Source: Prochlorococcus marinus str. MIT 9313
GTDB taxonomy: Bacteria > Cyanobacteriota > Cyanobacteriia > PCC-6307 > Cyanobiaceae
DNA length: 64,000 bases
Reading direction: 5' to 3'
Assembly (NCBI RefSeq): GCF_000011485.1
Contig: NC_005071.1
Span: forward strand, 620,001-684,000
The position numbers and the translations under genes were made by a program. Every line of letters starts with the position of its first letter. The stretch's first letter is position 1. This document shows positions 1 to 64,000 of this stretch, piece after piece. The notes below the pieces were generated by a model. It was not told the origin of the DNA. It was given only the letters and a program-made list of their open reading frames with translations, and ran no database searches.

Positions 1-995
1 CGCACACCAAGGACGCAATGATGAATACTGCAGGATTTGAGGATGGATCCCTCTCCAATAATTGATTCCGTGATTTGCGCATCGACCAGTTTTGTTGGCG
101 GTAGATAACGGGGTCTTGTATAGATCGGGAACTTCTCGTCATAGAAACTGAAAGGTGGATTGGGCTGCTGGGTGAGAGCCAAATTTGCCTCATAAAAAGC
201 TCCTATCGTGCCGATGTCTTCCCAGTACTCATCGAACACATAGCTTTGAAGCCGGTCACCTCGAGCTAGGGCCTCAGGAATCACCTCCTTGCCGAAATCC
301 TTGTGAGAAGGGTTCTTATGCAGCAAATCGAAGAGAGTGGCGCGACTGAACACATAGATCCCCATTGAGGCGAGATAGGGCTTGTTCCTTGCTGACTCAG
401 CTGACAAGCCAAATCGAGAGGTATCGACGGCCATGGCCTTGAGGGATTCACCCTTGGGCTTTTCACGGAACTCTTGGATGTTGCCATCGCTATCCGTTCG
501 CATGAGACCAAATCCCTCAGCCTGTTCTGCATCAACGGGAAGAGCCGCCACTGTGAGATCAGCACCTGAGCGACGATGGTGCTCCACAAAAAGGCTGTAA
601 TCCATACGGTAGAGCTGATCACCAGAGAGGATCAGATATTCATCGACATCCCATTCCTGAAACAACCACTGATATTTACGAACTGCATCCGCAGTCCCCT
701 CAAACCATGAAGGACTTTCTGGGGTCTGCTGTGCGGCAAGAACTTCTACAAAACCTTGACCAAAGGCAGCACTGAGGTTGTAGCTCTGTCCAAGGTGCCG
801 ATTCAGAGAAGCGCTGTTGAACTGCGTCAACACATACATCTTGTTGATGCTGGAGTTAATGCAGTTGCTGATTGGGATGTCAATCAGACGATATTTGCCT
901 GCAAGAGGTACGGCCGGCTTGGCCCGCATCTTGGTGAGGGGGTAGAGGCGCGTTCCAGCTCCTCCCCCGAGAATGATGGCCAAAACACGCTTCAT
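1..995 (-). CDS. glgC: Glucose-1-phosphate adenylyltransferase, 3' part beyond window
   Basis: Makes ADP-glucose from glucose-1-phosphate and ATP, the committed step of glycogen synthesis. The reverse-strand reading frame is open from an ATG at 993-995 to the window edge (331 codons). The N-terminus has the nucleotidyltransferase signature [20 protein letters not shown] near residues 9-28, followed by [32 protein letters not shown] and [16 protein letters not shown], all typical of this family. The C-terminal beta-helix, which carries part of the allosteric site, lies outside the window. It sits downstream of glpX and hemA on the same strand, 123 bp after the hemA stop, an order I recall from picocyanobacteria. 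Identity is secure; only the end is missing. Confidence 0.95.
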
Positions 996-1118
996 GCCGC
1001 CCCCGCAAATCGGCGTTGCGCAGCAAACTTACCGGACGGTTGGCCATCTAAAGCTGTCTGCTGCGAAGATCCAACAAGACTTCTGCAAATCAAGACGCAA
1101 CCAGAATTTGGCATAGAA

Positions 1119-2429
1119 CTACCCATTCTCTAGTGGTGGATCTAACTCAAACAAACTCGCCACCACACGCAGAGCCTGTTGCCGCTCTGGACGAGCCTGA
1201 GGAGCCCGTAGCTGAGTGACTGGGGTATGGAGAATTTTGTTAATGATTCCTTTGCTTAAAGCCTCAACGACTTTGCGCTCTCGAGCAGAGAAATCAGGCC
1301 CCATACGACTGAGCGCTTTTTGTAATTCCTCTGCACGAATAGCCTCAAGGGTCGCCCTTAAGCGATTAATGGTTGGCACAGCTTCAAGACTGTCCCACCA
1401 CTCTAAAAACAGACGCGTCTCTTCTTGGAGCACAACCTCTGCTTCTTTGGCCATCTGTTGGCGGGCCTCCTGATTACGAGACACTACCTCATGCAAATCA
1501 TCCACATCATGGGACTCAACACCGGGTACATCGACCACATCTGAGGCGATGTTGCGCGGCACGCCGATGTCAATCAGACGAAGAAAACTGCGGCGCTTGA
1601 GCTGCTTGAGCAGAGATGCATCAACAATCGGATCGTCAGCAGCCGTACTGGTAAATACCAATGAACAGGTACTTAGACAATGGTTCAAATCATCAAGGGG
1701 GCGACACTCAACGGGGAGCTCAGGGAAATCAGCCGATAGATCCTCAGCTCGTTGCCGCGTGCGGTTCAGCAACATCACCCCAGAACAACCTTTCGCCTGA
1801 AGATGTTGAAGCAGTAGTCGGCTCATCCGCCCCGCACCCACTACTGCGACCAACTCAGATTCCAGAGTCATCAACTGATCTTCCCCTTGCGCCTGGCCAA
1901 GTTTCAGTTGGGCTAACTCCACAGCCGCAGAACTAATTGAGACAGCCCCCGTACCCAGATTGGTTTCACTGCGAACTCGTTTGCCAGTACTGACTGCCTG
2001 AGTGAGCAGACGGTTAAGAATCGGGCCCATGGATTTGTGCTCCTGCCCCAATCGCACCATCTTCTTCACCTGGGAAAGGATCTGCCCTTCTCCTAAAACC
2101 AGACTGTCCAGACCCGCAGCCACCCTCATCAAGTGGGCTACTGCTTCATCGTGATGAAAGTTGAACAGATGGGGGGAAAGATCTTCCGTTGCCAAACCTG
2201 AATGTTGGCCTAGAAAATCACTGATGGCGGAGATACCTCGTTCAGGGTGACGAACCAAGGTGTAAATCTCAAGCCGATTGCAGGTGCTAAGGATCGAAAC
2301 CTCAAGGATTTGATCGTTGCCGCGAAGAGTTTGCAGGGAGGTCTCCATGGTTTGCTCAGGGATGCTGAGCTTTTCACGGATTTCCACCGGCGCCGTGCGA
2401 TGACTTAAGCCGACGACGGCAATGTGCAT
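1119..2429 (-). CDS. hemA: Glutamyl-tRNA reductase
   Basis: Reduces glutamyl-tRNA(Glu) with NADPH to glutamate-1-semialdehyde, the entry step to heme, chlorophyll and bilins. At 436 residues it has normal length. The catalytic cysteine is visible as Cys50 in STCNRLEIY, the substrate pocket motif GLDSLVLGEGQILSQVK lies near residues 105-121, and the NADPH-binding VVGAGRMSRLL is near 195. The C-terminal dimerisation helix ends in ASLFELDPP. The gene follows glpX by about 30 bp and precedes glgC, so the three are probably cotranscribed. Confidence 0.97.
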   Translation of the reverse strand: MHIAVVGLSHRTAPVEIREKLSIPEQTMETSLQTLRGNDQILEVSILSTCNRLEIYTLVRHPERGISAISDFLGQHSGLATEDLSPHLFNFHHDEAVAHLMRVAAGLDSLVLGEGQILSQVKKMVRLGQEHKSMGPILNRLLTQAVSTGKRVRSETNLGTGAVSISSAAVELAQLKLGQAQGEDQLMTLESELVAVVGAGRMSRLLLQHLQAKGCSGVMLLNRTRQRAEDLSADFPELPVECRPLDDLNHCLSTCSLVFTSTAADDPIVDASLLKQLKRRSFLRLIDIGVPRNIASDVVDVPGVESHDVDDLHEVVSRNQEARQQMAKEAEVVLQEETRLFLEWWDSLEAVPTINRLRATLEAIRAEELQKALSRMGPDFSARERKVVEALSKGIINKILHTPVTQLRAPQARPERQQALRVVASLFELDPPLENG

Positions 2430-2460
2430 GGAGACGTCCCTTAGATCTTGTCTTGGATGG

Positions 2461-3465
2461 TTAGCTCAGAGCGATGCTCTTAGCTCCATCCTTGATATGC
2501 ACGGTATTGGTAAACCGAGCTGTGTTGTCAAGAGTGCTGATCACCAAGCTGCTAGTGCGTGTGCAGTCAGGCTCGAACTTAACTCCATGGAACAACAGTC
2601 CATCAGTGATCCCACTACCCGCAAAAACAACATTTTTGCCGGAAGCCAGTTCTTCGGCTTCATAGATCTTGTCAACATCAGTAATGCCCATCTCATTGAG
2701 GCGGGCAATGTTGCCTTCCTTTGTGTAATCGGCCCATTCACTGGTTTGAGCAATGGCGGGGTCATACACCAGCTGGCCCTGAAAGTGACCACCGAGAGCA
2801 CGCATTGCGGCAGCTGAAATCACACCCTCAGGAGCAGCACCGATGCCCATTAGACAGTGGGTGCCGGTGCCGGCAAACCCACAGGCAATGGCAGCTTGAA
2901 CATCTCCATCTGAGATGGGTTGAACACGTGCACCAGTGGCTCGTATCTCAGAAATCAGGCCTTTGTGACGAGCTCGATCCATCACGACAATGGTGAGTTC
3001 ACTCACGGCAAGCCCAAGACACTGGCTAAGGATGTTGATGTTCTCGGTGGCAGATTTGCGAATGTCCACCTTGCCTTTCGCTGACGGGGGGGCCGCTAAC
3101 TTTTTCATGTAAAAGTCAGGAGCATTGAAAAGGCCACCGCGATCAGATGCGGCCAGTACAGCCATCGAACCTCGCTGGTTGTTGGCGCAAAGATTGGTGC
3201 CTTCGCAGGGATCGACGGCAAAGTCAACGCCTGGGCCGCTGCCGCTGCCAACCTCTTCGCCGATATAAAGCATCGGGGCTTCGTCGCGCTCCCCCTCACC
3301 GATGACGATGCGACCCTGCATTTGGATTTGCCCCATCCGCTTGCGCATGGCTTCAACAGCTGCTGCATCGGCTTCGTCTTTCTTGCCGAGACCAGTCAGA
3401 TGTGCCGACGCAATGGCAGCTTGCTCAACGACCTCGAGAATTTCCTGAATAAGAGTGCGATCCAC
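2461..3465 (-). CDS. glpX: Class II fructose-1,6-/sedoheptulose-1,7-bisphosphatase
   Basis: In cyanobacteria this enzyme removes the C1 phosphate of both fructose-1,6- and sedoheptulose-1,7-bisphosphate in the Calvin cycle. The 334-residue product shows the GlpX metal and phosphate motifs [12 protein letters not shown] (residues 55-66) and VDPCEGTN (84-91), and the later segment [17 protein letters not shown]. No class I fructose bisphosphatase is visible nearby, as expected since this form is the dual-function enzyme. It is divergent from rpe, another Calvin and pentose-phosphate enzyme; the 212-bp space between them carries a 17-bp palindrome. Confidence 0.95.
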
Positions 3466-3532
3466 TGGTATGCGGCGGTGGGGATGGGTGTGACGACCAA
3501 AGAAACGAGCAGGGCTGGACTGAATTCACGGG

Positions 3533-3549
3533 TCAGCGTTATACGCTGA
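3533..3549. promoter_or_regulatory. Palindrome between glpX and rpe
   Basis: TCAGCGT, a TAT spacer and ACGCTGA form a perfect inverted repeat. It lies 68-84 bp upstream of the glpX start and about 130 bp upstream of rpe, in the shared divergent promoter region. It is not followed by a T-run in either direction, so an operator or small leader hairpin is more likely than a terminator. The binding factor is unknown. Confidence 0.35.
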
Positions 3550-3677
3550 TCATGTGAAAGGACCCGATGCCGCAGGGGTTCTCGGCTCTAAAGCGCTGCT
3601 CACTGTATCAGTGCCGGCAACAACGAGAATGCCCATACAGCCGATTCCTAGAATCGCCCACTCCCTAACCCCGATCG

Positions 3678-4361
3678 ATGAGCACGAAGCCCCTGGTAAT
3701 CGCCCCCTCGATCCTCTCTGCCGATTTCTCCCGCCTAGGAGAAGACGTGCAGGCTGTAGATCAAGCCGGCGCAGACTGGATTCATGTGGATGTCATGGAC
3801 GGCCGATTCGTGCCAAATATCACGATTGGTCCTCTGATCGTTGAAGCACTAAGGCCTGTGACCAGTAAGCCCCTAGATGTCCACTTGATGATCGTGGAAC
3901 CAGAAAGGTATGTAGGAGATTTCGCAAAAGCAGGTGCAGATCACATCTATGTGCAGGTTGAAGCCTGTCCACACCTTCACCGCAACCTTGCGCAAATCAA
4001 GGATCTCGGTAAGAAAGCAGGTGCAGTACTCAACCCAAGCACACCTCTGGACACCCTTGAGTACTGCCTGGAGCTATGTGATCTAGTCCTGATTATGAGC
4101 GTCAACCCAGGCTTTGGTGGGCAAAGCTTCATCGACAATCAAGTGCAAAAGATCCGCGAGCTGCGTCGTATTTGCGACGAACAGGGTCTCGATCCCTGGA
4201 TCGAAGTCGATGGAGGTATCAAGGCCGACAATGCCTGGAAAGTGATCGAAGCTGGCGCCAATGCGATTGTGAGCGGGTCTGGCGTGTTCAATCAGCCCGA
4301 CTACGCCGAAGCTATCCGAGGCATCCGTAATAGCAAACGTCCTGAAGGTGTTGTGGTCTGA
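3678..4361 (+). CDS. rpe: Ribulose-phosphate 3-epimerase
   Basis: Interconverts ribulose-5-phosphate and xylulose-5-phosphate in the Calvin and pentose phosphate pathways. The 227-residue TIM barrel shows APSILSADF (9-17), the metal and catalytic segment [12 protein letters not shown] (36-47), the second metal segment [10 protein letters not shown], the phosphate loop [11 protein letters not shown] and VDGGIKADN. The ATG at 3678 places the motifs at normal family positions. It is transcribed away from glpX. Confidence 0.97.
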
Positions 4362-4364
4362 AGT

Positions 4365-4392
4365 AATAGATGCAGCAATAACTGCATCTATT
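4365..4392. terminator. Hairpin between convergent rpe and ccsA
   Basis: An 11-bp perfect stem (AATAGATGCAG / CTGCATCTATT) with a 6-base CAATAA loop starts four bases after the rpe stop. It lies between the ends of two convergent genes, so it may act in both directions. No clean T-run follows on either strand, so it is a hairpin terminator by position rather than a textbook intrinsic terminator. Confidence 0.5.
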
Positions 4393-4446
4393 GCCTATTA
4401 GTCTTGTGGGGATTGTTGCTAATAAGAACAGATCAATATCACAAGA

Positions 4447-5403
4447 TTAGGCTTCAAAGAACCAGCCGTAGCTGTGCAAACCAATCCCTAACAGATTCAC
4501 ACCGATATAACAAACAACGATCACAACGATGCCTGCCACGGCAACTAAAGCCGGACGTCTCCCGCTCCACCCACGACTGAAACGTGTATGCAGATAGGCC
4601 GCATAAACCATCCAACAAATTAGAGCCCAGGTTTCCTTTGGATCCCAACTCCACCAGCTCCCCCAGGCCTCATTGGCCCAAACGGCACCACTGATCAAGC
4701 CAAGCGTGAGCAACAAAAAGCCAACCGTAATCGTGCGATAACTAAGACTGTCCAATTGTTCAGTGCGGCTCAAGTTGATTGAACTCAGGCGCAGGCCATC
4801 ACTCTGATCCATAGAAGATGTGGCTAGCTTTGCCTGACGAAAGCCTCCTGTTCCAATTGAACTGCTGCGTAGCTCCAAAGTTTGCTGGCGATCAGTAAAT
4901 AGAACCGCCATTGATAAGAAAGAACCAACAAGCAGGGCAGCGTAACTGCACATAATCACGCTCACGTGCATCACAAGCCAACTGGAGCGAAGAGCTGGTA
5001 CTAGAGGAGAGGCCTCCTGAAGAGTTTCTGGTAATGCAAAGCTGGCAAAAGCCACACAAAGCAAAGCCATTGGTGTAGCAGCAGCTGAAACAATCGGAGA
5101 AGACAAGGAACGCTCCACCAATAGCTGCGCAAGTGTGCAAGCCCAGGCCAGAAAACAGAGGGATTCATAAAGGTTGCTGATCGGGAAGTGACCCGACTGC
5201 CACCACCGCAAAACCAATTGAGCGGTAAGAACCAAATTGGCAAGAGCCACCAGAAGTGTCACAACAGCAGAATTGCTACCTCCTGAAACCATCCAAAAAG
5301 AGATTGGTATGGCCAACAGAAGTAGGGCAAATGCAGCCAAACCAAGAGCCAAAACAGGATCCCCTAGCGAGGCGGAAAGCTCAGCCAACGTCACTCCAAA
5401 CAC
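4447..5403 (-). CDS. ccsA: Cytochrome c biogenesis protein CcsA (system II)
   Basis: Polytopic thylakoid membrane protein that handles heme delivery and attachment to apocytochromes c on the lumen side, working with Ccs1/CcsB. The 318-residue product has several hydrophobic segments and the heme-binding tryptophan-rich WWD motif [13 protein letters not shown] at residues 247-259, followed by a conserved His in AYLHTR and another near the C-terminus in LHSYGW. The start is GTG at 5401-5403. The next gene upstream on the same strand is the Lpt-type permease, 39 bp away. Confidence 0.93.
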
Positions 5404-5442
5404 CAGGTCCCTGCGACAACTCTCTTATTCTGCCGCTGCAGT

Positions 5443-6654
5443 TCAACGACTGGCCTGACGCAGCAACAGACCGCCACCTGCCAAAGAGATAAAAACAGGG
5501 ATCCACGCGGCCAACATCGGTGTCAAAGTGCCCGTAACTCCAAGAGAACTGAAGCTGAAGCTAAGCGTGTAATAAGCAAGAATTAATAAGAGACTGATGC
5601 CAAATCCCTGGGTCCGGCTGGTCCGAGAATTAGGTTTTGCACCAAGGCTGCTGCCAATCAGGCCAAACACCAGGCAGGACATCGGGAAAGTGAATTTTTC
5701 TTGGATACGCACCTTCAAACGCCTTGCCTCTTTACGGTTACCAGCATCGGTATAAATACTTGCAGCCTCCATGGCCTGTGCAACAGTCATGTTGTTGGCA
5801 TCTTTAGGGAGTTTGGCCACACGAATTGGGCCTGATGTTAGGGGGTAGAGATAGCGATCAAATTCAACCGAAGTGGTACTACCCCTTGGTGTGAGAGTAA
5901 GAATATTTCCGTTAAAAAATTCCCACATCGCCTCCTGCTCATTCCAAATAGCCCGCTCGGCCTTCAACATCTGAGTAAAACCAAGACGAGACAAATCAAG
6001 CACTGTGACATCCTCCATTTCTCCCTTAAGGAATTCCCTTGCATAAAACAACTGAGAAAGCCCTTGATTCCAATCTTCAGCTTCTGCACCAGTAATCGTT
6101 CCAAATCGGGAATAAACAACATGTTTACCTTTCTCTGTAGCAATAGCTTTGCCAAGAGCACGCTTTATTGTCACCTCAGCACTACTATTTGTTCTTGGAA
6201 CAATGACATCATTGAAGATAAAAGTTAGCCCTGTCATCAATAATGCCAATGCCAATGCTGGAGCAACGATTCGTCTGGTGCTTACACCGAGGCTGCGCAA
6301 AGCCGTGAATTCGCTGTTAGAAGAAAGACGGCTATAAGCCAACAAGGTGGCCAACAATGTGGCCATCGGAAAAGAAATCACCAGAAAGAAAGGTAATTTC
6401 AAGCTAAAAACCTGCAATGCAAAATGTAGAGGCAATCCAAACTCAACAATCTTGCGCACCAAATCAAACATCACCCCCACTGAGACGGAAACCACCGTGA
6501 AGGCCGCTATGGCAAACAGCAATACGGGTATCAACTCACCTAAAAGCCATCGATCCAGCAGCGGGATAAGCCTCCACTTGGATGAAGCCCAGCGCCACCA
6601 CTTCCAAGGCCAAGAATCAACGTCTTTCAACTTTCCAAGGCGCCATTTGCTCAA
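5443..6654 (-). CDS. LptF/LptG-type permease (YjgP/YjgQ family)
   Basis: Predicted inner-membrane half-transporter of the lipopolysaccharide-export type ABC system. The 403-residue product has the family layout: about three membrane helices near residues 35-150, a large polar region (about 155-320) matching the periplasmic beta-jellyroll, then three helices to the C-terminus. It begins at a TTG that overlaps the lptB stop (TTGA), so the two are probably translationally coupled. Only one permease is present, as is usual in cyanobacteria, so it may form a homodimer with two LptB subunits; that last point is inference. Confidence 0.85.
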   Translation of the reverse strand: MSKWRLGKLKDVDSWPWKWWRWASSKWRLIPLLDRWLLGELIPVLLFAIAAFTVVSVSVGVMFDLVRKIVEFGLPLHFALQVFSLKLPFFLVISFPMATLLATLLAYSRLSSNSEFTALRSLGVSTRRIVAPALALALLMTGLTFIFNDVIVPRTNSSAEVTIKRALGKAIATEKGKHVVYSRFGTITGAEAEDWNQGLSQLFYAREFLKGEMEDVTVLDLSRLGFTQMLKAERAIWNEQEAMWEFFNGNILTLTPRGSTTSVEFDRYLYPLTSGPIRVAKLPKDANNMTVAQAMEAASIYTDAGNRKEARRLKVRIQEKFTFPMSCLVFGLIGSSLGAKPNSRTSRTQGFGISLLLILAYYTLSFSFSSLGVTGTLTPMLAAWIPVFISLAGGGLLLRQASR

Positions 6655-7379
6655 AGCTGAAAACCCTCCCCGAGATAGTGACGCCGCACCAAGAGGTTGT
6701 TTGCCACTTCTTCAGAACGGCCTGAAGCAAGAATGCTGCCTTCCGTAAGAATGTAGGAGCGGTCAGTGATGGCAAGGGTTTCACGGACATTGTGATCAGT
6801 GATCAGGATGCCCATGCCACGCTCACGGAGGGTATGAATCAAAAGCTGGAGGTCCGCCACTGCCATGGGGTCAACACCTGCGAAGGGTTCATCAAGCAAG
6901 AGGTAGGTAGGACCTTCTAGACCTACCGCCAAGGCACGTGCTACCTCGCAGCGACGTCGTTCGCCACCGGAAAGCTGATAGCCACGACGGTCCAAGAACA
7001 AGTTGAGATGAAAGTCTTCAACCAATTGCTCGAGACGCTCCCGACGCTGATGAGTTGTTAAATGACTTTGAGAGAGCGCAAGCTCAAGGTTTTGTCGCAC
7101 GCTGAGCTGTCGGAACACACTTGGTTCCTGAGGGAGATAACCGATACCTAGACGAACTCGATTGGGCATCGGTAAATCCGCCACTGGCTGCCCATCAAGT
7201 TGCACCTGCCCATAATCAGGACGCAACAAACCGATTACAAGATTGAACGTTGTTGTCTTGCCGGCACCATTGGGACCGAGTAAGCCAACAACCTCGCCTG
7301 GATCAAGGCGCAAGGAGACATCTTTTACCAGGTGACGCCCTGCCACGGTGAGCGCCACCTGCTCTAAACAAAGACTCAT
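6651..7379 (-). CDS. lptB: LPS export ABC transporter ATP-binding protein
   Basis: ATPase that powers extraction of lipopolysaccharide from the inner membrane. The 242-residue product shows Walker A GPNGAGKTT at residues 35-43, a Q-loop LPQEPSVFRQL, the signature LSGGERRR near 135-142, Walker B YLLLDEPFAGVDP, and the switch His in LITDHNVRET. Both ends overlap neighbours: ATGA with the LptA-like gene upstream and TTGA with the permease downstream, making a tight lptA-lptB-lptF/G operon. Confidence 0.93.
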   Translation of the reverse strand: MSLCLEQVALTVAGRHLVKDVSLRLDPGEVVGLLGPNGAGKTTTFNLVIGLLRPDYGQVQLDGQPVADLPMPNRVRLGIGYLPQEPSVFRQLSVRQNLELALSQSHLTTHQRRERLEQLVEDFHLNLFLDRRGYQLSGGERRRCEVARALAVGLEGPTYLLLDEPFAGVDPMAVADLQLLIHTLRERGMGILITDHNVRETLAITDRSYILTEGSILASGRSEEVANNLLVRRHYLGEGFQL

Positions 7380-7813
7380 TGGGCCAAAGGTGCCTCTGCC
7401 TGTTTGTTGGAATTAAGTTGCACAGAAGTGAACACTTGAGCACCAGTGCTTGGGTCTGCTACCGCTTGCTCCTCTTCGAGTAGATAAACAACTCGCTCAG
7501 CCTGCATGGAATTTTTCCCGTCCCGAATCACATCAACATCTCCGGTAAGGACCACACGATCTTCTTTGCTGAAGTACTGAGCCTGTCTAGAGGTAGCAAC
7601 GATGCCTCGGGCTGGATAAACGATGCGAACGTTGCCGATGGCGGTGAAAACTCCTGTGACGCTGTCTGCGTTTTGGATATCTGATTCGATCGTGATCAAT
7701 CCGCCATCTTCTACCGGAGCAGAAGGGCTGCCCTCCTGGCTTAAAGCCGCAGGGGTAGACATTCCAACCACCGCTGTCGCTATGGCGAGATGAACTTGCA
7801 AACTCCTTGTCAT
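7376..7813 (-). CDS. LptA/OstA-like periplasmic protein
   Basis: Probably the periplasmic bridge component of the LPS export machine. From the ATG at 7811-7813 the product is 145 residues with a signal peptide (LAIATAVVGMSTPAALSQ). The mature part carries OstA-like repeats: ITIESDIQNADSVTGVFTAIGNVRI, spread over about residues 40-65, then ATSRQAQYFSKEDRVVLTG. A longer frame exists from a TTG at 7849, but the ATG gives a better signal peptide. The assignment rests on the beta-strand pattern plus direct overlap with lptB; sequence similarity to characterised LptA proteins is low. Confidence 0.8.
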   Translation of the reverse strand: MTRSLQVHLAIATAVVGMSTPAALSQEGSPSAPVEDGGLITIESDIQNADSVTGVFTAIGNVRIVYPARGIVATSRQAQYFSKEDRVVLTGDVDVIRDGKNSMQAERVVYLLEEEQAVADPSTGAQVFTSVQLNSNKQAEAPLAQ

Positions 7814-7864
7814 GACTTGAACAAGAGCAGCCAAAGCGGAACAATTCAAATGTTGTTAGTTAAT

Positions 7865-8254
7865 TTACTCAGGAACTGAGCTGTCATAGATCAGGCCTGG
7901 GACAGTGCAATCGTCGGGATCCTGTCCCTGCTGAAGCCGTTGCAAGCGATTCTCCACACAGATGCAGAGTTGATCAAGGTCAAGACCCAGGTTTGGAGTT
8001 CCTAGAGCTTTTAGCCGCCCGAGGCCTTCACCATAAAGAAGGGTTGCCCCGCGACGATTTCCGCGCTGCAAGTGAAGTTGGGCAACAGCAACCTGAAGTA
8101 CCCCTTGGATGGTCTGGCGTGCTTGACCGGATGTCTCATGCCAAAGCTCCTCAAAGGCGTCATGAGCGGGGTACCAATCGGCCTGATTAAAAAGCTCCAC
8201 GGCTAGTTGAAAACGTGGATCATTGATCAGATCAGTAGGCTGGAATCTCTCCAT
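7865..8254 (-). CDS. DUF309 family protein
   Basis: Small soluble all-helical protein of unknown function. The 129-residue product carries the DUF309 signature LFNQADWYPAHDAFEELWHE near residues 20-40, then a helix with QGVLQVAVAQLHLQRGN. Related proteins occur across cyanobacteria and plastids. It lies 8 bp upstream of the end of typA on the same strand and 51 bp before the LptA-like start, so it may be part of a longer transcript; no role can be inferred from that. Confidence 0.85.
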   Translation of the reverse strand: MERFQPTDLINDPRFQLAVELFNQADWYPAHDAFEELWHETSGQARQTIQGVLQVAVAQLHLQRGNRRGATLLYGEGLGRLKALGTPNLGLDLDQLCICVENRLQRLQQGQDPDDCTVPGLIYDSSVPE

Positions 8255-8262
8255 CAAGGGCT

Positions 8263-10065
8263 TTAGCGTTTGGCCATCTTCTTGGCAGGCAACTTGCGCA
8301 AACGAATGGACTCTGGAGTGACCTCAAGCATCTCGTCTGGACCGATGTACTCAAGAGCACGTTCAAGGGTCATCTGAACAGGTGTCTGCAAGGTGTCGAG
8401 TTCTTCTGCACCAGCAGAGCGCATATTTGTGAGTTGTTTGGCCTTGCAAACGTTTAACTCCAGATCCTGAGGTCGATTGTTTTCGCCAACGATCATCCCC
8501 TTATAAACCTTGACACCTGGAGAGATGAAGAACTGACCTCGACCCTCAGCATTCTTGAGTGCGTAGAAGGTCGCAGTGCCCTGCTCAAAAGCAATCAGAA
8601 CACCATTCCGACGAGCATCAAACTCACCCAACATTGGGCGATATTCAAAAAAAGAGTGGCTCATAATTCCTTCCCCCCTGGTAGCACGTACAAACTCACC
8701 ACGAAAACCGATCAACCCTCGAGAAGGAACAACAAATTCAAGCTGGGTGCGACCGTCGTTACCGGTTTCCATATTCTGCATTTCACCCCGACGCACACCC
8801 AACTTCTCAATGCAGGAGCCAACTGCTGCCTCTGGTACATCCATGACCAAGGTCTCAACGGGCTCACAAGGAGTGCCGTCAATCGTTCGGAAGATCACCT
8901 GAGGCTGGGTTACCTGAAACTCAAAACCCTCGCGGCGCATGGTCTCAATCAGGATGCCCAGGTGTAGCTCACCACGTCCGCTAACCGCAAAACGGTCAGG
9001 GGAATCAGTGTCCTCAACCCGTAGGGCAACATTGGTGAGTAATTCCTTGCGTAAACGATCTCGCAGCTGCCGGCTCGTGACGAATTTGCCTTCTTTGCCA
9101 GCAAAGGGTGAATCATTGACGACAAATGTCATCTGCAAAGTGGGTTCATCCACCTTGATTAGAGGTAAAGCCTTTGGTTCATCTGGACAGGCAATGGTCT
9201 CGCCAATATTGACTTGATCGAAACCGGCTAAAGCAACAAGATCTCCAGCTCCGGCTTCTTGTATCTCAATCCGTTGCAATCCTTCGAAACCGAGTAGTTT
9301 GCTAATTCGGCCACGTTTAATGCTGCCATCATCCTTAATCAACGAAGCACTCTGACCATTACGGATAACCCCGTTATGGACCCGACCAATCACAATCCTG
9401 CCCAGGAAGTCTGAATAATCGAGAGTAGTTATCTGTAGCTGAAGAGGCTTGTTCTCATCTCCAACAGGTGGTGGAACATGACGCAGGATGGCATCAAATA
9501 GTGGCTTCATTGTTTGACTTTCAGTTGCCATATCCGGCTTGGCAAAACCACCCATTCCACTGCCGAATAAGTACGGGAAATCACATTGGTCATCATCTGC
9601 ACCGAGTTCAACAAACAGATCGAGCACCTTGTTGACAGCGGTTTCAGGATCCACCCGCGCACGATCAATCTTGTTTACGAACACAATCGGACGCAATCCC
9701 TGCTCAAGCGCCTTCTTGAGCACGAAACGCGTCTGTGGCATAGGCCCCTCGTTGGCGTCAACGATCAGCAAACAGCCATCAACCATGCCAAGCACCCGCT
9801 CAACTTCACCGCCAAAATCGGCATGCCCAGGGGTATCAACAATGTTGATCCGCGTATCGTCGTAGGTAACGGCCGTGTTCTTTGAAAGGATCGTAATGCC
9901 TCGTTCCCTTTCCAAATCATTGGAGTCCATGACACATGTAGGTACAGCCTCGTTGTCTCGGAAGATCCCGGACTGAGAGAGCAGGGCATCCACCAAGGTT
10001 GTTTTGCCGTGATCCACGTGAGCGATAATTGCAATGTTGCGGATCGCCTTGGCCTGGGCACTCAT
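8263..10065 (-). CDS. typA: Ribosome-associated GTPase TypA/BipA
   Basis: Translational GTPase linked to stress and cold adaptation and to 50S assembly. The 600-residue product has the full EF-G-like layout: G1 AHVDHGKTT (15-23), G2 RERGITI, G3 DTPGHADF (about 76-83), G4 NKID (about 131), then the beta-barrel, the EF-G-like domain and the TypA-specific C-terminal domain ending in [12 protein letters not shown]. The upstream region contains an unusual nested inverted repeat. Confidence 0.97.
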
Positions 10066-10112
10066 GGGTCAGAGACTTTCAAACGGAAAAGGAAACGCAC
10101 ACAGGCGTAGTG

Positions 10113-10164
10113 GCGGAAGGATATCTCAATTTGAGATTCGACTTAACTTCTAGGCCCCTTCCGC
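10113..10164 (-). promoter_or_regulatory. Nested inverted repeats in the typA leader
   Basis: An outer 8-bp pair (GCGGAAGG at 10113-10120 and CCTTCCGC at 10157-10164) encloses a perfect 15-bp palindrome (ATCTCAA T TTGAGAT, 10123-10137). The structure sits 48-100 bp upstream of the typA ATG and downstream of the VanY-type gene. It could be an operator, a structured 5' leader, or a readthrough terminator; there is no T-run. Confidence 0.4.
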
Positions 10165-10210
10165 TAGCTAATCAAAACTTCTAAGACCGAAAAAAACTTC
10201 TTCAGTTCAT

Positions 10211-10942
10211 TCATTCCAGTTGATGAGCCGATTCAAAGAGTCTCAGAGCAGAAGCTGAACCCTCAAATCGCCAATGCCAAGGCTCATAAGTCACACCCTG
10301 TGGGTTATCAAGGGGAAAGGAAAGGACAAAGTGATAACTAGCAGCATGATCCTGTAGCCAGCGGAACGCCCTCGTGGCTTCGAAGCTTTCAGACAGATTC
10401 GCTTCAGGAAGCGTCCCGTCACCAAGATCAATGGCATAGCCAGTGCTGTGTTCGGAATACCCTGGAGGTGCAGAGACCTTGGCCCGTTCGGCTGCTGTCT
10501 GGTTCCGGTCTGATTTGATATCAAAAAAGATTCGCTCTTGTAGGTCGTGAGAGCGGTAGCCACTCAACAGCCTCAAATCAACACCATCTGCTGAAGCCGC
10601 AGCACGCATGGAACTCAATGCATCAGCGGCTTCGTGATGAAGCTCAATCCCAGGCTGCATGAGAATTCGATCCTGTACTGAGGCTTCTGGATAAGGGAAA
10701 TGTCCGAGCAGACGTCCGTCAGCAGTAGGACGATCCTGGATGCCCTCAACAGGAGCTGGACCCATAAGCCCAGCAAATAGCCACGGGCCGAACAACACAG
10801 CTGTGATGGAACCTCCAAACACCATCAAACAAGCCACCAATAATCCCAATGAACCACCCCTTGCCCGTCTCTGAGGACGCGACCGACGAGCAACGGGAAT
10901 GTCATCTCGGCTGATGCGTCGAGCGTTGATTGCTCGAGCCAC
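10211..10942 (-). CDS. VanY-type D-alanyl-D-alanine carboxypeptidase (M15B)
   Basis: Zinc peptidase predicted to trim peptidoglycan stem peptides. The 243-residue product starts at a GTG, has an Arg-rich cytoplasmic stretch (about 8-29), one membrane anchor (about 31-60), and a periplasmic M15 domain. Catalytic and zinc residues are visible: Arg130 in SGYR, His165 and Asp172 in SEHSTGYAID, and Glu220 and His223 in YEPWHWRF. It may act on D,D- or L,D-linkages; the sequence alone does not decide. A second M15 enzyme lies about 5.5 kb away. Confidence 0.87.
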   Translation of the reverse strand: MARAINARRISRDDIPVARRSRPQRRARGGSLGLLVACLMVFGGSITAVLFGPWLFAGLMGPAPVEGIQDRPTADGRLLGHFPYPEASVQDRILMQPGIELHHEAADALSSMRAAASADGVDLRLLSGYRSHDLQERIFFDIKSDRNQTAAERAKVSAPPGYSEHSTGYAIDLGDGTLPEANLSESFEATRAFRWLQDHAASYHFVLSFPLDNPQGVTYEPWHWRFEGSASALRLFESAHQLE

Positions 10943-11051
10943 GAAGTTGATGCAGAGTTATATAGATCGTAAGGGGGGGCGCCAGGGGGCCCCAAAATCT
11001 CTTTCAGGGAAGTAAGTTTTACTTAAGTGATTCCGCGGAGCGGATCTGAAC

Positions 11052-12458
11052 ATGCTGCGTGTTGCCGTTGTCGGTGGTGGTCCCAGTGGATCCTGCGCCG
11101 CAGAAGTTCTTGCCAAAGCAGGTATCCAGACCTGGCTATTCGAACGCAAACTCGATAACGCCAAGCCTTGTGGTGGAGCGATTCCTCTTTGCATGGTGGA
11201 TGAATTCGACCTGCCCGAGTCGATCATCGACCGCAAGGTTCGCAACATGAGAATGATCTCTCCATCAAACCGTGAGGTGGATATCACTCTGGACAAGGTT
11301 TACAGCCCAGACGACAAGAGTGAATACATCGGCATGTGCCGCAGAGAGGTCATGGATGCCTTTATGCGAGATCGCGCCGCCAGCCTCGGAACTAACTTGA
11401 TTAATGGACTCGTTACCAAAATCGACACTGGCTCTAATCGTCAAGGTCCATACACAATCACCTATTCCGACTATTCAACTGGTAAATCCACTGGTGAAGC
11501 CAAAAGCCTCGAGGTTGACCTCATTATTGGCGCTGATGGAGCCAACAGCCGTGTAGCAACAGCCATGGATGCCGGTGACTACAACGTGGCCATTGCATTC
11601 CAAGAGCGCATCAAGCTGCCAAATGAAGAAATGGCTTACTACGAAGATCTTGCTGAAATGTATGTAGGCACTGATGTGTCACCAGACTTCTACGGTTGGG
11701 TGTTCCCCAAGTACGACCACGTTGCCGTTGGCACGGGCACCATGCAGAAAAATCAGACCTTAATAAAAAGCTTGCAAAAAGGAGTACGCGAACGGGCTAA
11801 GAAACGACTTGTTCATGGAGAAGTGATCAAAGTTGAAGCCCACCCGATTCCTGAGCATCCTCGTCCACGCAGGGTTGTTGGCCGCATGGCCCTTGTTGGA
11901 GATGCAGCGGGCTACGTCACCAAAAGCTCTGGCGAAGGCATCTACTTTGCTGCCAAAAGTGGCCGCATGTGTGCTGAACAGATCGTGGAATCGAGTCGGT
12001 CTGGTGAATTAATCCCCTCAGAAGCTGATCTCAAGAAATATCTGAAAAAATGGGATCGTAAATACGGTTCTACTTACATCGTTCTGTCAATACTCCAAGC
12101 CATCTTTTACTCGAATGACACTGCCAGAGAAGCCTTTGTCGCCATGTGCGATGACATGGATGTGCAACGCCTCACCTTTGATAGTTACCTCTACAAAAAA
12201 GTTGTTGCGATGAATCCATGGCAACAGATCAAACTCACACTGCTAACTGTGGATGCACTCGCACGGGGAATTTTCCGTAATCAAACAAGCTATAAACCTG
12301 TTCCCAGTGCTGTGCGTAGCGACGAAGAAGTGAATGCCATGCTGGAGATCAAAACCATCACCGGCGGTATCAAGGTAGACAACAACAAAGATGCCTCCAA
12401 GCAAAATTTGGCATCAGAACAAGAAGAACGTGACCCTGCTGTTTCAAACAAATCCTAA
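11052..12458 (+). CDS. chlP: Geranylgeranyl reductase
   Basis: NADPH-dependent flavoprotein that reduces the geranylgeranyl chain to phytyl for chlorophyll and tocopherol. The 468-residue product opens with the FAD dinucleotide motif VVGGGPSGSCAAEVL (6-20), followed by KPCGGAIPLCMVDEF, the second FAD motif VGDAAGYVTKSSGEGI, and the plant and cyanobacterial signature YSNDTAREAFVAMC. The C-terminus is a lysine-rich tail (NNKDASKQN) slightly longer than usual. It converges on glyS with a gap of only 17 bp. Confidence 0.95.
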   Translation: MLRVAVVGGGPSGSCAAEVLAKAGIQTWLFERKLDNAKPCGGAIPLCMVDEFDLPESIIDRKVRNMRMISPSNREVDITLDKVYSPDDKSEYIGMCRREVMDAFMRDRAASLGTNLINGLVTKIDTGSNRQGPYTITYSDYSTGKSTGEAKSLEVDLIIGADGANSRVATAMDAGDYNVAIAFQERIKLPNEEMAYYEDLAEMYVGTDVSPDFYGWVFPKYDHVAVGTGTMQKNQTLIKSLQKGVRERAKKRLVHGEVIKVEAHPIPEHPRPRRVVGRMALVGDAAGYVTKSSGEGIYFAAKSGRMCAEQIVESSRSGELIPSEADLKKYLKKWDRKYGSTYIVLSILQAIFYSNDTAREAFVAMCDDMDVQRLTFDSYLYKKVVAMNPWQQIKLTLLTVDALARGIFRNQTSYKPVPSAVRSDEEVNAMLEIKTITGGIKVDNNKDASKQNLASEQEERDPAVSNKS

Positions 12459-12475
12459 GCCTGAAATAACCACTT

Positions 12476-14641
12476 TTAGCCGCTGATTTGGCTGAAATCG
12501 GCCAGCACACCAGCTTGGTTGCGCAAAAGGCTAAGCAGATTGAGACGGTTTGCGCGTACAGCGAGATCTTCACTCATGACCATCACACTCTGATCACCAT
12601 CAAAAAAAGCTGCGAGAGCTTCCGAGCCAGCAATCAGGCCATCTGCTAAATGGCGGTAGCGTTCACTTGAGGAATCCTTGGTGATTGGTTCAAGAGCATT
12701 GAGCACTTTCAACATCTCCAACTCACTAGGCTTTTCAAACAAACCAGGATCAACGACCTCAGCCGCACTCAGTACGGTTGCTGGTAGGTCCCCTTTCTCT
12801 GCTAAGCGTGCTGCTCTGGTAACAACAGCCTGAACCGCCAGCAACTTACCCGTGCGGCGCATCCTCACGAGCAGATCCACTCGCAGTCGCGCATCTGCAG
12901 GGTCAGAAAGAAGACGATCGATCAAAACTGTTTCGCCAGCAACCGCTTGGGCCAGATCAATATCGGTTCCTGCCTCCTCCAGCAGGCTGAGCATCCGCTG
13001 GCGAAGAAACTCACCAAGCTCTGCCGCCAAGGCGGATGGTGTGACATTGAGATGCGGTAGGAGCTTGCTCCAATGGTTCGTCGCTCGTTGCAATAAGGCG
13101 AGCAGATTCAGTCGCCAACCCTTCGACCAAAGGATTTGCAAAAGACCGTTGCCGGCCCTGCGCAAGGCATAGGGGTCTGAGGAGCCACTAGGACGGTCAC
13201 CCTTGGCATAGATGCTGAGCAGCAATTCCAGGCGATCGGCCAGGGCAAGCACTGCTCCCGACTCTGACTCGGGCAAAGCATCCCCTGCCCCACGTGGCAG
13301 GTAATGCTCCAAAACGGCAAGGGCTACTTCTCGAGGCTCTCCTTCCGCTAACAAATATTTCGCTCCCATCACGCCCTGTAGCTCTGGAAATTCGCCCACC
13401 ATCTGACTAACCAGATCGTGTTTACAGAGATGGACGGCTCGACGCACTTGTACAGAAATTTCAGCAGAAAGATCCAGCAGCTCAACAAGCACATCAGTGA
13501 GCCATTCCATGCGCTCAACTCGATCGAGCAGAGAACCAAGGCCCTCGGCAAAGGTCACATGCGCTAGCTTTTTGCGCCGCTCGATGCTGGCTAAAGAGCG
13601 ATCGGCTTCGACAAAGAATTCTGCATCAGCCAGCCTGGCTTTGAGCACCCGCTCATTGCCTCGTCTTACAGGATCGCTTGCCTTCGCGAGCCCATTGCTG
13701 ATGCAAAGGAATCTGGGCAGAAGACTGCTCTTGGCATCGAGAGCAAGAGGGTCATTGACAGCATCAAGACGGTAAAGGGGCACATAGCGCTGATGCACTC
13801 TCATTACGGTGCTGAGCACTTCAGCGGGTAGATCTAGATATGACTTGGCGAAGGTTCCCTCTAAAAGCAGAGGTGCTTCCACTAGGTCGGTGAGCTCTTC
13901 GAAAAGATCATCAGGACAATTAGGGCATGCTTCAAGACCAGCAGCAGCCGTATCAATTGCATGACGGATCAAGGTGCCACGTTTTTGCCGATCGACCTCT
14001 ACACCAACCTTGGCGAGGGTTTGTACGTAACTTTCTGCAGAAGGAATGATGACAGCTTGATCGTGAAGTCGATGGCCTCGACTCAGGTTCGCTGCACAAA
14101 TCTCTGGGTCGCTGCCGTCAAGGCAAACAGGGATGATCTGCTCATCGAGCAGGGCCACAAGCCAACGAATCGGACGAGAGAAACGCCTTTCACCTTCGCC
14201 CCAGCGCATGAAACGTCGGCCTTGAAGGCTACCTATCCACTCAGGGATCTGGTCTGTTAGTAGTTCCATTGCAGAACGCCCATGCTCAAGCACGGTTGCA
14301 AACACAAAAGGTCCCTTCGGGGTCTCCCGAATCTCGAGATCCTCTGCTTTCAGCCCACAGCGTTTGGCAAAGCCAGCGGCTGCCTGGGTTGGCACACCAT
14401 TTTTGAAAGCTTGGCCAGCCGGTGGACCCTTGCGTACTTCTTCTAGATCAGCAGTAGCGCTGGCCAAGTTTTCAACCAGCACGACAAGTCGCCTTGGCGT
14501 ACTCGTGCATTGGAGCATGCCGTAGCTAAGACGTAGACCTTGCAAGTCACGACTTACCATCTGCTCCAGTTGGGGTAAGGCAAGCCGGGCAAAATCAGCT
14601 GGCAGCTCCTCAGTCCCAATCTCCACTAGAAGGGTCGACAC
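12476..14641 (-). CDS. glyS: Glycyl-tRNA synthetase beta subunit
   Basis: Beta subunit of the bacterial heterotetrameric glycyl-tRNA synthetase, carrying tRNA-binding parts. I prefer the GTG at 14639-14641 because it gives the family N-terminus STLLVEIGTEELPA with nothing extra; a TTG four codons upstream is the alternative. The product is 721 residues, in the normal range. Recognisable segments include GRRFMRWGEGERRFSRPIRW, the HD-like region and a helical DALR-type C-terminus with VMVMSEDLAVRANRLNLL. The alpha subunit gene glyQ is not in this window. Confidence 0.95.
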   Translation of the reverse strand: MSTLLVEIGTEELPADFARLALPQLEQMVSRDLQGLRLSYGMLQCTSTPRRLVVLVENLASATADLEEVRKGPPAGQAFKNGVPTQAAAGFAKRCGLKAEDLEIRETPKGPFVFATVLEHGRSAMELLTDQIPEWIGSLQGRRFMRWGEGERRFSRPIRWLVALLDEQIIPVCLDGSDPEICAANLSRGHRLHDQAVIIPSAESYVQTLAKVGVEVDRQKRGTLIRHAIDTAAAGLEACPNCPDDLFEELTDLVEAPLLLEGTFAKSYLDLPAEVLSTVMRVHQRYVPLYRLDAVNDPLALDAKSSLLPRFLCISNGLAKASDPVRRGNERVLKARLADAEFFVEADRSLASIERRKKLAHVTFAEGLGSLLDRVERMEWLTDVLVELLDLSAEISVQVRRAVHLCKHDLVSQMVGEFPELQGVMGAKYLLAEGEPREVALAVLEHYLPRGAGDALPESESGAVLALADRLELLLSIYAKGDRPSGSSDPYALRRAGNGLLQILWSKGWRLNLLALLQRATNHWSKLLPHLNVTPSALAAELGEFLRQRMLSLLEEAGTDIDLAQAVAGETVLIDRLLSDPADARLRVDLLVRMRRTGKLLAVQAVVTRAARLAEKGDLPATVLSAAEVVDPGLFEKPSELEMLKVLNALEPITKDSSSERYRHLADGLIAGSEALAAFFDGDQSVMVMSEDLAVRANRLNLLSLLRNQAGVLADFSQISG

Positions 14642-14737
14642 GGAGGCGAGCAATCAAGACCGCCCAACTGTATTGAAGGGAGCAGCTCAACAGGTCGTGT
14701 GCATTTCGCTACGGTGTATTAGGAAAATTTTGACGCC

Positions 14738-16534
14738 GTGACCGAAGGGCAGACAACATCTGGCCAAGCGGCAGATCTCAAGTTCGCAGCTTGTCTCGCC
14801 AGTGGAGCAGAGCAGAGCAAATTTGAACAATTCAAGGCTGACAGCTGCTACTTACTAGACCCCCTGGCTGCTGAACTTGAGAACAGCAGTGATCACTTCA
14901 GCAACGACGCCGTACAGCTGCTCAAATTCCACGGAAGCTATCAACAGGACAACCGAGATAACCGCCAGAAAGGTGCGGGTAAGGACTGGCAAATGATGCT
15001 GCGTCTGCGCAGCCCTGGCGGACGTATTCCACCAGCATTGTTTTTAGCCTTAGATGATCTGTCCAATCGCCTTGGCAATGGGAGCCTGCGGGCCACTACC
15101 CGCCAGGCGTTCCAGATTCATGGGGTCCGCAAGGAGGACCTGCGGGAAGTTATCAGCACAATCATCCGATCAATGGGATCAACCCTGGCGGCTTGTGGTG
15201 ATATCACTCGCAACGTTATGGCACCAGCAGCTCCCTATGAGAAAGGTGGTTATCCAGCTGCCCGACAACTTGCCAATGAAATCGCCGATGTTCTCAGCCC
15301 AACGGCAGCGGAGGGGTCCTATCTGGACCTATGGGTGAATGGAAATGCGACCTACCGCATCCGCCCCTCCAGGCGAGTGAAAAAAGTTCGTACCCGCCAG
15401 CATCAGGGCAACGTCTTCAGTGGAGATGCCAAGGAACCTCTCTATGGCACGACCTACTTGCCGCGCAAATTTAAGTGCGCCGTCACCGTGCCAGGCGATA
15501 ACTCAGTTGATTTACTTACCAATGACATCGGTCTAGTTGTCTTTACTGCTGCAAACGGTGAAATCAAGGGTTGCAATGTCTATGTGGGTGGCGGCATGGG
15601 TCGAACCCACAACAATGAACAGACATTCGCCCGCACAGCTGATCCTCTTGGCTATGTGGCTGCAGAGCATGTATTGGATTTGGTGCAGTCGATTTTGGCC
15701 TTGCAACGCGACTACGGAGACCGAAAGACAAGGCGTCATGCCCGCATGAAATATCTTCTCAATGATCATGGGATCAGCTGGTTTAAACAGGAACTCAAGA
15801 GCAAATACTTCCTTCATCCAATCAAAGCGTTAAGGCCTGAACCAAAGAGCAAACTTGAGGACTATCTGGGCTGGCATCAGCAAAGCGTTGGCCAATGGTT
15901 TGTTGGTTTGCCACTGCTCTCTGGTCGCTTGGAAGGAGATCTAAAGAAAGGACTCCGCCAACTGGTAGAGACCTTTCAACTTGAAATTCGGCTAACACCG
16001 AATCAGGATCTATTGCTCTGCAATATCGGGACGTCACAACGATCTAGTGTGCGCAAAGGTCTAGCCGCTCTAGGCATCCGCGCCCCAGAGGCTCCTGCGA
16101 TGCTGGCACGGCATGCAATGGCTTGCCCTGCGTTGCCCTTATGTGGTCTGGCGGTAACCGAAGCAGAGAGAACGCTGCCTGCCTTGCTTGAGCGAATTGA
16201 TGCTCAGCTGCGACGTCTTGAAATTACTAAATCAATCCTGATCCGCATGACAGGTTGTCCTAATGGATGCGCTCGGCCCTATATGGCTGAGCTTGCTCTA
16301 GTGGGAAGTGGTGTCGATCAATATCAACTCTGGCTGGGAGGCACCCCAAATCTGCAACGTCTTGCCAAACCCTATTTACAGCGGATGCCCCTCGATCAAC
16401 TCGAGAGCACGCTTGAGCCCCTATTGCTGAGCTGGAAGCAAGCTGGTGGTCGACGCAGCCTCGGAGATCATGTCAACAAACTTGGCGATCAAGCCGTCCT
16501 TGGTTTGCTGTCTGGTAATGGACAGGCTCCATAG
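14738..16534 (+). CDS. sir: Ferredoxin-sulfite reductase
   Basis: Reduces sulfite to sulfide with six electrons from ferredoxin, using siroheme coupled to a 4Fe-4S cluster. The start is GTG at 14738. Cluster cysteines are Cys463 and Cys469 (CPALPLC) and Cys507 and Cys511 (TGCPNGC), a CX5C/CX3C arrangement. The two nitrite/sulfite reductase half-domains are recognisable (RATTRQAFQIHG and TRNVMAPAAPY). At 598 residues it fits sulfite rather than ferredoxin-nitrite reductase, although the two families are related. Its 3' end overlaps the convergent VanX-type gene by 46 bp. Confidence 0.9.
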   Translation: MTEGQTTSGQAADLKFAACLASGAEQSKFEQFKADSCYLLDPLAAELENSSDHFSNDAVQLLKFHGSYQQDNRDNRQKGAGKDWQMMLRLRSPGGRIPPALFLALDDLSNRLGNGSLRATTRQAFQIHGVRKEDLREVISTIIRSMGSTLAACGDITRNVMAPAAPYEKGGYPAARQLANEIADVLSPTAAEGSYLDLWVNGNATYRIRPSRRVKKVRTRQHQGNVFSGDAKEPLYGTTYLPRKFKCAVTVPGDNSVDLLTNDIGLVVFTAANGEIKGCNVYVGGGMGRTHNNEQTFARTADPLGYVAAEHVLDLVQSILALQRDYGDRKTRRHARMKYLLNDHGISWFKQELKSKYFLHPIKALRPEPKSKLEDYLGWHQQSVGQWFVGLPLLSGRLEGDLKKGLRQLVETFQLEIRLTPNQDLLLCNIGTSQRSSVRKGLAALGIRAPEAPAMLARHAMACPALPLCGLAVTEAERTLPALLERIDAQLRRLEITKSILIRMTGCPNGCARPYMAELALVGSGVDQYQLWLGGTPNLQRLAKPYLQRMPLDQLESTLEPLLLSWKQAGGRRSLGDHVNKLGDQAVLGLLSGNGQAP

Positions 16535-17253
16535 ATTGCTTCTGCGACACCCGTTCTCCACGCCCAGAGTTGATCTCCATAGCTGAAATGCCACCATTCA
16601 TTCGGGTGCTGAGAAAACCCAGCTTTACCCATGGCCTCTGCTAAAGATTGGCGCCTGTGGTGCCAGAGGTAAGCCTCTGATTGAGGTTGATCGAGCGCAG
16701 CTTCGCGGTAGTGATCCGGTTCTGAAATGTTGCCAATAGCATCGATCTCGCCACCCATATTCAGAGCTGTTCCGTGGCAATCAGCAAGGGTGAGATCCAC
16801 GGCAGCTCCAGTGCTATGAGGAGGTGGAGTACAAGGATCGAGGCTGGGCGGAGCCCAAAACCTGCCAACATCATCAATGACCCTTTGCAGCTCCTCGGCC
16901 TGACTAAGGTCGTCGCGCTTCAGTTTGCGTTTGCGGCACTCCTTAGCGATGGCATGTTCGACCATAAAAGCTTGAACAGGAATCGGTCGCCAGGCATCAA
17001 AAATGGCAAGACAAAGTTCTGGATGCTCTTGCTGCAGCTCATCTTGAGCCCTCAGCAGCCGATCAATCACACCCTGACGCAGCCGAAAGGGATCAGCATC
17101 TACACCATAGGGGGCACCTAAGGATGCATAGGGATGTGGCTCCAATCGGGGCAACGAAAGAGGTATTTGATTAAGGGATTCCCCGCAATCACGAATGGGC
17201 CAATCACTCCAAGGGCGCAGCCGGAAAAAAGTTCGCGCCGACAACATTTCCAC
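16489..17253 (-). CDS. VanX/DdpX-type D-Ala-D-Ala dipeptidase (M15D)
   Basis: Predicted zinc dipeptidase. The 254-residue product has the M15D residues: Arg89 in DAWRP, His146 and Asp153 in HSTGAAVDL, and Glu219 and His222 in EWWHFSYG. No signal peptide is visible, so a cytoplasmic role such as recycling of cell-wall D-Ala-D-Ala is more likely than vancomycin resistance, and no vanH/vanA genes are present. The frame starts at GTG 17253; an ATG two codons later is an equally good start. Confidence 0.87.
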   Translation of the reverse strand: MEMLSARTFFRLRPWSDWPIRDCGESLNQIPLSLPRLEPHPYASLGAPYGVDADPFRLRQGVIDRLLRAQDELQQEHPELCLAIFDAWRPIPVQAFMVEHAIAKECRKRKLKRDDLSQAEELQRVIDDVGRFWAPPSLDPCTPPPHSTGAAVDLTLADCHGTALNMGGEIDAIGNISEPDHYREAALDQPQSEAYLWHHRRQSLAEAMGKAGFSQHPNEWWHFSYGDQLWAWRTGVAEAIYGACPLPDSKPRTA

Positions 17254-17571
17254 AGCGACAACCTAGTTTTCCACAAAGCAAATCTCGTTGATGCTCCGAG
17301 ATTGGAAATTGGTACAGCGAACGAACATCAAGCAAGTAAAACCTTGACAAACAGTTGAAAATCAAACAATCAAAAAAATTATTGCCAGCTATTCAGTGAG
17401 ATCGCCTTCAGCACAGTGCCTTTGCGGCACTAGCCCCAAAAATTAGGCACTAACGACAATGACTGCAGCAGAAGCTAGGCCGGCAACCGATGTAGCAGAA
17501 AGCACATCGACTCGTGATTTCTGAGTATTAAGACTCAAACGAGTCTCAAGTGTGTGGAAAAATCAATGGAC
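17254..17571. other. 318-bp gap with DnaA-box-like sites and small hairpins
   Basis: No coding capacity seen. Two perfect copies of the cyanobacterial-type DnaA box TTTTCCACA lie at 17267-17275 (plus) and 17553-17561 (minus), with a one-mismatch copy ATTTCCACA at 17246-17254. Two small hairpins are present: AGTGCC/GGCACT (17415-17431) and AGACTC/GAGTCT (17531-17546). The latter is 25 bp past the recG stop and may help end its transcript. dnaN and dnaA are not in this window. Confidence 0.5.
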
Positions 17572-20112
17572 TCAATTCAGATGGGCTGTTCCGCTCAGAT
17601 GCTGCCACTGTGCCTCCAGCAACTCCTTGAGCCGAGAGTGGTCAGTCAGGTTTGGATCTTCGCTGAGCAGTCTTTGAGCCTCATCACGAGCCTCTTCAAG
17701 CACGGCCCCATCATCCGCCAGGCTGGCCAGGGCCAAATCAGGCAATCCAGACTGTTTGGTGCCAAGCACCTGCCCTGGCCCTCGCAAGCGTAAGTCAATC
17801 TCAGCAATCTCAAAGCCATCACTGGAGCGCACAAGGACTTCAAGTCGCTGCCTTGCTAATGGGTTTGTGCTGTCATTGATCAGTACGCAATGGGACGCCG
17901 CTGCGCCACGTCCCACACGACCTCGCAGTTGATGCAATTGGGCTAGCCCAAAGCGATCCGCGTGGTCGATCACCATCACACTTGCTTGAGGTACATCCAC
18001 GCCTACCTCCACCACAGTGGTAGAGACCAGCACCTGGCAATCACCCGCTGCGAAGGATTGAATCACGCCCTGCTTCTCTGAGCTACTCAAACGTCCATGC
18101 AGTAATCCAACCGTGAACTCCTCAAACACTTGCTCTGATAAATGGGCGTGAACCTTAACTGCTGAACGCAAATCAAGTTTCTCGGAGTCCTCGATCAGCG
18201 GTAACACCACATAAGCGCGCTGGCCACGAGACACTTGATCACGGATGAGTTGATAGGCCTGATCGCGGTCGCAGCCCCTAATCATCTGAGTTTGAATGGG
18301 GGTACGACCGGGAGGTAATTCATCGATCTGACTCACATCCAAATCCCCATGCAGCGAAAGTGCCAGTGTGCGAGGAATGGGTGTTGCTGTCATCGTCAAA
18401 AGATGAGGCTGAAGCCCCTTGTTCAACAATCTGTTGCGCTGCTTCACTCCAAAGCGATGCTGTTCGTCAACCACCACCAGACCCAGTCTTGAAAAGGCAA
18501 CAGGATCTTCGATTAAGGCATGGGTGCCTACCAGTATTTTCAAGGATCCATTGACGAGATCATCAAGGATCTGACGGCGACGTATACGAGTGGTTGCCCC
18601 CGTAAGTAACTCGACGCTGACATGCAACTGAGGCAACCAACAACACAATGTGCGGTAGTGCTGCTCGGCAAGGACCTCAGTGGGTGCCATGAAAGCGCCT
18701 TGCCAGCCGGCCTCTACTGCTGTGAGCAGGGCTGCTATGGCGACAACCGTCTTGCCACTACCAACATCTCCCTGAATGAGGCGAGCCATTGGTTCCGAGA
18801 GCACCAGGTCAGCTTCGATCTCCGTCAACACACGCTGTTGAGCTGCTGTGAGAGGGAATGGCAAAAGCTCCAGGAAGCGAGCCACAAGGCCATCTCGCCG
18901 CCCTGCCGTCTGCAATACAGGAGCAGAACATCTGCGCAGCTCTGCTCGCCGTTTCAACAACCCCAACTGCAATAGAAGAAACTCGTCAAAGACCAATCGA
19001 CGTCGAGCAGACTGCAATGTCTGCTGATCGTCTGGATGATGAATTGCGACCAAGGCATCGCTTCTTCTGGGTAAACGCAATACCTGACGACGTTGTTCAG
19101 GCAGGGATTCAGGCCAACTTGCTGCCAAAGGTAAAATCTGCAGTACAAGATCACGAAAACGGTCAGCCGTAAGGCCTTCAGTGAGGGCATACACAGGCAA
19201 CAACCGGCCAATGCTTTGCGATCGCAACGGCGAATGCGGACTCTCCATGACCTCAATCAAAGGGTCTTGAAAACTCATGCCGTAAGGCCCCCCTTTGACC
19301 AATCCACTTACGGCCACAGTGACTCCAGGCGGGTAAAGGCGTGACTGGCTTTTGAGGTAAGCAGGGCTGCTGAAACGCCGACCAGCGAAAAATCTCCTCA
19401 CTTTGAGCCGACCAGTTGGGTCTTGAAGCTGCAGCTCAAGAATGGACAAATTTGGGTTGCGTGGACTGGTGAAGCCATGACAACGCCTCACTGTGGCCAC
19501 AATCGTGGCCGCCTCCCCTGCCTCTAGGGCCTGGATACGCCGCAGCGAGGAATAATCCACATAGTCCCTGGGGTAGTACTGCAGCAAATCTTTGACGAGC
19601 AGTAATCCAAGCCCGGCCAAGCGTTCAGCAAGTTTTGGGCCGATTCCTTTCACCTCTGACAGTGGGCTTTCCAACGTCAGAGAGCGGTTCCCACTAGGTA
19701 AAGGCATCTGTCGTTGCCTTTCAGCTCCCCTCTTCTTGAGTCTTGGAGGGCCTATTGGCGTTGGTGGTTCCAATCCCTGGCGTATGCCATGTAGAAGCTG
19801 TCTTGAGTCCGTCACCAATCGACGTCGCGCCGATTCAGAGCTGTCTGGATAACTCGCAAAGGCTTCAGCTAGTTGGCTGAGACGAGCCTGACTTTTAGTC
19901 GGCAGCAATCCAGAGGGTGGTTCTGCTAACTGACGCACCAAGAATGCATGAAAATTCTCCTGACGCCCCTCAAGATTCTTAAAACCGTTCTCAGCCTCCA
20001 GGGTTAATGCTTGCTGCAGGATGCGCATCCAGCTGAGTAGATGCTGCAACTGATCCCTACTCAGACCTTGGGTGGACTGGTTGGAGGATTGGCGGAAGGG
20101 CTCTGCCACCAC
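17572..20112 (-). CDS. recG: ATP-dependent DNA helicase RecG
   Basis: Remodels stalled replication forks and branched DNA. I place the start at a GTG (20110-20112) because it is preceded by a strong Shine-Dalgarno AGGAGGT with a 9-base spacer, giving 846 residues; the frame is open to 20214 but with no comparable signal. Visible are the wedge/OB domain (ATIVATVRRCHGFTSPRNPN), Walker A GDVGSGKTV near residue 450, the DEQHRFG box near 548, MTATPIPRTL, and the helicase C motifs TTVVEVGVDVP and QLRGRVGRG. A roughly 130-residue N-terminal extension relative to E. coli RecG is common in cyanobacteria. It overlaps the preceding gene by 52 bp. Confidence 0.93.
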   Translation of the reverse strand: MVAEPFRQSSNQSTQGLSRDQLQHLLSWMRILQQALTLEAENGFKNLEGRQENFHAFLVRQLAEPPSGLLPTKSQARLSQLAEAFASYPDSSESARRRLVTDSRQLLHGIRQGLEPPTPIGPPRLKKRGAERQRQMPLPSGNRSLTLESPLSEVKGIGPKLAERLAGLGLLLVKDLLQYYPRDYVDYSSLRRIQALEAGEAATIVATVRRCHGFTSPRNPNLSILELQLQDPTGRLKVRRFFAGRRFSSPAYLKSQSRLYPPGVTVAVSGLVKGGPYGMSFQDPLIEVMESPHSPLRSQSIGRLLPVYALTEGLTADRFRDLVLQILPLAASWPESLPEQRRQVLRLPRRSDALVAIHHPDDQQTLQSARRRLVFDEFLLLQLGLLKRRAELRRCSAPVLQTAGRRDGLVARFLELLPFPLTAAQQRVLTEIEADLVLSEPMARLIQGDVGSGKTVVAIAALLTAVEAGWQGAFMAPTEVLAEQHYRTLCCWLPQLHVSVELLTGATTRIRRRQILDDLVNGSLKILVGTHALIEDPVAFSRLGLVVVDEQHRFGVKQRNRLLNKGLQPHLLTMTATPIPRTLALSLHGDLDVSQIDELPPGRTPIQTQMIRGCDRDQAYQLIRDQVSRGQRAYVVLPLIEDSEKLDLRSAVKVHAHLSEQVFEEFTVGLLHGRLSSSEKQGVIQSFAAGDCQVLVSTTVVEVGVDVPQASVMVIDHADRFGLAQLHQLRGRVGRGAAASHCVLINDSTNPLARQRLEVLVRSSDGFEIAEIDLRLRGPGQVLGTKQSGLPDLALASLADDGAVLEEARDEAQRLLSEDPNLTDHSRLKELLEAQWQHLSGTAHLN

Positions 20113-21272
20113 TGTTGCTTTACCTCCTGAGCCATGGCGCGACGTTGCCAGTGCCGCTGTTGTCGAACCATTTTGAGCAAGGTATGGCGATGTCGCTTGA
20201 GTTGAGCCCGACAACGTCGCAAACGCGGGTCGTCAAACTCCATTTCGGATGGGCGCAGAAGAACGCAAATGATCTCCATGCCCTCTAAGACCATTGGATT
20301 AGTTGATACCGGTACGCGTAATCTCAGCAAATTGGATGCCACAGGTTCAGATTCCAACTGACCATTCAACACAGCATCAAGCAAGCTGATTGGTAAGAGG
20401 CTGTTGACAATTCCGGCTCGCAACATTTCCACGTTGAGAGCATGGGAAAGATTGCGCAATCTACGAGCGAGGGCACGATCAAGAGATTCCAGCCAACGTG
20501 CTAGTTCAAGGGGGCTAACGGGCAAAAAAACCTGCTCCTCATCAAGACCACTGTGAAGCAGGGTGTTGTCACCAGGCTGCAAATCGCTGAATTCACTAGT
20601 CAAGACATTCTCTGTAGCCATGGTCTCTCCAGCCATGACAAAGAGAGAGCGAAGCACATCAAGATCACCCTTCTGCCCGCCAATCGGTTCTGAGTCCTCT
20701 GAGGCCAACTCCAACTCCTGAGAGTCAAGTTGAGCCTGATCATCCTTGCCTAAATCAGGCTCAACGACATCCTCATGACTAGCCAACCCTGCGCTTAAGC
20801 CTGCGTTTTGGGGATCATGATCAAAAGTCAACATGCTGCCGAGACGATCAGGATGCTCGAGTGGAGGATCAAGGCTTAGGTGAATGGACCCCTCAGCTTC
20901 TTGCATGGAGTCCTGTTCAGAACGAAAAGCCAACAACAGCTCACGCCTGTTTTGATCGCTCTTTCTCTGGCGTTCACGTTCCATCTGGCGAACCAGATCC
21001 ATCAACTGCTCGACAGTCAATAAGGAACAGCAATGACAGACCAATTGCTCAACCTGATCTTGAAAAGCTGCCCTTGTTTTGTCCGAAAGCCCACTCAGAC
21101 GATTCTGATCCCGATCAGTTATCAACAGGAACAGGGCTTGACGGACAACATTAAGCAGTTCCCTCCGTAATAATTGCAGGTAGAGAGCTAAATCGTGGTA
21201 CAGAGTCAGCGACAAGCGCTGACTCTGCTTTTTTAGTGAGGCAATCTGCTGATCGGGCTCGAAGCGTTGCAA
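20061..21272 (-). CDS. Conserved protein of unknown function upstream of recG
   Basis: The 403-residue frame (TTG start at 21272) lies between tsf and recG with a 23-bp gap and a 52-bp overlap, so it is very likely translated. The N-terminal half is helical and Gln/Leu/Arg-rich with two adjacent cysteines (VCHCC near residue 80); the middle (about 130-220) is acidic and low in complexity; the C-terminal 150 residues are again helical and basic, ending in a Pro/Ser tail. I do not recognise a domain. Transcriptional continuity with tsf and recG is likely, but no function follows from that. A perfect hairpin lies within its first 25 codons. Confidence 0.75.
   Translation of the reverse strand: MQRFEPDQQIASLKKQSQRLSLTLYHDLALYLQLLRRELLNVVRQALFLLITDRDQNRLSGLSDKTRAAFQDQVEQLVCHCCSLLTVEQLMDLVRQMERERQRKSDQNRRELLLAFRSEQDSMQEAEGSIHLSLDPPLEHPDRLGSMLTFDHDPQNAGLSAGLASHEDVVEPDLGKDDQAQLDSQELELASEDSEPIGGQKGDLDVLRSLFVMAGETMATENVLTSEFSDLQPGDNTLLHSGLDEEQVFLPVSPLELARWLESLDRALARRLRNLSHALNVEMLRAGIVNSLLPISLLDAVLNGQLESEPVASNLLRLRVPVSTNPMVLEGMEIICVLLRPSEMEFDDPRLRRCRAQLKRHRHTLLKMVRQQRHWQRRAMAQEVKQQWWQSPSANPPTSPPKV
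21201..21234 (+). terminator. Perfect hairpin plus T6, inside the 5' end of a minus-strand gene
   Basis: CAGAGTCAGCG (21201-21211) pairs perfectly with CGCTGACTCTG (21217-21227) across an ACAAG loop and is followed by C and TTTTTT. In form it is a strong intrinsic terminator for plus-strand transcription, but every gene around it is on the minus strand. It may stop antisense transcripts. On the minus strand it would be a stable hairpin early in the mRNA of the unknown gene. Confidence 0.5.
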
Positions 21273-21295
21273 TCTCTACTTCTCCGCAGCCAAAA

Positions 21296-21952
21296 TTAAG
21301 CAGTCTTCATGGACGCTACTTCTGTAGCGAAATCAGTCTGGTCGACTTCAATCCCCTCCCCAAGGGTGTAGCGGGTGAAGCGGCGAACCTTGATGTTCTC
21401 TCCAATCTTGCCAGCAACTTGCTTGACGAGTTCCGCAACCGTCATGGAGCTGTCACGGATAAAGGGTTGCTCAAGCAAGACCAGTTCCTTAAGGCGCTTG
21501 CCAATTCGTCCTTCAACGATCTTTGCCTTGATCTGTTCAGGCTTGCCAGAAAGATCATCGCGACCCATCTCAATAGATTTTTCCTTTTCAACGACATCAA
21601 CAGGAATCTCTTCTGTGCTCACGTATTCAACATTCGGGCAGGCCGCCACTTGCATAGCGACATCCTTTAAAAGCCCTTGGAACAAATCACCACGAGCAAC
21701 AAAATCAGTTTCGCAGTTCAACTCAAGAAGTACCCCGACCCTGGCTCCGGTGTGGATGTAAGTACCAATGGCACCTTCAGCAGCAATGCGAGAAGATTTC
21801 TTCTCTGCACTGGCAATACCCTTCTGACGCAGCCATTCGCTCGCCTTGACCATATCTCCGTCACTCTCTGCAAGGGCTTTCTTGCAGTCCATCATTCCCG
21901 CGCCGGTCTTGTCGCGCAGGTCCTTGACAATTTTGGCTGATACGTCCGCCAT
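21296..21952 (-). CDS. tsf: Elongation factor Ts
   Basis: Guanine nucleotide exchange factor for EF-Tu. The 218-residue product is the short form typical of cyanobacteria and plastids. The N-terminal UBA-like motif [19 protein letters not shown] (about 9-27) and the core exchange residues in [15 protein letters not shown] are intact. It lies directly downstream of rpsB on the same strand, the widely conserved rpsB-tsf order. Confidence 0.97.
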
Positions 21953-22034
21953 TGGTAATCGGGGTGAGGAGTATTAGGGATGCAGCCGACCAGATGAGGA
22001 GGACGGCGGCGAGAACTTAGCGCTGTAAATGGAC

Positions 22035-22754
22035 TCAATCGTCGCTGTCGTCAGCACCTCTTTGGTCATTAGTGCCATGACGGCCTTCGTTGATGGCATC
22101 AGCCAGTCGGCCCAGCACAAGCTGCACAGAACGAACGGCATCGTCATTACAAGGGATCGGGACCTCGCAAAGGTCAGGATCGCAATTGGTGTCAAGCATG
22201 GACACCAAGGGAATGTCCAACTTGCGGGCTTCAAGCACAGCGTTGGTTTCACGGCGTTGATCAACTAGCACCACGACATCAGGCAACCGTCTCATCCCTT
22301 TGAGACCACCGAGGTACTTCTGCAGTCGCTCAAGTTCGCGACGCAAAACGGAAGCTTCTTTCTTGGGTCGCATGGCAATAGCACCACTGGATTCCATCCG
22401 CTCCAGATCCTTCAATCGATCAATTCGAGCCTTCATCGTGGTCCAGTTGGTGAGCATGCCACCAAGCCAACGTTGATTCACATAGGAAGCTCCGCAGCGA
22501 GTGGCTTCCAACGCCACCACTTCAGAGGCCTGCTTTTTGGTACCAACAAAAAGGAATCGCTTTCCACTTCGGGCGGAAGAACGAGTCCATTTGTAGGCAT
22601 TGTTCATGCAGATCGCGGTCTGCACTAGGTCAATGATATGGACTCCATTACGCGCACAATAGATGTAGCGCGACATCTTGGGATTCCAGCGACGGGTTTG
22701 ATGCCCAAAGTGGGCGCCCGCCTCCATCATTTCTGAAAGCGTGACAACAGCCAT
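22035..22754 (-). CDS. rpsB: 30S ribosomal protein S2
   Basis: Structural protein of the small ribosomal subunit. I start it at the ATG 22752-22754, giving 239 residues and the universal N-terminus [18 protein letters not shown]; the frame extends 19 codons further upstream but that part is not S2-like. Signatures [20 protein letters not shown] and [22 protein letters not shown] are present. rpsB-tsf is presumably one operon, with the 140 bp upstream of rpsB as candidate leader. Confidence 0.97.
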
Positions 22755-22894
22755 AGGTTTTAGGTTTCGGGTTCGCCTCCACCTGCCAGGTATGCGAGAC
22801 GATTCAGCCAAAAGGCATGGGTCGACTCATTCATCACCCGAAACGGACAGGTGTGCGGAATGAAAGAACCATTGAAATTTATCAAAGCGACAGC

Positions 22895-23827
22895 TCAGCG
22901 CAGCCCTGTTAGTGCTGCTTCTTTGAAGAGAGCGCGTACCCCGATTCGGTTTAGGGGTAAACGCAAGAGCTCCATTGCTAAACCTTGATGACCGTTGCGA
23001 ATCAACCAGCCAAGTAAAGGCCTGAGGCTGCGCTCATTAAGTAATCCACCGAGCGTAAGCAACTCCCATAACAACCGATGAAGCCAGGTGAATTGGATGA
23101 TGAAACGCACCCGTCGAGTCGGGTGCTTGCGATAAAAGATCAGGCCCATTTTGGCCCGCTCCCGCTCAACTCTGATCAGGTCAGGAACTTGCTCAAGACG
23201 CAGGGCAGGATGCCAGTGATAACCAATTGCTTCGGGACATTTCACCAACTCAACACCCATCTGTCGAAGTCGTTCCCCCAGCTCTAGATCCTCCCAGCCA
23301 TACAGACGGAAATTGGTATCGAATAGTCCAGAACGTTCAAGTACCTCTCGATCAATGGCCACATTGCCTGTCGCGAAGTAAGCCCATGAGTTGTCCTGGA
23401 ATTTGTGAGGTTCTGTAGTGGGCTGCTCGAAATTTGCCGTGTTGATCACCGCGCCATAGGTGAAAGAAAGTCGATCACCGCGTTGCTGCCAACTTTTTTG
23501 CAAAGCTCTCGCATGACAGGCGAGAAACGACTCGGTGACAACGAGATCACTATCGATAAAAACAATTAGATCACCTCGGGAATTATCTACCCCGCGATTA
23601 CGCCCCTCTGCCGGGCCCCCATGCTCTTGCTCCACCACGCGCACATGTGGAAAGCGAGACGCCTCATCCCTCAGCCAGCTCGGTGTGCCATCCGTGGAGC
23701 CGTCATCCACAACGACCACCTCATAACCATCTAGCTCAGAGAAAAGGATCTGTTGCTCGAGAGCCAACAGACACTTCTCAAGGATCGATCGACGGTTGTA
23801 GGTGGGTATCACGACGCTTGCGAACAT
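22895..23827 (-). CDS. Family 2 glycosyltransferase
   Basis: Predicted inverting glycosyltransferase of the GT-A fold. From the ATG at 23825-23827 (310 residues) it opens SVVIPTYNRRSILEKCL, followed by nucleotide-binding VVVDDGSTDGTPSW, AEGRNRGVDNSRGD and the metal-binding IFIDSDLVV. The acceptor-side motif LYGWEDLELGERLRQMG fits the GT2 ED/W pattern. There is no membrane anchor apart from a mildly hydrophobic C-terminal half. Donor and acceptor cannot be read from the sequence, and no polysaccharide cluster surrounds it. Confidence 0.88.
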   Translation of the reverse strand: MFASVVIPTYNRRSILEKCLLALEQQILFSELDGYEVVVVDDGSTDGTPSWLRDEASRFPHVRVVEQEHGGPAEGRNRGVDNSRGDLIVFIDSDLVVTESFLACHARALQKSWQQRGDRLSFTYGAVINTANFEQPTTEPHKFQDNSWAYFATGNVAIDREVLERSGLFDTNFRLYGWEDLELGERLRQMGVELVKCPEAIGYHWHPALRLEQVPDLIRVERERAKMGLIFYRKHPTRRVRFIIQFTWLHRLLWELLTLGGLLNERSLRPLLGWLIRNGHQGLAMELLRLPLNRIGVRALFKEAALTGLR

Positions 23828-23871
23828 TCGCAACCACATCTGCTGCTGGCAAGCAACAGCCTAGAGACATG

Positions 23872-23897
23872 AAAAAAGGGGGCCCATCAATGCCCCC
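23872..23897 (-). terminator. Intrinsic terminator downstream of the 51-residue gene
   Basis: On the minus strand a GGGGGC/GCCCCC stem with an 8-base loop is followed by TTTTTT (complement of 23872-23877). It lies 32 bp past the stop of the small basic gene at 23929, a normal distance, and before the glycosyltransferase start. Confidence 0.75.
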
Positions 23898-23928
23898 ATC
23901 TCTTGATTTAAAAAGTCTGTCGATGGGA

Positions 23929-24084
23929 TTAGTCGGCAGCACCACCGTTGTTGGCAGTTCCGGTTACACCATTACCAGCTCCCTCACCTCGGCCGTCATT
24001 GCGTAGCTTGCGCTTCTTGAATTTGCGGGCATAGGAGCGATTCCGCTCTTGCTTTTCTTTCTTGAGGTTTCTGCGCTTGGCCAT
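23929..24084 (-). CDS. Small highly basic protein, 51 residues
   Basis: The frame runs from ATG 24082-24084 to TAA 23929-23931. The N-terminal 28 residues are extremely basic (AKRRNLKKEKQERNRSYARK, then FKKRKLR), resembling small ribosomal or RNA-binding proteins; the C-terminal 22 residues are Gly/Asn/Ala-rich and probably disordered. A clear intrinsic terminator follows and it lies in an otherwise empty gap, both of which support a real gene. I recall similar short proteins in marine picocyanobacteria but know of no function. Confidence 0.7.
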   Translation of the reverse strand: MAKRRNLKKEKQERNRSYARKFKKRKLRNDGRGEGAGNGVTGTANNGGAAD

Positions 24085-24121
24085 GCTGTTAAAACTTCCA
24101 AACTAGAGATCTGTAACCAAC

Positions 24122-24811
24122 CTAACCAAGAGAGGAGATCAGGCGACCATCTTCCATCTGCACCAATCGATCCGCGATATCAACAATGCGGGGATCATGG
24201 GTCACCATTAACACCGCACAAGACTGTTCTCGGGCCAATCGTTGAAGCAGCTCTACTACTTCCCTTCCTGTGACGCTATCGAGGGCTGCTGTGGGTTCAT
24301 CGGCTAGCAATAGCTGAGGTTGAGCCGCCAGCGCACGTGCAATTGCGACTCGTTGTTTTTGGCCGCCAGAAAGATCATGGGGCAGTTTGCTGAGGTGATC
24401 GTCTAGCCCCACAGCCCGCAACCAATAGCGAGCCTGATCACGGCGAGCCCGATAAGACAGACCTGGCAACAAATCAGCTCCCATCTGCACGTTCTGTTCA
24501 GCTGTGAGACACCGCAAAAGATTGTGGCCTTGAATAATCATGCCGATATGACAGCGAAGCTGTTGGCGAAGGCGACGATCTGATCCCCGTAACTGATGGC
24601 CGAACACGCATACATCTCCTTCTTGAACTGTGCGGAGCGCTCCGATCAAAGTGAGCAGGGTGGTTTTGCCACAGCCTGAAGGCCCGCTGAGCAACACCAC
24701 CTCTCCAGGCGCTATTTGCAGAGAAATGGACTGCAACACCTGACGTCGCATTGCACCAATGCCAAACCAGTGGCTGAGACCCTGAACTTCAACCATGAGC
24801 TTTTCATTCAT
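24122..24811 (-). CDS. devA: DevA-type ABC transporter ATPase
   Basis: ATPase of a DevBCA/MacAB-like exporter. The 229-residue product has Walker A GPSGCGKTT (43-51), the signature LSGGQKQR (147-154), Walker B with LLADEP (168-173) and the switch His in VMVTHD. It is last in the run pcyA-devB-devC-devA. In Anabaena the DevBCA pump exports heterocyst glycolipids; unicellular picocyanobacteria make no heterocysts, so the substrate here is unknown. Confidence 0.88.
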   Translation of the reverse strand: MNEKLMVEVQGLSHWFGIGAMRRQVLQSISLQIAPGEVVLLSGPSGCGKTTLLTLIGALRTVQEGDVCVFGHQLRGSDRRLRQQLRCHIGMIIQGHNLLRCLTAEQNVQMGADLLPGLSYRARRDQARYWLRAVGLDDHLSKLPHDLSGGQKQRVAIARALAAQPQLLLADEPTAALDSVTGREVVELLQRLAREQSCAVLMVTHDPRIVDIADRLVQMEDGRLISSLG

Positions 24812-24853
24812 GGCGATGTCTTCTGATCGAATGATTGAAAGAGAACAGACCCA

Positions 24854-26026
24854 TCAGAAAATCTCTGCAGGGTCGGCATCGACCAATCGGCGCATCGCCA
24901 GCACCGCTGAGCCCATGCACATCGCCAGGATCAGGCTGAAAACAAGCACGGCACGCGGAAGATCCATTGCCACAGGCAGTTTTGTCGAACTGCGTACCAA
25001 GGCGTATAGGGCCTGGCCGGCGGCATAGGCCGGCACATATCCCATCACTGCCAGGAAGATCCCTTCGCGAGCTACCACGCCTAGAAGAGTCTTCAAGCGA
25101 TAACCCATCGCCATCAGAGTGGCGTACTCAGGCAGATGATCGCTGACATCGGTGTAGAGGATTTGATAGACAATCACACACCCCACAACAAAACCCATTG
25201 CTGCACCGAGGCTGAAAATGAAGCCAATGGAAGTACTGCTTCGCCAGTAATTCTTCTCAAACTCAATGAAAGCCTGTTTGGTAAAGACCTTCACATCGTT
25301 GGGCAAGCTCGCCGTGAGAGATCGAACCACAGCATCTGGATCTGCTCCTGGTCGCAGCCTTAGCAAACCGATTTCAATGCTTCCAGGCGGATTGCTGGGT
25401 AACAGCTCAAGGAATGTTTCCCTGCTGGTGAGCAGATTGCCGTCAGCTCCAAACGATGGCCCCAGGCTGACTAATCCCGCTACCCGAACCCTTTTTCCGG
25501 CGAGCTCAGTCTCAACAGTTCGGCCCTCATCAAACCACTTGGCAATAGGTCCGAATTCATTTCGAGAACGCTGATCAAACAAAACACGACCACGACTTGT
25601 GAGCGCTTTTGCCTTGGCCGCAAGCTCAGGATCTGTGAACAGCGAATCCCCCGGTTCAAAACCTAAGGCAAGAATCTGTCGGGTCGTGAGGGTTTGCGGA
25701 TTTCTCCAAAGCAAAAAATTCCAGTTCACAGGCGTGATGCCCTGGACATCTGGATGTGCCATGGATTGCACCAACCGACGCCTTGGGAATCCACTCATGC
25801 TGATCGAGCTCATCGAGCGAGGGCTCATCAACACCAGGTCAGCATCAAAGAGACGATGCACGGTGACACTGGCATCGAACAAACCATCTCGGAAACCCAA
25901 TTGCATGAACATCAGGATTCCGGCGAAGCAGATTCCTGCCAGAGCAACCAAAAGCCGTAAAGGTTGACGACTCAGTAGCAACCAAGCCAGAGGGATCCTC
26001 CGCCGTTGCCAAAAGCCAGACATCAC
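24854..26026 (-). CDS. devC: DevC-type ABC transporter permease
   Basis: Membrane component of the exporter. The 390-residue product starts with a basic region (QRRRIPLAWLLLSRQPLR), has a first membrane helix near residues 25-48, a large periplasmic domain (about 50-265), and three C-terminal helices near 270-295, 320-345 and 360-380: the MacB/FtsX-like layout. Its start overlaps the devB stop (ATGA) and its end is 42 bp before devA. Confidence 0.9.
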   Translation of the reverse strand: MMSGFWQRRRIPLAWLLLSRQPLRLLVALAGICFAGILMFMQLGFRDGLFDASVTVHRLFDADLVLMSPRSMSSISMSGFPRRRLVQSMAHPDVQGITPVNWNFLLWRNPQTLTTRQILALGFEPGDSLFTDPELAAKAKALTSRGRVLFDQRSRNEFGPIAKWFDEGRTVETELAGKRVRVAGLVSLGPSFGADGNLLTSRETFLELLPSNPPGSIEIGLLRLRPGADPDAVVRSLTASLPNDVKVFTKQAFIEFEKNYWRSSTSIGFIFSLGAAMGFVVGCVIVYQILYTDVSDHLPEYATLMAMGYRLKTLLGVVAREGIFLAVMGYVPAYAAGQALYALVRSSTKLPVAMDLPRAVLVFSLILAMCMGSAVLAMRRLVDADPAEIF

Positions 26027-26982
26027 GAGGGCTGAAAGCGAGCGATCACCTTCATCCCCGCGAGACTTCTCACCCGAGCAGCTGAGTTCTGGTCAAGACT
26101 GACCCGAACTTCAACTACGCGGGCATCTGCATCACCAGTTGGATCAGTTGAGAGCACATTGCGCTGACGAACCTGGGGGCTAATGCGTTCCACACGACCC
26201 ATCAAAGTTCCATCGAATCCACCGTTTTCACTGGTTAAGCGAACAACTTGTCCAACATTCACTCGATTCACATCTGACTCATAAACTTCGATCAAGGCTT
26301 CCATGGTCTGATTGGCGCCAACTTCCATCACGCCATCACTACCTGGACGCTCCCCGACGCGAGTGTGCACCCTTAACACCACACCATCGAGGGGAGACTT
26401 CAATTGACTATCAGCGAGATCAGCCTCAAGTCCGCTGATTTCAGCCAAAGCCTCCCGACGTTGGCCATCGATTTTGACGAGTTCTTCCTGTTTTTCCTCC
26501 AAATCCACCAGAGATGAAGCTCCAACCAGGGCAGCTTTTTGATAACGAGTGACCTCCCGCTGTTGCATTCGCAACTGAACCTCGAGGGTCTCCAGTCGAG
26601 CTTGGACAGCTGCCAGATCAGCAAAAGTTTTAGGTCGGTTGTCGAACTCTGCTAGAACCTGACCACGCTTAACCGCATCACCTTCACGAACACTGAGCTT
26701 GGCAACCCGTGGAGTGCCACCAAACCCGCTAGCAGGGGCGGCCAAGCGACGGACATCACCAGCGGGCTCAAGTTGCCCCAAGGCTGCAACAGCTTCAATT
26801 GGTCTGGCAGCTGGAACTAGCACAGCACTTTCTTGAGGTGTCTCAGGCCGACGCGTAAGGCTCCAGACACCAATAGCTACAACAAGGCAGATTCCTCCGG
26901 TTATCAACCATCTCCAGGTTTTGCTGCTTAAAGGGGAGGTGGATCCTCGAACAAGATCTCCTCGATGTATCGATCCGCCCAT
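26023..26982 (-). CDS. devB: DevB-type membrane fusion protein (HlyD family)
   Basis: Periplasmic adaptor that links the DevCA pump toward an outer-membrane TolC-like channel. From ATG 26980-26982 the product is 319 residues: a short cytoplasmic tail, one membrane helix ([16 protein letters not shown]), a lipoyl-like half ([20 protein letters not shown]), a coiled-coil hairpin rich in Gln/Glu/Leu, the second half ([18 protein letters not shown]), and a beta-barrel. A TTG at 27045 would add 21 residues but increases the overlap with pcyA. The overlap with pcyA is about 55 bp even with the shorter form. Confidence 0.88.
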
Positions 26983-27668
26983 TGAGGATTGAAGGCCTTC
27001 TCCAGCACTCCACGTGTCTTGTCGTTGCGTTTCTGTTGGATGCAATAGGAGAGTTGGCTCTTATGCCTTTGGATCGTAGATGCCGCATCAGAAGCATCGG
27101 GAGTCGCGTCAATGACGCTAGAGATAAGAGCTTTGAGATAGCCATCTGCCAAATCCACGAACCAGCTTTCCTCTTGGCTACTAGCTGGACGGATGAACTG
27201 GACAAACGGCGAGAAGATGGATCCCCATTCAGGCAATTCCCTCACCTGTTGAAACGCAGGAATGGGCAGTGACTCAAGGCCATGGAGTAGGGCCTCTGGC
27301 ATTGTTAGGCCTACAGGCGAAAGATCCACGATGGCCGCCGAAATACCGGCAGGACCAGCAACAATATCGGCTCCAAAAATTGGTAGATCAAAGCGAGGAT
27401 CGGGAAAGAAGACGCAATGGAGTACTTGCAGTCCCCCTCCCAGCCTTGCTATCTCCAAATGCAACTTGCGCATCCCCCTACAACGATGCAATTCATTGCT
27501 AATCAGCAGCTCCTCTCCATCAAGCTGGCCGCTGATTGACTCCATCACTGAATCCAGTGCAAATGGACTGAGCTCAGGTAACTGCGCTCTGCGCTGCCTG
27601 ATCCGCGCTGCCAAAGACTCGATTAACGGATGAATTGCCGGGCCGCTTGTGGAGGGAAAAGGCAGCAC
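26928..27668 (-). CDS. pcyA: Phycocyanobilin:ferredoxin oxidoreductase
   Basis: Reduces biliverdin IX-alpha in two ferredoxin-dependent steps to phycocyanobilin. From the GTG at 27666-27668 the product is 246 residues, the family's usual length; another GTG at 27722 would add an unlikely hydrophobic leader. The active-site region with the conserved His and Asp is visible as [20 protein letters not shown], followed by [15 protein letters not shown]. In strains with few phycobilisomes it would serve residual phycobiliproteins or phytochrome-like sensors. Its 3' end runs into devB, suggesting coupled translation. Confidence 0.9.
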
Positions 27669-27771
27669 GATGGCAAGAAGGATCAGAATGGGACTTTGAC
27701 ATGCACCTCTGACACGCTCCACCCCTAAACCCAGTCTTCAACACTGGGCTCTAAAGAACAAGACCCGCTGC

Positions 27772-28980
27772 GTGTTGGCATCCATGCCAGATGCACCACT
27801 GACTTGTTTAGACCTCTGGTGCAAAGCAGGTAGTTCAAGCGAACAAAAAGGAGAGGAAGGACTAGCCCACTTTCTTGAACACATGGTGTTCAAGGGAAGC
27901 TCACAGATGGAGGCGGGAGAATTCGATCGCAAAATCGAAGCGCTTGGAGGCAGCAGCAATGCCGCCACAGGTTTCGATGACGTCCACTTTCACGTTCTTG
28001 TACCACCAACGGCAGCTAGGGCAGCACTTGATCTACTGCTCAACCTCGTTCTGACTCCAGCTCTGCGTTCAGAGGCCTATGCCATGGAGCGAGACGTCGT
28101 ATTGGAGGAAATTGCCCAATATCGAGATCAACCGGATGATCAAGTCCTCCAACAGCTTCTCGAAGCATGCTGCGAAGATCATCCCTACGGCCGAGCCATC
28201 CTTGGCTGTGAAGCAAGCCTAAAAACAAGTACTCCCGAGCAAATGAGGGAGTTCCACAGCCGCCGCTATCGAGGCCCGAATTGTTGCCTAGCAATTGCGG
28301 GTGCCATTCCGATAGGCCTGGAAGAAATCTTGAACAACAGCCGTCTGGCTGAGTTGAATCACCAAACGATGGAGGACATTGATCCTGCCATTTCTCCAAC
28401 GCTCAGCTTTCAAAAAGGGCGACGAGAAATTCAAGTCCCCAGGCTGGAATCCACCCGGCTATTGATGACCTGGCCGATGCCCCCTGCCTCAAACCAAGAG
28501 ATGGTGATGGGAGCTGACCTGGCGACCACCCTGCTTGCGGAAGGACGTCGCAGTCGACTGGTGCATCACCTCAGAGAGGAAATGCAAATCGTGGAATCGA
28601 TCGATATGGATGTAACCGTGTTGGAACAAGGCAGCCTTGTATTGCTAGAAGCATGCTGCAACGAGACGCAGCTGGACAGGGTGGAAAAGGAAATCCACCA
28701 TTTACTGCAGACGAGCCTCGAATCAACACCCAAGAATCAGGAGATCGAACGAGCTAGCCAACTGGTTTCAAATGGACTGTGTTTCAGCCTTGAAGCTCCC
28801 AGTCAAGTAGCCGGCCTGGCAGGGAATCAAGCTCTTTGGAATCGTCCTCAATCCTTGTTGGCACCACTTGATCACCTGTCTGCATGGACGCCGACTCGAC
28901 TTCTCGAGCAAATGCTTCCATTACTGCAACCAGAGAGGAGCTTCACCCTTGTTGCCAGACCGATGGAAGCAGAAGAATGA
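27772..28980 (+). CDS. M16 family zinc peptidase, active subunit
   Basis: Insulinase/processing-peptidase family member. The zinc motif HFLEH is at residues 33-37 of the 402-residue product, with the third ligand in ERDVVLEE near 112. GTG at 27772 is the only standard start in the frame, but family-like sequence ([20 protein letters not shown]) begins about 17 codons upstream. The frame is open back to a TGA at 27697-27699, with a CTG at 27709 as a possible non-standard start. It is translationally coupled to the second M16 gene by ATGA. Confidence 0.88.
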   Translation: MLASMPDAPLTCLDLWCKAGSSSEQKGEEGLAHFLEHMVFKGSSQMEAGEFDRKIEALGGSSNAATGFDDVHFHVLVPPTAARAALDLLLNLVLTPALRSEAYAMERDVVLEEIAQYRDQPDDQVLQQLLEACCEDHPYGRAILGCEASLKTSTPEQMREFHSRRYRGPNCCLAIAGAIPIGLEEILNNSRLAELNHQTMEDIDPAISPTLSFQKGRREIQVPRLESTRLLMTWPMPPASNQEMVMGADLATTLLAEGRRSRLVHHLREEMQIVESIDMDVTVLEQGSLVLLEACCNETQLDRVEKEIHHLLQTSLESTPKNQEIERASQLVSNGLCFSLEAPSQVAGLAGNQALWNRPQSLLAPLDHLSAWTPTRLLEQMLPLLQPERSFTLVARPMEAEE

Positions 28981-30251
28981 ATCCTCTCGATGTGGTTTTA
29001 GATCCAATCGCCGCACCGGGAGTTATCGCCGCCAAGCTCTGGGTTAGAGGCGGCAGTGGTGCTGACCCAAAAGGGCAACGGGGAGTTCATCAACTGCTCG
29101 GAGCCCTCTTGACCAGGGGCTGTGGACCCTATGACCACCTTGCTCTGGCCGATCTCGTTGAAGGCTGTGGGGCAGGTTTGCGCTGCGATACCCACGAAGA
29201 CGGATTGCTAATTAGCCTCAAATGTGCAGATCGTGATGCCGAACGACTCCTTGATTTACTTGGCTGGATGCTGATCGATCCGCATCTGGATTCAAGTCAA
29301 GTAACGCTGGAAAGGGATCTCAGTCTTCAGGCCTTGCAAAGACAAAGAGAAGACCCATTTCACGTGGCTTTTGACGGCTGGCGGCAGATGGCTTACGGCA
29401 GTGGCCCCTACGGCCACGATCCCCTTGGCCTTAGCGAGGACCTCAACCAACTTGGTCGTCAGCAATTAATTTCGCTAATCGACGGGCTAACAGCACAATC
29501 ACCTGTGCTTGCTCTCTCTGGGACCCTTCCAGAGGATCTTGAACAGCGGCTGGAGGCAATGGAATCTTTCCAGCGCTGGCCCAATCAGCCACCTCAGCAA
29601 GCGAGAACGTCTGGATCGAGCAAGATCTCAACAGAGAACATTCAGCTCGAATCCAACATTTGTCTTCAGCCTGAACCTACAAGTCAGGTGGTCATGATGC
29701 TTGGACAGCCAACCCTTGCGCATGGCCATGAAGACGATCTAGCACTGCGTCTACTGAACTGCCACCTGGGTTTAGGCATGTCGAGCTTGCTGTTCAGGCG
29801 TCTACGAGAGCAACACGGGGTGGCCTACGACGTAGGCACTCATCACCCGGTACGTAAGTGTGCCGCTCCATTTGTATTCCATGCCTCAACAAGCGAAGAC
29901 AAGGCAAAACTCACCCTTCAATTGCTTCTAGATAGCTGGTGGGAACTCAGCCAGCAACAGATATCAGAAGAAGACATTGAACTGGCACGCGCAAAATTCC
30001 ATGGTCAACTCGCCCATGGAGCTCAAACCACTGGACAACGGGCAGAACGCCGAGCCCAATTGCGGGGACTAGGGCTGCCAGCCAACTATGACCAGCACAG
30101 CTTGGAGGCAATCAAAAATCTTGATGGAAGCGCTCTGCAAAAGGCAGCTCAACGACATCTAAGAATGCCCTTGCTAAGTCTCTGTGGCCCTGAAAACAGC
30201 CTTCAAATCCTTGCCAAGGATTGGCAACAGCAAGTGGTTCAAAGCTCTTAA
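28977..30251 (+). CDS. M16 family peptidase, non-catalytic partner
   Basis: From the ATG that overlaps the preceding stop (ATGA, 28977-28980) the product is 424 residues. It has the M16 fold pattern (AKLWVRGGSGADPKGQRGVHQLL; LFRRLREQHGVAYDVGTH), but the HXXEH motif is replaced by HQLLG, so zinc ligands and the catalytic Glu are missing. Paired active and inactive M16 subunits are common in bacteria and resemble the mitochondrial beta/alpha processing peptidase. The substrate is unknown; presequence or peptide turnover is only a guess. Confidence 0.87.
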   Translation: MNPLDVVLDPIAAPGVIAAKLWVRGGSGADPKGQRGVHQLLGALLTRGCGPYDHLALADLVEGCGAGLRCDTHEDGLLISLKCADRDAERLLDLLGWMLIDPHLDSSQVTLERDLSLQALQRQREDPFHVAFDGWRQMAYGSGPYGHDPLGLSEDLNQLGRQQLISLIDGLTAQSPVLALSGTLPEDLEQRLEAMESFQRWPNQPPQQARTSGSSKISTENIQLESNICLQPEPTSQVVMMLGQPTLAHGHEDDLALRLLNCHLGLGMSSLLFRRLREQHGVAYDVGTHHPVRKCAAPFVFHASTSEDKAKLTLQLLLDSWWELSQQQISEEDIELARAKFHGQLAHGAQTTGQRAERRAQLRGLGLPANYDQHSLEAIKNLDGSALQKAAQRHLRMPLLSLCGPENSLQILAKDWQQQVVQSS

Positions 30252-30487
30252 TCCCCCTTTGCGCCATCAACATCTGAAAGGTCAAAGATCAGGCGATCCA
30301 GTGGGATCAGAAAGCTGCCATGACGAAATCGCACAACAGCCATGTCCTTGGCTCGCAGGCCAACGATCTCGCCAAGCTCTTCTGGGGAGACCAAATCCGG
30401 TGGCCGTAGCATTGGCATGGGATCCGCGGTCTTTAGATAAGGCAAGGGCACCTTTAAACGGACCTGTTGACCAATAACCGGTTCCAT
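30248..30487 (-). CDS. sipA: SipA-like protein (DUF3148)
   Basis: The 79-residue product matches my recollection of SipA, a small cyanobacterial protein that binds the sensor kinase NblS: an SH3-like start (GQQVRLKVPLPYLKTADPMP), MLRPPDLVSPEELGEIVGLR, and an end with VVRFRHGSFLIPLDRL. If so, it would tune the NblS-RpaB response to high light and stress. The extra acidic tail is not part of the core. Its stop overlaps the last bases of the M16 partner gene (convergent). Confidence 0.75.
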   Translation of the reverse strand: MEPVIGQQVRLKVPLPYLKTADPMPMLRPPDLVSPEELGEIVGLRAKDMAVVRFRHGSFLIPLDRLIFDLSDVDGAKGD

Positions 30488-30543
30488 CAGAAATGAGCAA
30501 TGCCTCTCTCCTACTGCAGGATGGAGCTAGCTGAAAACCCTTT

Positions 30544-31116
30544 TTGCGAGCCCTGGCTACCTGGAGCGGCGCCCTCGCCGGCCTGATGATGATCCTTGTA
30601 GGAGGGTTGATCCCTGCTGCGCTGCTCTTGCCTGGCCTTGACTTACAACCGCACGTGTTAACGCTTCCAAGTACTTGGCAGGTGCCAGCTCTATTGCTGT
30701 GTGCACTCGTATGCGGTCCGCGTGCTGGAGTCATCGCTGCAGTTGCCTATCTCACCATTGGCCTCGTTGACCTACCCGTATTTCATGGTGGTGGAGGCCT
30801 CAATTATGTGCTGACACCAGGTTTTGGCTACCTGGCTGGATTCGTTCCAGCTGCTTGGCTCAGTGGTCGTCTGGCCCAGCAACCAGGCATGAATGATGTA
30901 CTGAGCCTGACGATTGCAGCAATCGCGGGGCTGATCATGCTGCAACTTTGCGGCGTACTCAATCTGCTTATCGGATCTGCCCTATACCAATGGCCTGATC
31001 GCATTCCAGAACTGCTATTTAGCTATACCTTTGGGCCCCTACCCGCTCAACTAGTCCTCTGTGCAGGCGTTGGCGTACTTGCCTTGCCATTGCGAAATCT
31101 GCTGTTTGTTGAATGA
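30544..31116 (+). CDS. bioY: Biotin transporter substrate-binding subunit BioY
   Basis: Integral membrane S-component of an ECF-type biotin importer. The 190-residue product begins at TTG 30544 and has about six hydrophobic helices; signatures are LLLCALVCGPRAGVIAAVAY, VFHGGGGLNYVLTPGFGYL and GFVPAAWLSG. No EcfA/EcfT genes are nearby, so it either shares an energising module or works alone. It overlaps lspA by ATGA. Confidence 0.9.
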   Translation: MRALATWSGALAGLMMILVGGLIPAALLLPGLDLQPHVLTLPSTWQVPALLLCALVCGPRAGVIAAVAYLTIGLVDLPVFHGGGGLNYVLTPGFGYLAGFVPAAWLSGRLAQQPGMNDVLSLTIAAIAGLIMLQLCGVLNLLIGSALYQWPDRIPELLFSYTFGPLPAQLVLCAGVGVLALPLRNLLFVE

Positions 31117-31610
31117 ATCAACCTCAAATACTGAAGCAACGTCAACTATCACGTAGGGCAATGCTGCTAATCAGCATCCTGCTGATGCTGATTGATCAGA
31201 TCAGCAAAAGCTGGGCCCGTCAACAACTCAGCTCAGGCTTGGTGCTCCCTTTTGTTCCTGGGCTATTGCAGTTGCGTCTGATCAGCAATACAGGCGCAGC
31301 TTTTAATCTTTTCAATGGAGCAACATTCCTCTTAGGGCTGCTCAGCCTGGCTGTGACCATTGGTTTGATGGTCTGGATTTGGAGAGCAGGACAGATGCCG
31401 ATATGGCAAGGCCTTGCAATGTCCTTTCTGCTCGGCGGAACGATCGGCAATGGCTTGGACCGATGGCGTCTAGGGCATGTCACCGACTTTCTGCAACTTG
31501 TACCGGTGGACTTTCCGATTTTCAATGGAGCCGATGTGGCGATCAATTTGGCCGTGATCTGCTTCGGAATCGATGCCCTGATAAGACGCCATGGACAACA
31601 ACACACCTAA
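31113..31610 (+). CDS. lspA: Lipoprotein signal peptidase II
   Basis: Membrane aspartyl protease that cleaves signal peptides of lipid-modified prolipoproteins. The 165-residue product has four hydrophobic helices, the conserved ISNTGAAFNLF, and the catalytic aspartates Asp116 (GNGLDRW) and Asp141 (GADVAIN). It starts at the ATG overlapping the bioY stop. Confidence 0.95.
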   Translation: MNQPQILKQRQLSRRAMLLISILLMLIDQISKSWARQQLSSGLVLPFVPGLLQLRLISNTGAAFNLFNGATFLLGLLSLAVTIGLMVWIWRAGQMPIWQGLAMSFLLGGTIGNGLDRWRLGHVTDFLQLVPVDFPIFNGADVAINLAVICFGIDALIRRHGQQHT

Positions 31611-32175
31611 GCCTTGTGCCATGGCTGGAGTGATCATCAATTAGATCAGTCAACCCGATCGAAAAGTTGTTCTTTAAAGCGATAGCTGCCGCTTTAGTGG
31701 AAACGTAAGGATGGAGTTTGCCCTTACTTGATCATCAAGACAAACATTTGGTCTCTAGATGATCTCAAACCCACCGATGCACGTTGTTGGCGTTGGAGGA
31801 GGGGGCGAGAGCTGGAATGATGCGACGCCGATCAAATCAAGATTTCACGATCCTCAAGGATCGAATGACCTATTCGCCTCATTCCTGCATACAGCCAGCG
31901 AAAGCATCAAAATTGCTGGTCTGGGCAGATTCAGAGCATGCCTTAAATGGTGGTGATGAACTGGACCAGTGCAATAGGTCTCTTGGCGATATGCAAGATG
32001 GCAAGACCGGCACAACCATTAATGCCATAGATCTGCTAATGATCGGCCATGAGCCTTGCGGATACAAATTCTTGGTCTCTGGCTCAGCAATGATGCCAAC
32101 AGCTCCAGATCCCAGACGCTGTTTTTCTGGTCAAAGATCATTGAACCTGCAGGCCAGCGGAAGCATGACAAACAA
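31611..32175. other. 565-bp gap, no convincing gene
   Basis: A 131-codon plus-strand frame from TTG 31784 to 32179 and a 65-codon frame from 31759 cross this stretch, but neither resembles a known family and their composition is unlike neighbours. No hairpin terminator with a T-run was found after lspA. It may hold the promoter of the downstream GTPase gene. Confidence 0.4.
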
Positions 32176-33774
32176 ATGATCTCCCGTCAGCGGCTGCTCC
32201 TATGGACCGCCTGCGCGCTGGTGGTCTTGCTCGTCATCGGAGCTCTAGTGCAAGTGGTGAGGAACCTGCTCTGGGATTTGAGTTACCTACTACCTCCCTG
32301 GTTGCTAGGCCCGGTGTTGTTACTAACAGCAGGCCTCATCATCTTGATGATCTATCAGGTTGGATGGCCTTGGTGGAAGGCTTTTAAGCGTCAGAACTTA
32401 GAAACTGCTCAAAACAATCAACGGCCCCTTTCCCCTCCAAGTAGCCGTCATCAAGCAGCCAAGCAAAGTCTTGAAAACATTGATCGCCTGCTTGAACGCC
32501 TCAAAGACGAGGTCACTCGAGAAGGGCTTAAGCAAGAGAGAGAAAGGGTGGCTGATGAACTGGCCCGTGGTGATCTGATGGTGGTGGTGTTCGGTACTGG
32601 TTCCAGCGGCAAGACATCTCTGATCCGAGCACTCCTGAACGAAATGGTGGGTGAGGTTGGTGCACCCATGGGATCCACAACCAGTAGCCAGATTTATCGA
32701 CTGCGTTTAAAGGGACTTGATCGAGGCCTTCAATTGGCTGACACCCCAGGAATTCTTGAAGCAGGCAGAGCCGGTTTAAGCCGAGAGAAAGAAGCAAGGC
32801 AACGAGCCAGTAGAGCTGATCTGATGGTGGTGGTTGTGGATTGTGATCTACGCGCTTCAGAGCTGGAGGTCATCAGTAACCTCGCCAATCTCGGCAAACG
32901 ATTGCTCCTAGTTCTGAATAAATGCGATCTTCGTGGTGAAGAAGAGGAGCGACGGCTTTTGGCGCAGTTGAGAGGGCGATGCAAGGGCTTGCTTGAAACT
33001 GAGGATGTGATCTCCTGTAGCGCTGCACCGCAGTCACTGCCGCGGCCCGGTAAACGACCTTTGCAGCCTCCTGCTGAGGTCGACAACCTGCTGCGTCGCC
33101 TTGCGTCAGTGCTACATGCCGATGGTGAAGAACTGCTTGCAGACAACATTCTGCTGCAATGTCGCCATCTGGGAGATGCCGGTCGCCAGCTGCTGGATCG
33201 ACAACGCCAGCATGAAGCGCGTCAGTGTGTTGATCGTTACAGCTGGATTAGTGGTGGTGTTGTCGCTGCAACCCCCCTCCCAGGAGTGGATCTATTGGGG
33301 ACGGCAGCGGTTAATGCCCAAATGGTGATGGAGGTGGCCAGGGTCTATGGAGTTCAACTCACTCGCAACCGAGCACAAGAACTGGCGGTATCAGTAGGTC
33401 GCACTTTGGCAGGACTTGGCATTGTTAAAGGTGGAGTGGCGATCATCGGCACAGCTCTCAGTGTCAACTTGCCCACCCTGTTGCTGGGCCGAGCGGTACA
33501 AGGGGTCGCTGCTGCTTGGCTCACACGCGTTGCTGGAGCCAGTTTCATTACCTACTTCCAGCAGGATCAAGACTGGGGGGATGGCGGTATGCAGGAAGTG
33601 GTGCAACGTCACTACGATCTCAACCGACGGGAATCTTCGCTGGAACGTTTTCTCACGACAGCCCTGCGGCGGGTGGTTGAGCCTCTTCAGCGGGAGAAAC
33701 GGCGACAGCTCCCGCCACGCCCAGGGCCTCGGGGGGTGGCGGACGCATCGGACCACGAGCATCCAGAACTGTGA
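32176..33774 (+). CDS. Membrane-associated GTPase with DUF697 domain
   Basis: The ATG at 32176 gives 532 residues; the frame is open 40 codons further upstream but that part is not hydrophobic or conserved-looking. Two membrane helices (about residues 7-30 and 40-60) precede a coiled segment and an Era-like G domain with P-loop GTGSSGKTS, switch region MGSTTSSQI, G3 DTPGI and G4 NKCD. The C-terminal part (GVVAATPLPGVDLLGTAAVN) is a DUF697-type hydrophobic domain. Related YcjF-like proteins are widespread in cyanobacteria; a role in membrane organisation is plausible but unproven. Confidence 0.85.
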   Translation: MISRQRLLLWTACALVVLLVIGALVQVVRNLLWDLSYLLPPWLLGPVLLLTAGLIILMIYQVGWPWWKAFKRQNLETAQNNQRPLSPPSSRHQAAKQSLENIDRLLERLKDEVTREGLKQERERVADELARGDLMVVVFGTGSSGKTSLIRALLNEMVGEVGAPMGSTTSSQIYRLRLKGLDRGLQLADTPGILEAGRAGLSREKEARQRASRADLMVVVVDCDLRASELEVISNLANLGKRLLLVLNKCDLRGEEEERRLLAQLRGRCKGLLETEDVISCSAAPQSLPRPGKRPLQPPAEVDNLLRRLASVLHADGEELLADNILLQCRHLGDAGRQLLDRQRQHEARQCVDRYSWISGGVVAATPLPGVDLLGTAAVNAQMVMEVARVYGVQLTRNRAQELAVSVGRTLAGLGIVKGGVAIIGTALSVNLPTLLLGRAVQGVAAAWLTRVAGASFITYFQQDQDWGDGGMQEVVQRHYDLNRRESSLERFLTTALRRVVEPLQREKRRQLPPRPGPRGVADASDHEHPEL

Positions 33775-33862
33775 TCAAAGCCAGGTAGAACAATCCAATC
33801 GCTACTGATAAAACAGTCGTGATAATCGCCACCCAGCGGCCTCGTGGGGGTGATGAAGCCAT
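33653..33862 (-). CDS. Small single-helix membrane protein
   Basis: 69 residues with one clear membrane helix (WVAIITTVLSVAIGLFYLAL, residues 10-29) and a Pro/Ala-rich tail. Its ATG overlaps the stop of the decarboxylase gene (TAATG), which argues for real translation as the second gene of that operon. Its C-terminal half lies entirely inside the 3' end of the convergent GTPase gene (122-bp overlap), so the tail may be poorly constrained. Function unknown. Confidence 0.6.
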   Translation of the reverse strand: MASSPPRGRWVAIITTVLSVAIGLFYLALITVLDARGPMRPPPPEALGVAGAVAVSPAEEAQPPAAGLS

Positions 33863-35274
33863 TAGCGCAAACCCAGCAAAGATTGATTCATCAGAGTTGC
33901 CAACCGATTGAGATGAATCGATTGCGTATGGGGGTTGCCCAAGACCACCTTGAGGAAATGACGACCATGATGCAAGGGTCTTGACACCATCAACTGCTGT
34001 TCCAGCAAGCTTTGCCGAGTTGCTAATGACCAGACTGATGCTTGATATGCATCGGCGTTCTTAGGGGTACAGGCAATCAGATGCAATGGTCCGCTGAGAA
34101 GAATGAACCTGGATGCATCGAGTTGACGCGCGAGCGACTGACGACGCTGAATGGCCCCCTCCAGCAAGCACTGAATTCCCTGCTCCCCGAGTTGACGCAG
34201 ACCCAACCAAAGCTTGAGCACCTCTGCTGGCCGAGTTCCTTGAAGGCCAATTTCACTTCCATGACCGTCTCCCCAGGCTGGTTCCATATAGGGCAAGCCA
34301 GTCGAGAAGGCTGAAGCAAGATGGGATTGGTTCGCGACTAGCAATAGGGATGATGTCTTAGTGATCCCAAGCAACTTTTGAGGATTCACTGTGATCGAAT
34401 CGGCTAGAGAGATTCCTTCAACCACAGAAGCAGTGGCTGCTGTTAGAGCAAAGACCCCTCCAATGGCTCCATCGACATGCAACCAGACCTGCTCGCGTCT
34501 GCATAGCTCTGCTACCGCTACCAAGGGATCTACAGCTCCCTGGACAGTCGTGCCTGCTGTCGCCACAACGGCTAAGCATGGTCTCCCTTCTGCGCGGAGA
34601 GCTTTCAGTTGATGCTCTAGGGCATCGAGATTCATGCAGCCCTTTTGATCGACAGGCACCGTCTGCAAGGCATCGCTAGCCAATCCCATGACCCGAATGG
34701 CCTTAGCGAGTGACACATGGGCGTCGACACTTGCAAGCACCACTGCCCTGGGATCATCTTGAAGATCTGCCTGTTGGCGAGCTATCACCATCGCCATGAG
34801 GTTGCTGAGGCTGCCACCACTGGCTGCCACACCACCAGCCGTCAACGGCAGCCCCAAGCGCTCAGCAAACCAGCGGCACATCTCTCGCTCTAAACGCGAA
34901 AGACTGGGTGACAACTCCTCGGCCAAAAGATTGTTGTTTAGCCCTGCGCAGATCAAATCGGCAGCGATGGATGCCGTTAGAGGAGGCGGATCGAGATGAG
35001 CCAAAGCACCTGGATGGGAAGGCTGATAAGCCCCTTCCATCACCAACTGCAAATCGTCCAGCAAGGCATCAACTGAAAGACCTTGAGGCTGCGGCGCTAC
35101 ATCAGGCAAAGCACTAAGCGCTGGTAAGGGGCCTCGATTGCTTGCTGTTGCGAACCATTGACAAAGTCGAGCACTGGCCTGCTCCAGAAAAGTCTGCAGT
35201 TCTGGATCGAAACGGTCAGGCTTGGCAAAGGGCGCCAAGGTCGCAGTCGGCCTTATCTGGGGAGTGCCAGCCAA
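33862..35274 (-). CDS. PLP-dependent group II decarboxylase (L-2,4-diaminobutyrate/aromatic type)
   Basis: 470 residues with the group II decarboxylase fold: SGGSLSNLMAM (152-162), cofactor-contacting HVDGAIGG (Asp268) and the Schiff-base lysine Lys300 in TVNPQKLLG. It resembles the DABA decarboxylase and tyrosine/tryptophan decarboxylase groups. The substrate cannot be fixed from sequence: 2,4-diaminobutyrate, glutamate or an aromatic amino acid are all possible. No diaminobutyrate aminotransferase gene is adjacent. The start is TTG at 35272-35274. Confidence 0.8.
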   Translation of the reverse strand: MAGTPQIRPTATLAPFAKPDRFDPELQTFLEQASARLCQWFATASNRGPLPALSALPDVAPQPQGLSVDALLDDLQLVMEGAYQPSHPGALAHLDPPPLTASIAADLICAGLNNNLLAEELSPSLSRLEREMCRWFAERLGLPLTAGGVAASGGSLSNLMAMVIARQQADLQDDPRAVVLASVDAHVSLAKAIRVMGLASDALQTVPVDQKGCMNLDALEHQLKALRAEGRPCLAVVATAGTTVQGAVDPLVAVAELCRREQVWLHVDGAIGGVFALTAATASVVEGISLADSITVNPQKLLGITKTSSLLLVANQSHLASAFSTGLPYMEPAWGDGHGSEIGLQGTRPAEVLKLWLGLRQLGEQGIQCLLEGAIQRRQSLARQLDASRFILLSGPLHLIACTPKNADAYQASVWSLATRQSLLEQQLMVSRPLHHGRHFLKVVLGNPHTQSIHLNRLATLMNQSLLGLR

Positions 35275-35376
35275 TAACGCTCGTCATACAAGTTCCATTC
35301 TCCCTCCTGATGGCATTGTTTGATCAGGAGCTGCCACTTAGCGGTGCCTTTAGCGCAACCTCTTGAACTAACCAAC

Positions 35377-35868
35377 ATGCAATGCCGCTGTTGGATGTTG
35401 CGGCTACTGACTCGAGCAAAACAACTTGGCGATTTTGGAGAAGTTCCTGTGAGTGCCGTAGTGCTGGATGCCGATGGCCGCTGTATCGGACATGGCAGCA
35501 ACCAAAGGCATCGAAGACGTGATCCATTAGGCCATGCAGAACTGATTGCACTCCGACAGGCTGCCTGGCTCAGAAGTGATTGGCGATTTAATGACTGCAC
35601 CCTGATTGTCACTCTGGAACCCTGCCCGATGTGCGCAGGAGCACTAACACAAGCGCGCATGGGCCAGGTGATCTTTGCTGCACATGACCCCAAACGAGGC
35701 GGGCTTGGTAGCACAATCCATCTGGGGGAACACCCCAGTGCACATCATAAAATGCGTGTTCTTGGCGGTGTGATGGAAGTTGAAGCTAGGCAGCAGCTAG
35801 AAGCCTGGTTCAAGCAGCAACGGCAACGTTTTCACGAAAACGAGGTAACTCTGACTCGAACAGATTGA
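35377..35868 (+). CDS. tadA: tRNA-specific adenosine deaminase
   Basis: Converts the wobble adenosine of tRNA-Arg(ACG) to inosine. From ATG 35377 the product is 163 residues with zinc ligands and catalytic residues His53 and Glu55 (GHAE) and Cys83 and Cys86 (PCPMC). A TTG at 35320 would add 19 residues with no family similarity. The 3' end overlaps that of the convergent aminotransferase gene by 59 bp. Confidence 0.92.
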   Translation: MQCRCWMLRLLTRAKQLGDFGEVPVSAVVLDADGRCIGHGSNQRHRRRDPLGHAELIALRQAAWLRSDWRFNDCTLIVTLEPCPMCAGALTQARMGQVIFAAHDPKRGGLGSTIHLGEHPSAHHKMRVLGGVMEVEARQQLEAWFKQQRQRFHENEVTLTRTD

Positions 35869-36994
35869 GCAACAGCTCAACGTTTTTAGGGGTGGAGTTG
35901 TATCCCATCAAGCCAATCCTCCAGATCTTGCCAGCCAAGCTTCCTAAGCCGCCGCCGATTTCAATGCCGTGCTCATTCAGCAAATGCAGACGGAAGGCAT
36001 TGCCATCAACTCCATTAGGAATGCAAACAGTTGTGAGTGTGGGCAAACGCAAGGCTTCAGGTACATGCAACTCCAAACCAAGACTCTCGAGCCCTGCCCA
36101 GAGCACTTCGGCATTGCAGCGATGACGATCCCAAGCGTTTTCAAGGCCCTCATCCGCAAGTAATCGCAGCGCTTCACGCATCCCAAAGTTCATATTCACC
36201 GGCGCAGTGTGGTGATAAACCCTGTCGCTTCCCCAATACTGATTCAGCAGCGACACGTCTAGATACCAATTGGGCACCTTGCTACTACGGGCCACAAGCT
36301 TCTCTTCGGCGCGGGGTCCCATGGTGAAAGGGCCAAGACCAGGAGGGCAGCTGAGCCCCTTCTGGCTGCAGCTGTAAGACAGATCAACCTTCCATTGATC
36401 CAGAAAAACCGGTACAGCGCCTAAGGAGGTGACCGTATCAAGCAGTAAGAGGCAATCGTGCTTATGGCAAAGATCGCCGACCCCATCCATTGGCTGACAA
36501 ACGCCAGTGGATGTTTCTGCATGCACTAGAGCCAGAATTGCTGGACGATGCTCGCTCAAAGCTGCTTCTAGCTCTGCAAGGGAAAAGGCTTCTCCCCAGG
36601 GTTTTTCAATCAACTGAACATTGGCTCGATAGCGAGCAGCCATATCGGCAAGGCGATTGCCGAAATAACCGTTTACAGCAACCAATACCGTGTCACCAGG
36701 TTCAACGGTATTGGCCAAGGTCGCCTCCATGGCGGCACTACCAGTACCGCTCATCGGCAGTGTGAAACGGTTGTCGGTCTGCCAGGTGTAGCGGAGCAAC
36801 TCCTGAACCTCACCCATCAATTCCAGATAAAGGGGATCAAGATGGCCAATCGGAGAGCGCGCAAGTGCCTGAAGCACCTTGGGATCGGCATTTGAGGGTC
36901 CAGGCCCAAATAGCAAGCGGCTAGGCGTGGCAATCGGTTCGAGAACCGTCTTATGAGATTGGTCAACCTGGGGAAGGGTTTGCGTCGTCGCCAA
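35810..36994 (-). CDS. Class V alanine/serine-glyoxylate aminotransferase
   Basis: Fold-type I PLP enzyme expected to transaminate glyoxylate from photorespiration, with serine or alanine as donor. The 394-residue product shows LLFGPGPSNADPKVL (27-41), PMSGTGSAAMEA, LLLDTVTSLG and the PLP lysine Lys212 in SCSQKGLSCPPGLGP. The start is TTG at 36992-36994. The exact donor is uncertain because alanine-, serine- and aspartate-type members share these motifs. Confidence 0.9.
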   Translation of the reverse strand: MATTQTLPQVDQSHKTVLEPIATPSRLLFGPGPSNADPKVLQALARSPIGHLDPLYLELMGEVQELLRYTWQTDNRFTLPMSGTGSAAMEATLANTVEPGDTVLVAVNGYFGNRLADMAARYRANVQLIEKPWGEAFSLAELEAALSEHRPAILALVHAETSTGVCQPMDGVGDLCHKHDCLLLLDTVTSLGAVPVFLDQWKVDLSYSCSQKGLSCPPGLGPFTMGPRAEEKLVARSSKVPNWYLDVSLLNQYWGSDRVYHHTAPVNMNFGMREALRLLADEGLENAWDRHRCNAEVLWAGLESLGLELHVPEALRLPTLTTVCIPNGVDGNAFRLHLLNEHGIEIGGGLGSLAGKIWRIGLMGYNSTPKNVELLLNLFESELPRFRENVAVAA

Positions 36995-37544
36995 GGCCCT
37001 TGGTTAGTTCAATTATCTAGAGCCTAAGCAGTCACCCTTCATCCCCGGGACTTTTTTGAGGGATTGCAACGGCAACCAAGCAGGTCAATCAATAGCGAGG
37101 GCAATTAAAAAATACTGATTATTTTTTTTGCGTCTTTTGGCAGCAGAAGGGAAGTAAGTAAAAAAACGCTAGCTCGTCTGGCAAAGTCCCTTTGAAGCCT
37201 GATTCCCATTGACTGAAAGCAGGCTTCAAAACCGTTCATGCAGATCGAGCGAAGGCTGAAAGAAAATGGTTGTAGCAACCAATCAACCCTGTGATGAGAT
37301 CAGCCATTGAGGACGAATGGACGACTTGGACGAGTTGAGGGATATAGAAGACTAAACAATCAAAATCAGTGATCCAGCCATAAAGTTCACCCAGACTTAG
37401 ATCAGCTCAAGCTGACAGAAACGGTTACGGAATCCACCCAGAAAGGAAACAAGGCTTCAGTAGAAGGTACCTGTTGCTACAAAAAGGGGGCCATGCGGCT
37501 GATTACGGTCGCTCTCTTATCGCCGGCTCGGCCTCATCTTCGCC
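36995..37544. other. 550-bp intergenic region upstream of glnA
   Basis: Holds the glnA promoter and leader. An AT-rich segment with T8 lies near 37120-37135. A perfect 11-bp inverted repeat (TTTGAAGCCTG / CAGGCTTCAAA, 37191-37230) with an 18-base loop sits about 240 bp upstream of the NtcA site. No coding sequence seen. I looked for the glutamine-responsive glnA riboswitch motif and found no adequate match. Confidence 0.6.
37467..37509 (+). promoter_or_regulatory. NtcA-activated promoter of glnA
   Basis: A perfect NtcA palindrome, GTA-N8-TAC (37467-37480), is followed after 23 bases by a -10 element TACGGT matching TAN3T (37504-37509). This is the class II NtcA arrangement, with the activator site replacing the -35 box. 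The expected transcript start is near 37516, giving a leader of about 30 bases before the glnA ATG at 37545. It predicts induction under nitrogen limitation through NtcA and 2-oxoglutarate. Confidence 0.85.
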
Positions 37545-38966
37545 ATGGGCAAATCACCCCAAGACGTCCTCCGCCAGATCAAGGACGAGGGCATTGAACT
37601 GATTGACCTCAAGTTCACTGATCTGCACGGCAAGTGGCAGCATCTCACCGTTTGTTCGGATTTGATTGATGAGGAAGCCTTTGCGAATGGCTTGGCTTTC
37701 GATGGATCTTCCATCCGTGGATGGAAGGCCATTAACGAATCAGATATGGATATGGTGCCCGACGCCAGTACGGCCTGGATCGACCCCTTTTATCGCCACA
37801 AGACTCTTAGCTTGATCTGTTCCATTCGGGAACCTCGTAGTGGTGAGCCCTATGCCAGATGCCCCAGGGCGCTTGCCCAAAAAGCCCTCGGTTACTTAGC
37901 CGGCACCGGCCTGGCCGATACTGCTTTTTTCGGCCCTGAGCCAGAGTTTTTCATCTTTGACGACGTCCGCTACAACTCTGGCGAAGGTGGTTGCTTCTAC
38001 AGCGTTGACACGATTGAGGCCCCTTGGAATAGCGGTCGCATTGAAGAAGGCGGCAACCTTGCCTACAAGATCCAACTGAAAGAGGGCTACTTTCCGGTTC
38101 CACCCAACGACACCGCCCAGGACATCCGTTCCGAAATGCTGCTGCTGATGGGGCAATTAGGAATCCCGATGGAGAAGCACCACCATGAAGTTGCAGGTGC
38201 TGGCCAACATGAATTGGGGATGAAGTTCGCTGAGCTGATTGAAGCTGCGGACAACGTGATGATTTACAAGTACATCGTCAGGAATGTTGCACGTAAATAC
38301 GGCAAAACGGCAACATTTATGCCCAAGCCGGTGTTCAACGACAACGGCACCGGGATGCATGTTCACCAGAGCCTCTTTAAAGGAGGCCAACCCCTGTTCT
38401 TTGGAGAAGGCACCTACGCCAACTTGTCACAGACGGCTCGCTGGTATATCGGCGGCATCCTTAAGCATGCTCCCTCCTTCCTGGCTTTCACAAACCCCAC
38501 AACCAATAGCTACAAGCGTTTGGTGCCAGGTTTTGAAGCTCCTGTAAACCTTGTTTATTCTCAGGGCAATAGGTCTGCAGCTGTTCGCATTCCGCTCACT
38601 GGCCCAAACCCGAAAGCTAAGCGTCTTGAATTCCGCCCAGGCGATGCCTTGGCCAATCCTTATCTAGCTTTCAGCGCAATGATGATGGCGGGCGTTGACG
38701 GCATTAAAAACCAAATTGACCCTGGCGATGGTTTCGATGAGGATCTATTTGAACTACCAGAAGAACGCCTTGCCAGCATCCCCACAGTGCCAGCTTCACT
38801 TAATGGTGCACTCGAAGCGTTAAATGCAGACAAGAACTACCTCATGGAAGGGGGAGTCTTCACTGAAGACTTCATTGACAACTGGATTGACATCAAATAC
38901 GAAGAGGTGCAGCAATTGCGTCAACGGCCTCATCCCCATGAGTTCACCATGTATTACGACGCATGA
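37545..38966 (+). CDS. glnA: Glutamine synthetase type I
   Basis: Main ammonium-assimilating enzyme: glutamate, NH3 and ATP to glutamine. The 473-residue product has the GSI signatures [22 protein letters not shown], the [11 protein letters not shown] metal and ammonia region, [12 protein letters not shown] and RSAAVRIP. The position matching the E. coli adenylylation tyrosine is Phe402 (DLFELPEE), so covalent adenylylation at this site is not possible; control is expected through NtcA and other means. An intrinsic terminator follows. Confidence 0.97.
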
Positions 38967-39032
38967 GGTTGGGTGAAAAGATCACCATCTGTTTGAAAAA
39001 ATAGGGAAAGTTATTCATTTAAACTAATTTTC

Positions 39033-39061
39033 AAGTCCCCGCACCTAAGCGGGGACTTTTT
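39033..39061 (+). terminator. Intrinsic terminator of glnA
   Basis: A 10-bp stem (AAGTCCCCGC / GCGGGGACTT) with loop ACCTAA, followed by TTTTT. It lies 67 bp downstream of the glnA stop. The high-GC stem stands out in an AT-rich region. Confidence 0.9.
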
Positions 39062-39831
39062 AATGACTTAGCCTTCAGGAAAATATGGCTTGTTGTATAG
39101 AAATTTCCTCCGAGGCGCTTTGACTATGGAAAGGAATTAGAATCTAATGGCTGTGAATGTTTATTCGTGGGATATGTATTAACAGTATATTGTGATACTT
39201 AATTGCTAGCATTAGTGTGTAAATAGCAAGCTATCTAAAATTAATATCAACTGCATCTTGCAGTAGAAGATTGGATTGAGTGCTCATTCCTTTAGCTCAA
39301 GCTAAACGGCTAAGTGGAATACCATGATCTCTTATGATTTGCAGCCATTAAGTAATGGCCAGGCTTCAGAATAAATGTCTTCGTAGTCAATGGCAGAAAC
39401 TGCTAATAAATCATCCAATACTGCGTATGCGGTTGTTTATGTGAACAACTTTACGGCTTCAAGTAGATTTTGGCTTTGCTGAGCTTTTGAATTGCTACAT
39501 TCAAACTTCAAATGTATCAAGCTGCCTAGTCTAAAAAGGTAGTTGTATGTCTATTCTGTGCCTGCTTACGCCTATTTCCTTGAAGCAATCCAACAAAAAG
39601 ACTTTTTCGATTCAAGAGAGAAAGGGTCCGTTGTTGTTATTCACCTACCTGGCTCAGGGATGTGCAAGTGGGATGTGCAAGTGGTTAATTCTAGATGCAA
39701 AACCAAATACATCTATAAATCCAAAAAGCTCATGGACATAAAATCGTCCAGCATGAAGTTGCAGTCGTGATTGATTTGTTGCCAATCATCAATAAATGAC
39801 AGCCTCATATCAAGCGAATATTGTTGGATGA
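39062..39831. other. 770-bp AT-rich gap after glnA
   Basis: No convincing gene. Two short overlapping plus-strand frames (39543-39770 and 39547-39741) have no recognisable features. A tandem 11-base repeat ATGTGCAAGTGG(G) occurs at about 39659-39682. Composition is clearly AT-richer than the flanking genes. Confidence 0.45.
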
Positions 39832-40833
39832 TTACGCCCAACGATCCATGATCTGTTTAACAACCACCTGCTCCATTCCTACCTGCAAAACCACCACAAG
39901 TGGCAAAGCCAACAACACCCCTGGTAGACCCAATAAGGCGCCCAAGCTCAGTTGAGCCATTAACGCCACGGTGGGAAGCAGGTTGACCGTACGCCGCAAT
40001 AACAGCGGGGTGAGCAAAAACGCCTCAAGATTCTGCAAAATCAGCCGCAATAGCAGAACTTGCAGCATTAGTAGGGGTGAAACAAGCAGGGCCATGGCCA
40101 ATGGCAGCAGTGAGGCGGCCGTTGGCCCAATGGTGGGGACGAAGGTCAGCAAGCCACAGACCAATGCACTCAATAGGGCCAGAGGAACCTTGAGCAGTGC
40201 AAGCCCTGCCCAAGTGAGCACAAACACGCTGCTGGCTGAGATCGTCATCCCAGCAAGCCAGCCACCAAGAGCCAAACGGCATTGATCAAGCAATTCAGCC
40301 ATCTCCTGTCGCGCAGGCCGAGGCGTTGCAGCAATCACCATTTGGCGATGGGATACAGGGTCTAGCGCTAGCAAGACAGCCAGCAGGCTCATCAACAACA
40401 ACTGAATCAGGCTGTTGGCGGCCCCGCCTGCCACGCCAAGCAATTGCGAGCCCAAGGGTTGGATCCGATCCCAGCTGAACTGTTCGGCAAAAGACTCTTC
40501 CAGATTCATCAGTCGCGGGTTGCTGACCAGCATCGATTTCAGCTTGCTCACCAGGGTGGGTACGAGGTTGCCCAACTCTTGAACCTGGGTGATCAACTCA
40601 GGCACCAGCAGCTGGAAAACCAAGGCACCGCCAAGCAGCAGCACCACCAGCACCACTGCTAGCGAAAGGGGACGAGGCCAGGAGAGGCGGTCCTGAAGTT
40701 TCTCAATTAGCACATCAAGTGCTACTGCTAATACCACTGCTCCAAAGAGCACTAACAACACCCAACGCAGCTGCCAGGTGAGCAAAGCCAGCACCACCAG
40801 AGTGAGTGCGACAAGAAGGGTGCGGGCATTCAT
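39832..40833 (-). CDS. AI-2E family permease (copy 2)
   Basis: 333-residue integral membrane protein of the PerM/YdiK/UPF0118 family, with an N-terminal helical pair (residues about 5-40), a helix near 60-85, a more polar middle section, and four to five C-terminal helices. The family signature GPTAASLLPLAMALL and the C-terminal GVLLALPLVVVLQV are present. Members move small solutes or ions; the name does not prove autoinducer transport. Its start overlaps the stop of the paralogue upstream (ATGA). Confidence 0.85.
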   Translation of the reverse strand: MNARTLLVALTLVVLALLTWQLRWVLLVLFGAVVLAVALDVLIEKLQDRLSWPRPLSLAVVLVVLLLGGALVFQLLVPELITQVQELGNLVPTLVSKLKSMLVSNPRLMNLEESFAEQFSWDRIQPLGSQLLGVAGGAANSLIQLLLMSLLAVLLALDPVSHRQMVIAATPRPARQEMAELLDQCRLALGGWLAGMTISASSVFVLTWAGLALLKVPLALLSALVCGLLTFVPTIGPTAASLLPLAMALLVSPLLMLQVLLLRLILQNLEAFLLTPLLLRRTVNLLPTVALMAQLSLGALLGLPGVLLALPLVVVLQVGMEQVVVKQIMDRWA

Positions 40834-41912
40834 GGCGCCAATCGCTTTTTCTTCCAGGGATCAAGCAAATCGTGGATGACCACCTCGCGAATCAACACTT
40901 GCAGCACGACAGCGAGTGGCAGCGCCAACAGCAGGCCAAGAGGACCAAACACCACTGTGAAGACAAACTGGGCTGTGAGAGTCAGCCCGGGCAACAATTT
41001 CACCTGGTGATGCATCACTGATGGAGTGATCACATAACTTTCCAGGTTCTGAATCACCACATAGAGCCCAAGCACAGCGACTGCTTTCCAGGGTGCATCA
41101 AGCAGCGCTACCGACATCGGAAAGATCGTGCTCAAGGTAGGCCCTACATTTGGGATCACGTTGAGCATCCCAGCAAGCAAGGCATTCGCCATCACCAGCT
41201 TGATCCCAAGTAGTGAAAGGCCGATTGCGGCAAGCAGGGCCACACAAAAGGAACTGATCAGTACACCCACCATCCAGCTGCTCAGCGCATCTCCGCATTG
41301 GCTCAGGATCGAGCGGGCTCGTCGCCTATAAAACGAAGGCAATAACGAGATGGCTACATCTCTGTATGCCGTCGGTTGCACCGCCACCATCAAGCTCATT
41401 GCCAACACAAACAGGAGTTGCACCAAGCCGCTGCCGAGGTTGCCTGCAAGGCCTAGAAGGCCTTGCAGGCCTTCCCTCACTCCTGAGGCCAAGCTTGCAC
41501 CATCTGGCAATGCGTTTAACCCATTTGCAAACAGCTGTTCTTCCCAGCCACCCTTGTTGTTGTCAACTCCGTAGACCATTGCAGAGGTTTGGTTGATGGC
41601 GCCGATGGCCAGCTTCCAGAGTTCCTTCGCTGCTGAAGGAAGTTGTAAAAGCAATTGGTGGAATTGCTCTGTAAAAGGAGGAACCACAATTGCTGTGGCA
41701 GTGCCAACAACAAGGGCAAGAGCGACCAAGCAGATCAGTAAAGCCATGCTGCGAGGCATGGGTTTCCTTGTGCGCAGCTCACCCACCAGAGTGCAGAGAG
41801 CCATGGCAAGAACAATGCCTGCAAAGAGGTGGATCAGCACCTCTCTAAGGCTCCAAAACAGCACACTCGTGGCCATCAGTGCAGCCAGAGCGAGCCATTG
41901 GGAGAATTTCAC
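40830..41912 (-). CDS. AI-2E family permease (copy 1)
   Basis: 360-residue paralogue of the next gene, sharing NVGPTLSTIFPMSVALL and PLGLLLALPLAVVLQVL at matching places and the same helix layout. The two overlapping genes look like an old tandem duplication and may form a heteromer. No dedicated partner protein is nearby. Confidence 0.85.
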   Translation of the reverse strand: MKFSQWLALAALMATSVLFWSLREVLIHLFAGIVLAMALCTLVGELRTRKPMPRSMALLICLVALALVVGTATAIVVPPFTEQFHQLLLQLPSAAKELWKLAIGAINQTSAMVYGVDNNKGGWEEQLFANGLNALPDGASLASGVREGLQGLLGLAGNLGSGLVQLLFVLAMSLMVAVQPTAYRDVAISLLPSFYRRRARSILSQCGDALSSWMVGVLISSFCVALLAAIGLSLLGIKLVMANALLAGMLNVIPNVGPTLSTIFPMSVALLDAPWKAVAVLGLYVVIQNLESYVITPSVMHHQVKLLPGLTLTAQFVFTVVFGPLGLLLALPLAVVLQVLIREVVIHDLLDPWKKKRLAP

Positions 41913-41946
41913 CCGTGTTCAGGCAGCCAGCCTTTGCATTCTCCCC

Positions 41947-42300
41947 TTAGTTTTGGGAGTAGCCCAGACCGTTGCAAGCTGCATAGCGTTTAGCAAATCG
42001 CATGAAGCGTTCAAAATCCGCTTCTGATTTCCAGATGTAGGTGACTTCAAGTGCGCTTGGTTTGCCATTAACAAAACGTGCATTCACCTCACGTGTCACG
42101 AGTTCGCCTTCTTCGTCGATCATGAACATGCCGGTGATACCTGCCCATGTTTCCGGGGCCATGATCTCTGGCTGATCAAAGACAAAAAGAGCTCTGCCGG
42201 TACGGCCGTCACTACTGCGTGTCAGTTTGATGTCAGGAACGACAGGTTCATCAACACCACGTGTGAACTGAATTGCCGCAGTTTTGTTCGCGTTAGCCAT
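41947..42300 (-). CDS. psb28: Photosystem II assembly protein Psb28
   Basis: Small soluble cytoplasm-side factor that binds photosystem II assembly intermediates near CP47 and is absent from the mature complex. The 117-residue product has the family N-terminus [19 protein letters not shown], the core [21 protein letters not shown] and C-terminal [14 protein letters not shown]. Start ATG 42298-42300. Confidence 0.95.
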
Positions 42301-42325
42301 TGATCTCTACGACAAGATATGGATC

Positions 42326-43426
42326 TTACGTTGAGTCCATAACCAGCTGTGGCTTTGGGCTTGATCTCACAAGCTCTCGTTCAATCAACATCTCAGCGGC
42401 TTTGGTTGTGTTCAGTCCGCAAAGATCCACGCTTTGTCTTTGAAGGGTCCTGCTTAGTTCGTAGTCATAGCAACGGTCGTAGTAATCCAACATGGCTCGA
42501 CAGGCTTGGTCCCAGTCCCCAAGAGCGATTGCATCCAGGGCCTGTCGTGTGCGCTGTGGGCCTAAACGGCGGCTGATGCGTTGGGTCGCTTCCTGCAAAG
42601 ACTCACGGCCATGCTGGCCATACACATCAACCAGTTGAGCAACCCGTTCATCAAGTGAACGGTTGATCTCCAGCACTGGTGCCATTTGCATCTGATGGAA
42701 AAGTGCTCGGGGGATTCTGCAGCGACCCACCTGTGAACTTTCCGCTTCCAGCCAGATTTCATCTGCAGAACTGTTTTGACAGCGCTGTAAACATTCGGCA
42801 AGGAGATTTTCGTAATGTTCAGTGCTTGGTTGTGGGGGTAAGCCCAACCCACCAAAGCTGCTGCCCCGATGGTTCGCCAAACCTTCAAGGTTGACGACAG
42901 CGACCCCTCGTTGTGCCATGGCAATGAGTAGATCAGTCTTGCCCGTGCCTGTTCGTCCACCGAGTAATCGCAAAGGCCAGGTTTGCTCAAATTGTTGCAG
43001 CACCCATCGCCGATAGCTCTTGTATCCACCCTCCAGAAGCAAAGGCTTGAGATCCACAAGACCCGCTAGCCAAGCAACACTCGCAGAGCGCATGCCTCCT
43101 CGCCAGCAGTAAATGCGTAGATCAGATGCAGAGGTGTCTTCTGATTCAGTGGTTGGATCTCTGCTGAGATTCACCAGGGCTTCAGCAAGACCTGACAGTT
43201 TTGGGCCTGTGAACTCAAGACCCAGCTTGATCGCTTGCTGACGACCTTTTTTTTTGTAAGTGATGCCGACCGCTGCCCGTTGCTCATCGCTGAAGAGAGC
43301 AAGGTTGATCGCACCTGGCCAATGTCCCTTATTGAATTCAGCTGGGCTGCGAACGTCAACAACAGGACCATTGGCCTGACGGAATCTTTCGATCGAGTAA
43401 GGAGTATGGGTACCCATTCCTGACAT
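42326..43426 (-). CDS. mnmH: tRNA 2-selenouridine/geranylthiouridine synthase
   Basis: Replaces sulfur with selenium at the wobble 2-thiouridine of certain tRNAs, and can geranylate it. The 366-residue product has an N-terminal rhodanese domain with the family's PVVDVRSPAEFNKGHWPGA (about 21-39) and active-site Cys107 in YCWRGGMRS, then a P-loop domain with GGRTGTGKT (156-164). No selenophosphate synthetase gene is in the window. It lies 25 bp upstream of psb28. Confidence 0.92.
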   Translation of the reverse strand: MSGMGTHTPYSIERFRQANGPVVDVRSPAEFNKGHWPGAINLALFSDEQRAAVGITYKKKGRQQAIKLGLEFTGPKLSGLAEALVNLSRDPTTESEDTSASDLRIYCWRGGMRSASVAWLAGLVDLKPLLLEGGYKSYRRWVLQQFEQTWPLRLLGGRTGTGKTDLLIAMAQRGVAVVNLEGLANHRGSSFGGLGLPPQPSTEHYENLLAECLQRCQNSSADEIWLEAESSQVGRCRIPRALFHQMQMAPVLEINRSLDERVAQLVDVYGQHGRESLQEATQRISRRLGPQRTRQALDAIALGDWDQACRAMLDYYDRCYDYELSRTLQRQSVDLCGLNTTKAAEMLIERELVRSSPKPQLVMDST

Positions 43427-43465
43427 AGTGGGCCAGCGGCGAGCCAGAAGAGCCGGTTTCGATCC

Positions 43466-44182
43466 ATGATCTCCGGTCCCCCCCCCTCCACCAACCAGAG
43501 CGTTGAAGAACTACTGGAACGATTCACCAGTGGTTCAAAGCGTCAACGGCTCAGCTTGGTGCCAACGATTGAAGAACGGGCAGAAGAGCTGGCTGCATTA
43601 GCTCAAGCAGCTCTTGCCTCTTTTGACCCAGACGGAGACGACTGGGCTGCAGGATGGATTCTGCAAGTTTTTCAGCGTCATCAGCCGCAGGTTTTACCCA
43701 GCCTGTTGAGCAGTGAGTCGAGTGGCTGGTTCTCGACCCCATCAGCAGTGGGGATCGACTATGAGCCTTTGCAACGTGACCTACTAGCCGAAAACTTTGA
43801 GGAGGCTGATCGCTTCACCAGTGCAACGCTGCGCAAGCTCGCAGGACCTGGAGCCGAGCAGCGCGGTTATGTGTACTTCAGTGAGGTGCATGCGATCAAT
43901 GGCCTCGACCTGGTCACAATCGATCGTCTCTGGACTGCCTATTCACAAGGAAGGTTTGGGTTTACGACCCAAGCGCGCTTGCTGAACGCTCTCGATGGCA
44001 GGTATCACAGCCTTTGGGCTCGTATTGGATGGAAACAGGATGGAACATGGACACGTTATCCAGGCTCCTTTACCTGGTCTCTCTCTGCCCCTGAGGGGCA
44101 TATGCCTTTAATTAATCAGTTACGGGGTGTGCGCTTAATGGATGCGGTGCTGCATCATCCATCACTTGCAGCCCGCCGTTAG
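43466..44182 (+). CDS. GUN4-domain protein
   Basis: 238 residues: a helical N-terminal extension of about 95 residues and a GUN4 tetrapyrrole-binding domain with YEPLQRDLLAENFEEADRFT, the central LVTIDRLWTAYSQGRFGFT and C-terminal APEGHMP. GUN4 binds protoporphyrin IX and Mg-protoporphyrin and stimulates Mg-chelatase. Cyanobacteria can have more than one GUN4-domain protein, so it may be the chelatase activator or a paralogue. It is divergent from mnmH. Confidence 0.85.
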   Translation: MISGPPPSTNQSVEELLERFTSGSKRQRLSLVPTIEERAEELAALAQAALASFDPDGDDWAAGWILQVFQRHQPQVLPSLLSSESSGWFSTPSAVGIDYEPLQRDLLAENFEEADRFTSATLRKLAGPGAEQRGYVYFSEVHAINGLDLVTIDRLWTAYSQGRFGFTTQARLLNALDGRYHSLWARIGWKQDGTWTRYPGSFTWSLSAPEGHMPLINQLRGVRLMDAVLHHPSLAARR

Positions 44183-44246
44183 AGCAGATTTCAGCTTGAG
44201 GCACCGGCCTAGAGCACGCGAACGGTTATGGTCAAAACAGGTCTGA

Positions 44247-44717
44247 ATGGTCCTGATGCCTTCCTGGTCACGGGCAGCTTCTAGGCTTTTATTCAGCGTT
44301 AGCCCCCAGGGGGTGGCCCCGCTGTTTCGTTGGGCTGATTTCATTCTTCCTTCAACCTTGCAGCTCACTCCTTTGCTGGAGATCCTGCTTGAACCTGTTG
44401 CCTGTCAGGACACCAGCTATCGCCTACAGCTGGGATTGCAGGAGGCCTTGGTGAACGCAGTGCAACATGGTAATTGCGGAGATCCAGGCAAATCCCTGCG
44501 AGTTCGTCGAATCTTTACGCCTAACTGGATGATTTGGCAGATCCAGGATGAAGGGATCGGTGTACCACTCAAAGCTCGAGTTGGTTGCCTTCCAGCTCAA
44601 CTCGAGGCCAATAGTGGACGTGGAATGTTTCTGATTTATCAGTGTTTTGATGATGTGCGCTGGAGCCAGCGCGGCAATCGCTTACAACTAGCCTGTCGAC
44701 GTCCCAAAAGCAGTTGA
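44247..44717 (+). CDS. RsbW-like ATP-binding protein (anti-sigma/HATPase_c_2)
   Basis: The 156-residue product has the GHKL ATPase boxes: N-box Glu66 and Asn70 (LQEALVNAVQHGN), G1 DEGIGVP (101-107) and G2 SGRGMFLI (123-130). Single-domain proteins of this type are serine kinases of partner-switching systems or anti-sigma factors. No anti-anti-sigma or PP2C phosphatase gene is adjacent, so its partner is unknown. The true start could be internal, since the first 25 residues are not family-like. Confidence 0.8.
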   Translation: MVLMPSWSRAASRLLFSVSPQGVAPLFRWADFILPSTLQLTPLLEILLEPVACQDTSYRLQLGLQEALVNAVQHGNCGDPGKSLRVRRIFTPNWMIWQIQDEGIGVPLKARVGCLPAQLEANSGRGMFLIYQCFDDVRWSQRGNRLQLACRRPKSS

Positions 44718-45212
44718 GACTGCTGACAGCGTAAAAACTTGAATACTATTAATCATAAGAGCTAATGATTAGAAGCGAAGCGAGGTGCATTTTGAGGTGC
44801 ATTTGCCTTTTAATTTAACAAGAAAGCGGATCAATTCATTGTTTCAATTGACAGTGAAAGTAGTGTCGACATGATTCTCGCTTTTTAATCAGTATTTCAG
44901 CGCTTGAACAGCTTCATTCATCGATAGACCACTGCTACTTGAAGCAGGCCTTGCTTTTGTTAGGCTTAATCGGCAAAAAGTAAAGCAATTATCTCTTCTA
45001 TGATCATTTCCATAGAGTCGTATGAATGCAAAAAGAGCCTAAGCAAAATTTTTATCATTCAGCATGAAATATGGCCTTCATGATTCAATCTGTCAAAGTT
45101 CATCAAAATGTTCCCCTCCATAACATGAGCAAATTGATCAAAGCTTGTTTCATCTTGTTTTCTTCTTTTTAAAAGAGATAAAGGCATCATGCCTGCTGTT
45201 TTATCAAGGTGC
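44718..45212. other. 495-bp AT-rich gap
   Basis: No supported gene. A tandem GAGGTGCATTT(T) repeat is at about 44782-44803. On the minus strand a 14-codon frame follows a strong GGAGGGG Shine-Dalgarno-like stretch around 45075-45120, but it is too short to call. Confidence 0.4.
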
Positions 45213-45614
45213 TCACCTCTCGCTGATGCATTCGTTTTGTTGATGTTGAGATCTCACTGATCGGACCACCTTCGTGACTTGATCAGCATTGACGGTTTTG
45301 ATTACACCAGTATCAATGCAAGCGACCTGAAATAGAGACGGGTCAGGACCTCTAGCTCCAGAGACAATATGAATCACTTCTCCCATCCACCAACTCTCAG
45401 GCGCATGCCGTTGATTGTCTTGAACAATCACCACATCTCCACAGGTAACTGCAAGGAAGATTGATTCCTCTGGCAAAAAGCCTGGTCCTACTTCTGCGGC
45501 CCTCGCTAGCGACGCCAACCTGCTCCATGCTGATGCATCTGTTCTAGCGATGGCTATCGCGCTTTGCCTGGTTGAGTGATTGCGGGTTGCTTCGATTGCC
45601 GCAGGCCCAGCCAT
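45213..45614 (-). CDS. DUF3104-type protein
   Basis: 133 residues. The second half (about 52-120) matches a family I recall as DUF3104, mostly in marine picocyanobacteria: IFLAVTCGDVVIVQD, a Trp-rich SWWMGEVIHIV, and CIDTGVIKTVNADQVTKVV. It looks like an SH3-like small beta-barrel. The first 50 residues are Ala/Arg-rich and may not belong to the conserved core. Function unknown. Confidence 0.75.
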   Translation of the reverse strand: MAGPAAIEATRNHSTRQSAIAIARTDASAWSRLASLARAAEVGPGFLPEESIFLAVTCGDVVIVQDNQRHAPESWWMGEVIHIVSGARGPDPSLFQVACIDTGVIKTVNADQVTKVVRSVRSQHQQNECISER

Positions 45615-45698
45615 CGGCCTGAATGGGAATTGCTGATGAAAGTTTGAGGGTGAAGCCGAACCATTGCTGCAAAGGCCATTCCTGTTGCAAGAACCGTC

Positions 45699-45953
45699 TT
45701 AATCCCTGCCGCAACCAGGAGCTTTCAGTTCGCGCCTTAGCCAACGCAGGCTTTGATCGGTAAGGGCCTCAACATCAGAGCGTTCTCCACCTTGAAGCAG
45801 CTGGACTAAGGCTCCAGCAAGAAGCTCTGCAGCTCTGCGGTCGGCATCTCCTTTTTGTTGATGCCAGTTGTGATCATTGAGGCTTAATTGAGCATGAAGA
45901 TCCATGGCCTGGCGTTGCACCTCAATTGGCCACTCAGCTTGTTTGATTCCCAT
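45699..45953 (-). CDS. Conserved small helical protein (DUF6439-like)
   Basis: From ATG 45951-45953 the product is 84 residues, helical and charged, with HNWHQQKGDADRRAAELLAG in the middle and SLRWLRRELKAPGC near the end. I recall a similar short family in cyanobacteria, with DUF6439 as a tentative name. The frame continues 32 codons upstream, but that part overlaps the divergent region and looks non-coding. Function unknown. Confidence 0.6.
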   Translation of the reverse strand: MGIKQAEWPIEVQRQAMDLHAQLSLNDHNWHQQKGDADRRAAELLAGALVQLLQGGERSDVEALTDQSLRWLRRELKAPGCGRD

Positions 45954-46007
45954 CTTTATCAGCGGTTCACTTGGTCTATTTTGCTTGTGATAGTAAAAGC
46001 CGTCTGA

Positions 46008-46280
46008 ATGGTGACACGGCCACGTCAGGTTCAACTCCGTTGGCTGCATGGGCTGTCAAGGTTGGTGCTTTTGGGGCAGCGCCAGGACAGACTGAAACGA
46101 TCTTCCAAGATGCTGGCAGCAAGACGGAGCAAACAGAGGAGTCAGCTCGCGCGTCAGATACTGGAAATACCTTCAGAGCAATGGTTGCGGCCTAAGTGGT
46201 CTGGCGAGTGGATTTGGCGGGCCTTGCGTTGGGGTGGACCTGGAGTTGCCCTTGGCTGGTGGCTCAGCCAGAGCGGGTAA
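46008..46280 (+). CDS. Small basic Trp-rich protein
   Basis: 90 residues from ATG 46008. Very basic N-terminal two thirds (LKRSSKMLAARRSKQRSQLA), then a Trp-rich end (EWIWRALRWGGPGVALGWWL) that could contact a membrane. It is divergent from the DUF6439-like gene with 54 bp between starts. No family recognised; the composition and tidy position favour a real gene. Confidence 0.5.
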   Translation: MVTRPRQVQLRWLHGLSRLVLLGQRQDRLKRSSKMLAARRSKQRSQLARQILEIPSEQWLRPKWSGEWIWRALRWGGPGVALGWWLSQSG

Positions 46281-46297
46281 TTGCGTTTAAATTCAGA

Positions 46298-46618
46298 TCA
46301 AACGGCTGTTAGTAGATCCTGCTCGACTACTACAAGTGACTTAGAGATATCTGGAATGGCATGCTCCAGAGGAGGCAGTGGCATCTCGCTAGGGTTTGAC
46401 GTCTGTTGACCGCGCATCCAAGCATTACGAAGAGATTGCCGTCGTTGATCTTCTGCAAGGACCAGTCGGTCTGCAGCGGCTGATGGGCTTTCACCGTGAA
46501 GTAATGCCGTTCGCAGGCAAATTCCAAACCCTTGAGCCTCGACTTGCACTTTGCCTTCCATTAAGACAATTTGGAAGGTCCAGCCCTGTAACCATCGCAG
46601 TTGAAAGGGATTACTCAC
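46298..46618 (-). CDS. Conserved-looking small protein, unknown
   Basis: 106 residues from a GTG at 46616-46618. The first half looks like beta-strands (FQLRWLQGWTFQIVLMEGKV), then Ala/Arg-rich helices (SAAADRLVLAEDQRRQSLRN) and a Pro-rich, acidic end. No known domain recognised. It fills the space between two clearer genes and has normal codon composition. Confidence 0.55.
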   Translation of the reverse strand: MSNPFQLRWLQGWTFQIVLMEGKVQVEAQGFGICLRTALLHGESPSAAADRLVLAEDQRRQSLRNAWMRGQQTSNPSEMPLPPLEHAIPDISKSLVVVEQDLLTAV

Positions 46619-46714
46619 GTTGTCCCTTCAGGAAAAAATACACCGGATTTTGCATCTAACAAGAGCACCCTATTTGTGAGACTCGATTGAACTACCGAGT
46701 GTCAGGAAACCCGC

Positions 46715-47788
46715 TTAAGCGTTGTTTTGGAGCGGTTTGAAAGCAGTCCAAACTCGTGTCATGAAGTGAGACTCGGCAGCAATGCCCTCAAAACCGCTTG
46801 CTTGGAAACGTGCCTCAATGTTGTCGGAGATGTAATCGCGGTAGTACGGCTCATGAAATATCCGCCGGAAGTTCTCCATGGCAGGGATGAACTTGGGCGA
46901 GTCTTCCATTTGTACAGAATCTGCTAGGACCAAAACTCCGCCTGGTTCGAGCACGCGCCAGCATTCGTCAAGAACATTTTGCCGGGCCGAGCTCGGTAAT
47001 TCGTGAAACAGGAAAACGCACGTGATGCCTTGCACACTTTGATCAGCAAACGGCAGCTGTTCAGCATTACCGCGCACCAGTTGCGCGAGTTCTCCATTGC
47101 GGCTGTTGAGCGAGCGGCTGGCCTGACGTAAATAAGCTGCTGATAGATCCAACCCCAGCAGTTCAACTTTGGGTAGGGCGCTGCGAATCTGTTGCAGGGT
47201 TCGACCGGTTCCGGTTGCGACATCCAACACCCGAAGACTGGCGGAGCTGCGGCTTTGGAAGCGTTTCAGCCCGCGCTTGAGAGGCGCTAAAACCCTGCGC
47301 CGCATGGAGTCTGCAGTGCCATTAAAGAGAATCTCTACCTGCAGGTCATAAAGTTCTGCAGAGTGGTCGCTTAGATAGCCATCGGTTTGGTGATGAAAGT
47401 TTTGCAGGTAGTAATCGGGATAGATCTCTGAATCGACATCGTTTGGCAGATCATGAATATTGCGTGCCTTGCGCCGCTGCCATGTCGAGGGAAGATCTAA
47501 CCAGACCAAGGGGTAACGGCTCGCCCATTCCAACCACGGAGCTTCAAAGAGCTGCGTTTTTGGATAAATGCCTTGTTCAGCTTCATGCCAGTCAAGTTGC
47601 TCGAGAGCTGACATTGAGCTGCGCAGCTCCATCAGCAATTCTCGCGGAATCGGTTCAATGCTTGGCATCGCATCAGGTGCCAGCAATTCCATCAGCTTGG
47701 TGCTCAATTCCTTGTGGGCCAGGCCCGCAAGAGTCTTGCTCTGCTGCAGGGTTTGATAAGCGAACTTGGTGAGGCTTGGCTGCGCCAT
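46715..47788 (-). CDS. SAM-dependent methyltransferase (class I)
   Basis: 357 residues: an N-terminal helical region of about 170 residues without known domain, then a Rossmann methyltransferase domain with motif I VLDVATGTGRTLQQI, the acidic end of strand 2 in LLGLDLSAAYL, NAEQLPFADQSVQGITCVF and the post-motif ECWRVLEPGGVLVLADS. It resembles the UbiE/Methyltransf_11 group. The long N-terminus and conserved C-terminal TRVWTAFKP are seen in cyanobacterial members of unknown substrate. Confidence 0.85.
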   Translation of the reverse strand: MAQPSLTKFAYQTLQQSKTLAGLAHKELSTKLMELLAPDAMPSIEPIPRELLMELRSSMSALEQLDWHEAEQGIYPKTQLFEAPWLEWASRYPLVWLDLPSTWQRRKARNIHDLPNDVDSEIYPDYYLQNFHHQTDGYLSDHSAELYDLQVEILFNGTADSMRRRVLAPLKRGLKRFQSRSSASLRVLDVATGTGRTLQQIRSALPKVELLGLDLSAAYLRQASRSLNSRNGELAQLVRGNAEQLPFADQSVQGITCVFLFHELPSSARQNVLDECWRVLEPGGVLVLADSVQMEDSPKFIPAMENFRRIFHEPYYRDYISDNIEARFQASGFEGIAAESHFMTRVWTAFKPLQNNA

Positions 47789-48312
47789 GAACCTGATTTG
47801 GGTGTGCTCTATGTCAGCGGATCAGCCTTGCAATTGCTGAGATCTCAGATTATAAGCCTTGCCTATTCAATTAAGGATCTATGACAATGCATATGAAATG
47901 CTTCGCGAAGCTTTCGCTTGTGATTGCTTTAAGCCTAATTTCTTGTTGATTAATCCAACAGATCAGGATCCAGTTACGAAGAATGACTAATGGCTAAAGG
48001 CCTAATCGTAAGGATGTTTCGTATTAATCATTGGAAGCATCTATTGATTTTTTTTGCTAATCAATTGGCCTTTGTGATTGATGCTATTAGAAAGAAGATT
48101 GGCGATCTAAACGCATCTTAAAGGCACAGGTCTTGATATTAAAGAATAATGCAAGTCAAAGGCTATATCAATAATGTCTGTGATGCATTGCAGTGAATAG
48201 CTTTGTAAGCTTATATAGAGCATTCGGTTGATATTAGAAGGAATGAAGTGATGAGCCAAATCGCGAAAGGTTCTTTGGCTAGATCAGTTTAAATTGCTAC
48301 TCGTCCACAATT
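47789..48312. other. 524-bp AT-rich gap with a truncated signal-peptide frame
   Basis: A 22-residue plus-strand frame (47881-47949) reads as a complete lipoprotein-like signal sequence, KCFAKLSLVIALSLISC, and stops directly after the lipobox cysteine. It is probably the remnant of a lipoprotein gene. Nothing else is recognisable. Confidence 0.4.
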
Positions 48313-48552
48313 TTATAGCCAGGGACGCTCATCTGCAGTTTGATTATTGAGCACTCCATCAGCCTGCTGAAGGTCTTTACTTTCTAAAGCCTGAGCTTGT
48401 TTTTTGAGGTTGTCCACTGTGATAGAGAATCCAGCTTCTTTGGCAAGCACCACAAACCAATGAGTGTCAACACGTTGTGCTTCAAGCTTCTGCTGAAGCA
48501 CCGGATCTGATGCAACTTTGGAAAGCAACGCTTTAAGATCCTCCTCTGGCAT
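48313..48552 (-). CDS. Nif11-type leader-like peptide, orphan
   Basis: From ATG 48550-48552 the product is 79 residues. Residues 1-50 match the Nif11 domain used as the leader of many cyanobacterial RiPP precursors, including prochlorosins: PEEDLKALLSKVASDPVLQ, then LAKEAGFSITVDNLK. In typical precursors the leader ends with a Gly-Gly site and a Cys-containing core; here the corresponding stretch is LQQADGVLNNQTADERPWL, without GG and without Cys, so it is not an obvious lanthipeptide precursor. No LanM-type gene is nearby. A longer in-frame start at 48630 adds 26 residues that do not match the family. Confidence 0.75.
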   Translation of the reverse strand: MPEEDLKALLSKVASDPVLQQKLEAQRVDTHWFVVLAKEAGFSITVDNLKKQAQALESKDLQQADGVLNNQTADERPWL

Positions 48553-49747
48553 GCTGATCAATGAATGAAGAAGAAATGATTTTACTATAAATGGGAAATA
48601 CTCTCGAAGAGAATCATATAAGTTGTTCATGTTTACAGAGAATTTTGCTATTGATATCTTGCTTGGCTGGCCGATGTGCTTAGAAATAGTGCAAACCTGC
48701 TTTGCTTAGCTTCCTGCGAAGCTCTTTCATTGAGCTTCTGTGGAGTTCATACCTTTTTCAATGTTGAAGACTGTCCTGAAATAGGTCTCCTTGAATGAAA
48801 GAACACCATTGGGGCTGATTTCCTATTCTGGTGGTTGTATGAGAAACGTTTGCAGTTAGGCGCTTGTGGATCTTGTGGCTAACCATTCTCGCGCATTGAG
48901 AAATTGGCTGAGGTGATGCATCCGACCAATCTTCAGCTTTGAAGGTGGCATATGGAGACGAAACAGGCGCCATGAATTAAAAGCGGTACACATGTACTAG
49001 CGTGCCAGTGTCGCCTTGTCAACTCCAGTCATCACTTTGCTTTCAAGCCAGATCTGAATGGCTACACAAGCCCGTCAGTGCAGACGCCCCCCTTGCTGAT
49101 TTCATGAGAGAGGCCATCTCTTGCAGAGGGGCATCCCACGGGCCCCATGGATCAAGCTGGCAAGTCAGATCGGCAGTTGACTGGCTAATACCTTTGGGGA
49201 TCAAAACCTACTTGAGCTGCTAAGCCGAAATAGAAATCATCGAAGGGAACCTTTTAGCTGCCTTGCGCAACGATGAATGCAGCGGCATAGGCTGAAAATG
49301 CCATTGCTATCTATGCCTTCTTCCTGCTCAACTTAATAATCTCAACCCGAACTAATCACCGTGACTTCAGATAACATTAGTTTCTCTTCATTGAGGATCG
49401 GTAAAGTGCACTCTGCAGCGATAACGAGTGTTGCCAAGCCCGGCTTCGATTGTGGTGCACTTCTCCCCACTGATCGTTGCATCTGCATGTATTTGCAGCC
49501 AGTTTCGCTCGATGGCGTTGTTCCGACTCCAATTGATTCAGCGGTAATACTGCCGGCCCAACTCAATTGGACAACGAGCATAATGATTGAAAAACAGTTG
49601 CCAACAGTGGAGCCTTCATAGTGAGATGAAAGGTTGCAAAATCAGTCTTTTGATTGAGGACATTATTCCTTTTCTTGACTCGCCAACACGAATTCTAAGT
49701 AGTATCAATAACCTCGCGAAGAGATCATCCAAGCCTTAATCTTTGCA
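48553..49747. other. 1.2-kb gap with a LexA-type palindrome, no confident gene
   Basis: Several short frames exist on both strands (minus 48758-48973; plus 49002-49223; plus 49361-49621; minus 49342-49581), none resembling known families. The main feature is the palindrome at 48985-48998, lying between the divergent starts of the first two frames. The stretch is of mixed composition. Confidence 0.45.
48985..48998. promoter_or_regulatory. Candidate LexA (SOS) box
   Basis: GGTACACATGTACT fits the cyanobacterial LexA consensus I recall, RGTACNNNDGTWCB, at every position and is nearly a perfect palindrome. It sits 12 bp upstream of a minus-strand frame start (48973) and 4 bp upstream of a plus-strand GTG (49002). 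Confidence 0.5.
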
Positions 49748-50008
49748 TCACTCAATTGGCCCTTTAATGTTGCCGCCGGCATCTGAACGCCGCCGCGAGA
49801 CCCCATATCGGCGCCAAAGCGAAGGACTGCAAAACAGCACAATCACAGCAAGGCAGTGATGGCGAACAGCAAAAATCAACTGTGTAAAGGTGAAATGCTC
49901 CCAGAGCAAGAGAAACTCTGTTCGTAAATCCCAGAGAGACAGACCCAAAAGAAGAACGGGCAACCAACGATCGCCAGATAAGCCACGGGAGCGGGCCCTT
50001 TCAGCCAT
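49748..50008 (-). CDS. Small membrane protein after secF
   Basis: 86 residues with two hydrophobic stretches (WLPVLLLGLSLWDL and LIFAVRHHCLAVIVLFC) and a basic, Gly-rich C-terminus. Its start overlaps the secF end by 8 bp, so it is probably the last gene of the secD-secF operon. I recall small genes in this place in related genomes but no function. It could accompany SecDF, which is inference from position. Confidence 0.65.
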   Translation of the reverse strand: MAERARSRGLSGDRWLPVLLLGLSLWDLRTEFLLLWEHFTFTQLIFAVRHHCLAVIVLFCSPSLWRRYGVSRRRSDAGGNIKGPIE

Positions 50009-51080
50009 CTGAAATCACATCTCCTCCCTCAATCGGAGGCTGGGAGGAAGACAACGGCGGTTGTGGAGCAGCAGCAGGGGCTGATAAAGGCCCTGCCGGA
50101 GGACCACTGCCTTGCCAGAGGCTCAACAATGAAGGGGCTAGAGCAATACTCGACCAGCTACCAACCACCACTCCAAGAGCAAGTGCAACCGCAAACCAGT
50201 AGAGCGTTGCACCGCCAAAGAGGATCAGAGCGAGCAGAGGCAGCAGGGTCGTACCGCTGGTGTAGAGGGTCCTTGTGAGGGTCGCGGATACGGCACGATC
50301 AACCTGTTCCGTCAGTGGCAGTGAGTTGTCTTCACGACTGCGCTCACGAATCCGGTCAAAGACCACCACAGTGTCATTGACCGAGTAGCCGGCAATGGTG
50401 AGCAGCGCTACCGCGAAGAGGCTATCCACCTCAAGCGTTATCAACAGGCCCAGCCAAGCGAATATCCCACAAACAATGATCACGTCATGGGCAAGGGCCA
50501 CAAGGGCCAGAAGGGCATATCGACGGTCGTAACGGAGGCTGATGTAGATAGCGATTCCCGTGAACGCCACCAAAAGAGAAATCAAGCTGCTGCGCAGCAA
50601 TTGGCCTCCCAGACTTGGGCCAATGGTGTCGACCGATTGACCACCACTCTGAAACGGACCCGCTACAGGATCCATTGCCTTGATGACAGCTTGCCCCTGA
50701 GCAGCAGAGAGGAAGGGCAACCTCAAGACTAGAGACTGACCCCCATCAAGAAGCTGAACCCTGGCTCGTGAGAGGTTTGGAGCAACCTTGTCTTTGTCAG
50801 CGGGTAACTCAAGAGCCCCCAAAAGCTCTTCAACACTTGTGGTTTTCAGCGACTGACAGCTCTTGCTACAGCTCCGCTCCAGCTGGATTTGAGTTCCACC
50901 AGTGAAGTCAAGTCCTGGACGAAGGGGAGCACCAATCGAAGGGTTCAGCCAACAGAGGATCAATCCCACCAAACTCAAAACCACAAACAGGCCTGAGATT
51001 CCCCAAACTCGTCGTCGTTGACGACAAAGTTCAAATCTCAGTGGGCGTTGACGAGTTCCTGAAGATGATGAAACAGCCAT
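50001..51080 (-). CDS. secF: Protein translocase subunit SecF
   Basis: Partner of SecD that uses proton motive force to help release translocated proteins. The 359-residue product has the first helix (about 30-48), LDFTGGTQIQLE, a periplasmic domain, and five helices with the RND-type AYSVNDTVVVFDRIRERSRE. The C-terminal 45 residues form a Pro/Ala/Ser-rich tail that is unusually long. It lies 3 bp after secD. Confidence 0.95.
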   Translation of the reverse strand: MAVSSSSGTRQRPLRFELCRQRRRVWGISGLFVVLSLVGLILCWLNPSIGAPLRPGLDFTGGTQIQLERSCSKSCQSLKTTSVEELLGALELPADKDKVAPNLSRARVQLLDGGQSLVLRLPFLSAAQGQAVIKAMDPVAGPFQSGGQSVDTIGPSLGGQLLRSSLISLLVAFTGIAIYISLRYDRRYALLALVALAHDVIIVCGIFAWLGLLITLEVDSLFAVALLTIAGYSVNDTVVVFDRIRERSREDNSLPLTEQVDRAVSATLTRTLYTSGTTLLPLLALILFGGATLYWFAVALALGVVVGSWSSIALAPSLLSLWQGSGPPAGPLSAPAAAPQPPLSSSQPPIEGGDVISDG

Positions 51081-51083
51081 GGA

Positions 51084-52571
51084 TCAGGCGAGAGAAGAAG
51101 GCAACTGTTTGGCAGGCAAAAAGTTGGTAGGTCGCCTCAAAGCCTGATAGCCCATCAAAAAACGCAGCAGAGTGCGAGTGCAGCTCAATGCCGTAAACAA
51201 ACTGAGCACAACACCGATGCCGAGGGTGGCGGCAAAACCTTTAACCAAACCCGTACCCAGAAAAAAGAGCGCTGCGCAACTAATCAGAGTGGTGAGATGG
51301 CCGTCAACGATCGACGACAAAGCCTGGGAAAATCCAGTCTCGATCGAGCGAATCAAGGTGTTTCCACGCCGCAATTCATCTTTGACACGCTCAAAGATCA
51401 GCACATTGGCATCCACTGCCATGCCAATACTGAGGATGAAACCCGCAATCCCAGGCAGGGTAAGGATGACAGGAATCAGAGCATACATAGCGAGATTGAA
51501 CAGGGCATAAAGACTCAATGCCAACACCGCCACCAAGCCCGCAAGGCGATAAGCAACCACCATGAAAACAGCCACCAAGGCGAGACCAGAGAGCGCTGCG
51601 ATCAAGCTGCGGCGAATGTTTTCAGCACCAAGGGTGGGACCAATGGTTCGAACCTCGAGAATTTCTACTGGTAATGGCAACGAACCACCTCGTAACTGAA
51701 CTTCCAGGTCGCGGGCATCTTCAGCATTGAAATTACCGCTGATCGTGGCCGCACCACCAGTAATGCCAGCGGCTCTGAACTGTTCCCCGACGCTGGCTTC
51801 ACTGATCGACCTTCCATCAAGAACGATGCCAAGTAGACGACCTGTGCCAGCAATTGATTGTGTTAGCTCGGCGAATTGATCTCCGCCTTCTCGGTTGAAG
51901 CTAAGTGTCACCTCCCAGCTGTCAGGAACGTTCTGCTGTTGCTGACGCCCAGCTGTGACCAGATCCTTCCCGGTTAATGACGTGGGCTCGAAGAGTTCAG
52001 CGATCTTGATGCTGACTTTCTCATTCAACTGTTCCAGCTGCTCGACCTCACTGCCAACACTGCCTTGCAAACCAAAGGCCTGCTGCGCTTCAACAAGTTG
52101 CTGTTTGTCGAGTTCATCATCAGAGGGAGACTCTCCGGATATCGCACGCTCCTGCTTGGACTTGAGAATGCTCTCTACCTGTCGTTTTAGGCGCTGAAGG
52201 CCGCGAACCTCCTGTTCTGTGCCAGGTTTTTGAGCTCGAAACTCAAGTAAGGCCGTCTCGCCAAGCACCTTGGCAGCCCTGGTGGGATCCTGTTCTCCTG
52301 GAAGCTGCAACACCAGTTGATTGTCACCAATGGTCTGCAGGGTGGATTCGGCAACACCCAAGCCATTGACGCGACGATCCAAAACAGCTTTGACCGCCTC
52401 TAGCTGCTCCGATTTCACGCGAGTGATCTCACCAGCGGGCTGCACTTCAAGAGTGAGCTGACTGCCACCACGAAGATCAAGGCCCAACTCAAGCGGAAAG
52501 CTTGCAGTGACAGAACCTGCCGCAATGGCAAGAGCAAGAATGAGCGCAAACCAGCCTTGTTGACGTGCCAT
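51084..52571 (-). CDS. secD: Protein translocase subunit SecD
   Basis: Proton-driven accessory subunit of the Sec translocon. From the ATG 52569-52571 it is 495 residues: a first helix, LGLDLRGGSQLTLEVQ, a large periplasmic P1 domain with VVLQLPGEQDP, and helices with GMAVDANVLIFERVKDELRRG near residue 390. The TTG one codon upstream is the alternative start. It directly follows pdhB on the same strand. Confidence 0.95.
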   Translation of the reverse strand: MARQQGWFALILALAIAAGSVTASFPLELGLDLRGGSQLTLEVQPAGEITRVKSEQLEAVKAVLDRRVNGLGVAESTLQTIGDNQLVLQLPGEQDPTRAAKVLGETALLEFRAQKPGTEQEVRGLQRLKRQVESILKSKQERAISGESPSDDELDKQQLVEAQQAFGLQGSVGSEVEQLEQLNEKVSIKIAELFEPTSLTGKDLVTAGRQQQQNVPDSWEVTLSFNREGGDQFAELTQSIAGTGRLLGIVLDGRSISEASVGEQFRAAGITGGAATISGNFNAEDARDLEVQLRGGSLPLPVEILEVRTIGPTLGAENIRRSLIAALSGLALVAVFMVVAYRLAGLVAVLALSLYALFNLAMYALIPVILTLPGIAGFILSIGMAVDANVLIFERVKDELRRGNTLIRSIETGFSQALSSIVDGHLTTLISCAALFFLGTGLVKGFAATLGIGVVLSLFTALSCTRTLLRFLMGYQALRRPTNFLPAKQLPSSLA

Positions 52572-52574
52572 CAA

Positions 52575-53558
52575 TCAAAGCCCCTTAAGAACAATCTGCT
52601 TAGCCGCTTCAACAATCTGATGAGGCTGAATGATCGTGAAATTCTCCAATTTGCCGTTATATGGAGTGGGAATGTCCTGACTGGAGAGGCGAATTGGGCG
52701 AGCATCGAGTTCGTCAAAACACTGCTCAGTAATCAGCGCAATCAACTCAGCACCAATCCCACCAGTTTTCATACACTCTTCAACCACAATCACCCGATGG
52801 GTTTTACGGATGGAGCGAACAATGGTCTCCATATCGAAGGGCTTGAGACTAATCAAATCGATCAATTCCACATCGATGCCGTCTGCCTCCAACTGTTCAA
52901 CAGCCTTGAGACAGTGATGACGCATACGGGAATAGGTGAGGATCGTGACGTCTTTACCCTCACGAACCAGATCTGCTTGATCTAGGGCACAGACATAATC
53001 ACCGTCTGGGAGCTCCTCAATCAGGTTGTAGAGCAGCACATGCTCGAAAAAGAGAACTGGATTGTTGTCTCGGATCGCGGCTTTCATCAAGCCCTTGGCA
53101 TTGGTTGGCGTGCTGCAAGCAACGATTTTGATCCCAGGCACAGCGTGAAAATAGGCCTCAAGTCGCTGACTATGTTCAGCACCGAGTTGGCGCCCCACAC
53201 CACCAGGCCCACGCACCACGGTGGGAATTGTGAAATTTCCGCCACTGGTGTAACGAAGCATTCCCATGTTGTTGGAGATCTGGTTGAAAGCAAGCAGCAG
53301 AAAACCCATGTTCATGCCCTCCACAATCGGGCGTAGGCCAGTCATGGCGGCGCCAACGGCCATACCCGTAAAACTGTTCTCGGCAATCGGTGTATCCAAC
53401 ACCCGCAACTCGCCATATTTCTCGTAGAGATCTTTGGTGACCTTGTAGGAGCCGCCGTATTGGCCGACGTCCTCTCCCATCACACAAACATGCGAATCTC
53501 TGGCCATCTCTTCATCGATGGCATCTCGAAGAGCATTAAAGAGAAGCGTCCCTGACAC
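52575..53558 (-). CDS. pdhB: Pyruvate dehydrogenase E1 component beta subunit
   Basis: With the alpha subunit decarboxylates pyruvate using thiamine diphosphate, feeding acetyl-CoA to fatty acid synthesis. The 327-residue product has [34 protein letters not shown], the TPP-proximal [20 protein letters not shown], and the C-terminal [19 protein letters not shown]. The start is GTG at 53556-53558. The alpha subunit gene is elsewhere, as usual in cyanobacteria. Confidence 0.95.
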
Positions 53559-53620
53559 GTTTTCGTTGCAATCCCGGCCATGCCGGTGGAAGAGGCCAAG
53601 CTATCTCAGCCTGAGCAGCA

Positions 53621-53716
53621 TTAGCCTCCTGCGGCAAATGCTGAAAGCAGCAAAACGGACAGCAACAGACCAGGAGAGAGCAACAGCACCAACTGACCAA
53701 GATCGTGAGGCGTCAT
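53621..53716 (-). CDS. 31-residue single-helix membrane peptide
   Basis: Starts at ATG 53714-53716 and ends at TAA 53621-53623. After TPHDLGQ it is one hydrophobic helix (LVLLLSPGLLLSVLLLSAFA) and ends AGG. AGGA lies 10 bases upstream of the start. Its size and shape are like the small subunits of photosystems and cytochrome b6f, but it matches none that I know (not PsbX, PsbY, PetN, PsaM or PsaI). It lies alone between pdhB and the DUF3082 gene. Confidence 0.55.
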   Translation of the reverse strand: MTPHDLGQLVLLLSPGLLLSVLLLSAFAAGG

Positions 53717-53761
53717 CTGTAGAAGTCCTGAATCGGCAATCAGGCTGTCAACCCACAAAAG

Positions 53762-54115
53762 CTAGGCAGCATCTGGCTCCTTGCCAGCAAACAAACTGCG
53801 AATAAACACAAGGGTTAGTCCAAAACCAATGAAGGCAAAGCTGAATGTGGCTAGAAAACACATGCCGATGATCAGGGTTTTAAACCCCGAAGCAATGCTT
53901 TGGGCAATCGCAGAGCTGTAATTAGGCGAATGAAGAGCGAAATAAGTCACTGTCTTCTGGCTCAAAATCAGGCAAAGCCAGGCAAAAAGTCCACTGGTGA
54001 TCGCCCCAGAAAGAAAACTGAGCGGGCCCTTACGTGGTGTCGCAGGCGTCTCTGCCAAGGTGTTGGATGACTCTGCATCTGCCTTCTCGAAAGAGCTGTT
54101 TTTGGAATCGCTCAT
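53762..54115 (-). CDS. DUF3082 family membrane protein
   Basis: 117 residues: a Ser/Asp/Ala-rich soluble N-terminus (about 1-32) and two membrane helices (about 35-60 and 80-108), with the conserved [19 protein letters not shown] between. Widely found in cyanobacteria, function unknown. Its start overlaps the ispE stop (ATGA). Confidence 0.85.
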
Positions 54116-55071
54116 GCTTCCAGTTTGATGCCTTCACAGCGGAACGCGCAGCACCAACTGCTTAAACCAGCTGCGGCGAAGGCAGGCTGTTGGAGCTGAA
54201 GTGCAGCCTGAGCTGAAGCAACGTCAGCAAAAAGGGCAAAACAGCTTGGACCAGATCCACTCATCGATACTGCAAGAGAACCAGGCAAATCAGTGAGCAA
54301 CTTCAATGTGGTTTGCACAGCCGAAACTTCGGGTGCAACAACCTCCTGAAGGTCGTTGCGCAGAGGTGGCGGATCATCAGCCCGTAAAGGATTCAGCCAA
54401 GAAGATTCTCTGAGCTGCTGACGACGTTGCTCAAAATCAGATTCCTTTGAAAGATAACGACTACTGAAAAGTTCCTTACAGCGTCCATAAGCCCAGGGGG
54501 TTGAAACGCTCACTGATGGATCCTTCACCAACACCACGGCCATTGATGCTTTCATCGCTTGTAGCGATTCCAACCTTTCCCCACGGCCGAAACACAATTG
54601 GCTTCCACCTGCCAGGCAAAAGGGCATGTCGGAGCCAAGCTCAGCCGCAAAACCTTCAAGTTGACCCTGAGAAAAATTGAGATTCCAGAGACCGTTTAAC
54701 CCCACCAGTGTTGCTGCACCATCACTTGAGCCGCCCGCAAGACCAGCTCCAATTGGGATGCGTTTTTGCAATTCAATCGCGGCACCAAGGTCAGAGAACC
54801 CTGAGCGCTCGCGTAATAAATGCGCAGCTCGCACGATCAAATTGTCGCCAGCAGTGCTGAGGCTGGAATCATCGCAGCGAAGGCTGATGCTGCCATCAGC
54901 CGTATTGCGGAAATGAAGTTGATCAGCGAGTTCGATGCTCTGCATCACCATCGCTAGCTCATGAAAACCATCAGACCTCAGGCCAAGCACCTCAAGATGG
55001 AGATTGATCTTGGCTGGCGCCGAGACGCTAACCAGATGCTCTGAAGCAGCTGAAGGGTTAGATATGCTCAT
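54112..55071 (-). CDS. ispE: 4-diphosphocytidyl-2-C-methyl-D-erythritol kinase
   Basis: GHMP kinase of the MEP isoprenoid pathway. The 319-residue product has [19 protein letters not shown] near the N-terminus, the ATP loop [17 protein letters not shown] near residues 105-121, and the GHMP C-terminal motif [14 protein letters not shown]. It overlaps ksgA upstream and DUF3082 downstream by 4 bp each, making a tightly coupled ksgA-ispE-DUF3082 operon. Confidence 0.95.
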
Positions 55072-55910
55072 GGCTCAGGGTCTACTAGATCCGCCCGATT
55101 CAAACCCCTCGCCAATTCCACCCAAGTGGCAGGGGACAGTTCTTGGGGGCGTTGCTGAAGGCTGATGCCAAGATCATCAGCAAGAGCATTCAGTTCAGCA
55201 GCAGGAAGAACCTTGGCAAGAGTGTTGCGCAGCATCTTGCGCCTGGCCAAAAAAGCCTGACGCAGCAAAGACTCAACACGTTTGGCGAGCAGTGGCTCAA
55301 GGCGCTGTTCAGGAGCAAGAGGTTCAATCAAGATGACCTCAGAATGAACTTTCGGCGGCGGTTTAAAAGAGCGCGGCGGCACTGGGCAAACAGTTGTGCA
55401 ACGAGCGAGCAACTGCAGGCGCACGCTTAGAGCACTAAAACAGCTCTGCCCGGGCAAGGCACGAATCCGTTGAGCGACTTCCTTTTGCAAAAGAAGCACA
55501 AGGCGTTGATAGGGATGATCAACAGGTCGATCCAAGCGACCGAGAAGACGCTCAAGCAGAGGACCGGTGATGTTATAGGGAATATTGGCCACCACTTTGG
55601 TCGCAGCACGGCCATCAGCAAGAGTCAATGGAACAGACAACACATCACCTTCTTGCAAGCTGAAGCGGGCTTGATCCGCAAAACGCTGCTTCAACCCAGA
55701 GACCAGATCGCGATCAAGTTCAACAGCATGAACAGCAGAGGCAGAAGAGGCCAGCAACCTTTCAGTGAGTGCTCCACGACCAGGACCTACCTCCAGCAGA
55801 CGATCATCTGGTTGAACATCAGCTGCATCGAGAATCTGAGTCAACACAGCGGCATCGATTAGCCAGTGTTGAGCAAAGCGCTTGCGAGCGTGATGTCCGG
55901 AAAAGGCCAT
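55068..55910 (-). CDS. rsmA: 16S rRNA dimethyladenosine transferase
   Basis: Dimethylates two adjacent adenosines near the 3' end of 16S rRNA. The 280-residue product has the AdoMet motif [23 protein letters not shown], and the catalytic [17 protein letters not shown]. The C-terminal helical domain is complete. Also named ksgA. Confidence 0.95.
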
Positions 55911-55949
55911 CCCTCAACTTTGCACCAATCTGTATAGAGGGCGACGCAA

Positions 55950-56308
55950 TTGATTGAAGATCAAAAAAAGCTGCAGACAAAACTCGGAGTCAAACTCGCT
56001 GTTCCAATCAAAAGCGGCGATAGATCCCTGATTGTTCCAAGTCTGCGCACTGCATGGATTCTTGATTGGCATCAAAACAACTCAGCTCAAACAATTGGCT
56101 TCATCTATAGACCGACAACACCCTTTCCTGCTCATCCCACCAAGACAATCAAAATGGAGTGCTTTTGGAATTCGGGCTCGATTACACCACTAACAACATT
56201 GGCTCCACATGATTCAAGGTCTATGCACGGGGTGGCGTTGAAATCTGGGATTCATCCAACCGAAACATCGATTGGAGAGCTTCTGCTGGTTTTACCGTCC
56301 AATTCTGA
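55950..56308 (+). pseudogene. Broken C-terminal end of an autotransporter-type beta-barrel gene
   Basis: Two frames joined give the C-terminus of an outer-membrane beta-barrel. The first frame (from 55950) has LGVKLAVPIKSGDRSLIVPS and TAWILDWHQNN, typical of autotransporter barrels. Near an A4 run at 56151-56154 the sense shifts by one base to NGVLLEFGLDYTTNNIGST. There an in-frame TGA at 56210-56212 replaces an expected TGG, and it continues FKVYARGGVEIWDSSNRNI to a barrel-like end RASAGFTVQF and stop. The passenger and most of the barrel are absent, since ksgA begins directly upstream. The domain assignment is pattern recognition, not a search. Confidence 0.6.
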
Positions 56309-56316
56309 TTCAAGCT

Positions 56317-56342
56317 AAAAAAATCAACACAACCCTGTTGAT
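56317..56342 (-). terminator. Intrinsic terminator, minus strand
   Basis: On the minus strand a 7-bp stem (ATCAACA / TGTTGAT) with a 6-base loop is followed by a T-run (the complement of A7 at 56317-56323, shared with the base of the stem). It lies 8 bp beyond repeat copy A and now terminates transcripts from the gdhA direction. Its position relative to the yraN-derived repeat suggests that it was originally the yraN terminator. Confidence 0.7.
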
Positions 56343-56349
56343 CCATTGA

Positions 56350-56410
56350 GTTGCTTTTATTAGCAGCATCAATGTCAAGGTCGTCAATTTGAATCCAATC
56401 GAGTGTGTTT
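56350..56410 (-). repeat. 61-bp direct repeat, copy A (detached yraN 3' end)
   Basis: Matches copy B at 58223-58283 in 58 of 61 positions and in the same orientation. On the minus strand it encodes NTLDWIQIDDLDIDAAN, the C-terminus of YraN, but the yraN stop (GAT TAA) has become AAT AAA. It lies on the far side of gdhA from yraN. Confidence 0.9.
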
Positions 56411-56621
56411 CGATATTGACGGTCAAATCTAATAACGACTTCAAGGAAATCTGTATTTTTATTGGTTTTTTGCAATCTATGCAGGCACAATGAAAAAGAG
56501 AGATTATTAAAGTTCTATCATCATCAACCCGATACACAGAGTGTAAAAATCATGAAACTTTGCTTGTCCCTTTTGATTCGATCTCAGCCGAACATAATCA
56601 TATGTATTCACTGATATAAAA

Positions 56622-57977
56622 TCAAACAATTCCATAAGCCAGCATTGCATCAGCAACTTTCGTAAATCCTGCAATATTGGCTCCTGTAATGTAATCAGTG
56701 TAGTCTTCGTATTTATGACTATGCTGAACACATTTGGAGTGAATTTCCAACATAATTGACTTTAAGCGTTGATCGACCTCTTCACGACTCCAAGATAGAC
56801 GCAATGCATTCTGACTCTGCTCAAGGCCAGAGACTGCGACACCCCCAGCATTTGCAGCCTTGGCAGGAGCAAGTATTACTTTTGCATGACGAAATTCATG
56901 AATGCCGTCAAGATTGGTTGGCATGTTCGCACCTTCAACAACTGCTTTGACACCATTGTTGATCAGTTCCTGTGAATCTGCACGGTTAATCTCATTTTGA
57001 GTAGCACAAGGGAAGGCAATATCACAGGGAACATTCCATGGACGCTTTCCTGCGTAAAAATCTACGCCTTTGTAGTGATTAGCAAATTCATGGATTCGCC
57101 CACGGCGAACAGTCTTTAGCTCTTTGATAAACGCAAGCATCTCGAGATTAATGCCGTTTGGGACGTGTACAAAACCATCTGAGTCAGAAAGAGTAACAAC
57201 TTTGGCTCCTAGTTCAATGGCCTTTTCAACTGCGTAGAGGGCTACGTTTCCAGAACCGGAGATGGAACATATTTTGTCAACGAGAGAGTCCTCTATATGA
57301 TTGAGCATATTTTCACAGAAATAAGCACATCCGTAACCCGTCGCTTCAGTACGAACAAGACTTCCACCGAATGACAGCCCCTTGCCAGTCAAGATTCCAC
57401 TAAACCGATTTTCAAGGCGCTTGTACTGACCGAACATATAACTAATTTCACGAGAACCGACTCCGATATCACCTGCAGGTACATCTGTGTCTTCACCAAT
57501 ATGTCTATGAAGTTCAATCATCAGAGATTGACAAAATCGCATTATCTCCCGGTCACTTTTACCTTTAGGATTAAAGTTAGATCCACCCTTCCCTCCACCC
57601 ATCGGCAGACCAGTAAGACTGTTTTTAAAGGTCTGTTCAAAACCTAAAAATTTCAGGACACTCAAGGTGACATTGGGATGGAAACGTATTCCACCTTTAT
57701 AAGGGCCAATGGAATTATTAAACTGTACACGCCATGCTCGATTTGTGCGGATATTGCCTGAATCATCTTCCCAGCAGACTCTGAAGATAACGACGCGGTC
57801 AGGTTCCGTCATCCGCTCCAGAATCTGTGCATCTTTGTAAACACGGTTGGAAAGAATAAAAGGTATTAGAGTTTCAACAACTTCATGGACGGCTTGATGA
57901 AACTCAGGCTCTCCAGGATTTCTCTTCATCAGACCTTTCATGAAATGATCTATCTCATGGCTAGTAGCATCAGACAT
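56622..57977 (-). CDS. gdhA: NADP-specific glutamate dehydrogenase
   Basis: Interconverts 2-oxoglutarate plus ammonium and glutamate. The 451-residue product has GGIRFHP (95-101), catalytic Lys130 in GLPMGGGKGGSNF, catalytic Asp170 in PAGDIGVGSRE, the nucleotide loop GSGNVA (241-246) and the NADP-favouring SDSDG (264-268). It is complete and appears functional. Counted over a few sequence lines its GC is about 45-50%, lower than ksgA nearby at about 57%. It is bounded by 61-bp direct repeats, so it is probably a late addition to the locus. No gene for an integrase is nearby. Confidence 0.95.
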   Translation of the reverse strand: MSDATSHEIDHFMKGLMKRNPGEPEFHQAVHEVVETLIPFILSNRVYKDAQILERMTEPDRVVIFRVCWEDDSGNIRTNRAWRVQFNNSIGPYKGGIRFHPNVTLSVLKFLGFEQTFKNSLTGLPMGGGKGGSNFNPKGKSDREIMRFCQSLMIELHRHIGEDTDVPAGDIGVGSREISYMFGQYKRLENRFSGILTGKGLSFGGSLVRTEATGYGCAYFCENMLNHIEDSLVDKICSISGSGNVALYAVEKAIELGAKVVTLSDSDGFVHVPNGINLEMLAFIKELKTVRRGRIHEFANHYKGVDFYAGKRPWNVPCDIAFPCATQNEINRADSQELINNGVKAVVEGANMPTNLDGIHEFRHAKVILAPAKAANAGGVAVSGLEQSQNALRLSWSREEVDQRLKSIMLEIHSKCVQHSHKYEDYTDYITGANIAGFTKVADAMLAYGIV

Positions 57978-58222
57978 CAGCTGTCCTTTCTCAAGAAGTC
58001 ATTTAGTATGATTTCATGGCAAGCGCCTAAAGTGACTTTAATACAGAATATTATCCAGATCAGCTTAAAAGTATGACCAATGCATTCTCAGGAATCATGA
58101 AAAACTTGGCAATAAACAGACAACAGCCTGATCCAGTTTTATGATGCATTTTATCCGCATAGCAAACAGTTGAGGAATTTAAGGAACTGTCAGCAATCTG
58201 TCTTCAAGAGATGAAGAATACA

Positions 58223-58283
58223 GTTGCTTTAATCAGCAGCATCAATGTCAAGGTCGTCAATTCGAATCCAATCGAGTGTGTTT
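58223..58283 (-). repeat. 61-bp direct repeat, copy B (yraN 3' end)
   Basis: Forms the last 18 codons of yraN including the TAA stop and 6 bases beyond. The three differences from copy A include the two that remove the stop codon there. The two copies are 1,873 bp apart and enclose gdhA. Confidence 0.9.
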
Positions 58284-58621
58284 TGACTCGGCGGTAAGGG
58301 CACCAAAGCCATCACCAACTCCAAGCTGTGTTCAGCGAAGTAAGGATGAGTTGCCAGCCAACATCCAATCGCACGCATCAATCGCAGCTGCTTTCCTTTG
58401 TTAAAGGCACACAATCCCCAATGATCTAATCCACGAGAACGACGAGACTTCACTTCCACAACCAGCACCCGTTGCTGCTTCTCAACTACAAGATCTAACT
58501 CGCCATAGCGACATGACCAACGTTGGCTCACCAACTGCCATCCGCGTTTTTGTAGGAGGCGTAACACCCGCTCTTCGCCCCAACACCCCATCCCGGTTGA
58601 ATCCATCATTTGCTGCTGCAT
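58229..58621 (-). CDS. yraN: UPF0102/YraN family endonuclease-like protein
   Basis: 130 residues with the restriction-endonuclease-like core of the family: GEERVLRLLQKRGWQLVSQ, RYGELDLVV (the Glu/Asp pair) and VLVVEVKSRRSRG (Glu-X-Lys). The family is widespread and its role is unknown, although links to DNA processing have been proposed. The last 17 residues coincide with direct repeat copy B. Confidence 0.88.
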   Translation of the reverse strand: MQQQMMDSTGMGCWGEERVLRLLQKRGWQLVSQRWSCRYGELDLVVEKQQRVLVVEVKSRRSRGLDHWGLCAFNKGKQLRLMRAIGCWLATHPYFAEHSLELVMALVPLPPSQNTLDWIRIDDLDIDAAD

Positions 58622-59249
58622 TCACATGAGAATTCCACCCATGCATCGATGCTGTACCAATACACAAAGCAGCACGTATGAATTCAACGCGAAAAGTTCA
58701 AGAGAATGATGCCCCAATTATTGCTTATTAAAGTGATCGGTAGATTCATTGCTTTAAAGCTAAACTCAATATGACAGGCAAGACCAGTGATTTTTCATTG
58801 CTGACAAGGTTTATATTGTGCTGCATTTAAAATCTATTCAATACACTTTATGATTCGCCGGGTGATTGCCTTGTTTGATAGAATTGCATCTTTGAGACTA
58901 TTTGAAAAAAATATTTTTCAGTGAATTGATTGAACGATATGTTTTTGAAGAGTTATCTCCACTTGGGGATTTCTAAATTGAAGAGATTGAGGGATTTTGC
59001 TGGCAACAGTGCAGAGTAAAGTCCTAATGCAACGCAGCATGAATGAACCTCAATGCTAAATTTGTAAATAAGATAAGTTGAATAATGGTATTCTTATGCT
59101 TGTTGTTATTACAGCTTTGGCTAATAAGGAAATGGTTTGCAGATGACCCTATTGATCATGCTCAAGTGATTGAGCTAAGAAGCCTTAAGCACATGAACTG
59201 GGATGCTTCTTATGGCAGTAGAATGATAAAATAGATAGAGAGAAATTCG
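58622..59249. other. 628-bp AT-rich gap before the EamA gene
   Basis: Very AT-rich. The only frame of note is a 49-codon plus-strand one (59085-59234) with a hydrophobic start (MVFLCLLLLQLWLI) followed by a polar end, ending 15 bp before the EamA ATG. It has no recognised family and no clear Shine-Dalgarno sequence. It could be a leader peptide or chance. Confidence 0.4.
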
Positions 59250-60182
59250 ATGGGACAGACAAATCAAATCCAGGGATCTCGATTTCGATATGTACTTCTC
59301 ATCTTAATTGCTCTAATCTGGGGATCTCAGTTCTTACTTAATGATCTTGCTCTAGAAGTCTTTACTCCTCAAGCAGTTTCATGGCTTAGAGCGACGATTG
59401 GCTTCTTAACACTGAGTGGATTCTTGTTGATCTTGCCTGAAGCTCATGATAATCCGGTTTCAAAGATAAGTTATTGGCGTCAAATCATTATGATTGGCTT
59501 CTTTGAAGCAACTCTTCCTTTCTTCCTTGTTGCCTGGGGTCAGCAACATGTCAACAGTGCTATTGCCGCGATCCTGATGTCACTCGTAGCAATCTTTACT
59601 CTTATTTTAGTTGTTCTTTTTGTTCGCAGTGAGCCAGTTACGAGAGGAAAGTTTATTGGTATTGCCCTTGGTTTTGCAGGTGTTGTTGTGTTGTTATGGC
59701 CTCAGGTTAGCCAGTCTCAACAAGGCAACAGCCTACTTGGAAGTGCAGCAATTTTAACCGCTGCGCTGAGCTTTTCCATTAGTCTTGTATTGATTAGAAC
59801 CCTGCCAGAGATGGGTACTCCGATAAAAATAGCAAGAGATATACTTCTTTGTGGTGCCATCGAGTTAGGAGCTTTACTGCTTTTGCTTGGCCAACCTTTA
59901 ACACATCACCCTATAGAGAGTAATGTGGTACTAGCAATGGTTGCTCAGGGTGCTTTTGCTGGAGGTCTGGTTTATGTGTTGTATGTTCGTCTTGTTGGTC
60001 TTGCTGGAGCTACATTTGCCGGCTTCGTTAACTATCTAGTTCCTTTAGTAGGAGTTTTTCTAGGTGTTGTTTTCCTGCAGAATAAGCTTTCAGCAAGTGC
60101 CTATGCTTCTCTGTTGATTCTAGCGCTTGCAGTCTTTGCGAGTGAGTGGAAGCCAACTCGTAAATTAGTAGGTAGGCAATAA
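59250..60182 (+). CDS. EamA/DMT family transporter
   Basis: 310-residue membrane protein with ten hydrophobic helices arranged as two EamA repeats: LLILIALIWGSQFLLND with VSWLRATIGFL in the first, and VYVLYVRLVGLAGATFAGFV with PLVGVFLGVVF in the second. Such proteins export or import small metabolites such as amino acids. GC of a sampled line is about 43%, lower than core genes, and it lies in an AT-rich accessory stretch next to the gdhA cassette. Substrate unknown. Confidence 0.88.
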   Translation: MGQTNQIQGSRFRYVLLILIALIWGSQFLLNDLALEVFTPQAVSWLRATIGFLTLSGFLLILPEAHDNPVSKISYWRQIIMIGFFEATLPFFLVAWGQQHVNSAIAAILMSLVAIFTLILVVLFVRSEPVTRGKFIGIALGFAGVVVLLWPQVSQSQQGNSLLGSAAILTAALSFSISLVLIRTLPEMGTPIKIARDILLCGAIELGALLLLLGQPLTHHPIESNVVLAMVAQGAFAGGLVYVLYVRLVGLAGATFAGFVNYLVPLVGVFLGVVFLQNKLSASAYASLLILALAVFASEWKPTRKLVGRQ

Positions 60183-60413
60183 TCTCAATAGTAAATCCTT
60201 AAACAGTCTTTTATTTTCTTGTATTGGCTATAGGATTTATTTTATTCGATTAACCTGATAAATTATCTACTTGGATGATTCATGGGTAAATGTTGATAGC
60301 ACTCGTAGAAGCTTTTATGGGGATGCGGATGCGTAGCTCAGCAAACTTCTTTCTCAAGAGCCATCATTCCTCTACCTATGGACCTATGGTTTAACTATTT
60401 AACCCCTAACCCA

Positions 60414-60890
60414 ATGTTCGCCCGACTACTTGGCTTTTCTGCTGCTGCCCTTCTACTTCTATTGCCATTGCAACCCAGTTGGGCAATCATGAATCATTCC
60501 CAACAGGTGTTGGTCAATGCAGATTTCTCGAACCAAGATCTGCGAGGTGACACATTTAATCTTGCCAACCTGCGAGAGGCCAATCTATCTGGGAGTGATC
60601 TAGAAGGATCCACCCTTTTTGGAGCCAAGCTTCACGATGCCAACCTCAGCAACACCAACTTGCGAGACTCCACCCTTGATTCCGCCATATTTGATGGAAC
60701 TGATCTCACCAATGCAGTGCTTGAGGACGCCTTCGCCTTCAACACCCGCTTCAAAAACGTGACCATTACAGGTGCCGACTTCACCAATGTGCCCCTGCGA
60801 GGCGATGCTCTCACAACGCTTTGTGAGGTGGCGGAGGGAACCAACCCGATCACAGGTCGCAATACGGCAGACACCCTGGGCTGCAGCTAA
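60414..60890 (+). CDS. Thylakoid lumen-type pentapeptide repeat protein
   Basis: From ATG 60414 the product is 158 residues with a signal peptide (LLGFSAAALLLLLPLQPSWA), so it should reach the lumen or periplasm. The mature part has A(D/N)LXX repeats (ADFSNQDLRGDTFNLANLRE onward) forming a right-handed beta-helix of about four turns, and a C-terminal region with two cysteines (TLCEVAEG and LGCS) that could form a disulfide. An ATG 12 codons upstream (60378) is the alternative start. Similar lumenal proteins have no settled function. Confidence 0.85.
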   Translation: MFARLLGFSAAALLLLLPLQPSWAIMNHSQQVLVNADFSNQDLRGDTFNLANLREANLSGSDLEGSTLFGAKLHDANLSNTNLRDSTLDSAIFDGTDLTNAVLEDAFAFNTRFKNVTITGADFTNVPLRGDALTTLCEVAEGTNPITGRNTADTLGCS

Positions 60891-60912
60891 ATACTCCACG
60901 CCAACCACTCCG

Positions 60913-61344
60913 ATGAGTTTTGATCCCCGCAGTCTTGAACGTCTACGTGAACTGGGTCGCCAGTTACCCCGGCCCTTGCCAACACCAGTTGCTTCAAGTA
61001 CAGCAGAGCCTCGAGCAAGCAAACGTCGTCATCGCATCGAAACCGAAGACGATCCCCAGGCCCTCTTCCAGGAATTGATGCAGGTGAGCCCTGATGGCAC
61101 AGTTCCTCCTCACTTGATGGCCCGCCTTAAGGCCGCCGAAGCCAAACGACAGACTCAGGAGTCGGCTGAAGGAGTCCGCCAACAACAAGGCGAAATGAAC
61201 CCCTTCGACAGATCCTCCTCCGCCAGAAAAGGTAAAACGACCGTTGCCAAGACACCCCCGCTGACGCCTGGCAGCACAGAGGAGAGTCTTTATGTTGCTT
61301 TCGGGCAGCTGCTTCTCGAAGACGAAGACGAAGACGAGATTTGA
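60913..61344 (+). CDS. Conserved picocyanobacterial protein, unknown
   Basis: 143 residues from ATG 60913 (SFDPRSLERLRELGRQLPRP), 22 bp after the pentapeptide gene. It has a Pro-rich linker, a helical centre (DPQALFQELMQVSPDGTVPP, HLMARLKAAEAKRQ) and a highly acidic end with DEDEDE. No domain recognised. Likely cotranscribed with the pentapeptide gene. Confidence 0.7.
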   Translation: MSFDPRSLERLRELGRQLPRPLPTPVASSTAEPRASKRRHRIETEDDPQALFQELMQVSPDGTVPPHLMARLKAAEAKRQTQESAEGVRQQQGEMNPFDRSSSARKGKTTVAKTPPLTPGSTEESLYVAFGQLLLEDEDEDEI

Positions 61345-62551
61345 TCGTCTTAGAACTCAATCCGGCTTGATCAAGTCCCGTGAAGAAAGTGCTTAGCCTG
61401 CATATCTTTTCTTAAGACAATGATCGATGCAAAGGGCATCTTCAAAGAGGGCTTAGGTAAAAGTCTCATTAACGAGAGAAGGCAACATTCAACGATAGAA
61501 CCCTTCATCTGAAGGGTTGATCTAGAGCAGAAAAGGGTTTAGATCTAAATTGTTAACTCCAGAACCTTTGCTTTGAGATTTTCTTTTACCTCTTTTCATT
61601 TGAACCCTAACCGATGAAGTCAAAGACTGGTTTGATTGTTTTCGTTTCCACTGGATTGTTTCGTGTCTTTCTTGCTGCAGTTTTAGCGGTAACAGTAATT
61701 CCATCAATGCGGATGTCCCTAGCAACCCCCGTAAAGAAACAATTTGAACTCACTACAGGCCAAAGGGAGTTTTTCGACAGTCTGATTAAGAATTGGAATC
61801 AAGACTCATTCTAGTTTCTTTAAGTCTTTCAGCTGCTTCCATCGTCAAAGCAATAACACTTGCCTGTGGAGATGCCAATCTGAAAGGCGGTCACCTTTTG
61901 CCGTTGCTGTTAATGCTAGGCAAGCAGACAATGCAATAGATCGATTTGAAAGCCCATTCACTAATAATAATGTCGCTGCATGATGTTGATGACTAAGTTC
62001 CTAAAACTATGATCTTAGCCTATAAAGATTATAGAGGGCAGGTAGATTTTCTTTGAATCACTAATGACAAATTTTTTGTGTGATAAATCAATAATTTCTT
62101 GTGCAGACATGCCAAGAATGATTCAGCCTATCGTTTTCTAAGGCTCTTCATTTAGATATAATCCTTTCAGTCTCTTCTGGTTAAGTTTTTATGAATAGGT
62201 CGGATCCTTTTTGTATCCCAAATCTTGTTCAATCAACCGCTTCACCCGCAAATTAGACTTCTCTTTGAGCTCAAAAATGGTTTTTCCATCCTGATTGTCA
62301 ATATGAGATGGTCTTCACCTGCCAACATTTGCAATTGATGACTGCCCATCTTTCTAGATTAGCTATTATAATATTTCGTCTTTTTGCATGGCTATTCTTA
62401 GCATAGATAGAGATCAGATCTGTTTTTTTAACTGTTCAACCTCTGTACAGATCGAGTAAGCTGACAATTCTTTAGTTAATTCCTCCGTTAGAATAAATGT
62501 CAGCGTAGTTCTATATCAATCTGGAGCTTTGCATTTGTTTTGAACCCTTGC
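61345..62551. other. 1.2-kb AT-rich gap
   Basis: No confident gene. A 66-codon plus-strand frame (61614-61814) has a hydrophobic first half (LIVFVSTGLFRVFLAAVLAV) and a polar end (LTTGQREFFDSLIKNWNQDS); it may be a small membrane protein but lacks support. A hairpin AACCCTTC / GAAGGGTT lies at 61499-61518 without a T-run. The rest is low-complexity AT-rich sequence. Confidence 0.4.
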
Positions 62552-62905
62552 TTAATAGCGGGGCACGCTTGAGTCGACATTGATGCTCCACGCGTCGATT
62601 CCGCCTTCTAGATTCCAGACCTGATAACTAATCTCCTGCTCTAAAAGCCAGGTCCCGAAGTTCCAACTGCGTATGCCAGCATGGCAAATCACGACGACAG
62701 GACGGTCGTTTGGTAATAGTTGAGGCAGAGTTTCCATCCAATCAGAAGATCGACTCAGCGGTAAATGCAGTACATCGGCTGGGAATGGGGCTAACTCAAG
62801 CTCCTGGTCTTCTCTCACATCCACACAGATTGGTAGAGAGGAGGAGTCGCTCAACCAGCGATGCAGATCCTTTGCAGAAATAGGGGTTGGAGTGGGCTGA
62901 TTCAT
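62552..62905 (-). CDS. Single-domain rhodanese
   Basis: From ATG 62903-62905 the product is 117 residues: a rhodanese fold with ICVDVREDQELELAPFPADV, the active-site Cys in VVVICHAGIRS, and NLEGGIDAWS near the end. The loop CHAGIRS fits a sulfurtransferase rather than a phosphatase. It may handle persulfide sulfur. An upstream in-frame extension to 63007 seems not to be coding. Confidence 0.88.
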   Translation of the reverse strand: MNQPTPTPISAKDLHRWLSDSSSLPICVDVREDQELELAPFPADVLHLPLSRSSDWMETLPQLLPNDRPVVVICHAGIRSWNFGTWLLEQEISYQVWNLEGGIDAWSINVDSSVPRY

Positions 62906-63437
62906 TGTTAAATGATTGGCTTCGATGTGAGTTTCGTTCATCTCGTTCCACTTTGATCGCCATTGGTACGGATGATCCTGTATTGCAGTTTGATGTAATG
63001 CAATCACTATTAATCTGCCTTACCAAGGTTTACCACTGAGACCATGGCCAACCCTTAGAGGGAATTATATCAGTGTCTCACAGTCAAGTCTAAGAAGATC
63101 ATATTCATGACATTACTGTGCCTCTTAGCAGCCTGTAGGTTGTTCATCTTTTGCTGAAGAGTACTCCTTCCACTGCTCTGGCTGCTATCAGACCATTGTA
63201 ATTGCAGAGATTGGATCTAGTGTGTGCTTCATCCAAGCCTTTAGCTGTCTCTGATGACCAAACGCGTTGAATGATCAAATCAGTAGACGCGTCTAGTCTT
63301 GAACTCGCTCATGTTCATTGCAGATAGCTCTCAATCCATCAGGATTGCTTTCATGAATGCCTTTTTGTAAGGAATCCACACCAATTGGGCCAGTACAACA
63401 TCATTCGTAGATAATTAGCAAAGAACCAATCAGACCA
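62906..63437. other. 532-bp gap between divergent rhodanese and DoxX-like genes
   Basis: No supported gene. A 12-bp perfect palindrome TAGACGCGTCTA is at 63284-63295. A 16-codon frame (MTLLCLLAAC...) near 63106 looks like a lipobox remnant but is too short to call. Confidence 0.4.
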
Positions 63438-63812
63438 ATGCCTCAACCACATGTATGGAAGTTAGTTGATTTCATCGGCAGGCTTTGTTTATCCGCTGTT
63501 TTTGTTGTCGCAGTTCCGTCAAAGATTACCAAGTTCTCATCAGTAGTTGAAGCAATCTCAGGGCAAGGGATCCCTGAATCATTAGCACCCTTCTTGTTGT
63601 TGGCAGCAATTGCCTGCCTTATTGTTGGCTCAGTACTTCTTCTATTTGGCAAGAGTCAAAAACTTGGAGCATCACTATTACTTATTTTTCTTGTGCCTAC
63701 GACAGTCATCTTCCATGCATTCCCCTTTCAGCCTAAAGCATTATTTATGAATCTTGGTTTGACTGGTGGCCTTACTCTAGCCTTGACTAGACCAAAATTC
63801 ATCGAAAGATAA
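63438..63812 (+). CDS. DoxX family membrane protein
   Basis: 124 residues with four hydrophobic helices: FIGRLCLSAVFVVAVPSKI, the GIPESLAPFLLLAAIACLIVG region, LGASLLLIFLVPTTVIFHAF and GLTGGLTLALT. The layout is that of the DoxX/DoxD-like family, with the conserved FHAF in the third helix. Members take part in redox or sulfur-related membrane processes, but the function here is not defined. The rest of the window (63813-64000) is AT-rich without a recognisable gene. Confidence 0.8.
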   Translation: MPQPHVWKLVDFIGRLCLSAVFVVAVPSKITKFSSVVEAISGQGIPESLAPFLLLAAIACLIVGSVLLLFGKSQKLGASLLLIFLVPTTVIFHAFPFQPKALFMNLGLTGGLTLALTRPKFIER

Positions 63813-64000
63813 TTTTGCTGATAAACATTAAAGTATAGCTTTTTTGTTTTCATCTATTATTCATAATAATAACTCTCTTTTGTCTGGTCAGGTTAAATAA
63901 AAGCTTATATAGCTTTGCTGAATAGCAACTATCCAATAGCTTTAACGACAACATCAGCCTGCCTTATTAGCACCTCTATCCTTAAAAGTCTCAAACATTT

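Follow-up and report, generated by a model that had tools for sequence, protein, structure and literature searches.

A Nif11 protein of Prochlorococcus marinus MIT9313 with a degenerate double-glycine region and a cysteine-free tail

Prochlorococcus marinus MIT9313 is a marine cyanobacterium with about thirty cut-and-modified peptides, the prochlorosins, whose ProcA precursors carry a Nif11 leader and are substrates of ProcM. In the logos of the available part of PMC10783134, the leader and the double Gly of these precursors are constant, and the core is variable. The N11P family profile, TIGR03798, ends at a cleavage motif, "usually Gly-Gly", which marks the end of family similarity (Haft et al., 2010, PMC2887384, available text). 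Cutting at such sites is described for LahT150 in the available sections of PMC6363468: the enzyme cleaves after GG, GA, or GS, its pocket tapers near the cut site, accounting for the small residues there, and Leu-12 and Leu-7 serve as docking residues for the C39 (PCAT) peptidase. In the same sections, Lys or Asp is strongly negative at -7 and produces non-substrates when placed at -4. The corresponding domain of MIT9313 is reported there as showing no activity for those authors, LahT150 being an active stand-in.

Nif11 small proteins without a double Gly have also been reported in marine picocyanobacteria, namely group F, whose members end in GEYH/N (PMC10783134), and Unk10 of the CA4 island (PMC3877281), and both sources describe these proteins as having no known function. 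In MIT9313, nif11-domain paralogs are found in an island near 912 kb, where nitrogen stress changes the expression of four of five nif11 genes (PMC2784084, available part), a response that has no bearing on the gene described below. That gene lies at 48313-48552 of the window, the 64,000-nucleotide stretch of contig NC_005071.1 that was analyzed, and its product retains the guiding front half of a precursor but has neither the site for cutting nor the half that would become the finished peptide, both apparently lost.

The reading frame and its degenerate cleavage region

The peptide and its parts are as follows.

48313-48552, minus strand: 79-aa Nif11 ORF (PF07862/TIGR03798), from profile matches and ORF translation; residues 1-49, Nif11 domain; residues 56-67, degenerate double-Gly region; residues 68-79, Cys-free tail
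48352-48387, minus strand: codons 56-67, LESKDLQQADGV, the degenerate double-Gly stretch, from alignment with ProcA leaders, with coordinates derived from the ORF frame
48313-48342, minus strand: last nine codons, QTADERPWL, and the stop, with all 30 bases unchanged in MIT 0701

Curated cut-offs were used for both family profiles (23.8 bits for PF07862, 32.3 bits for TIGR03798). PF07862 matched residues 1-49 at 54.2 bits (E 1.8e-14) over all 48 of its positions, and TIGR03798 matched residues 1-66 at 72.8 bits (E 2e-20) over positions 1-67 of 68. The original prediction, made from the DNA letters and a list of open frames, that the first 50 or so residues are a Nif11 leader is borne out by both matches, and the PF07862 score, well over its cut-off, rules out a profile miss. 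An in-frame start farther upstream, at 48630, would allow a longer product and could be taken as a sign that the frame is spurious or wrongly annotated. We regard that explanation as very improbable, given the two E values, the existence of a full-length ortholog in strain MIT 0701, and the interruption there of the upstream extension (89 aa open, compared to 130 aa in the window). Because the upstream frame is broken in MIT 0701, the ATG at 48552 (minus strand) is likely to be the true start. The structure model of the 79-residue protein was poor (mean pLDDT 60.4), no evidence for expression of the gene was found, and promoter and terminator scans nearby returned 2 and 2 sites, compared to 1.3 and 1.1 in shuffled sequence.

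No GG, GA, GS, or Cys occurs anywhere in the 79 residues, and after residue 66 there is in both strains no Cys, no Ser, and a single Thr, so that the Cys and Ser/Thr following GG in a prochlorosin core are not present. The tail had been predicted to lack a Gly-Gly site and cysteine, and this absence was confirmed, but a degenerate form of the site can still be recognized. When aligned to the LSDDELESVAGG region of ProcA leaders, LESKDLQQADGV required no gaps, with Leu-12, Leu-7, and Gly-2 retained and Gly-1 lost; the remaining positions read were Asp at -8, Ala at -4, and Val at -1. The same stretch in the MIT 0701 ortholog is LESKDLQQANGE, with Glu at -1, and the GG, GA, or GS of TIGR03798 is therefore replaced by GV in MIT9313 and by GE in MIT 0701. 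The two C39 docking residues are present in both strains as L56 and L61, and position -4, where the C39 peptidase is described as taking Val, Leu, or Ile, is Ala64 in both, a residue absent from the -4 variants described in the available sections of PMC6363468. We infer that the protein would escape cutting by a LahT150-like enzyme, yet might still dock to it.

Conservation in MIT 0701 and the surrounding DNA

The single full-length relative among the genome contigs searched was found in MIT 0701 (94% identity, residues 1-79 of 79). Like the MIT9313 protein, this syntenic, full-length ortholog has neither GG nor Cys, and a fresh frameshift, named in advance as a result that would count against the original prediction, is thereby excluded, as judged from the sole ortholog found. 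In a search at E 1e-6, full-length relatives were present in 2 of the 201 family genomes searched, its own genome counted, and the next matches scored at most 46.4 bits. When 37 lower-scoring Nif11 loci were read in other genomes, 30 had GG, GA, or GS where a site would be expected, 4 had broken frames, and 3 (L058, L065, and L074) had none. L065 (G192:C1:1656752-1656943), from another genus, has VAGR in place of VAGG and a Cys-free tail, possibly a parallel loss of the site.

Gene order is shared with MIT 0701 from a downstream methyltransferase gene into secD. Two neighboring frames are referred to below.

48758-48973, minus strand: upstream neighbor, a conserved ORF of 71 aa with no match in Pfam, separated from the Nif11 gene by 205 bases and not part of the peptide
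46715-47788, minus strand: methyltransferase-domain protein, the downstream neighbor, used as a synteny anchor

Between the two strains, the ORF differed at 11 of 240 bases, compared to 242 of 1498 in putatively non-coding flanks from which two conserved ORFs had been excluded, a 3.5-fold lower divergence (Fisher 2e-7), and none of 83 overlapping 240-base flank windows was as low as the ORF, although the lowest window equals the divergence of the Nif11 gene if an 86-aa ORF beside secF is counted as flank. That ORF (49748-50008, minus strand) overlaps the end of secF by its first 8 bases and differs from MIT 0701 at 14 of 261 bases. The pN/pS ratio was 0.23 for the whole Nif11 ORF and 0.09 for codons 1-66. 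When the 11 changes were placed at random, a mean of 7.3 amino-acid changes resulted, compared to the 5 observed, and 0.11 of the trials gave 5 or fewer; selection at the protein level is suggested by these values, not proven. Constraint on single residues could not be judged, because there are just two orthologs and these are 94% identical.

The differences were not spread evenly. Codons 64-70, at the former junction, held 5 of the 11 base differences (Fisher 0.001, or 0.046 after correction for a free choice of 21-base stretch). Of the five residues that differ between the two proteins, four (65, 67, 68, and 70) fall in these codons, and the other is residue 18. This appears to reverse the prochlorosin pattern, in that here the junction varies, as judged from two sequences. 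The codons for QTADERPWL and the stop showed no difference at any of their 30 bases (at a 14.6% rate, 0.009 would be expected, for a stretch picked after looking).

The unchanged end raises the possibility that the gene is still the precursor of a Cys-free peptide, unmodified or modified differently, with another protease cutting near residue 66 and releasing a C-terminal peptide that ends in QTADERPWL. The TIGR03798 match extends into the cleavage region, as such a precursor would have it, and in one other Nif11 gene of the genome, at 1017264, GG is present and Cys is missing beyond residue 55, so Cys-free cores do exist in MIT9313. However, the residue at -1 differs between the strains (Val or Glu) and falls within the densest cluster of differences, while reported cutting follows GG, GA, or GS in a pocket that tapers to the cut site (PMC6363468, available sections). 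With one Thr and no Ser, the tail also offers little to modify, and since the DNA just beyond the stop is itself conserved with MIT 0701 (92% over 48260-48319), the identity of the tail may not concern a peptide at all. Pfam found no RiPP-modifying enzyme among the four neighboring ORFs tested, the methyltransferase being arguable. On balance, we consider a Cys-free precursor unlikely, and the earlier suggestion of a substrate for a different modifying enzyme ranks behind that of an adapted leader.

The gene had also been described as isolated between two AT-rich gaps. This holds on the downstream side, where GC is 34-37% (45% over the gene itself), but the upstream side has 39-47% GC, and the gap there contains the conserved 71-aa ORF. 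Matches to that ORF occur in 86 of the 201 family genomes, its own included, its frame is also intact in G003 and G004, and it probably represents an unrecognized small protein family of marine picocyanobacteria.

In G003 (78% complete) and G004 (85%), matches to the methyltransferase (85 and 84% identity, respectively) and to the 71-aa ORF are both present, spaced ∼430 and ∼370 bases apart, compared to ∼970 bases in MIT9313, and there is no Nif11 gene at this site in either. On the side occupied in MIT9313 by secD/secF, these two genomes carry a 499-aa ORF (L096, 442-1941, plus strand; L097, 1315-2814, plus strand), a putative glutamine synthetase. Neither the Nif11 gene nor the methyltransferase was found in G002 (74% complete). 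From this pattern, a gain in the MIT9313/MIT 0701 line cannot be told apart from a loss in the others. Insertion marks near the gene were limited to short, imperfect repeats, with no tRNA in 40000-56000. A phage-borne origin found no support: none of the 25 pattern matches in viral contigs was a relative, and nothing matched when the protein was searched against phages.

The other Nif11 genes of MIT9313

The MIT9313 contig (2,410,873 bases) was scanned with PF07862, and residues 56-75 of the ORF at each match were scored for a GG or GA site. The 39 stretches that matched, several of them near 912 kb, comprised 30 with such a site and 9 without, the gene at 48313-48552 included, so that the gene described as an orphan has counterparts in its own genome. 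All but one of the 30 have Cys after residue 55. The exception (L018, G000:C1:1017264-1017401) is a procA-type gene with GG present and a core without Cys. As regards the processing machinery, the genome has one LANC_like match, indicating one LanM-type enzyme (G000, 280201-281235), nearly 390 kb from the Nif11 gene, and two C39 peptidase matches. G002 has two LANC_like matches; none was found in G003 or G004, at 78 and 85% completeness. The Nif11 gene is present in two genomes with a LanM-type gene and absent from the site in the two where none was found, an association confounded with lineage and with incomplete genomes.

Reciprocal best hits against the 23 Nif11 matches of MIT 0701 separated the two kinds of gene. 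Eight of the nine without GG or GA, our gene among them, had full-length reciprocal best hits at 77-95% identity, compared to 4 of the 30 GG/GA-type genes, none of them full length on both sides; the nearest was the gene at 274859, with 79 of its 81 residues matched at 76%. The gene at 48313-48552 therefore behaves, in its sequence, like the conserved GG-less Nif11 proteins. The MIT 0701 contigs also contain a 166-aa ORF (L146, 387-884, minus strand) with two tandem Nif11 units followed by SGG and a Gly-rich, Cys-free tail.

The ninth GG-less gene (L085, G000:C1:1043870-1044007) has a procA-like leader and a decayed look, and it lacked a reciprocal best hit among the MIT 0701 matches. Decay of precursors thus occurs in this genome, and the clustering of differences at the former junction would fit a decaying prochlorosin precursor that has lost its site and core and is drifting. 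The gene at 48313-48552, though, is intact in both strains, has a reciprocal best hit where the decayed copy has none, and diverges 3.5 times less than its flanks. These points disfavor the earlier suggestion of a decayed precursor, which we regard as rather improbable and retain in view of the two orthologs and the weak amino-acid test (0.11).

The best-scoring paralog in the genome was 48% identical over residues 1-70. A tree was built from 85 Nif11 rows cut to 67 residues, leaving aside a nested start, both cupin fusions, and any row shorter than 55 aa in MIT 0701 or 60 aa elsewhere. In it, the MIT9313 and MIT 0701 rows paired at 89/73; their placement with the gene at 1209605 had a support of 58/85, and the tree does not settle their origin. 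Among the eight GG-less proteins scanned with TIGR03798 (all except the cupin fusion at 515490), the match reached furthest in the 48313-48552 protein, to position 67 of 68, and ended at 50-64 in the other seven.

A leader probably kept whole and its known counterparts

We favor, with moderate confidence, the interpretation that the product is an intact Nif11 protein, related to a double-Gly RiPP leader by descent or by common ancestry and no longer subject to processing. Its basis is the Nif11 domain, the missing Gly-1 and Cys core in both orthologs, the conservation specific to the ORF, and the change at the junction. Because it is kept intact in the sister strain MIT 0701, the protein is probably used whole instead of decaying. 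Of the three options that accompanied the original prediction, a leader adapted to another role fits best, given that conservation is specific to the ORF and that change is concentrated at the former junction. The protein would be produced and would remain whole in the cytoplasm, where a helical leader surface, including the segment with Leu-12 and Leu-7, could dock to a partner protein. The prochlorosin machinery, in the form of either ProcM or the C39 peptidase transporter, is one candidate for this partner among others, to which the protein could bind while escaping cleavage. Were this so, the uncleavable protein might act as a decoy leader, docking ProcM or the transporter-peptidase via Leu-12/Leu-7 and throttling or tuning the processing of the ∼thirty prochlorosin precursors. 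We consider a decoy role quite doubtful, the whole of the evidence for it being the two retained Leu residues and the lineage-confounded co-occurrence with LanM.

If a retired leader has been kept whole, the gene would illustrate how a RiPP precursor can become a stand-alone small protein, and docking on the prochlorosin machinery, if true, would make it a built-in regulator of a system whose own function is still a puzzle. Otherwise, it is one more Nif11 small protein without an assigned role.

Compared with ProcA precursors, the protein shares the Nif11 leader, Leu-12, Leu-7, and an acidic residue at -8, but it has no GG and no Cys core, it combines a slowly changing body with a fast junction, and it has a full-length ortholog in MIT 0701. 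Its score places it well within the TIGR03798 N11P family, from which it differs in lacking the cleavage motif. With the GG-less Nif11 small proteins, it shares the N-terminal Nif11 domain, the absence of a double Gly, and full-length conservation between strains; this strain-conserved kind makes up 8 of the 39 Nif11 stretches of MIT9313, our gene included, and one of them, at 1682283, ends in GEYN. It differs from them in its QTADERPWL tail, unlike the other tails read here, in a cleavage region nearer to that of GG-type leaders, and in the confinement of full-length relatives to the two family genomes noted above. Marine picocyanobacteria were already known to have GG-less Nif11 proteins, and this gene, which may itself appear in the tables of PMC10783134, is a modest variant within an established family.
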